IMG/VR virus record: IMGVR_UViG_3300031659_000082
Coordinates: 1 to 25,884 of that record
DNA from: a virus
DNA: 25,884 nucleotides
Reading direction: 5' to 3' (one strand)
Part shown: in pieces, positions 1-25,884 of the stretch
Numbering within the stretch: position 1 is the first letter of the stretch
How the letters are laid out: each line of letters begins with the position of its first letter
Made by a program: the position numbers and the translations under genes
The notes under the pieces: model-generated
Seen by the model: only the letters and a program-made list of their open reading frames with translations
Database searches by the model: none
What the model was told of the DNA's origin: nothing

Positions 1-2
1 GG

Positions 3-296
3 AGTCAGAAGACTCTACCCATAACAAAGACTCGAAAACGGCGAAAGAAGCTTAAAGTAGAATCTGACTGGAGAACATATTGGGGGTCTAATAAACACCT
101 AGTAGCTGAGATAGAAGAATATGGCACAGAAGGGTTTCACCGAGAGATGCTTCACTTATGCAAGGGTAAAGGTGAACTCGCATATATGGAAGCAAAGGAG
201 CAGTTTGACCGGGATGTACTACTTACAGAGGATTACTATAATGGGATCATCGCATGTAAGATAGGCGGCCAAACAGTGAAAAATTTAGTTAAATGA
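3..296 (+). CDS. SegE-like GIY-YIG endonuclease, C-terminal part (partial)
   Basis: An open frame enters from the left edge and stops with TGA at 294-296; about 97 residues are visible. The segment WRTYWGSNKHL, followed by an acidic helix, FHREMLHLCKGKGE and YMEAKEQFDRD, matches by recollection the C-terminal half of SegE-like GIY-YIG endonucleases of T-even and marine T4-like phages. These are free-standing homing endonucleases that cut DNA to spread their own gene. The GIY and YIG strands would lie left of the window, so the catalytic N-terminus cannot be checked. The glutamate in YMEAK is a candidate for the metal-binding catalytic Glu of the family. The stop codon lies three bases before the -35 box of the next promoter. 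Assigned by sequence pattern only. Confidence 0.6.
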   Translation, partial: SQKTLPITKTRKRRKKLKVESDWRTYWGSNKHLVAEIEEYGTEGFHREMLHLCKGKGELAYMEAKEQFDRDVLLTEDYYNGIIACKIGGQTVKNLVK

Positions 297-299
297 GTG

Positions 300-328
300 T
301 TGACAAAGGGGACTAAGTGTAGTATAAT
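300..328 (+). promoter_or_regulatory. Early sigma-70-type promoter P1 (leaderless start downstream)
   Basis: TTGACA (300-305), 17-base spacer, TATAAT (323-328): a perfect host-type promoter with the GTG prefix and ATAC extension seen at the other early promoters of this window. The predicted transcription start is about 335, only some 3 bases before the ATG at 338. Confidence 0.9.
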
Positions 329-337
329 ATACCTATT

Positions 338-667
338 ATGAATAATATAATACCATTTCCAACCGCGCAGCGGCAAGAACAGATAGAGTCCGAAAGAAAT
401 TGGGCATATGAAAACTACACTGAAGAGTGTATAGACACCTCTGAATTTGTTCTTATGATGCTTGAAGATTATTTTGCATCAGAAGACTCTGTGTTTGATG
501 AGATGGACTTTAGGGATACAGTGTATCCCGAATCACAAGATATGCACGTGATAGTAAATCTTATATCCTCAATGTTTATGAGATATGGCGGCATTGAACA
601 CTTCTTACAAGAAGACTTAGATGCCATTTATAAAAAAATAGAAGCGAATAAAAATGATATTACTTGA
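338..667 (+). CDS. Hypothetical acidic phage protein
   Basis: A 109-residue acidic protein with no recognised domain. The N-terminus MNNIIPFP resembles small early proteins of marine T4-like phages, but I cannot name a family. The only ATG available lies 9 bases after the -10 box of P1, and there is no Shine-Dalgarno sequence, so the mRNA is effectively leaderless. The C-terminus overlaps the start of the RNase H gene by 14 bases, which suggests the two are translated from one early transcript. Confidence 0.75.
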   Translation: MNNIIPFPTAQRQEQIESERNWAYENYTEECIDTSEFVLMMLEDYFASEDSVFDEMDFRDTVYPESQDMHVIVNLISSMFMRYGGIEHFLQEDLDAIYKKIEANKNDIT

Positions 668-1514
668 TTACAGCCAGATTGCACTTTCAAACATCATGGT
701 ACAAAAGTTAAATGATGAAGATATGATTAGACATATGATATTAAACAGTATTCGTATGTACAATAAAAAGTATCGAAAAGAATATGGTCAGATGGTTATC
801 TGTGCAGATGGCATGAATACTTGGAGACGTCAGTACTTTCCCGAATACAAAGCTAATAGAAAGAAGGGCCGAGATGCAACTAGTCATATGGACTGGCCAG
901 AAATCTTTCGTATCCTTTCTACAGTCCGAGAAGAACTCATGGAGAACTTCCCATACAAAGTATTGCATATGGAAGGTTGTGAGGCTGATGACATTATTGG
1001 TGCCCTTGCTATACGAACCCAAGAGTTCGGTCAAGGCGAACCCGTTATGATTATTTCATCTGATAAAGATTTTATTCAGTTGCAGAAGTATAACAATGTA
1101 AAACAGTTCTCTCCTATACAAAAGAAAGCAGTGGTAGATAAGAACCCTAGAAACTATTTGTTTAACCACATCATGAGAGGTGATGCTGGAGATGGTATTC
1201 CAAATGTATTATCTAAAGATGCTACATTTATTACCGAAGGCCTCAGTCAAACTCCATTAAGACAGACAAGAGTTGATGATTGGTTAACACATAGTGACGA
1301 CCTTAAAGCTGCTATGCCCGAGGATCTGTATCGTAACTATCAAAGAAATAAGACCTTAATTGACTTAAATGAAATTCCGGAGACCATTCAAGAATCTATT
1401 ATAAATAAATATGACGATCAAAAACTACCTATGAGAATGAAGGTATTGAATTATTTGATTAAAAAAAGATGCACTAACCTGATTGAATGCGTGGAGGAAT
1501 TTTATAATGCGTAA
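654..1514 (+). CDS. rnh: T4-type RNase H / 5'-3' flap exonuclease
   Basis: A 286-residue member of the FEN-1/T4 RNase H family (T4 protein 305 residues). It removes RNA primers and 5' flaps from Okazaki fragments and works with gp32, gp45 and DNA ligase, all or part of which are encoded nearby. Acidic metal-binding motifs are visible in order: LDYS near residue 5, ADG near 52, CEADDIIGA at 109-117, SSDKDF at 135-140, and the helix-hairpin-helix region GDAGDGIPN at 176-184, which is diagnostic for the family. The start overlaps the upstream gene, and the end overlaps the next gene by 8 bases, indicating one translation unit. The family assignment is secure. Exact activity (RNase H versus general flap nuclease) follows from T4. 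Confidence 0.93.
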   Translation: MILLDYSQIALSNIMVQKLNDEDMIRHMILNSIRMYNKKYRKEYGQMVICADGMNTWRRQYFPEYKANRKKGRDATSHMDWPEIFRILSTVREELMENFPYKVLHMEGCEADDIIGALAIRTQEFGQGEPVMIISSDKDFIQLQKYNNVKQFSPIQKKAVVDKNPRNYLFNHIMRGDAGDGIPNVLSKDATFITEGLSQTPLRQTRVDDWLTHSDDLKAAMPEDLYRNYQRNKTLIDLNEIPETIQESIINKYDDQKLPMRMKVLNYLIKKRCTNLIECVEEFYNA

Positions 1515-1932
1515 TTACCTAGTCTCAGATGTCCTAGAAGGACAGGCCAAAATACAAAGCAAAGTGGATAAGATTGCTTATCTTCAGAAGATGAATTCTG
1601 CACCACTGAGAGATATTCTAAGAATGAACTTCGATGACGATGTTGTCACTACGTTACCTACTGGTGCCCCTCCATACAAGAAAGATAATATGCCAGACGG
1701 CATGAACTACGCGACTCTTCAAAACCAATATAGAAAATTTGCATATTTCTTTAAGGGTAAGTATAGTGACATGAATCCTATTAAAAGAGAAAGTCTGTTT
1801 TTAGAGATTCTTGAATCTGTACACCCATCTGATGCTGAAGTGTTTATTGCAGCTAAAGATAAAAACCTTAAGTATAAGGGGTTGACTAAGAAATTAGTTG
1901 TAGATTCGTTCCCTAACTTAATTCAAAAATAA
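1507..1932 (+). CDS. Conserved T4-like phage protein (possible DUF6433-type)
   Basis: A 141-residue protein. I chose ATG 1507 because GGAGG at 1493-1497 lies 9 bases upstream; an in-frame ATG at 1483 would add 8 residues but lacks a ribosome site. It contains the pattern APLRDILRMNFDDDV followed by LPTGAPPYKKD. From memory this resembles a conserved protein of marine T4-like phages annotated as DUF6433, of unknown function. No catalytic motif, signal peptide or membrane segment is visible. Lying directly after rnh with an 8-base overlap, it may belong to the replication/repair unit, but that is only context. Confidence 0.75.
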   Translation: MRNYLVSDVLEGQAKIQSKVDKIAYLQKMNSAPLRDILRMNFDDDVVTTLPTGAPPYKKDNMPDGMNYATLQNQYRKFAYFFKGKYSDMNPIKRESLFLEILESVHPSDAEVFIAAKDKNLKYKGLTKKLVVDSFPNLIQK

Positions 1933-2013
1933 CTTAACTAACTTGGAGGGCAGCCTATAGACGAACCTTTATGATGATAGATAATCAATCAATTCACCCA
2001 TGGAGTACTGACT

Positions 2014-2184
2014 ATGCATGTACAAATTGAACGCCTCAAGAAAGACCAAAAAGAGGCAGTATACTATCAGAAAAAACTGAAGCGCAAAGGAAAAGACGTT
2101 CTGGCTTATAAGATGCAGAAGAAAATAGAATTCCTGAATAGACATATAGAAGATATGTATATGGCGACAGTCAAAGAAGGTTAA
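2014..2184 (+). CDS. Small basic coiled-coil protein
   Basis: A 56-residue ORF, ATG at 2014, stop TAA at 2182-2184, preceded by GGAG (2002-2005) at good spacing. The sequence is highly charged and Lys/Gln-rich (QIERLKKDQKEAVYYQKKLK), predicted almost entirely helical, and likely a short coiled coil. It has no recognised family. Codon use and the clear ribosome site support a real gene. It fills most of the space between the rnh unit and the next promoter. Confidence 0.6.
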   Translation: MHVQIERLKKDQKEAVYYQKKLKRKGKDVLAYKMQKKIEFLNRHIEDMYMATVKEG

Positions 2185-2193
2185 GAGGGTTTC

Positions 2194-2212
2194 GGCCCTT
2201 GTCTAAAGGGCC
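2194..2212 (+). other. GC-rich hairpin after the small gene
   Basis: GGCCCTT (2194-2200) pairs perfectly with AAGGGCC (2206-2212) across a 5-base loop. It lies 10 bases after a stop codon and before a promoter, so it could end transcription or protect the 3' end. The following CTAATTTA is a poor U-tract, so I do not call it a firm intrinsic terminator. Confidence 0.45.
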
Positions 2213-2265
2213 CTAATTTACATTATGGCAAGATCGAGCTGGAATGCTTTTACTACATTAAATGG

Positions 2266-2294
2266 TTGACAAATTAAACTAACTGTGATATAAT
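2266..2294 (+). promoter_or_regulatory. Early sigma-70-type promoter P2 (leaderless start downstream)
   Basis: TTGACA (2266-2271), 17-base spacer, TATAAT (2289-2294), extended by ATAC. The predicted transcription start is about 2301, next to the ATG at 2302. Confidence 0.9.
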
Positions 2295-2301
2295 ATACAT
2301 T

Positions 2302-2877
2302 ATGAATATATTTGTACTAAGTGACGACCCAGTCCAAGCTGCACAAGACCAGTGTGATAAACACGTTGTTAAAATGATCGTAGAATCAGCTCAGATGTTA
2401 TCCACTGTCCACCGGATGCTAGACGGTACTATTACCCAACGGCCATCCAACTCAGGCAAAAGAACTCTAAAATATTACGAACTACATGACGATAGAGAGG
2501 ATATCCTTTATAAGGCTGTTCATCACAATCATCCATGTACGGTATGGTCAAGAGAAAACTGCTGCAATTACAATTGGCACTATGAACATTTTACAGCGCT
2601 ATGTGATGAATATACATATAGGTATGGTAAAATTCATGCAACAGATACTAAACTAAGGACTCTGTTAAAAGAACTGCCAAAGAATATATTACACACCAAT
2701 TGCAAGTCAGCATTCAAACTAGCCATGGGGTCAAATCCTGAGTGTGTAGTAGTTGGCCTGGGTGGCACAGATGTAGTAGAATCATACAGAAACTTTTATC
2801 ACACAAAACAGGAAAGATTTAAAATGGATTGGACTAAGCGCAATGTACCGGAGTGGTTTACACATGCCTCTATATGA
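2302..2877 (+). CDS. Conserved phage protein of the CDKHVVKM family
   Basis: A 191-residue protein opening with MNIFVLSDDP and QCDKHVVKMIVESAQML. This N-terminal pattern recurs, as I recall, in proteins of marine T4-like phages with no assigned function. His- and Cys-rich stretches are visible (CDKH, VHHNHPCTVWSRENC, HTNC), suggesting metal binding or a nuclease/glycosylase-like fold, but no catalytic motif can be named. The start is fixed by family similarity at the N-terminus, yet the ATG lies only 7 bases after the -10 box of P2 with no ribosome site. This makes it the clearest leaderless gene in the window. It overlaps the next gene by 14 bases. Confidence 0.8.
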   Translation: MNIFVLSDDPVQAAQDQCDKHVVKMIVESAQMLSTVHRMLDGTITQRPSNSGKRTLKYYELHDDREDILYKAVHHNHPCTVWSRENCCNYNWHYEHFTALCDEYTYRYGKIHATDTKLRTLLKELPKNILHTNCKSAFKLAMGSNPECVVVGLGGTDVVESYRNFYHTKQERFKMDWTKRNVPEWFTHASI

Positions 2878-3103
2878 TTTTAAGGATTTAACATCGGGTG
2901 AAGTTTACACCAAGATGATGTCTATTGCTGACATGGAAGAACATGTTAAGGATGAGAATATACAACAAGTAGTGTCTGCACCTAAACTGATTAGTGGAGC
3001 AAAGGGTACTCTCCAAATAGCCGGAGACGGCTGGAAAGAAGTACAAGATAAAATTAAAGCAGGATTACCTCCACGACTACGGGATAACATTAAAACCAAA
3101 TGA
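2864..3103 (+). CDS. FmdB-like small protein lacking zinc cysteines
   Basis: A 79-residue protein. I place the start at ATG 2864 (MPLYDFKDLTSGEVY), because MPxYDF is the typical N-terminus of FmdB/zinc-ribbon-like small proteins and their phage relatives; an upstream ATG at 2843 would add seven residues inside the previous gene. The middle (MMSIADMEEHV, then APKLISG) and the end (DGWKEVQDKIK) also fit phage FmdB-like proteins. The CxxC pairs that bind zinc in cellular FmdB are absent, since there is no cysteine at all. Function is unknown. It overlaps phoH by 4 bases (ATGA). Confidence 0.7.
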   Translation: MPLYDFKDLTSGEVYTKMMSIADMEEHVKDENIQQVVSAPKLISGAKGTLQIAGDGWKEVQDKIKAGLPPRLRDNIKTK

Positions 3104-3783
3104 ATAAGAAACCTTCAAAATTGAGAACAGAACATTTAATCACATTAGACCCACTTACTAAATCCCAGGAGGCAGTATTTAAATCTTGGAAAGAAGGATT
3201 CAACTTAGTATTATCTGGTTCAGCAGGAACGGGTAAAACCTATATCTCAACATATTTGGCTTTATTGGATATTATGAATAAGGATCAGAAGAAACTAGTG
3301 ATAGTAAGATCTGCGGTACCTACAAGGGACATGGGATTCTTGCCGGGCACACTAGAAGAGAAAGAGGATGCTTATAAGGCTCCATACTATGCTATTATGT
3401 CACAACTGTTTGAAGATGGTGAGGCTTGGAAAAAACTTCAAGTTGCTAAACAGATTGAGTTCTTAACTACGTCCTTTATTAGAGGTATTACTCTTACTGA
3501 TTGTATCGTTCTTATTGATGAATCACAGAACCTTACATACCACGAACTGTGTTCTGTTATTACTCGATTGGGTAATAATTGTAGAATCATTCTATGTGGT
3601 GATTACTACCAGTCGGACTTTACTAAGGGAGGTGACAGAGGTGGTTTGCAAAGGTTTACAAAGATTTTAGAGAATATGAAACTCTTCGATCACGTTGAAT
3701 TTACTTGGGAAGATATTGTCAGATCTGGCCTTGTAAGAGATTTTATTATGACAAAGGAACTAGTTGAAAATGGGAAACTTTAA
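3100..3783 (+). CDS. phoH: PhoH-like P-loop ATPase
   Basis: A 227-residue protein with the PhoH ATPase domain: Walker A GSAGTGKT at residues 40-47, Walker B IVLIDE at 136-141 followed by SQN, and CGDYYQSD as the sensor region. It is close in size to the PhoH domain alone. PhoH-like genes are common auxiliary genes of marine myoviruses. Their job is unsettled: phosphate-starvation genes by name, and RNA helicase/nuclease-associated ATPases by family. The start overlaps the upstream stop as ATGA, so translation is coupled. The 3' end overlaps the exonuclease gene by 14 bases. Confidence 0.93.
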   Translation: MNKKPSKLRTEHLITLDPLTKSQEAVFKSWKEGFNLVLSGSAGTGKTYISTYLALLDIMNKDQKKLVIVRSAVPTRDMGFLPGTLEEKEDAYKAPYYAIMSQLFEDGEAWKKLQVAKQIEFLTTSFIRGITLTDCIVLIDESQNLTYHELCSVITRLGNNCRIILCGDYYQSDFTKGGDRGGLQRFTKILENMKLFDHVEFTWEDIVRSGLVRDFIMTKELVENGKL

Positions 3784-4462
3784 ACATGAAAAAATTGATC
3801 TGGGCTATGACGACCTCACTGCAGAAACACTACCCTCTGGTAGAACATATGCCGCTCCTAATGGTTGTAACTATCCTTCTATTACTACAGTACTTTCCAT
3901 ATTAAGTAGGGAAAGTATACAGGCTTGGCGAGCTCGAGTAGGACCAGAAGCTGCCAACAAGATATCAAGAGTCGCATCAGGCCGTGGTACAGCAGTCCAC
4001 GAGTTATTAGAGAGGTATGTTAATAATGATCCAGACTTTGACAAAGGTGTTATGCCGCATGTGATGCAATCATTTCATGATGTCAAAGAAGAATTGGATA
4101 CAAGATTGACTAATGTCTATTCACAAGAAGCTCCACTATATTCAGAACACTTAGGATTAGCTGGCAGAGTGGATTGTGTAGGCGTGTGGGATGGAAAGAA
4201 CTCCATTGTGGATTATAAAACATCACGTAAACTTAAAAAGAAAGAATGGATATCCGGTTACTTCATGCAGTGTGCAGCTTATGCTATTATGTGGGAAGAA
4301 CGTACTGGAATGCCCATTACACAGTTGGTAATTCTAATTGCAGTAGATGATGAAAAGCCTCAGGTCTTTATTGAACACAGAGACAATTGGGTGAAACCAT
4401 TACTTGATGTAATAGAACAATATACCACAGAACAGAAACGTAAAGAGATATTTGGAAACTAA
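3770..4462 (+). CDS. PD-(D/E)XK superfamily (RecB/Cas4-like) exonuclease
   Basis: About 230 residues. The core nuclease motif is visible: GTAVHELLE at 73-81 (conserved Glu/His), GRVD ending at Asp135, IVDYKTS with Asp148 and Lys150, and the downstream Gln in FMQCAAYA near 167. This D...D-x-K plus Q-x3-Y arrangement is that of RecB/Cas4-type PD-(D/E)XK nucleases, common in marine T4-like phages and likely used in DNA repair, recombination or host DNA breakdown. No Fe-S cysteine cluster is seen. The start is ambiguous: ATG 3770, or TTG 3764, which lies closer to AAAGGA at 3753-3758. It overlaps phoH either way. Confidence 0.85.
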   Translation: MGNFKHEKIDLGYDDLTAETLPSGRTYAAPNGCNYPSITTVLSILSRESIQAWRARVGPEAANKISRVASGRGTAVHELLERYVNNDPDFDKGVMPHVMQSFHDVKEELDTRLTNVYSQEAPLYSEHLGLAGRVDCVGVWDGKNSIVDYKTSRKLKKKEWISGYFMQCAAYAIMWEERTGMPITQLVILIAVDDEKPQVFIEHRDNWVKPLLDVIEQYTTEQKRKEIFGN

Positions 4463-4464
4463 TA

Positions 4465-4650
4465 ATGAGACTAGATGCTTTATCTGTTAGGGCTAAGCAA
4501 CAGATATCTATTTGTTGTGAAACCCTATGCGAAAAGAATGTTGTAGAGAAATATATTGCTGAATTGGAAGCTAGAATCAGATTCTTAGAAAATGACTTCT
4601 TTAAAGTAATGAAAGCAAGAGAGCCAGTTGTAGAAAGAAAGGGAGATTAA
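4465..4650 (+). CDS. Small helical hypothetical protein
   Basis: A 61-residue protein starting 2 bases after the exonuclease stop and ending just before the glyA start codon. A heptad-like helix (KYIAELEARIRFLENDFF) suggests a coiled coil. Three cysteines sit close together (ICCETLC). It has no recognised family. Its tight position between two real genes and normal codon use support expression. Confidence 0.65.
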   Translation: MRLDALSVRAKQQISICCETLCEKNVVEKYIAELEARIRFLENDFFKVMKAREPVVERKGD

Positions 4651-4651
4651 A

Positions 4652-5791
4652 ATGGATCATAGAATATTGAATATCCTGAATGATGAAAAGCATCGGCAGG
4701 CTAATACAATAGAGCTAATTGCAAGTGAAAACTTTGCTAGTCAAGCTGTAATGGATCTTGCTGGTAGTATACTTACAAATAAGTATGCTGAAGGTTATCC
4801 GGGCAAGCGATACTATAATGGCTGTGATCACATGGATGATATCGAAACATTAGCTATTGATACTCTTTGCAAATTGTTTGGAGCTAGATATGCTAATGTT
4901 CAACCACATTGCGGTGCAAATGCTAACACTGCAGTCTATCAAGCATTCTTAAAACCCGGTGATAAGATTCTCGGTATGGACTTAGCTAGTGGCGGGCATT
5001 TAAGCCACGGTAGTCCTCCAAATATCTCAGGCAAAATTTATGATGCATATACATATGGAGTTGATGAGAACGGCCTCGTTGATTACGACACGGCCCAATT
5101 ATTAGCTGCACTTCACAAACCTAAAATGATCATTGCTGGTGCAAGTGCATATCCAAGACAAATTGATTGGAAACGATTTAGAGAGATCGCAGATTCGGTA
5201 GGAGCATTGCTTATGGTTGATATGGCTCATTACTCTGGCCTTATTGCTGGTGGTGTATATGATAGTCCAATTCCTTATGCTGATGTGGTTACTTCCACAA
5301 CTCATAAGACTTTACGAGGCCCAAGAGGTGGAGTAATACTTTGGAATGATCCTAGTTATAGTAAACGTATTAATAGTGCAATCTTTCCTGGCACTCAGGG
5401 TGGGCCACTAATGCATATCATCGCCGCAAAGGCTCAATGTTTCATAGAAGCTGATACACTAGAGTTTAAAAATTATTCAGTAAGAGTAATTGAAAATGCA
5501 CAAGCGATGTGTGCAGTCTTTGAAGCAAACGAATTTCCAGTACAAACAGGTGGTACTGATAGTCATATCATCTTAATGGATTTAAGTAATAGTAAGTATA
5601 GTGGTCGTGAAGCGGCTGACCTGCTTGAAGCTGCTGGCATCACCGTAAACAAGAACGGTGTTCCAAATGACCCTCGACCATTCATGGAAACAAGTGGTAT
5701 TCGGTTGGGTACCAGTGCAGAAACTACTCGTGGTGTGACCATTGATCAGTTTAAAGATTTAGCACAAAAGATTGTAAATATATTAAAATAA
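4652..5791 (+). CDS. glyA: Serine hydroxymethyltransferase (phage-encoded)
   Basis: A 379-residue PLP enzyme that converts serine and tetrahydrofolate to glycine and 5,10-methylene-THF. Family signatures are clear: ELIASENF at 21-28, KYAEGYPGKRYYNG at 44-57, HLSHGSP at 116-122, VDMAHYSGLIAGG, and STTHKTLRGPRGG with the PLP-binding Lys219. E. coli GlyA has 417 residues, so this is a slightly trimmed but complete-looking enzyme. The ribosome site GGGAG (4641-4645) is well placed. In a phage the likely benefit is one-carbon units for thymidylate or modified pyrimidine synthesis; in a SAR11-type host, which depends on external glycine/serine, it could also rebalance these amino acids (inference). 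The gene is followed by a promoter-terminator pair. Confidence 0.95.
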   Translation: MDHRILNILNDEKHRQANTIELIASENFASQAVMDLAGSILTNKYAEGYPGKRYYNGCDHMDDIETLAIDTLCKLFGARYANVQPHCGANANTAVYQAFLKPGDKILGMDLASGGHLSHGSPPNISGKIYDAYTYGVDENGLVDYDTAQLLAALHKPKMIIAGASAYPRQIDWKRFREIADSVGALLMVDMAHYSGLIAGGVYDSPIPYADVVTSTTHKTLRGPRGGVILWNDPSYSKRINSAIFPGTQGGPLMHIIAAKAQCFIEADTLEFKNYSVRVIENAQAMCAVFEANEFPVQTGGTDSHIILMDLSNSKYSGREAADLLEAAGITVNKNGVPNDPRPFMETSGIRLGTSAETTRGVTIDQFKDLAQKIVNILK

Positions 5792-5794
5792 CCC

Positions 5795-5823
5795 TTTACA
5801 TTTACTAGTGATTGTAGTATAAT
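5795..5823 (+). promoter_or_regulatory. Early-type promoter P3 firing straight into a terminator
   Basis: TTTACA (5795-5800), 17-base spacer, TATAAT (5818-5823) with the usual TAG prefix and ATAC suffix. The predicted start (about 5830) falls inside the 5' arm of the terminator hairpin at 5828-5863, so the transcript would be only about 40 bases. Confidence 0.75.
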
Positions 5824-5827
5824 ATAC

Positions 5828-5870
5828 CCCTCAAAGAGAATTTTAAACCACTCTCTTTGAGGGTTTTTTT
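5828..5870 (+). terminator. Strong intrinsic terminator after glyA
   Basis: A perfect 12-bp stem, CCCTCAAAGAGA (5828-5839) with TCTCTTTGAGGG (5852-5863), a 12-base loop, then seven T residues (5864-5870). It ends the early operon of phoH-exonuclease-glyA and also transcripts from promoter P3. Confidence 0.93.
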
Positions 5871-5897
5871 ATTGTCGAAAATAAATGAAAAAAAGTG

Positions 5898-5926
5898 TTG
5901 ACAAAAAGGTAGAACCATAGTATAAT
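5898..5926 (+). promoter_or_regulatory. Early sigma-70-type promoter P4
   Basis: TTGACA (5898-5903), 17-base spacer, TATAAT (5921-5926). The spacer and flanks (GGTAGAACCATAG) recur almost unchanged at promoter P9 (19834-19862). It drives the nucleotidase-ligase-HNH unit. Confidence 0.92.
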
Positions 5927-5950
5927 ATACACATATTAAGGAGAAATACA

Positions 5951-6532
5951 ATTAAAGAAAATATAATATTGGTTGACTGTGATGGTGTACTATGTGACTG
6001 GGAATACTCATTTACTCAGTGGATGCACCACCAAGACATCCCAACAAAGAACATTAACGAGTATGACATTGCTAAGAGGTTTGAGTTAGATAAAGTTACT
6101 GCCAAGAGATTAGTCAGACTGTTTAATGAGTCTGCAGCAATCGCATTCTTACCACCTCTAAGAGATGCAGTGTATTACATGAAGAGACTTAATATGTTAC
6201 ATGGATATCGATTCCACTGTATTACATCATTAAGTAGTGATAGGTATGCCCAAAGATTGAGGTATCAGAACCTAGACCTACTATTCGGTAGGGAGTTGTG
6301 GGATGAAGTAATATGTCTACCCTGTGGCGCTGATAAAGATGACGCATTAGAGCCTTACAGAGACACGGGTTGTTTCTGGGTCGAAGATAAAGTTGGCAAC
6401 GCTGAACTGGGGGTTGAATTAGGTCTTAACTCTATCCTTGTAGCTCATACACACAACGCAAGTTATAGTGGAGAGATTCCAAGATTCCACAGATGGAAAG
6501 AAATCTATAAGCACATTACTGGAGAAGTGTAA
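5951..6532 (+). CDS. HAD-superfamily 5'(3')-deoxyribonucleotidase-like phosphatase, ATT start
   Basis: A 193-residue HAD phosphatase. Motif I is DCDGVLCDW (nucleophile and acid/base Asp), motif II is the Thr/Ser in CITSLSS, motif III the Lys in GADKDD, and motif IV VEDKVGNAELG. This fits 5'(3')-deoxyribonucleotidases, which dephosphorylate nucleotides; a phage could use it to shape dNTP pools. There is no ATG or GTG start. TTG at 5969 would delete the first beta strand (NIILV) before the catalytic Asp. ATT at 5951 restores it and has AAGGAG at 5938-5943, 7 bases upstream, so I take the rare ATT as the start. The stop overlaps the ligase start (TAATG). Confidence 0.8.
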   Translation: MKENIILVDCDGVLCDWEYSFTQWMHHQDIPTKNINEYDIAKRFELDKVTAKRLVRLFNESAAIAFLPPLRDAVYYMKRLNMLHGYRFHCITSLSSDRYAQRLRYQNLDLLFGRELWDEVICLPCGADKDDALEPYRDTGCFWVEDKVGNAELGVELGLNSILVAHTHNASYSGEIPRFHRWKEIYKHITGEV

Positions 6533-7818
6533 TGAAACCATGTGAGATAATTAAACTATTAAGATCAGACAACAGTAAACTGTTTAAACAAGAAGTTATT
6601 TCGCAACACATGGATAACGAAGAGTTTGTCGAAGGCCTTCAATATGCTTTAACTCCCTTAATTACCTATGGTGTACAATCGGTTCCACCTATTACAGATC
6701 ACTATCGAGCTTACACTTACAACGAAGAACTTTCGGAATCAACATGGCCTAGATTTAAAGAACTGTTGGATAAATTAATCGCCAGAGAACTTACTGGCCA
6801 TGCTGCTAGAGATGCCATCATAAAGGTAGAAGGTGGTTGCTGCAGTGATACATGGAATGATTGGTATAGACCGATTCTATTAAAAGACTTTAAAGCAGGA
6901 TTCTCTGAGAAGACCGTTAATAAAGTAGCCAAGGGTACTATACCAGTATTTGGATGTATGTTGGCAAGAGACGGCGCTAAAGAAGAAAAGAAACTTGTAG
7001 GCCAGGTACTTATAGAAAACAAGTATGACGGAGTAAGATGTATTGCAATCGTGCAGAATAATACAGCAATTCTCTATAGTAGAAATGGTAAGGTGTTTCC
7101 TAACTTCCCTCATATAGAAGCAGCATTAAGTAAACCAGAATTTAATAATATGGTTTTTGATGGTGAGATTATGAGTGAGAACTTTCAAGCTCTAATGAAA
7201 CAAGTATATAGAAAGACCGATGTTGATACGTCTGATGCATATCTTGCCCTCTTTGATGTACTTGATCTTTCCGAATTTAATGCAGGTAAAGGTAGTAACA
7301 CTACTATAGAAAGGAAAGAGATACTGGCTGAACTTCCTTTTGATGAGTGTATCAGAAAGGTAGACTTCACCAGAGTTAACCTGGATACTGCCGAAGGCCA
7401 GCAAATGTTTAAAAACATGAATAGAATTGCTATTGCCGAAGGTTACGAAGGTCTTATGGTCAAACCAGTTGAAGCCATATATGAATGTAAAAGATCAGAC
7501 TCTTGGTTAAAAATCAAACCCATTATTGAAGTAACACTCACTGTTATTGATATAGAAGAAGGCCAAGGCAAGTTTGAAGGTACTACAGGTGCACTTGTTT
7601 GTGAAGGTATTGATGATGGGGTTACTATAGGAGTCAATGTAGGTTCCGGACTTACTGATGAAATGAGAGAGTCCATCTGGAACAACAGAGACGATGTGAT
7701 CGGTCAGTTAGTAGAGATAAGAGCAGATGTTATTACTCAGGCAGATAATGGTGAGTATAGTTTAAGGTTCCCTAGGTTTAAAACATTTAGGGGTTTCGAC
7801 GTGGGAGAAAAGCTATGA
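6532..7818 (+). CDS. 30: ATP-dependent DNA ligase (T4 gp30-like)
   Basis: A 428-residue ATP-dependent DNA ligase (T4 gp30 is 487). It seals nicks between Okazaki fragments after RNase H processing. Nucleotidyltransferase motifs are present: motif I KYDGVR with the adenylated Lys164, motif III FDGEIMS, motif IV EGLMVK, motif V WLKIKP. A C-terminal OB-fold follows (LTVIDIEEGQGKFEGTTG onward). The N-terminal helical domain carries GCCSDTWNDWYR. It is translated by TAATG overlap from the nucleotidase gene and overlaps the HNH gene as ATGA, so these form one early operon from P4. Confidence 0.94.
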   Translation: MKPCEIIKLLRSDNSKLFKQEVISQHMDNEEFVEGLQYALTPLITYGVQSVPPITDHYRAYTYNEELSESTWPRFKELLDKLIARELTGHAARDAIIKVEGGCCSDTWNDWYRPILLKDFKAGFSEKTVNKVAKGTIPVFGCMLARDGAKEEKKLVGQVLIENKYDGVRCIAIVQNNTAILYSRNGKVFPNFPHIEAALSKPEFNNMVFDGEIMSENFQALMKQVYRKTDVDTSDAYLALFDVLDLSEFNAGKGSNTTIERKEILAELPFDECIRKVDFTRVNLDTAEGQQMFKNMNRIAIAEGYEGLMVKPVEAIYECKRSDSWLKIKPIIEVTLTVIDIEEGQGKFEGTTGALVCEGIDDGVTIGVNVGSGLTDEMRESIWNNRDDVIGQLVEIRADVITQADNGEYSLRFPRFKTFRGFDVGEKL

Positions 7819-8327
7819 GAAAACGTCCCGATATGAAGACCACTAAAAAACAGATAGTTGATTGGGGTGACAGAAATATTGATGAGTGCGACTATCCAGT
7901 AGATGCGTCAGAGATGGACACTCATTGTTGGCGTTGTGGATATGAAAGAAAAACTGAACGAGCTCATATTGTACACTGGGCCCAGTCGGGTTACGATCCA
8001 CAGTATGATGCCCCTAAATATTATAGACTGCTTTGCGCACTTTGTCACGAAGAAGCCCCTAATGTTAATGACGAGGAAGAAATGGATGATTGGATAAAAT
8101 CTTCGGCCAAAGTATATAATGAGCACTATATGTATAATGTATACTGGAAGGTTAGAGATAAAATCACCGAAATATACAACAGTACAGGTCGCCACGGGTT
8201 CAATGCAACAAACAAGTCAACCGAAAAGTGGATGCTAAAAGAATTTCAGAAGTGGGAAAAAGAAGAAGAAGATAGAATGATCGAAAAATATATGAAACTA
8301 TGTGTTGACAAAGGTGTCGAACCGTAG
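7815..8327 (+). CDS. HNH-type zinc-finger endonuclease-like protein
   Basis: A 170-residue protein with an HNH-like core: CWRC (Cys38, Cys41), AHIVHW (His51), then LLCALCHEEAPN (Cys74, Cys77, His78). The order Cx2C...AHI...Cx2CH is typical of zinc-bound HNH (beta-beta-alpha-metal) nucleases. The central Asn of the canonical motif is not obvious, so catalytic activity is uncertain. A charged, helical C-terminal half follows (KEFQKWEKEEEDR). It is coupled to the ligase gene by ATGA overlap. It could be a homing endonuclease or a resident nuclease of phage DNA metabolism. The stop codon lies inside the spacer of the next promoter. Confidence 0.75.
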   Translation: MRKRPDMKTTKKQIVDWGDRNIDECDYPVDASEMDTHCWRCGYERKTERAHIVHWAQSGYDPQYDAPKYYRLLCALCHEEAPNVNDEEEMDDWIKSSAKVYNEHYMYNVYWKVRDKITEIYNSTGRHGFNATNKSTEKWMLKEFQKWEKEEEDRMIEKYMKLCVDKGVEP

Positions 8328-8333
8328 TATACT
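8305..8333 (+). promoter_or_regulatory. Early sigma-70-type promoter P5
   Basis: TTGACA (8305-8310), 17-base spacer, TATACT (8328-8333). The upstream gene ends (TAG 8325-8327) inside the spacer. Confidence 0.82.
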
Positions 8334-8363
8334 AACCGTATAAATTAAATAAAGGAATATATT

Positions 8364-8606
8364 ATGACAAACTCAATAAATTACATCACCACCGGCCGTC
8401 CTCCTGAATCCACTATAGTCTGGAAACCAAAGTTACATTCAATCAACCACTTTGACTTTGATAAGTTTAAAGAAAGAGTTACAGAATTAAAAGCAGAAGG
8501 TAATAAGAAGGGCTTGAAAATATTGGAAAAAAATGTCAGAAAGGTATGTAAAGATAACCCAAATATGTTTGATGATTTTTTAACCGAATTATTAAGAGAT
8601 TCGTAA
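8364..8606 (+). CDS. Hypothetical small basic protein
   Basis: An 80-residue, Lys-rich, mainly helical protein with its own promoter P5 and a ribosome site AAAGGAA about 10 bases upstream of ATG 8364. It has no recognised domain, signal peptide or membrane segment. The C-terminal half (KGLKILEKNVRKVCKDNPNMFDD, described by pattern: alternating basic and hydrophobic residues) looks like one or two amphipathic helices. Function unknown. Confidence 0.7.
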   Translation: MTNSINYITTGRPPESTIVWKPKLHSINHFDFDKFKERVTELKAEGNKKGLKILEKNVRKVCKDNPNMFDDFLTELLRDS

Positions 8607-8690
8607 AAGACTATATAGTACCAAAGAATATAGTTGAAATAAAACTGCAATGATAGATAATAACATCTGTCAAAATTTAGGAGAAGTACT

Positions 8691-8834
8691 ATGTGGGCAC
8701 TCATATTAATCGCTTTAGTTATTGGCTCAGCCAGCAATAAGCAACTAACAGAAAAATGTGAGCAAGAAGTTAAAGACAATATTGCAGATAGCATGTACGA
8801 GTGTACTAGTTACTACCGTAATAGGTTGAAATAA
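8691..8834 (+). CDS. Small secreted or membrane-anchored peptide
   Basis: A 47-residue ORF with an excellent ribosome site, AGGAG at 8679-8683, 7 bases before ATG 8691. The N-terminus MWALILIALVIGSAS is a hydrophobic signal or membrane anchor, followed by a short polar domain with two cysteines (EKCEQEV, YECTSYY) that could form a disulfide in the periplasm. It is preceded by a weaker promoter-like TTGAAA-16-GATAAT (8634-8661). Function unknown; it could act at the cell envelope. Confidence 0.6.
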   Translation: MWALILIALVIGSASNKQLTEKCEQEVKDNIADSMYECTSYYRNRLK

Positions 8835-8880
8835 ACGATTCCGAAAGGAAGGTAAATTATCTTGCGAAGAAGAGTAAAGG

Positions 8881-8888
8881 TATAAATA
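8881..8888 (+). promoter_or_regulatory. T4-type late promoter (TATAAATA)
   Basis: A perfect T4 late-promoter octamer, 3 bases before ATG 8892 and 6 before ATG 8895. T4 late transcripts start about 6 bases after the octamer, so this mRNA would be leaderless. gp33, the co-activator for such promoters, is encoded at 21700-21936. Confidence 0.75.
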
Positions 8889-8891
8889 GAT

Positions 8892-9053
8892 ATGATGAAT
8901 AAGTATTGGAGAATTTGGGCTAAGAGTATAGGCGAAAAGGCCGGTTCCTCCGATAAAGAAGCAGATGCAATTGCAGTGGTAAGAACCATAATAGTTTTGG
9001 TTAATTTTACCACCTGCTTTTTCATAATGTGTGGTGTAATACACAATTGGTAG
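8892..9053 (+). CDS. Small single-pass membrane protein
   Basis: A 53-residue ORF from ATG 8892 (or the adjacent ATG 8895) to TAG 9051-9053. A charged N-terminal half (KYWRIWAKSIGEKAGSSDKEADA) leads into one membrane helix (VVRTIIVLVNFTTCFFIMCG) and a short tail ending in HNW. From memory, near-identical small proteins occur in other marine T4-like phages, which supports it as real despite its size. It lies immediately behind a late promoter, so it should be made late. Function unknown; an envelope or virion role is plausible. Confidence 0.72.
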   Translation: MMNKYWRIWAKSIGEKAGSSDKEADAIAVVRTIIVLVNFTTCFFIMCGVIHNW

Positions 9054-9075
9054 TAAGAACCAGAAGACTGTAACA

Positions 9076-9219
9076 ATGAAGACAATACCAAAGACAAGAT
9101 ATCATCGAGTCCTCTTTAGCCAGGACAGTCCGTATAAGCGGCATAATGTCGTGCCCGATAAAAAGAAAGTTATTCCACGAAAGAGAAAGAATGGCAATAT
9201 AAATAGTATAGAGGGTTAA
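9076..9219 (+). CDS. Small basic hypothetical protein
   Basis: A 47-residue, strongly basic ORF (MKTIPKTRYHRVLFSQDSPY, then KKKVIPRKRKNG). The KTRYHRVLF...DSP pattern seems familiar from small proteins of marine T4-like phages, but no function is known. The ribosome site is weak. A late promoter for the next gene is embedded in its 3' end. Confidence 0.58.
   Translation: MKTIPKTRYHRVLFSQDSPYKRHNVVPDKKKVIPRKRKNGNINSIEG
9198..9205 (+). promoter_or_regulatory. T4-type late promoter (TATAAATA)
   Basis: Perfect TATAAATA inside the 3' end of the preceding small gene, about 17 bases before ATG 9222 and followed by GAGGG (9211-9215) as ribosome site. It would drive the 9222-11365 late unit including lysozyme. 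Confidence 0.8.
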
Positions 9220-9221
9220 CT

Positions 9222-9485
9222 ATGGCAGATTTATTAGACTTTGATTTCGGCTTCACTGCCGTAGATGAGAACGAATTAGAAGCAGTTCAGAAAGTAACAT
9301 CTGAAGCGTCTTCAGCATCTGCAGATGCATATGAAGCAGAAGAGAAATTGAACAAACTATATAACGCTATACTACCTCTCTTAACAAATTTAAAAAAGAA
9401 TCCAGAGAAAGAATATATACTCTGGCCAAACCGTGTAGAGAAGATCGAGCAGTTTGAGAATTTAATTACGGGAATTATAAAATAA
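9222..9485 (+). CDS. Conserved late T4-like phage protein
   Basis: An 87-residue acidic protein with the N-terminus MADLLDFDFGFTAVDENELEA, then a helical, Ala/Ser-rich stretch and KNPEKEYILWPNRVEKIEQF. Small proteins with this FDFGFTAVDE and WPNRVEKI pattern are, as I recall, widespread in marine T4-like phages next to structural genes; function unknown. The ribosome site GAGGG precedes ATG 9222. The stop overlaps the next start (TAATG). Confidence 0.8.
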   Translation: MADLLDFDFGFTAVDENELEAVQKVTSEASSASADAYEAEEKLNKLYNAILPLLTNLKKNPEKEYILWPNRVEKIEQFENLITGIIK

Positions 9486-9943
9486 TGGCATTACAAACGT
9501 CCGGACAAATAACATTAAGTCAAGTGCAAAGTGAATTTGGAGGTAGTAATCCTATTTCACTTAAAGAATACTATAGAAATGGCGGCCTTGTACCTTCAAC
9601 AATAACAACAGGAACTGCCGCGGGTGCTTGGTCGACGTACTATGGCAACACCACTACTTACTATTGGCGGGTCATTGGTAGCCAAATAATTAGGTGGGCC
9701 AATGTGAATGTATATAATAGCTACACAACGGGCGATTCCATTACGATAGGTAACTATGAGTACCAAAGACAGGCAACAGCTTTTTCTACTATCGCTGGAG
9801 GTAAGGCTGAGCCTTCAACCTACTACTACAGAGTGCGAAGGCGTACCAAATCAACACTAGTGACCACAACTGTTAACTCTAACATTCCAGTATCTCCCAA
9901 CCAGATAACATTGAAGACTATGTACGGTGGAAGAAATACATGA
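9485..9943 (+). CDS. Virion structural (tail-fibre-like) protein
   Basis: A 152-residue protein beginning MALQTSGQITLSQVQSEFG with GSNPISLKEYYRNGG. This opening is typical of small tail-fibre or other virion proteins of marine myoviruses and siphoviruses. The rest is Thr/Ser/Tyr-rich and beta-like (GTAAGAWSTYYGNTTTYYWR). It likely forms part of a tail appendage or receptor-binding structure. It is translationally coupled on both sides (TAATG at the start, ATGA at the end). Confidence 0.72.
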   Translation: MALQTSGQITLSQVQSEFGGSNPISLKEYYRNGGLVPSTITTGTAAGAWSTYYGNTTTYYWRVIGSQIIRWANVNVYNSYTTGDSITIGNYEYQRQATAFSTIAGGKAEPSTYYYRVRRRTKSTLVTTTVNSNIPVSPNQITLKTMYGGRNT

Positions 9944-10482
9944 TTACCGTAACTAAGTGTACCGAACTCCCCGATAGTTTTGACTCATTGGTTGATCAGT
10001 CTTTTGAATACTTGGAGACTGGAACTACTATTGATTGGAGATACATGGGAAATCCCGAAAGCGATTCTGCCAAGAAGGAGAAGCTTCGGGAGGTTTACCA
10101 AAATAATATGGATAGTCCCTACTCTGTTGTGGCATGTTGGCAAAAGGATGGGGTGGACGTTCACATTGGGGCTGGTGTTATACACCCCGAAGATGATCGT
10201 TACATACAATGGAACTATGGCGTGTTTGGTAAAGATGCTACAGGCAGCAAGAACTTTTTGCACGACGAAGAGTATGTAGAAAAGACTGCGGAGTTTGTTA
10301 GAGATACTCTAGGCTTGGATGGCTACTCAGTAAGTTGTCAAAGAGGCGGAAGTATCTATAACTACCACGTTGCAAGAGCGGATATTTTTGATGGGATTGA
10401 GCTGGTTGATGTGAAATATCACGGGACGGAAGATGCTCCCGAGGTGACCATCGCAACTATAAAATACAGGTATCTGGACTAA
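9940..10482 (+). CDS. Hypothetical phage protein, possibly GNAT-like fold
   Basis: A 180-residue protein. The alternating strand-helix pattern (HIGAGVIHPEDDRYIQWNYGV as a beta hairpin, then a helix EYVEKTAEFVRDTLG, then strands to the C-terminus) is reminiscent of GNAT-fold proteins. The acetyl-CoA loop (Q/RxxGxG/A) is not evident, so enzymatic activity is not claimed. It sits between a virion protein and lysozyme and is probably expressed late. ATGA overlap with the upstream gene. Confidence 0.6.
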   Translation: MITVTKCTELPDSFDSLVDQSFEYLETGTTIDWRYMGNPESDSAKKEKLREVYQNNMDSPYSVVACWQKDGVDVHIGAGVIHPEDDRYIQWNYGVFGKDATGSKNFLHDEEYVEKTAEFVRDTLGLDGYSVSCQRGGSIYNYHVARADIFDGIELVDVKYHGTEDAPEVTIATIKYRYLD

Positions 10483-10512
10483 CAATACAAATTTAAGGAA
10501 AGGGATAATACA

Positions 10513-10977
10513 ATGTTTTGGAATAAAGATACCGATATTGATGTAGATCAGTTAAGAGAAACACTAACGATTGATGAGGGTCTAGTAAATGAAATTTATG
10601 AAGACCATCTGGGCTACGCAACTTTCGGAATAGGCCACTTGGTCCTTGAATCCGATCCAGAGTTTGGCCAAGATGTGGGAACCCCAGTCACGGAAGAAAG
10701 AACAATTGAATGCTTCGAGCACGATGTACAGTCAGTACTCAAAGACTGTAAGAAGTTGCATGAAGGGTGGGACGGATACCCACAAGAAGTAAAACAAGTT
10801 ATTGCGAACATGATGTTCAATATGGGACTTACGCGCTTGAGTAAATTTAATAAGCACAACGCAGCGCTGCAGAGTGGTGATTGGAATGGAGCTGCGGTAG
10901 AAGGCAGAGATAGTAGATGGCACAAACAAGTAACGAACAGAGCAGAAAGATTAATGGAACGATTAGAGAAACTTTAA
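10513..10977 (+). CDS. e: T4-type lysozyme (endolysin)
   Basis: A 154-residue glycoside hydrolase family 24 enzyme that cleaves the peptidoglycan glycan backbone. The catalytic triad of T4 lysozyme (Glu11, Asp20, Thr26) is matched with identical spacing by Glu22 (IDEGL), Asp31 (EDHLGY) and Thr37 (ATFGIGH). The C-terminal SRWHKQVTNRAERL corresponds to T4 SRWYNQTPNRAKRV. There is no signal peptide or membrane anchor, so release needs a holin; two holin-like genes lie 0.4 kb downstream. The ribosome site is AAGGAAAGG ahead of ATG 10513. Alternatively it could be virion-associated, but its length suits a free endolysin. Confidence 0.93.
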   Translation: MFWNKDTDIDVDQLRETLTIDEGLVNEIYEDHLGYATFGIGHLVLESDPEFGQDVGTPVTEERTIECFEHDVQSVLKDCKKLHEGWDGYPQEVKQVIANMMFNMGLTRLSKFNKHNAALQSGDWNGAAVEGRDSRWHKQVTNRAERLMERLEKL

Positions 10978-11108
10978 AGGTAGAATCTAATATTCCACAA
11001 GATAAACATAAATATAAAGGTTGGTTTTGGTGCGACGAAAAGGTCGGACTTTACAGATATTCTGACTGGCACAAAAGTTTAACCGAACTAAATACAGTTA
11101 GTTCATAG
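10917..11108 (+). CDS. Small hypothetical protein overlapping lysozyme
   Basis: A 63-residue ORF whose start at ATG 10917 lies 61 bases inside the lysozyme gene. The C-terminal part (KGWFWCDEKVGLYRYSDWHK) is aromatic-rich and looks like a real small domain. The only in-frame ATG is the overlapping one, with a weak GAAGG upstream, so either a long overlap or a non-ATG start near 10980 is used. Family and function unknown. Confidence 0.55.
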   Translation: MAQTSNEQSRKINGTIRETLKVESNIPQDKHKYKGWFWCDEKVGLYRYSDWHKSLTELNTVSS

Positions 11109-11116
11109 GAGAAGAA

Positions 11117-11365
11117 ATGTCACAGGTAATAAATTTAAAAGGTGCTGAAGGTAATTTAGTCAGTGATAGTAATGTTGGTTTTGCCACATTAGTACGAGTG
11201 TTGAACAACAAAACAAGTGTTCAAGTTATCACTCAGAAGGCTGCAGGTGGAGCAGTACTAGCTAACGTAACCCTGGCCGCTGGTGAAGTACTATATATTA
11301 AGAAGGCACCATCAGATACTTTACTCGGTCTTGTAACTTCTTTAGCAGTAGCAGTAGCACAGTAA
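11117..11365 (+). CDS. Small beta-rich late phage protein (possible virion decoration)
   Basis: An 82-residue protein with ribosome site AGGAG just upstream. Sequence: SQVINLKGAEGN, then alternating strands (FATLVRVLNN, SVQVITQKAAG), and a segment AAGEVLYIKKAPSDTL. This compact beta fold with the VLYIKK-P-DTL pattern resembles small late proteins found beside structural genes in marine myoviruses, probably virion-associated. Function is inferred from context only. Confidence 0.68.
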   Translation: MSQVINLKGAEGNLVSDSNVGFATLVRVLNNKTSVQVITQKAAGGAVLANVTLAAGEVLYIKKAPSDTLLGLVTSLAVAVAQ

Positions 11366-11377
11366 TTACCCATCTTA

Positions 11378-11408
11378 GGTCATACATGTTATAAATACAT
11401 GTATGACC
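11378..11408. repeat. Perfect 11-bp inverted repeat enclosing a late promoter
   Basis: GGTCATACATG (11378-11388) and CATGTATGACC (11398-11408) are exact reverse complements around TTATAAATA. The loop is the late promoter itself, and the right arm contains the ATG (11403-11405) of the next gene. There is no T-tract, so it is not a terminator. Confidence 0.9.
11390..11397 (+). promoter_or_regulatory. T4-type late promoter (TATAAATA) of the curli-like operon
   Basis: Perfect TATAAATA. The expected T4-type start site, about 6 bases downstream, coincides with the ATG at 11403, so the operon's first gene would be leaderless. It is the only promoter I see before 17899. Confidence 0.82.
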
Positions 11409-11699
11409 GAAATCTTTGAAATAATTGCGCAGGTCGGTGCCCCCATTGCTGGGGCCTTTGCCATGGGCGCTTTTATTTTCCTCATTATTAAACAAATATT
11501 AGAAGGTCTGATTGATAAGATTAAGACCCTCACTATGTTTTGTGAATCCTTAGAAAACCGAGCCAGAACAATGGCTAATGAAATGATCAAGATTGATATG
11601 TTGGTCAGTTCAGCTTTAGAATTAAGACCCGACATAGAAAGAGTTGCACGAGCAGAGAACTTTGTTGAAGATGGCAAAGTTGATGTACGGAGAGATTGA
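11403..11699 (+). CDS. Holin-like single-pass membrane protein 1
   Basis: A 98-residue protein with one hydrophobic helix at about residues 11-30 (GAPIAGAFAMGAFIFLII) followed by an amphipathic, partly coiled-coil cytoplasmic part. Size, topology and position after lysozyme fit a holin or holin-like membrane protein; equally it could be an inner-membrane element of the curli-like system. It shares the spacing Q-x-G-x-P-I and a Gly/Phe-rich helix with the next gene, suggesting tandem duplication. The first gene of the late operon, it has no ribosome site because the predicted transcript begins at or next to the ATG. Confidence 0.72.
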   Translation: MTEIFEIIAQVGAPIAGAFAMGAFIFLIIKQILEGLIDKIKTLTMFCESLENRARTMANEMIKIDMLVSSALELRPDIERVARAENFVEDGKVDVRRD

Positions 11700-11974
11700 T
11701 GGAAGAAGCTAATGTATTAGTAGAGGGTATACAACAATATGGTTTCCCTATAGTTGCCTGTGTGGGCTTTGGCTATTTTCTATTCTATATCTGGAAATTC
11801 ATTAGTAACAATATAGAACCAGAGTTAGCAAAAATGCATTTTGCACTTATTAGAGTTATTGATAGAATACGAATGCTCGATCAAGACTTAATTAGATTAC
11901 AGCAAAAAGTGAATGTAGTGTTAGAGTATAAAGAAAATGAGAAAAAGAAAAGTGAAAGTGAGAATGAAAAGTAA
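11699..11974 (+). CDS. Holin-like single-pass membrane protein 2
   Basis: A 91-residue paralogue-like neighbour: membrane helix at about 15-35 (GFPIVACVGFGYFLFYIW), then a long heptad-patterned helix (IRVIDRIRMLDQDLIRLQQK) and a charged tail (KENEKKKSESENEK). The start is ATG 11699, which overlaps the upstream stop as TGATG; a TTG at 11696 is in frame but unneeded. The topology suggests a membrane-anchored coiled coil that might pair with protein 1. Holin/antiholin is one reading. Its coupling to csgF rather than to lysozyme leaves a role in the secretion module open. Confidence 0.7.
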   Translation: MEEANVLVEGIQQYGFPIVACVGFGYFLFYIWKFISNNIEPELAKMHFALIRVIDRIRMLDQDLIRLQQKVNVVLEYKENEKKKSESENEK

Positions 11975-12452
11975 AATAACAGGAACCAATTTAGGCATAC
12001 TAGTAATAGCCTTATATTTTGTATCACAAGCAGTCTTGGCCGATGGTATAGTATTTAAGTTTAAGAGTCCGTCATTTAGTGGCCAAGGCGCTTCTGCCCA
12101 CTATTTAACTATTGAGAACCAAGAGAAGTCACGAAAAGACAAGATACAGGAAGATGTGCAAGCTGCCATAGAGAAAGCAGAAAGAGAAGCTAATAACACA
12201 ACCCAAGCTAAGTTTTTAAGGAACTTAGAGAGTAGAATATACGCACAGATTGCTAAACAGTTAGTTGATAATATGTTTGGTAATACTGAAAGCTCTACTG
12301 AAGGATTCTTTGAAATAGAGGGTAACTCTATTACTTATGAAACTATTATAGGCGCTGGCTCTGATGGAACGGACATCATTAGAATAACGGTACTTAGTGA
12401 TGATGGAACTACTACTACACTCGATGTTCCCGTCGGTTCGGGTTCGTTCTAA
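11964..12452 (+). CDS. csgF: CsgF-like curli assembly protein
   Basis: About 162 residues from ATG 11964 (ATG 11937 would add nine basic residues). A signal peptide ends near SQAVLA, and the mature N-terminus DGIVFKFKSPSFSGQ matches the CsgF hallmark, a stretch that in E. coli inserts into the CsgG pore as a second constriction (E. coli: MTFQFRNPNFGG). The later part (FLRNLESRIYAQIAKQL, then the strands ITYETIIGAG and DIIRITVLSDDGTTTTLDV) fits the CsgF helix and beta sheet. CsgF tethers and activates the nucleator at the cell surface. It directly precedes csgG (TAATG overlap), the expected partner. No CsgE or CsgC is seen. Confidence 0.87.
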   Translation: MKSKITGTNLGILVIALYFVSQAVLADGIVFKFKSPSFSGQGASAHYLTIENQEKSRKDKIQEDVQAAIEKAEREANNTTQAKFLRNLESRIYAQIAKQLVDNMFGNTESSTEGFFEIEGNSITYETIIGAGSDGTDIIRITVLSDDGTTTTLDVPVGSGSF

Positions 12453-13345
12453 TGCGTTTGGGGTATGTGGCATTTCTGCTATTATTAACAGGATGTGCTG
12501 GTATACCTTCAGTAGAGGATAGTTGTACTACAAAATTTATGACAGCCTTTGGAGAATGTTTAGAAGAGGCTGAGGTAGTGACATTACCAGCTTCTGAAAG
12601 ATTGTCTAATCTGCCAGCTGCAAAAGAAAGACCTATTGTTGCAGTTTACAGTTTTAAAGATTTAACAGGTCAAAGAAAGAGTAGGGAGAATCTTGCAGAT
12701 TTCTCTACCGCAGTGACACAAGGTGCAGAGGCATTTGTAATTGATGCATTAAAAACTGCAGGAAAGGGTACTTGGTTCCGAGTAGTAGAAAGAACTGGGT
12801 TGGATAACTTAGTTAAAGAAAGACAGATTATCAGATCGGCGAGAGAAGAGTTTGAGAAAAAAACAGAAGATAAGAAGCTGCAGCCATTACTCTTTGCTGG
12901 TATTATAATTGATGGTGGTATTATAGGATATGATTCCAACATCAGAAGTGGTGGACGGGGTGCAAGATACTTAGGTATTGGTTCATCTGTCAAGTATAAG
13001 AGGGATTCAGTAATCATAAGTTTAAGGGCAACCTCAACTCTTACTGGTGAAATTTTATTGAACGTACAGACTAAAAAATCTATCTTGTCTGTAGGTGGTG
13101 GTTATGATGTGTTTCGATTTGTTGATATGGATACTAAATTAATCGAAATTGAAGATGGTAGTAGTTTTAACGAGAGCGTTACTTATGCAACACGTGCAGC
13201 AATCGAAGAAGCAGTACTAGAGTTAATATACCAAGGCCACGATAGAGGTTACTGGGTAATAAAGGATGGTCATCGACACCCCCATCAGCACGATGGTACA
13301 AACGAAGGACATCCGACAAAAGGAGAAGAGGATGAACATGAATAA
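12452..13345 (+). CDS. csgG: CsgG-like outer-membrane curli secretion pore lipoprotein
   Basis: A 297-residue protein. Lipobox LTGC gives a lipidated Cys15, as in E. coli CsgG (277 residues). Family landmarks align in order: VAVYSFKDLTGQRK (63-76), NLADFSTAVTQGA (80-92), FRVVERTGLDNLVKERQIIR (109-128), IIGYDSNI (157-164), SGGRGARYLGIG (166-177), the transmembrane beta strands that follow, FRFVD (221-225) and GHDRGYW (262-268). CsgG forms a nonameric outer-membrane channel that exports unfolded curlin. A C-terminal extension rich in His (positions 274, 276, 278, 280, 287, 296) and acid residues is unusual. Coupled to csgF by TAATG. Confidence 0.93.
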   Translation: MRLGYVAFLLLLTGCAGIPSVEDSCTTKFMTAFGECLEEAEVVTLPASERLSNLPAAKERPIVAVYSFKDLTGQRKSRENLADFSTAVTQGAEAFVIDALKTAGKGTWFRVVERTGLDNLVKERQIIRSAREEFEKKTEDKKLQPLLFAGIIIDGGIIGYDSNIRSGGRGARYLGIGSSVKYKRDSVIISLRATSTLTGEILLNVQTKKSILSVGGGYDVFRFVDMDTKLIEIEDGSSFNESVTYATRAAIEEAVLELIYQGHDRGYWVIKDGHRHPHQHDGTNEGHPTKGEEDEHE

Positions 13346-14189
13346 AAGTTACATTTTTGTGATGTTTGGTCTTATATCAATGTCTAATGCAATTGCAGGC
13401 GATGCGAATGATAATGAAATATTTATTGAACAGTCTGGTAACAATGTTGAGCTTACTATTCAACAAATTGGTGCTGGTAACAAGTATGGTGGCGATAACT
13501 TTAGTGGAACGTCCATTGATATGACAATGACAGTTTCCGATTCATACTTGGATATATTACTTGATGGAGATTATAATAAAATGTTTGGTACTATGGACAC
13601 TACTGGTTCTACTATCAACAACTTTATTACTGGCGATTATAACTTGTGGAACCAAAAGATAGGTGTGGCTAATACGGCTGACACAATGACAATCGATTCG
13701 GCTATAACTGGTAGTACTAACACTATAGTATTCAGAGCAGGTAATGCTGACGATACTTATAATATATCTACACCATTATGGAATCAATCAAATCCAGAAG
13801 CATTCTGGACGGTAAGTGGTAGTGTTTGGTCGAGAACGGTTTCAGGACAAACTGCATATTGGGGTTCATGGACGCCAACTGAAGGATCTGCAGATAGTTT
13901 GAATATGGATTTAGATGTTGTCGGATCTGATAACACTTTAAATGTATTTGTTAATTCAACTAATGCTACATTCAATTGGGATGTAACTGGTTCAGATAAC
14001 TGGATTCAAACCACAATGGAAGATGGTTCAGATAACAATCAAACTGTTGCAGTAACTGGTGATTACAACTTTATATTTGTAGGCCAAGACACTGGCTCAA
14101 CTGTTGGGGTAACGAACAATGCAATACTTGATGCGACATTCAATACAACACATTCCGACATTAATATTATACAGTCTGACGCTAACTAG
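13332..14189 (+). CDS. Curlin-like secreted repeat protein 1
   Basis: A 285-residue protein; start ATG 13332 (or 13338) with AGGAG at 13321-13325. A signal peptide ends at NAIA before GDANDNEI. Mature N-terminus: two curlin-type repeats, NEIFIEQSGNN and ELTIQQIGAGN, matching the Q-x-G-x-x-N style of CsgA/CsgB. Degenerate repeats with G-[DS]-x-N turns follow every 20-30 residues (DGDYN, TGDYN, VGSDN, TGSDN, DGSDNN, TGDYN). The composition is rich in Asn, Thr, Gly and Asp, with almost no Lys/Arg and no Cys, which suits an extracellular amyloid or beta-solenoid fibre subunit exported through CsgG. The last 71 bases overlap the FecR gene in another frame. Confidence 0.78.
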   Translation: MNMNKSYIFVMFGLISMSNAIAGDANDNEIFIEQSGNNVELTIQQIGAGNKYGGDNFSGTSIDMTMTVSDSYLDILLDGDYNKMFGTMDTTGSTINNFITGDYNLWNQKIGVANTADTMTIDSAITGSTNTIVFRAGNADDTYNISTPLWNQSNPEAFWTVSGSVWSRTVSGQTAYWGSWTPTEGSADSLNMDLDVVGSDNTLNVFVNSTNATFNWDVTGSDNWIQTTMEDGSDNNQTVAVTGDYNFIFVGQDTGSTVGVTNNAILDATFNTTHSDINIIQSDAN

Positions 14190-15282
14190 CATATTTCTTA
14201 TAGGTTCGGTTAACGCCGAATCTATAGGAGGTATTACTGAACAGAATGGAGTTGCATCACTGGTTAGAAGTGGTGGTGAAGAGATTACAGTATCGGGTTC
14301 TTCGGTACCCAATATAGAATTAAATGATACTGCCGTTACTGGTAATGGTAGAATGCTGATTGAGTTCTTAGATGAAGAAGAGCTGTCTATTATAGAACAC
14401 ACTCGTATCTACATAGATAAAGCATATTATGATCCAGACCCATCTAAATCTAAGATGGCAATTCGTATGGTACAGGGAACTGCTAGGTTTACCTCAGGCC
14501 GTGGGAAAAGAATTAAAAAATCCAATGTGCAATTATCAACACCAACTGCTGAGATAGCTATACTCGGTACTGACTTTACTACAACCATTGATGAGATAGG
14601 TCAATCACTTATTATTTTACTACCAGATGAAAAGACTGGTTTGTCTTCAGGTAAAATTATCATAAGCAATGCTGGTGGTACTGTAACCCTAGAAGAAGCA
14701 TATCAAGCATCTATTATATCATCATACGACCGTGCTCCTAGCTCACCCGTAATACTATCTGGTATTGACACTAGTATGATCAGTAATATATTCATTGTTT
14801 CAGAGCCTAAAGAGATTAAAGCAGTGAAACAACAAGAAGGTATTATAGCAGATAAAGATTCTGGTAATATACTTGACGTTGACTTCTTAGAATTTAATGA
14901 GTTAGAAACCGATTACCTAGAATATGATGATTTAGAATTTAGTGAGCTAGATATTGATTACTTGGATGTTGATTTTCTACAAGACGTATTAGATGTTCTC
15001 CAAGAATTAGATAAGGAAACCGGTTTAGATAGAAGTGCTTTAAAAAATAATATAGACCTTAGGGGAACTAAAATTGGATTCGATACAGATACTCAATACA
15101 ACAGTATAATTGATAAGGGTGCTAATACCGTAAAATTCTTTAGGAATGTTGATGGAGTTATAAGTATAAGTATGTTACTTTCACAATCTGCTACGATTAG
15201 AACAGTATCAAGTCAAAAAGAATCAGCAATAATATTAGGAGATGGTCAGGGTATTATAATTAATATCACACAGATACAATGA
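14119..15282 (+). CDS. Secreted FecR-domain protein with acidic pentapeptide-like repeats
   Basis: A 387-residue protein. Signal peptide (hydrophobic LILYSLTLTSIFLIGSVNA), then a FecR-type domain about 72-170 (NGRMLIEFLDEEELSI, VQGTARFTSGRGKR, STPTAEIAILGTDFT). In FecR-type regulators this is the periplasmic signal-sensing domain; stand-alone secreted versions often lie next to CHASE2 cyclases. Residues 255-289 hold seven five-residue units of the form [DNS]-x-L-[ED/Q]-x (DFLEF, NELET, DYLEY, DDLEF, SELDI, DYLDV, DFLQD), an acidic pentapeptide-like helix. There is no transmembrane anchor or sigma-factor partner, so it may signal through the cyclase. The start lies 71 bases inside curlin 1. 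Confidence 0.8.
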   Translation: MQYLMRHSIQHIPTLILYSLTLTSIFLIGSVNAESIGGITEQNGVASLVRSGGEEITVSGSSVPNIELNDTAVTGNGRMLIEFLDEEELSIIEHTRIYIDKAYYDPDPSKSKMAIRMVQGTARFTSGRGKRIKKSNVQLSTPTAEIAILGTDFTTTIDEIGQSLIILLPDEKTGLSSGKIIISNAGGTVTLEEAYQASIISSYDRAPSSPVILSGIDTSMISNIFIVSEPKEIKAVKQQEGIIADKDSGNILDVDFLEFNELETDYLEYDDLEFSELDIDYLDVDFLQDVLDVLQELDKETGLDRSALKNNIDLRGTKIGFDTDTQYNSIIDKGANTVKFFRNVDGVISISMLLSQSATIRTVSSQKESAIILGDGQGIIINITQIQ

Positions 15283-16055
15283 TGAACAGATTTTTAAATT
15301 GCACAGCAATATCGTTTTGGGTTGCTTATCTTATAGTATCATGTCAACCAGCCAATGGTGATAATGAGATATATGTAACTCAGACTGGTGATAACCTTAT
15401 GTTAGGATACCGACAAGAAGGTGATAACAATATGATAGATATAGTATTAGACGGGTATCAATTGGATACAGATATCCTACAAGAAGGTAATAGAAACGAA
15501 ATACTTAAAAAATCTCAGGGCATTAGTGGCGACTATAACCAAGTAGTAGTAGAACAATGGAATAACACTAATAGTACTGACGTAAATAAAATATGGATTG
15601 ATATTGATGGGGATAATAATGCTGTTGATGTAGGTCAAGGGTGTAAATTCTATTACTCTAATAGCACAGAATGCAGCAGAGATACCCACGAAGATGCAGG
15701 CCATAATATGGAAATCAATATTGATGGTAGTAATAATGGAATACGTGGTGGACAAAAGTCGGGTAGTGCTAATCCAGACCACGATTTACTAATAGATATT
15801 AATAGTGATAATAACTCTGTGTTCTTTACACAAGCGGGATCGGGCTCTAAAGATTTAGATTTAACTATTAATAATGATGGCAACGCGGTAAGTATCCATC
15901 AACATTACGGTTCTCATAATGCCACAGTAACTCTTGATGGCACATCACCTACTAGCTTAAGTTTAATACAGGCAGGCGGCCCAAGTAAGAGTTATAACTT
16001 AATACAGAACTGTCTTACTATAGGTGGTTGCTCTGTGTCGGTTACACAAAACTAA
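15279..16055 (+). CDS. Curlin-like repeat protein 2, probable lipoprotein
   Basis: A 258-residue protein. The N-terminal helix ends in a lipobox-like IVSC (Cys22), so it may be lipidated and held at the outer membrane; cleavage after PANG is the alternative. The mature start GDNEIYVTQTGDN followed by YRQEGDNN parallels the curlin repeats of protein 1, and further units recur (SGDYNQVVVEQ, DGDNNAVDVGQG, DGSNNGIRGGQ, SDNNSVFFTQAG). Two cysteine pairs (GCKFYYSNSTEC; NCLTIGGC) could form disulfides. A surface-anchored curlin relative would suit a nucleator role like CsgB (inference). The start overlaps the FecR stop as ATGA. Confidence 0.75.
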   Translation: MMNRFLNCTAISFWVAYLIVSCQPANGDNEIYVTQTGDNLMLGYRQEGDNNMIDIVLDGYQLDTDILQEGNRNEILKKSQGISGDYNQVVVEQWNNTNSTDVNKIWIDIDGDNNAVDVGQGCKFYYSNSTECSRDTHEDAGHNMEINIDGSNNGIRGGQKSGSANPDHDLLIDINSDNNSVFFTQAGSGSKDLDLTINNDGNAVSIHQHYGSHNATVTLDGTSPTSLSLIQAGGPSKSYNLIQNCLTIGGCSVSVTQN

Positions 16056-17869
16056 TGTATGACTGGAAAGTAGTATTACTCACTATAGCATTATTAGTAA
16101 CAGTAAGAGTTATGAATCCAAAATTAGTCGAACAGTTTCGGTTAAACTACTTTGATTCTCTACAATCATATCAAGAACCAATTAAATCAGATAACATAGT
16201 CATAGTAGATATAGACGAAAAGTCATTAGATAGGTTTGGTCAATTTCCATTTAGTAGGGACTTATATGCAGATTGGTTAAATCAATCTCCAGAAAATAAT
16301 GCTTATGTGTTTAATATGGGATTCACCGAGGATGATAGGTTCGGCAAAGATCACGAATTAGCTATAGCCATGGCAGAAAGAGATGTTATATTATCATCGT
16401 TCGTTAGTAGTAAACCCCAAGGAGAAAAACCTAGTAGGGGATTCGGGAAACTAGGTAAAGGTGATCCAACCGATTGGTTGTATGCTTATCCCGGAATGAG
16501 AAACCCTGTTGTTGCCGAGGATGCTGACGGAGTTGGAACGGTATCGGTTGCTCCCTCAGTAGATGGTATAGTGAGAGAATCACCTTTAGCAATAATGGCT
16601 AACGGTCATCTATATCCTTCAGTCGCATTAGAGATACTACGAGTGTGGGAGTTTCAGCCTAACCTAGCAATTAAGATTAAAGAAGCGGGTGTTGAGTGGG
16701 TAAGAATGGGTACTCTGCCACCAATGTATACAACACCGAACTCTAATGTTCAAATAGCATACTGGAACAAATATGAACGTATATCATTTGGAGACCCACT
16801 ACCGGATGAAAAGATAATCATTCTAGGATTGAGTGCAGGTGGATTAGTCAACCCAGTCCCGACTCCGACTGGTGCTATGTTACCACACGACATTCAAGCA
16901 CATCTAATATCTACTGTAGTGAACGGTATCCAAATTCAAAGACCATGGTACGCCGAGCAGATTGAAATTCTGTTGATTATAGTACTATCATTAATAATAT
17001 TACTTATTGTATATCAAACTCCAACTTATATGTCTGCTTGTATATCACTGGGTTTAATGGGTGGGGCAATGTATGCAGGTTATCATTTTTGGATGGCTGA
17101 ACTTTTACTGCTTGATGTTTTATTCCCTACAGTAGCGGCCTTTGTCGTATTCACTCATGCTACATTTAATAGATTCTATGTCACATACAAGTTAAAAGAA
17201 TTGATTAAAGGCCAATTTGGCACATACCTATCACCAGATATGGTCTATATGTTACAGAAAGATCCCTCACTATTAGCACTCGGTGGTGAAAGAAAGGAGA
17301 TGTCATTCTTGTTTATGGACATTTGTGGGTTCACTCCCATCAGCGAATACTATAAGAACAAAGACGACCCCGAAGGATTGGTGCTATTGGTTAATGAATT
17401 CTTAGATGCTATGACTAAAATCATACTAAACAACGGTGGTACTATAGACAAATATATGGGCGACTGTGTTATGGCGTTCTGGAATGCTCCAATAGCATGC
17501 GATAACCATGCAGAGATGGCAGTTAAATCATCAATAGAGATAGAGGCAAAGACGAATGAACTTAAAACGATATACCAAGAGAGGGGACTTCCAGATATTA
17601 ATGTAGGTACTGGTGTTAATACGGGTGATTGTATTGTTGGGAATATGGGCAGTGAGTCGAGATTTGATTACTCTGTTATAGGAGATGCTGTTAACCTTGC
17701 AGCAAGACTAGAGGCTACCGCCGCTAGGGGTGAGTACGTAGAGTACAAAACAATCATATCCTCTTTCACTAGAGACCAACTTCCAGAGAGCTATATATGC
17801 GAAGAGATTGGTAATATCAAGGTAAAAGGTAAAGATGAACTTATAACCATATATGCTCCTAGGTTATAA
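16055..17869 (+). CDS. CHASE2 sensor-class III adenylate cyclase
   Basis: 604 residues from ATG 16055 (TAATG with curlin 2). N-terminal membrane helix (5-20), a periplasmic CHASE2 domain (about 25-300: FDSLQ, IVIVDIDEKSLDRFGQFPFSR, later DEKIIILG), three membrane helices (about 303-370), then a cytoplasmic class III cyclase domain. Catalytic residues are all visible: metal-binding Asp422 (FMDICGF) and Asp470 (YMGDC), adenine-binding Lys466, transition-state Asn547 and Arg551 (VNLAARLE). Ser540 replaces the tmAC Asp, close to the Thr of bacterial class IIIb enzymes, so ATP is the likely substrate and cAMP the product. Last gene of the late operon; it probably reads a periplasmic cue, perhaps via the FecR protein. 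Confidence 0.92.
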   Translation: MYDWKVVLLTIALLVTVRVMNPKLVEQFRLNYFDSLQSYQEPIKSDNIVIVDIDEKSLDRFGQFPFSRDLYADWLNQSPENNAYVFNMGFTEDDRFGKDHELAIAMAERDVILSSFVSSKPQGEKPSRGFGKLGKGDPTDWLYAYPGMRNPVVAEDADGVGTVSVAPSVDGIVRESPLAIMANGHLYPSVALEILRVWEFQPNLAIKIKEAGVEWVRMGTLPPMYTTPNSNVQIAYWNKYERISFGDPLPDEKIIILGLSAGGLVNPVPTPTGAMLPHDIQAHLISTVVNGIQIQRPWYAEQIEILLIIVLSLIILLIVYQTPTYMSACISLGLMGGAMYAGYHFWMAELLLLDVLFPTVAAFVVFTHATFNRFYVTYKLKELIKGQFGTYLSPDMVYMLQKDPSLLALGGERKEMSFLFMDICGFTPISEYYKNKDDPEGLVLLVNEFLDAMTKIILNNGGTIDKYMGDCVMAFWNAPIACDNHAEMAVKSSIEIEAKTNELKTIYQERGLPDINVGTGVNTGDCIVGNMGSESRFDYSVIGDAVNLAARLEATAARGEYVEYKTIISSFTRDQLPESYICEEIGNIKVKGKDELITIYAPRL

Positions 17870-17898
17870 TATTATTCCAAAATGTTCTAAGAAAGGTG

Positions 17899-17927
17899 TT
17901 GACCAAAGGCGTATATAGTAGTATAAT
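17899..17927 (+). promoter_or_regulatory. Early sigma-70-type promoter P6
   Basis: TTGACC (17899-17904), 17-base spacer, TATAAT (17922-17927). Preceded by AAATGTTCTAA (17880-17890), a box repeated upstream of P8. Confidence 0.87.
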
Positions 17928-17958
17928 ATATACATATTAACCGATCAGAGAGAAGAAC

Positions 17959-18246
17959 ATGGGATACTATACTTACACAGAGAAACCTATCGGAAACTTC
18001 ATTGAGAAGGACTGCGGTAACAACTTTGAATATAGTCTGAACGAAGAGCAGGACGCCTACTCTCTTAGCTTGATAGAAAATTACCCCCACAAGGTATGGG
18101 TTGGTGGTGAACGAATCGGCGGAGACACCGGGTGGCGGTATGCTAACGTCAAGAAAACAGTGGCCTATGTGATTGTAGATGAAGATGAAGGCGGCCCGAT
18201 ACTGGAGCGTTGGTTCTTAAAAAAGAATGATGCATACGCAATATAG
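17959..18246 (+). CDS. Hypothetical acidic protein
   Basis: A 95-residue protein with its own promoter and the AGAGAGAAG ribosome region upstream of ATG 17959. It is acidic and aromatic (GYYTYTEKPIGNFIEKDC, DEDEGGPILERWF), without signal peptide or membrane segment. No family recognised. It ends one base before the GTG that precedes the next -35 box. Confidence 0.68.
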   Translation: MGYYTYTEKPIGNFIEKDCGNNFEYSLNEEQDAYSLSLIENYPHKVWVGGERIGGDTGWRYANVKKTVAYVIVDEDEGGPILERWFLKKNDAYAI

Positions 18247-18248
18247 TG

Positions 18249-18277
18249 TTGACACTGGCGTTCGTTAGTAGTATAAT
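18249..18277 (+). promoter_or_regulatory. Early sigma-70-type promoter P7
   Basis: TTGACA (18249-18254), 17-base spacer, TATAAT (18272-18277). It begins immediately after the upstream stop codon. Confidence 0.9.
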
Positions 18278-18309
18278 AGTTAAACTTTAAACAGTTAGGA
18301 GATTTACAA

Positions 18310-18522
18310 GTGATAGTATTTATTGGTGATTTTGTTCGACTAAACGACACAGACAACTGGCTCGAAGTTACTGACATTGAGCCGTATGATATTTGTGTAC
18401 TGCAAAACGGTATCCGAGTATGTGCATCAGACGAATATATTGCAGAAGCTAAGAGCAGTAACGAGTTTATGCAAATCAAGACAAACAATACTGGATCCAG
18501 GCCATGGCCGCGCGGCCACTAA
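18310..18522 (+). CDS. Hypothetical small protein with GTG start
   Basis: A 70-residue protein. GTG at 18310 is the start, with AGGAG at 18297-18301, 8 bases upstream. The body (FIGDFVRLNDTDNWLEVTDIEP, then ICVLQNGIRVCASDEYI) looks like a small SH3-like beta barrel by strand pattern, but this is a guess. The last residues (GSRPWPRGH) are encoded by a strikingly GC-rich palindrome cluster unlike the rest of the gene. Confidence 0.65.
   Translation: MIVFIGDFVRLNDTDNWLEVTDIEPYDICVLQNGIRVCASDEYIAEAKSSNEFMQIKTNNTGSRPWPRGH
18491..18518. repeat. Cluster of three GC-rich perfect palindromes
   Basis: CTGGATCCAG (18491-18500), GGCCATGGCC (18500-18509) and TGGCCGCGCGGCCA (18505-18518) follow one another with overlap. 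The block is far richer in G+C than its surroundings and spans the last codons of the preceding gene. Confidence 0.85.
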
Positions 18523-18535
18523 CAAGGAAAAGACT

Positions 18536-18970
18536 ATGCCCATGTTGATTATAACCGGTCAGATAAAAGGAAAGGCTTCCGGACTTATAGACTTGTATGT
18601 ATACAACCTATGTAAGGAATTGGGTATAAACCGGATGCATCGAAAACTCATTGAACTCAACTTTGTTACAGACTTAGAAGGCCTGATTGGTGATGCTTGG
18701 GTTGATGAAAAAGAAGGATTTGCTCAGATCAATATTGCACGTAAATGCGAAGATGAGAAATTGGATTATGCTGATATGATGGAGACTCTAGCTCATGAAA
18801 TGGTTCATGTGAAACAGTTCTTCCGAAAAGAATTAGATGTATCTAGCGCGAATAGTGTATGGAAGTGGAAAGGCCGCAACGCTGGTGGTTACAAGTATGA
18901 GAACCAACCATGGGAACTCGAGGCATACCGTAGACAGGCTGACTTATACCAAAAATGTTGGCCCTTATAA
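18536..18970 (+). CDS. HExxH zinc metallopeptidase-like protein
   Basis: A 144-residue protein; start ATG 18536 with AAGGAA at 18524-18529 (the frame is open further upstream but overlaps the previous gene). The motif LAHEMVHVKQ places the zinc ligands His87 and His91 and catalytic Glu88. PWELEAYRRQ (126-135) likely supplies the third ligand Glu, as in SprT-like or gluzincin phage peptidases. Small HExxH proteins of this kind are common in marine T4-like phages; substrate unknown. No signal peptide, so cytoplasmic. Confidence 0.8.
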   Translation: MPMLIITGQIKGKASGLIDLYVYNLCKELGINRMHRKLIELNFVTDLEGLIGDAWVDEKEGFAQINIARKCEDEKLDYADMMETLAHEMVHVKQFFRKELDVSSANSVWKWKGRNAGGYKYENQPWELEAYRRQADLYQKCWPL

Positions 18971-19001
18971 CTAAATGTTCTAAAAATAAATGAAGAACGT
19001 G

Positions 19002-19030
19002 TTGACACAAGGTATGAGCTGTAGTATAAT
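19002..19030 (+). promoter_or_regulatory. Early sigma-70-type promoter P8
   Basis: TTGACA (19002-19007), 17-base spacer, TATAAT (19025-19030). Upstream it carries AAATGTTCTAA (18973-18983, shared with P6) and AAAATAAATGAA (shared with P4). Confidence 0.92.
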
Positions 19031-19067
19031 ATACCCATATTAAGAAATAAAGATAAGGAATTAAATT

Positions 19068-19280
19068 ATGAAGATTTATATGAACGTACTAAAGGGTATT
19101 ATCGTGGGAATTATTGTAGGAGTTGCAGCAATTTCTGCAATATCATTTGCAACTGACATTCCAGAAGTTCATACAAGTTACTCATCTGGTGAGTGTGTTA
19201 AGGTGGTTAACTTTATCGAGTCTGACAAGTATACTTGCGAGAACTTTCCACACCGTTATAACCGAGTATGGGTCAAATAG
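19068..19280 (+). CDS. Small secreted/periplasmic protein with conserved cysteines
   Basis: A 70-residue protein with a signal peptide or anchor (VLKGIIVGIIVGVAAISAIS) and cleavage likely after SFA. The mature part DIPEVHTSYSSGECVKVVNF...YTCENFPHRYNRVWV has two cysteines, likely one disulfide. This mature pattern is, as I recall, frequent in T4-like marine phages. The location suggests an envelope effect early in infection, such as superinfection exclusion, but that is speculation. Followed without gap by the SWIM gene. Confidence 0.78.
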   Translation: MKIYMNVLKGIIVGIIVGVAAISAISFATDIPEVHTSYSSGECVKVVNFIESDKYTCENFPHRYNRVWVK

Positions 19281-19598
19281 ATGATTAGAATTCTTAAAGA
19301 AGTAACCGACTGGGGTACCGATGATGTTTCTAATGGTACTTACTATGTAAACGAACAAGGTCAATTAGTTGCTTATATGCCCAAAGGTGGTGCTTATAAA
19401 GAATTCACTAAACCAATGAAACAGTTTTCTACATCACGTAGGAAGTTCAAAGAGCTAGGAACCATTGATGATGAAGACTGCGGCACACCAGTAAAAGGTT
19501 CTAAGGGTAACACATACTATGTTAAAGATGAGAAGTGTTCATGTCCTGGTTTTAAATTCCGACATAAATGCAAACACATATTAGAGGCCGCTGCATGA
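19281..19598 (+). CDS. SWIM zinc-finger protein
   Basis: A 105-residue protein that starts directly after the upstream stop. The C-terminus has KCSCPGFKFRHKCKH, i.e. Cys86-x-Cys88...Cys97-x-His99, the CxCx(n)CxH SWIM zinc motif, preceded by GNTYYVKDE. SWIM domains bind DNA or proteins, and phage versions are short, stand-alone and uncharacterised. A role in host takeover or DNA metabolism is plausible. The stop overlaps the next start as ATGA. Confidence 0.85.
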   Translation: MIRILKEVTDWGTDDVSNGTYYVNEQGQLVAYMPKGGAYKEFTKPMKQFSTSRRKFKELGTIDDEDCGTPVKGSKGNTYYVKDEKCSCPGFKFRHKCKHILEAAA

Positions 19599-19837
19599 AC
19601 ACCAGTTTATCTTATTGCGATTATATTGCTCATACCGTGGTTAAACCTGCACTGAATGAAGATGTTGAAGACCGTGACGGCCCTTTATCTACGGTAAGTA
19701 AAATAGGCAATGATCTAGCTAAAGACGGTTGGGTCCTGAAGACCACTAAGAGAACTATTGATGTAACCGATGTAAATGGCAGAGAGTATAGAATTACTAT
19801 TGAAGATATCACAAAAATAATTTCAGAAAAGTGTTGA
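19595..19837 (+). CDS. Hypothetical small protein
   Basis: An 80-residue protein from ATG 19595, coupled to the SWIM gene by ATGA overlap (a longer frame from 19568 would overlap more and is not needed). Beta-strand-rich second half (WVLKTTKRTIDVTDVNGREYRITIEDI). No family recognised. Its TGA stop (19835-19837) lies inside the TTGACA -35 box of the next promoter. Confidence 0.68.
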   Translation: MNTSLSYCDYIAHTVVKPALNEDVEDRDGPLSTVSKIGNDLAKDGWVLKTTKRTIDVTDVNGREYRITIEDITKIISEKC

Positions 19838-19862
19838 CAAACTGGTAGAACCATAGTATAAT
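19834..19862 (+). promoter_or_regulatory. Early sigma-70-type promoter P9
   Basis: TTGACA (19834-19839), 17-base spacer, TATAAT (19857-19862). The spacer nearly copies that of P4 (GGTAGAACCATAG). The -35 hexamer contains the stop codon of the upstream gene. Confidence 0.92.
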
Positions 19863-19893
19863 ATACCCATACTAAATAATAAGGATTTAAATT

Positions 19894-20172
19894 ATGAATA
19901 GAATTGAAATGATCAAAGCGGCCGCTGAGAAGGGTGAAATTAGAAAAGCAATTGGAAATGTTGCTATCAGAAAGAAGTCTATCAAAGAAGAAATGAAGCT
20001 TCACAAGAAATTGACCAGGTCAATGAAAAAAGCTGGCCATCAAGCCCCATCAAGTTTGGAAGCATTTAGGCCAGAGGTTATGTACTACTCTGACAAAGAA
20101 ACCCAAGACTTTATTGCGGGTAGTTCCATAATGGAAACATATGAAGCTATGAGAAGTCAAGACGACTATTAA
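19894..20172 (+). CDS. Hypothetical basic helical protein
   Basis: A 92-residue protein with its own promoter and an AAGGA ribosome site before ATG 19894. The first half is Lys-rich and helical (KKSIKEEMKLHKKLTRSMKK), the second acidic. It could bind nucleic acid, but no motif supports a specific role. No signal peptide or membrane helix. Confidence 0.7.
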   Translation: MNRIEMIKAAAEKGEIRKAIGNVAIRKKSIKEEMKLHKKLTRSMKKAGHQAPSSLEAFRPEVMYYSDKETQDFIAGSSIMETYEAMRSQDDY

Positions 20173-20201
20173 GAGAACACCAAAGAAAGATGGAGAATAA
20201 C

Positions 20202-20417
20202 ATGAAGTCTACCTATATGGAAGTATCTTCCTATCAAGAAAAAAATCTCAAAGCAACTGTTTTGAGGACGTCAGGCCTAACAAAGAATTACTATGGATGT
20301 AAGTTTTACATAGATGATAGCTCTTTAGGTATTGAATGGTACGAAAATAAGAACGTACGGTACGCAGAAGATGCCGCAGAGAATTACGTACTTGGTGTAA
20401 AGAAATATCCAGCCTAA
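20202..20417 (+). CDS. Hypothetical small protein
   Basis: A 71-residue protein. I choose ATG 20202 because GGAG (20192-20195) is 6 bases upstream; ATG 20190 is in frame but lacks a site. Alternating strands and charged turns (YYGCKFYIDDSSLGIEWYENK). No family recognised. Likely cotranscribed with the previous gene from P9. Confidence 0.65.
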   Translation: MKSTYMEVSSYQEKNLKATVLRTSGLTKNYYGCKFYIDDSSLGIEWYENKNVRYAEDAAENYVLGVKKYPA

Positions 20418-20427
20418 GTTCAGTTAA

Positions 20428-20459
20428 CCCCCTGATGATGAGTTTCTGCTCCTAGGGGG
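20428..20459 (+). other. GC-rich hairpin abutting promoter P10
   Basis: CCCCCT (20428-20433) pairs with AGGGGG (20454-20459) across a 20-base loop, and the outer AA/TT may extend the stem. It lies just after a stop codon and directly before TTGACA at 20461. No T-tract follows, so terminator function is uncertain. Confidence 0.5.
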
Positions 20460-20460
20460 G

Positions 20461-20489
20461 TTGACACATCAATAAAAATGTAGTATAAT
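20461..20489 (+). promoter_or_regulatory. Early sigma-70-type promoter P10
   Basis: TTGACA (20461-20466), 17-base spacer, TATAAT (20484-20489). It drives the 20517 gene and probably gp33, dsbA and gp59. Confidence 0.92.
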
Positions 20490-20516
20490 ATACACATACT
20501 ACATACGGAGTAAGTT

Positions 20517-21692
20517 ATGGTAAGTAAAACATTAGAGAAGGCCAGAGTAAAAGGCCGCAAGAACAGAGTCACTATTGATGACCAGTATATGGGACCTGAA
20601 CCATGGTGGGATAAAAATACACCACCGCCGGCAGATGCATCAGCTCGGTCAGCAGCATGGACTCGCGGTGCTCAATGGTACAATTACTATTCAAAACCAA
20701 AAGACTATACTGGGACTACTTTAAAGTATGCCAAAGAAGTATTGAACTTTGATAAAGAACAAATCAATGCTCTCAAGACACTCTCTGATTGGGAATTGAA
20801 TTATGGTGTAGGAGCTATAACGAAACTATACTTTCGTGGGTGGAACCATGAAGATATCTACCTAGAAAGAGTTTCAGAACATTTAAATGCAATGGTTATT
20901 GCTGGTAAAGAAGTTGCTATAGAAAAGAAAGTAGTTGCAGCTGATGCACCGGCCTTTATAAGTCCCGCAAAAAGATCCTACAATAACATGATGGAGACCA
21001 TTCATGCAGACTGGTCCGATATTGTAATTGACTCTTGGATGGTAGGCGACTTTAAACCAGAATTTAATGTGTACGACCTATGGAAAAAACATGGCCTTAA
21101 AAGTAATGTGATCAATGCATTCAAGGCCAAGATTCAATTTGAATATGACTTAGTGTTCGATGCTTATAACAAGACGTGTGAGCAAGCGGTTGAAGCATAC
21201 TCTCATATATCCCCAAGACGTCAGAAGAAGATGCTGAACCTAATGGATGGTATCTTTGCTGACCTAGAGAAGTTGAAGACCAGTTTCAAAGCTGTTAAGA
21301 TACCTAGAGCTAAGAAACCTAAATCAACCGATCTACAAGTTGCCAAGTTACAGTACTTGCAGGAACATATCGAGTCCAAAGTCACTTCTATTAATCCCGT
21401 ATTGATACCGACTAAAGAGATGTTATGGGTCTACAACACTAAACAGAAGGCGCTCACACAGTATGTAACTACGTCTACTACGGGTTTTGAGATAAGGGGT
21501 AGTACTATTAAGAACTTTGATGATACCCTATCCAAAACATCTAGGTTACGAAAGCCTCAGGATGTATTACCAGAAATATTAAAACTCACCCCCAAACAGA
21601 TGGACAAGAGAGTCTGGGATAAACTCACCACTAAGATAAGTGTGCCAAACGGTCGGATCAATAAAGACTGCGTACTACTTAGGGTAATATAA
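20517..21692 (+). CDS. Conserved hypothetical phage protein upstream of gp33
   Basis: A 391-residue protein with a basic N-terminus (KTLEKARVKGRKNR) and mostly helical middle. Recognisable patches are EPWWDKNTPPP, SARSAAWTRGAQWYNYY and DWELNYGVGAI. I believe proteins of this type sit upstream of the gp33-gp59-gp32 cluster in other marine T4-like phages, but no function is known and I see no catalytic motif. Promoter P10 is immediately upstream. The position suggests a replication or late-transcription accessory role. Confidence 0.78.
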   Translation: MVSKTLEKARVKGRKNRVTIDDQYMGPEPWWDKNTPPPADASARSAAWTRGAQWYNYYSKPKDYTGTTLKYAKEVLNFDKEQINALKTLSDWELNYGVGAITKLYFRGWNHEDIYLERVSEHLNAMVIAGKEVAIEKKVVAADAPAFISPAKRSYNNMMETIHADWSDIVIDSWMVGDFKPEFNVYDLWKKHGLKSNVINAFKAKIQFEYDLVFDAYNKTCEQAVEAYSHISPRRQKKMLNLMDGIFADLEKLKTSFKAVKIPRAKKPKSTDLQVAKLQYLQEHIESKVTSINPVLIPTKEMLWVYNTKQKALTQYVTTSTTGFEIRGSTIKNFDDTLSKTSRLRKPQDVLPEILKLTPKQMDKRVWDKLTTKISVPNGRINKDCVLLRVI

Positions 21693-21699
21693 GGAACAT

Positions 21700-21936
21700 A
21701 TGATTGAACAAAAGATTATGACGAGGAAGAGGTTTTCTACCGCGGTAGAAGGACTTGTTGCAAAGAGTAGGGATCTGTCTTATATAGAGGCAGCTGCTTA
21801 CATCATAGAAGAACGAGGAATGGATTTTAAAAGTTTAAATAGGCTTTTATCTGAATCCCTTAAACAAAAAATCGAAGCGGAAGCTACAGATTTAAACCTG
21901 CTTAGAATTAAGCAAACTAATAAACTACCCCTATAG
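21700..21936 (+). CDS. 33: gp33-like late-transcription co-activator
   Basis: A 78-residue protein aligning by eye with T4 gp33: RFSTAVEGLVAKSRDLSYIEAA parallels the T4 helix with MSYLEAT, KQKIEAEATDLNLL parallels IEKIQSEAIDENLL, and the C-terminal NKLPL parallels the T4 clamp-binding end (LDFLL). gp33 bridges host RNA polymerase (beta flap) to the sliding clamp gp45 and switches on late promoters of the TATAAATA type, three of which are in this window. Gene order 33-dsbA-59-32 follows T4-like synteny. The protein is shorter than T4 gp33 (112), lacking its N-terminal extension. Confidence 0.82.
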   Translation: MIEQKIMTRKRFSTAVEGLVAKSRDLSYIEAAAYIIEERGMDFKSLNRLLSESLKQKIEAEATDLNLLRIKQTNKLPL

Positions 21937-21944
21937 GAAATATT

Positions 21945-22205
21945 ATGACTAATGTGATTATACCTTCATCTGCCGTTGACAAGAAGCGCATCAAGGATTG
22001 TGTTATTGAGATCAGTAATGCTAAAACCCAGATGGAAGCACAACGTGACTTCATTAGAGAAGCCATTAATTCTTGTGTAGATGAAGTTGAAGTTGATAAG
22101 AAGCATCTTAAAAAGATGGCAGATATCTACCACAAACAAAACTTACTAGAAGTAGTAGGCGCGGTAGAAGATGTTGAAGCCTTATACGAGAGCGTTATGG
22201 CGTAA
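21945..22205 (+). CDS. dsbA: DsbA-like double-stranded DNA-binding protein
   Basis: An 86-residue helical protein comparable to T4 DsbA (89 residues): DFIREAINSCVDEVEVDKKHLKKMADIYHKQN parallels (split here by pattern) the T4 ELIKDIRIRAKDEL-GVDG-FNRLLALYHKDN segment, and VEDVEALYESVM parallels EEVVELYDTVF. T4 DsbA binds double-stranded DNA near late promoters; its precise role is unsettled. It lies between gp33 and gp59, as expected for the cluster. The stop overlaps the gp59 start (TAATG). Confidence 0.8.
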   Translation: MTNVIIPSSAVDKKRIKDCVIEISNAKTQMEAQRDFIREAINSCVDEVEVDKKHLKKMADIYHKQNLLEVVGAVEDVEALYESVMA

Positions 22206-22792
22206 TGATGGACCCTTTTGATTCTTATAAGTTATATAACGCACTCAAGCTTCACTTTGAAACTGACGGGTACGATGCAATCAAATATAATTATAAATCA
22301 AATGTGTCTGCTCAATCCTTTTTTAAGAGAAGGGATAAGTACTTCTTTGCTAAAGTGGCAAAGAACTATGAGAAGGATTTGTTAACATACTTTGTATCCA
22401 ACTTCAAAAATGGAGTTGGGTATGTAGGTGATATGATTAATGAAGACGGACAAAGGAATTATTTAGATCATAAGAGAATACATGAATCAATACACCGTGT
22501 ATTCTCAATTGATATAAATAGGATTAATGAACAGGGTTTGATGTTTGATCAGAACTTTAAGAGTGAAGACGGACAACTACCCTTGGTCATTAAGTTATGG
22601 ATGCAGGAAGAAATTAGTTTAGAGACTGTTGTCATTCTGAATTCCATATTTGGGTTTATTGGAAAAGAATCTGAGAAGATAACAGACACTATTATGTGGC
22701 CTGATACTAAACGGAAGATTGAAAAGTACACCCCATTTGTAAATTATAACAAAGATAAATGCATGAAGTTGTTGACAAATGTGTTTGTTTGA
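22205..22792 (+). CDS. 59: gp59-like replicative helicase loader
   Basis: A 195-residue protein resembling T4 gp59 (217 residues), which loads the gp41 helicase onto gp32-covered forks. Matching landmarks: YDAIKYNYKSNVS (T4 YDVIKYNWCMRVS), KRRDKYFFAKVAKNYEK (T4 KRRDKYFFQKLSEKYK), FVSNFK (T4 FISNLV), YVGDM (T4 WIGDI), ISLETVVILNSIFGFI (T4 ISFETFILLDSFLNII). Directly upstream of gp32, its physical partner. The last codons overlap the spacer of promoter P11. Confidence 0.92.
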   Translation: MMDPFDSYKLYNALKLHFETDGYDAIKYNYKSNVSAQSFFKRRDKYFFAKVAKNYEKDLLTYFVSNFKNGVGYVGDMINEDGQRNYLDHKRIHESIHRVFSIDINRINEQGLMFDQNFKSEDGQLPLVIKLWMQEEISLETVVILNSIFGFIGKESEKITDTIMWPDTKRKIEKYTPFVNYNKDKCMKLLTNVFV

Positions 22793-22800
22793 TGTATAAT
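22772..22800 (+). promoter_or_regulatory. Early sigma-70-type promoter P11 for gp32
   Basis: TTGACA (22772-22777), 17-base spacer, TATAAT (22795-22800), overlapping the 3' end of the gp59 gene. The predicted start is near 22807. Confidence 0.88.
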
Positions 22801-22812
22801 GTACTTATAATT

Positions 22813-22884
22813 ATGAATAAAGTGAAATACAATAGAAACGGTAATAATACCGTAATACAATGCATATACAACGGAGTAATATAA
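22813..22884 (+). CDS. Putative 23-residue leader peptide upstream of gp32
   Basis: ATG 22813 opens a 23-codon frame whose TAA (22882-22884) touches the gp32 ATG (22885). It starts about 6 bases after the predicted transcript start and contains the hairpin ACGGTA/TACCGT. It could be a regulatory upstream ORF for gp32 synthesis. It may also be chance, as no ribosome site is present. Confidence 0.35.
   Translation: MNKVKYNRNGNNTVIQCIYNGVI
22838..22853 (+). promoter_or_regulatory. Hairpin in the gp32 5' leader
   Basis: ACGGTA (22838-22843) and TACCGT (22848-22853) form a 6-bp stem with an ATAA loop, 20 bases before the gp32 ribosome site. T4 gp32 represses its own translation by binding a structured leader; this could be the equivalent element, but that is inference. 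Confidence 0.4.
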
Positions 22885-23793
22885 ATGTCATTTGCAAACC
22901 TAAAGAGCTCACGAGGCTCGTCAATCGACAAACTCGTAAAAGCTGCAGAAGCAGTATCTACTAAAACAGATTCAAAATCCGGTTACGGTGATGATAGGTT
23001 TTGGAAACCAACCAGAGATAAAGCAGGAAACGGTTATGCCGTAATCCGATTCTTACCAGCACAAGAGGGTGAAGACCTTCCTTGGGTAAGGTATTGGGAT
23101 CATGGCTTTAAAGGTCCTACTGGTCTTTGGTACATTGAAAACTCTTTAACTTCAATTGGTCAAGATGATCCAGTAAGTGAAGCTAACGGTCTACTATGGA
23201 ACTCTGGCCGGGATGAAGATAAAGCCGTTGCTAGAGACCGAAAGCGCAGGTTACACTATGTAAGTAATATCCTCGTTGTTTCAGATCCTAGTAACCCAGA
23301 GAACGAAGGTAAAATATTCCTTTATAAGTTCGGTAAGAAAATCTTTGATAAGATTATGGAATCAATGCAGCCTGCATTTGAAGACGAGACTCCTATCAAT
23401 CCTTACGACTTCTGGGAAGGTGCTGAGTTTAAAATTAAGATCCGTAAAGTAGAAGGGTGGGTTAACTATGACAAGTCAGAGTTTGCTAAACCAGCCTCAC
23501 TATTTGAGGGTGATGAAGAGAGACTAGAAGATGTGTATGGGAAACTATACTCTCTGCAAGATTTCCTCAAGCCAGAGAACTACAAAACTTATGATGAACT
23601 GAAAGCTAAAATGAATAAGGTTCTAGGAGTTGATGCCGGTGCTCCATCTATGGAAATGCCAGCAATGAATGTAGTTAATGAAACTCCAATGACAACGACT
23701 GCAACTGCTGCTCCAGTCATGGATGCTGCCGCCTCAAGTGATGATGAAGATGATACTTTATCATACTTTGCTAAGTTGGCTAAAGAGAACTAA
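22885..23793 (+). CDS. 32: gp32-like single-stranded DNA-binding protein
   Basis: A 302-residue protein, the same length class as T4 gp32 (301). It has a basic N-terminal cooperativity domain, then the OB-fold core with RFLPAQEGEDLPWVRYWDHGFK, GLWYIENSLTSIGQDDPVSE, SNILVVSDPSNPENEGKIF, KFGKKIFDKI, PYDFWEGAEFKIKIRKVEG and NYDKSEF. A Met/Thr/Ala-rich linker leads to an acidic tail (SSDDEDDTLSYF), the protein-interaction tail. It coats single-stranded DNA in replication and repair. There is no cysteine at all, so the zinc site of T4 gp32 is missing, as in other marine relatives. GGAG (22873-22876) is the ribosome site; a strong terminator follows. Confidence 0.96.
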   Translation: MSFANLKSSRGSSIDKLVKAAEAVSTKTDSKSGYGDDRFWKPTRDKAGNGYAVIRFLPAQEGEDLPWVRYWDHGFKGPTGLWYIENSLTSIGQDDPVSEANGLLWNSGRDEDKAVARDRKRRLHYVSNILVVSDPSNPENEGKIFLYKFGKKIFDKIMESMQPAFEDETPINPYDFWEGAEFKIKIRKVEGWVNYDKSEFAKPASLFEGDEERLEDVYGKLYSLQDFLKPENYKTYDELKAKMNKVLGVDAGAPSMEMPAMNVVNETPMTTTATAAPVMDAAASSDDEDDTLSYFAKLAKEN

Positions 23794-23812
23794 AGAATCC
23801 TGCCTTAGGATA

Positions 23813-23828
23813 AACCTGTTGACAGGTT
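23813..23828 (+). other. Hairpin between gp32 stop and terminator
   Basis: AACCTG (23813-23818) and CAGGTT (23823-23828) pair around TTGA, two bases before the terminator stem. It may stabilise the gp32 mRNA 3' end. Its loop and 3' arm include a TTGACA-like string without a fitting -10 box. Confidence 0.55.
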
Positions 23829-23830
23829 AT

Positions 23831-23858
23831 AGGGACTCTTAATTGAGTCCCTTTTTTT
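23831..23858 (+). terminator. Strong intrinsic terminator after gp32
   Basis: An 8-bp stem AGGGACTC (23831-23838) / GAGTCCCT (23845-23852), 6-base loop TTAATT, then seven T residues (23852-23858). It separates the plus-strand gp32 unit from the converging minus-strand virion genes, whose stop codon is at 23857-23859. Confidence 0.93.
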
Positions 23859-25593
23859 ATCTACTGGCTAATGCTTCTCTACTTCTATTAGGTTTACTAG
23901 GTGACATAACATACGTATCCCCACCCCTAGTAGTAGAGTTATCTGATGTTACAGCATTCACTGCAGAAACAACTGTTGGTTGAGCAGATGATTTCTCTAA
24001 CTCATTCTCACCAGACATAGTTTTAATCTCTTCGCCTTTCTCGTTAAGGCCATCACCTTGGACTTTCATAGAGTCTATAGCAGAGTCGCCCATAGTAAAT
24101 ACTTTGTTAAATCCGTTCATGAATGCTTCACCCGGAGTCTCACCTCCAGGCATAGCTGCTGCAATTGCATGCATCGCGCCTGATGCAACTGCAGACGGGA
24201 ATGTAACAATCTTCTTAAATATCTTTAATAGGTTTAAAGCAACATTCTGAATTAAACCACCAATGCCGATATCAGCAATAGAATCTTTAATACTACCTAT
24301 GAATCCTACAATAGTATCAGTGATAGAAGTAAACAGATTACCTATAAGTTCAGAGAATGAGAATGAATCGAGTTGTTCAGAGAAGTTCTCAAATCCTAAC
24401 TTACCTGCAATCCACGATATGCCATCCTTTAATAGGTCTAATGGAAGACCAATAAAACCTTTAAGGAATCCAGCTATACCACCAAACAAGCCACCGATAA
24501 TTCCTTCTAGGAAACCTTTTTCTGAGTACTTATCAAACCCGGCCATGGCACCTTTAAATGTATCGAATAGAGCCATGACAACCGTGATTGGTAAGAATAA
24601 TCTACCTAGTGTTCTACCGAAACCACCCGCAACTTTAGCAACATTCTTAATAACACCAAAGATTGTTTTAAGAGTACTTGTTACTGGTTTCATTAGTTTG
24701 GATACACCACCACCAGGAATCGCACCTTTAAGAGAACGCAGACTCGTGCCTACGGCCTTAATTGGGGCTAGTACAAAGTCCTTAAGGCTCTTAACTGCAC
24801 CACCTATAGCTTTAAAGGGTTTAGTAAGAGATTGGAATAATCCTCCCAGTTTACCAAGTAACCCTGCTTTACCAAACTGGCCAACTGCTGTTCTAAATGT
24901 TTTTAATCCTGCAAATCCTGCAGTGAATGCCCTCTTGATATTGGTTAAACCCTTAGTTAGAGGCTTAAATACATCTCCAATACTATCTGCAATCTTTGCA
25001 ATACGTGCCGATGCTCCTGTACCGAGACCCTTAATTGATGCGCCTAAACTCTTAGTGAATCCGGAGATGGATTTACCTAACCCCTTACCGATCTTAGCAA
25101 GATCAATTCCGAAAAGTTTAGTTACAGCATTCACTGCTTTGAATATTACCTTAGTGAATACCTTAATAATTTTAGTAAATGATTCTGCCACACCCAATGC
25201 GAACCCAGCACCCAATGCCAATAGTGCAACTGGGATGGCAAGTAATGCTGCACTTACACCAGCAACCGGACCGTCAATCTTGCCAAGGTCTTCAGTGTTA
25301 GATAAGATACCTTCTAAAGCTTCTAATACATTATCTGCATGTGCCCTTGCTTCTTTCTGCCTTTCTAAATCGGCAGGATCCTTAGACTGTAGAGTTCGGA
25401 TCATTTCTTCCATACTCTTTCTTTGCTCATCACTTAACTTAACGGAGTCATTTAATAGTTGATTCTGTAAGTTATCTGATAAAGCTTGATTGTCTGCAGC
25501 TGCCTTGGACAGAGTATTCTGTTCCTGCAACTCCTTTGTCAGGTTAGCAAATGGATCGCCTTGATTATCAGGTGGTGTAGGGTTATCTTTCAT
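23857..25593 (-). CDS. Large hydrophobic virion protein (tape-measure-like)
   Basis: A 578-residue protein on the minus strand. Residues 1-105 are polar and helical (ELQEQNTLSKAAADNQALS, EQRKSMEEMIRTLQSKDPAD); about 109-134 is a strongly hydrophobic Ala/Leu segment; then comes a long Gly/Lys/Phe-rich stretch with repeated GKxLGKSISGFTKSLG- and LKxFVLAPIKAVG-type amphipathic units; the C-terminus is Ser/Thr-rich with TYVMSPSKPN. This composition is typical of tail tape-measure-like or internal virion proteins of marine myoviruses. No peptidase or lysozyme motif is seen. The long open frame on the opposite strand is its shadow. Exact virion role is inferred. Confidence 0.72.
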   Translation of the reverse strand: MKDNPTPPDNQGDPFANLTKELQEQNTLSKAAADNQALSDNLQNQLLNDSVKLSDEQRKSMEEMIRTLQSKDPADLERQKEARAHADNVLEALEGILSNTEDLGKIDGPVAGVSAALLAIPVALLALGAGFALGVAESFTKIIKVFTKVIFKAVNAVTKLFGIDLAKIGKGLGKSISGFTKSLGASIKGLGTGASARIAKIADSIGDVFKPLTKGLTNIKRAFTAGFAGLKTFRTAVGQFGKAGLLGKLGGLFQSLTKPFKAIGGAVKSLKDFVLAPIKAVGTSLRSLKGAIPGGGVSKLMKPVTSTLKTIFGVIKNVAKVAGGFGRTLGRLFLPITVVMALFDTFKGAMAGFDKYSEKGFLEGIIGGLFGGIAGFLKGFIGLPLDLLKDGISWIAGKLGFENFSEQLDSFSFSELIGNLFTSITDTIVGFIGSIKDSIADIGIGGLIQNVALNLLKIFKKIVTFPSAVASGAMHAIAAAMPGGETPGEAFMNGFNKVFTMGDSAIDSMKVQGDGLNEKGEEIKTMSGENELEKSSAQPTVVSAVNAVTSDNSTTRGGDTYVMSPSKPNRSREALASR

Positions 25594-25602
25594 CTGTCAT
25601 TC

Positions 25603-25884
25603 CTATTTTTTAGTAAAGGCCTGTGCACCAAAGAATGCTGCTACAATACCTGCTACGGCTACAAAGTATGTTGGTGCCATAGAACCAAGAGTTGACTGAG
25701 CTTCATTCAATCCAGCCAATGCTGCAAGAACAACTGCGAAAGGGTATAACAATAGACCCCATAGGGCAAACCAAGTCATTGTCCTCTGTGCATCTCGCAT
25801 AGCATCTTGGTCATCAAGTTCTTTTCGCTTGAATTCCAAGTACATTGCTTCTTCTTCCTTAGATACTTTACCATCGCCATTAGT
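25603..25884 (-). CDS. Two-helix membrane protein with EF-hand loop (5' end outside window)
   Basis: The frame is open to the right edge: 13 codons precede the first internal ATG (25843-25845). They read TNGDGKVSKEEEA, which with one Asp just outside would be a perfect EF-hand loop (D-x-N-x-D-G-x-V-x3-E), so the internal ATG is not the true start. Next come a charged helix (EFKRKELDDQDAMRDAQRT) and two membrane helices (WFALWGLLLYPFAVVLAALAG; YFVAVAGIVAAFFGAQAF). Similar proteins, as I recall, lie next to tape-measure-like genes in marine T4-like phages and are sometimes called holin-like. Ca2+-dependent regulation is conjecture. Confidence 0.75.
   Translation of the reverse strand, partial: TNGDGKVSKEEEAMYLEFKRKELDDQDAMRDAQRTMTWFALWGLLLYPFAVVLAALAGLNEAQSTLGSMAPTYFVAVAGIVAAFFGAQAFTKK

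Follow-up and report, generated by a model that had tools for sequence, protein, structure and literature searches.

A conserved early promoter placed directly before a terminator in diverged marine T4-like phages

What purpose could an early promoter serve that has no gene of its own? The stretch of DNA analysed here (the window, 25,884 nucleotides) is a 25.9-kb genome fragment from a marine T4-like phage. In it, a promoter termed P1 stands upstream of a nucleotidase-like gene and is followed at once by a stem-loop and a run of T residues (Table 1). As a conserved promoter lies directly before a terminator, an RNA of only ~40 nt is expected. By gp32, the closest named phages are Pelagibacter phage HTVC008M (56%) and cyanophages, and the genes that flank the P1 unit (PhoH, exonuclease, nucleotidase-like and ligase) are members of phage families.

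Table 1. Features around P1, in window coordinates
Feature	Position	Strand	Basis
glyA (serine hydroxymethyltransferase), gene upstream of P1	4652..5791	+	Pfam SHMT, 1e-148
P1, early sigma-70 promoter, TTTACA-17-TATAAT	5795..5823	+	Hexamers kept in four relatives, spacer diverged
Intrinsic terminator: 12-bp stem (5828-5839/5852-5863), loop of 12, T7 (5864-5870)	5828..5870	+	Fold; compensatory A-U/G-C pair versus L010
Predicted P1 transcript, about 35-41 nt, without ORF	5830..5870	+	Position of the -10 and T-run
Nested compact hairpin, ACTCTC-TTT-GAGGGT	5850..5864	+	Counterpart of the terminator hairpin of relatives
P2, perfect early promoter, TTGACA-17-TATAAT	5898..5926	+	
Nucleotidase/phosphatase-like gene (phrog_420, a family without annotated function), 3' of P2	5951..6532	+	

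P1 is an early promoter that abuts an intrinsic terminator

P1 consists of a -35 hexamer, TTTACA (5795-5800), a 17-nt spacer and a -10 hexamer, TATAAT (5818-5823), and matches the consensus at 11 of 12 positions. Its predicted start, 5830, is 7 nt past the -10. These coordinates bear out the first-pass annotation, which had described a promoter of this form between glyA and the nucleotidase promoter, with its start at about 5830 within the 5' arm of a 12-bp stem. The other early promoters of the window have gtgTTGACA and TAGTATAATATAC(C)C in common; P1 carries the full extended TAGTATAATATAC motif, but its -35 is a variant. C residues immediately 5' of the start site are a feature of early promoters in RB49, RB69 and 44RR (PMC1524935). 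With TTGACA/TATAAT-like hexamers that are separated by 17 nt and more conserved than the spacer between them, P1 has the character of a sigma-70 early promoter.

The stem-loop begins at -2 relative to the P1 start. Its 5' arm, CCCTCAAAGAGA, contains that start, and its 3' arm, TCTCTTTGAGGG, runs directly into seven T residues. RNA folding of this 12-bp structure gave -18.4 kcal/mol (z = -5.2), which none of 200 shuffled sequences equalled, and no other strong terminator was found in the first 20 kb of the window. A G+C-containing hairpin with an immediate T-run is what an intrinsic terminator requires, and the long stem differs between the window and L010 by one compensatory pair (CAAAGAG/CTCTTTG versus CAGAGAG/CTCTCTG), a single change among few sequences. 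RNA initiated at 5830 would retain 10 of the 12 stem pairs (-12.5 kcal/mol). The T-run itself has 7, 8 and 6 residues in the window and two near-identical phages (L008 and L009, respectively), which may reflect slippage or assembly.

Three of the relatives (L013, L016 and L051) have a poor long stem but retain a compact CCCCTC/GAGGGG hairpin nested in its 3' arm. The nested hairpin of relatives, CCCCTC-(TCT/TCG/TTTT)-GAGGGG, folds with -9.6 to -11.5 kcal/mol and lies wholly within the P1 transcript; its window counterpart is weak (-5.0 kcal/mol), and here the long hairpin would carry the work. The presence of two mutually exclusive hairpins in the 3' arm could point to a regulated leader, in which P1 boosts the nucleotidase-ligase operon whenever the terminator is overcome, for example by a phage-modified polymerase or by a switch between long and nested hairpin. 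In L013, L016 and L051 the read-through RNA is predicted to favour an upstream fold unlike that of the P1 RNA. However, the operon already has a perfect promoter in P2, the window, with its dominant long hairpin, does not conserve the alternative folds, and no factor that would act in this way is known. We therefore regard attenuation at P1 as improbable. In another phage (L240, reverse strand, 2284), CCCCTCTTCGGAGGGGTTTT lies about 40 nt behind a promoter and precedes a ribosome-binding site and ATG, an arrangement that is possibly an attenuated leader.

P2 lies 103 nt 3' of P1 and 27 nt past the terminator. Mechanical calling set the start of the nucleotidase ORF behind it at a TTG (5969). 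At 5951-5953, where relatives have the ATG start codon of this gene, the window, L008 and L009 have ATT, and the window gene may start at either ATT (5951) or the TTG.

The promoter-terminator unit is conserved in diverged phages

Among 80 nucleotidase loci, the unit was found before P2 and the nucleotidase-like gene in four diverged phages (L010, L013, L016 and L051), as well as in the window. L008 and L009 are near-copies of the window and were counted with it once, giving five distinct units. Although nucleotidase DNA identity among these five phages falls to 70%, mean pairwise identity of the units is 93% in the -35 and 100% in the -10 (TATAATATAC), compared with 55% in the spacer. The distance from the -10 to the start of the T-run is 40-42 nt in all five, and 31 of the ~52 columns from the -10 through the T-run are invariant, with a conserved interior of AAAGAGA-AATTTTA-ACC. 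A search for the same unit in related phages had been recommended by the first-pass annotation, which held that a hairpin conserved without its -35 and -10 would speak against its reading. Because the unit recurs with both hexamers conserved, that pattern was not observed.

We surveyed the window and 160 related loci for promoters matching the consensus at 11 or more of 12 positions, which gave 253 distinct ones. A terminator at most 60 nt downstream occurred at seven of them; five are the unit described here and two are in coding DNA. These numbers bear on the simplest alternative, an A+T-rich promoter-like sequence that happens to precede an ordinary glyA terminator. At 38% GC the window is rich in A+T, and it has roughly as many weak promoter matches as shuffled sequence does (80 versus 70). 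However, P1 combines an 11/12 match with the extended motif, this is kept in five units, and the expectation for such promoter-terminator pairs from shuffles is 0.02. Conservation largely refutes a chance origin, which we consider very improbable, and on the sequence comparison the unit does not appear to be an accident.

The unit is present in one copy per unit-bearing fragment, as scanned in these incomplete genomes, and its distribution on the nucleotidase tree is patchy (5 changes), with the close sisters L011, L012 and L014 missing it. Exact and degenerate DNA patterns run against all IMG/VR viral contigs returned, beyond the five units, chance matches only; almost all of these lacked a -35, and the hairpin of the unit was present in none. 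Scanning whole related records revealed it nowhere besides the known sites. No DNA-similar phage record was found, a 68-nt query matching terminators by chance only; in Phage C48C1 and DLP6 the nucleotidase gene is packed behind another gene, which leaves no space for the unit. Pattern matches in L170/L173 were rejected as they lie inside a tail gene, as were promoter-into-terminator look-alikes in L116/L119, whose hairpin is within signal-peptide coding sequence. The first-pass annotation had also proposed a polymerase trap, which finds no support: the unit is single-copy and shows nothing specific to a trap.

The P1-P2 slot varies between relatives and P1 itself is chimeric

The unit is embedded in a collinear backbone of PhoH, exonuclease, a variable segment, nucleotidase and ligase. 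The gene upstream of it is glyA in the window, a 54-amino-acid ORF in L010 and a 73-82-amino-acid ORF in L013, L016 and L051. What lies in the P1-P2 slot changes as well: a terminator in the five units, a 56-amino-acid ORF with a ribosome-binding site in L012, and a 96-nt strongly structured element in L014 and L015, whereas many other nucleotidase loci lack the second promoter altogether. By this comparison the P1-P2 slot is a site of gene shuffling.

The 96-nt element is an inverted repeat, GGTAATTTTTAGTGAAGGTACTAGGTTCGGGACATCAT...CCTAGTATCTTCCCTAAAAATTACTT, that was seen in L014 (4280-4377), L015, L057 (5814-5910), L058 and L060. Its predicted RNA fold has -33.6 kcal/mol (z = -5.8), the stem covaries between L014 and L057, and no match was found in Rfam. 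In L014 and L015 it is placed behind a perfect early promoter. It is a candidate for a structured RNA or a MITE-like insert.

The slot of L012, in which the corresponding promoter, the 56-amino-acid ORF and P2 follow each other, suggests that P1 might be a remnant, its own gene deleted and the promoter left joined to the terminator, as the first-pass annotation had considered. Each other early promoter of the window drives short ORFs, and the slot is hypervariable. However, the promoter of the L012 ORF has a different spacer from that of the P1 unit, and there is no trace of the hairpin. In addition, the five diverged phages have all kept the hexamers, the fixed length and the interior, of which decay would probably have lost one. 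The idea of a lost gene thus retains the L012 counterpart in its favour but accords poorly with this constancy, and we hold it to be rather unlikely.

P1 of the window resembles two different lineages. Its left part, from the glyA stop to ~5809, matches L090 at 20 of 21 and L062 at 19 of 21 positions; both have a single promoter here, which in L090 follows glyA and in L062 drives the nucleotidase gene directly. The right half, from ~5815, matches L010, to which the final 13 nt of P1, up to and including the -10, are identical, and the hairpin also matches L010. The window P1 is thus a recombinant of the promoters of two lineages, most simply explained by a crossover within the promoter that left its 17-nt spacing intact. 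The locus thereby catches a recombination joint within a promoter, its spacing preserved.

The predicted P1 RNA has no apparent target in the window

The first-pass annotation had concluded that P1 can yield nothing but a tiny hairpin RNA, and the predicted transcript agrees with this. It had further suggested a decoy or sponge RNA. We found no stretch of at least 11 nt elsewhere in the window that is complementary to the P1 RNA, which leaves that role unsupported, and an Rfam search of the unit gave no family match.

P1 could nonetheless be a dedicated small-RNA gene, whose stable, U-tailed hairpin RNA of ~40 nt would act in trans on RNA or protein of phage or host. The conserved RNA interior is the main point in favour, together with the strong conserved promoter, the fixed length and the compensatory stem change, and in L014/L015 a different structured element, apparently non-coding, follows an early promoter in this slot. 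The missing target within the window, the absence of the unit from close sisters and the lack of an Rfam match, with five sequences only to compare, argue against such a gene, and we judge it unlikely. A broader version is quite doubtful: marine T4-like phages would carry a cassette-exchanged family of ~40-nt hairpin RNAs, each with a near-perfect early promoter dedicated to it and ranking with the shortest RNA genes to be transcribed independently, while in sisters a different small structured element takes the slot. If a function were found for the tiny RNA, it would count as a minimal RNA gene of a phage.

In T4, no trans-acting small RNA had been characterised by 2010, and its small RNAs, RNAC and RNAD, originate in the tRNA region (PMC3014915). 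Like these, the predicted P1 RNA is a small transcript of a T4-like phage with no assigned role, but no sequence or positional link between them and the window unit was found.

A proposed boundary cassette between two early transcription units

As the best explanation, to which we assign about an even chance, we propose that the unit is a promoter-terminator boundary cassette between two early transcription units that persists by recombinational shuffling and gives off the ~40-nt RNA as a by-product. The stem-loop and T-run would end transcription arriving from upstream (from glyA in the window), and P2 would restart it for the nucleotidase-ligase operon. P1 would be a true early promoter for host sigma-70 whose transcripts enter the terminator at once and stop after ~40 nt, forming a gene-less unit. 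Near-identical early-promoter sequences could be the joints where phages swap cassettes and adjacent genes; such exchange would keep and spread promoter-terminator units, with the window P1 as one such joint. The RNA itself is probably a by-product.

Several observations are in line with this cassette model: all five distinct units lie upstream of one and the same nucleotidase-like gene, the hexamers are conserved beside a diverged spacer, the -10-to-T distance is constant, upstream genes and slot contents vary, P1 is a hybrid, the tree distribution is patchy and RB49 offers an analogue. Against it, P1 is dispensable for insulation and restart, for which terminator and P2 suffice, there is one copy per genome fragment, and the interior is conserved too, which a pure by-product need not be. 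If the RNA has no function, the unit would clearly exemplify how transcription units without a gene persist as shuffling cassettes.

PeSLs of T4-type phages have reportedly been described by Arbiol et al. in 2010 and Comeau et al. in 2014. The term denotes promoter-early stem-loop cassettes, as far as the papers that cite them (PMC4503421, PMC3950731) describe them. In the RB49 sequence, 16 of 62 early promoters carry an internal inverted repeat (such as TTGACAGGGGATCGGTGATCCCCTATAAT); these PeSLs occur in many copies, with the stem-loop between -35 and -10 or around the -10, without a T-run, and transcription restarts behind them. Like PeSLs, the window unit is an intergenic composite of a strong sigma-70 early promoter and a stem-loop in a T4-like phage, located at a junction where relatives have gained, lost or exchanged genes. 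Unlike in RB49 PeSLs, its stem-loop lies 3' of the -10, with a T-run, rather than inside the promoter, so that P1 would fire into it, and its single copy per fragment means that it is not a dispersed shuffling cassette of the RB49 kind. In stem-loop position and copy number the unit thus departs from PeSLs, while sharing their composite nature and shuffling junction. Judged from its layout, it appears to work like a shuffling cassette, but with this different geometry we do not class it as a PeSL; it is a promoter-terminator composite of another geometry that diverged marine phages have conserved. P1 of L013, L016 and L051 and P2 of L013 and L016 show weak repeats around the -10, which are absent in the window P1. 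With the P2 repeat, GGGTATA/TATACCC (L013, 5930-5965; L016, 4184-4219), the PeSL geometry of RB49 occurs in a marine phage.

Terminators and early promoters of T4-like phages have been surveyed (PMC1524935), and RB49 has ordinary terminator-promoter junctions (L181, 3586-3707 and 17233-17332). The window terminator followed by P2 resembles these and would form the usual insulation-and-restart junction. Unlike ordinary junctions, it has an extra conserved early promoter, P1, abutting the terminator upstream, which would add a gene-less early unit of ~40 nt.

A curli-like gene cluster in the window

Further downstream, positions 12452-17869 hold a cluster encoding CsgG, two Q-x-G-x-x-N repeat proteins, a FecR-domain protein and a CHASE2-adenylate/guanylate cyclase. 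In pelagimyophages, CsgF/CsgG have been reported, with CsgA/CsgB missing (PMC7029224). The two repeat proteins (13266-14189 and 15279-16055), which gave no Pfam match at 0.001, resemble curlin subunits and are candidates for the missing CsgA/CsgB.
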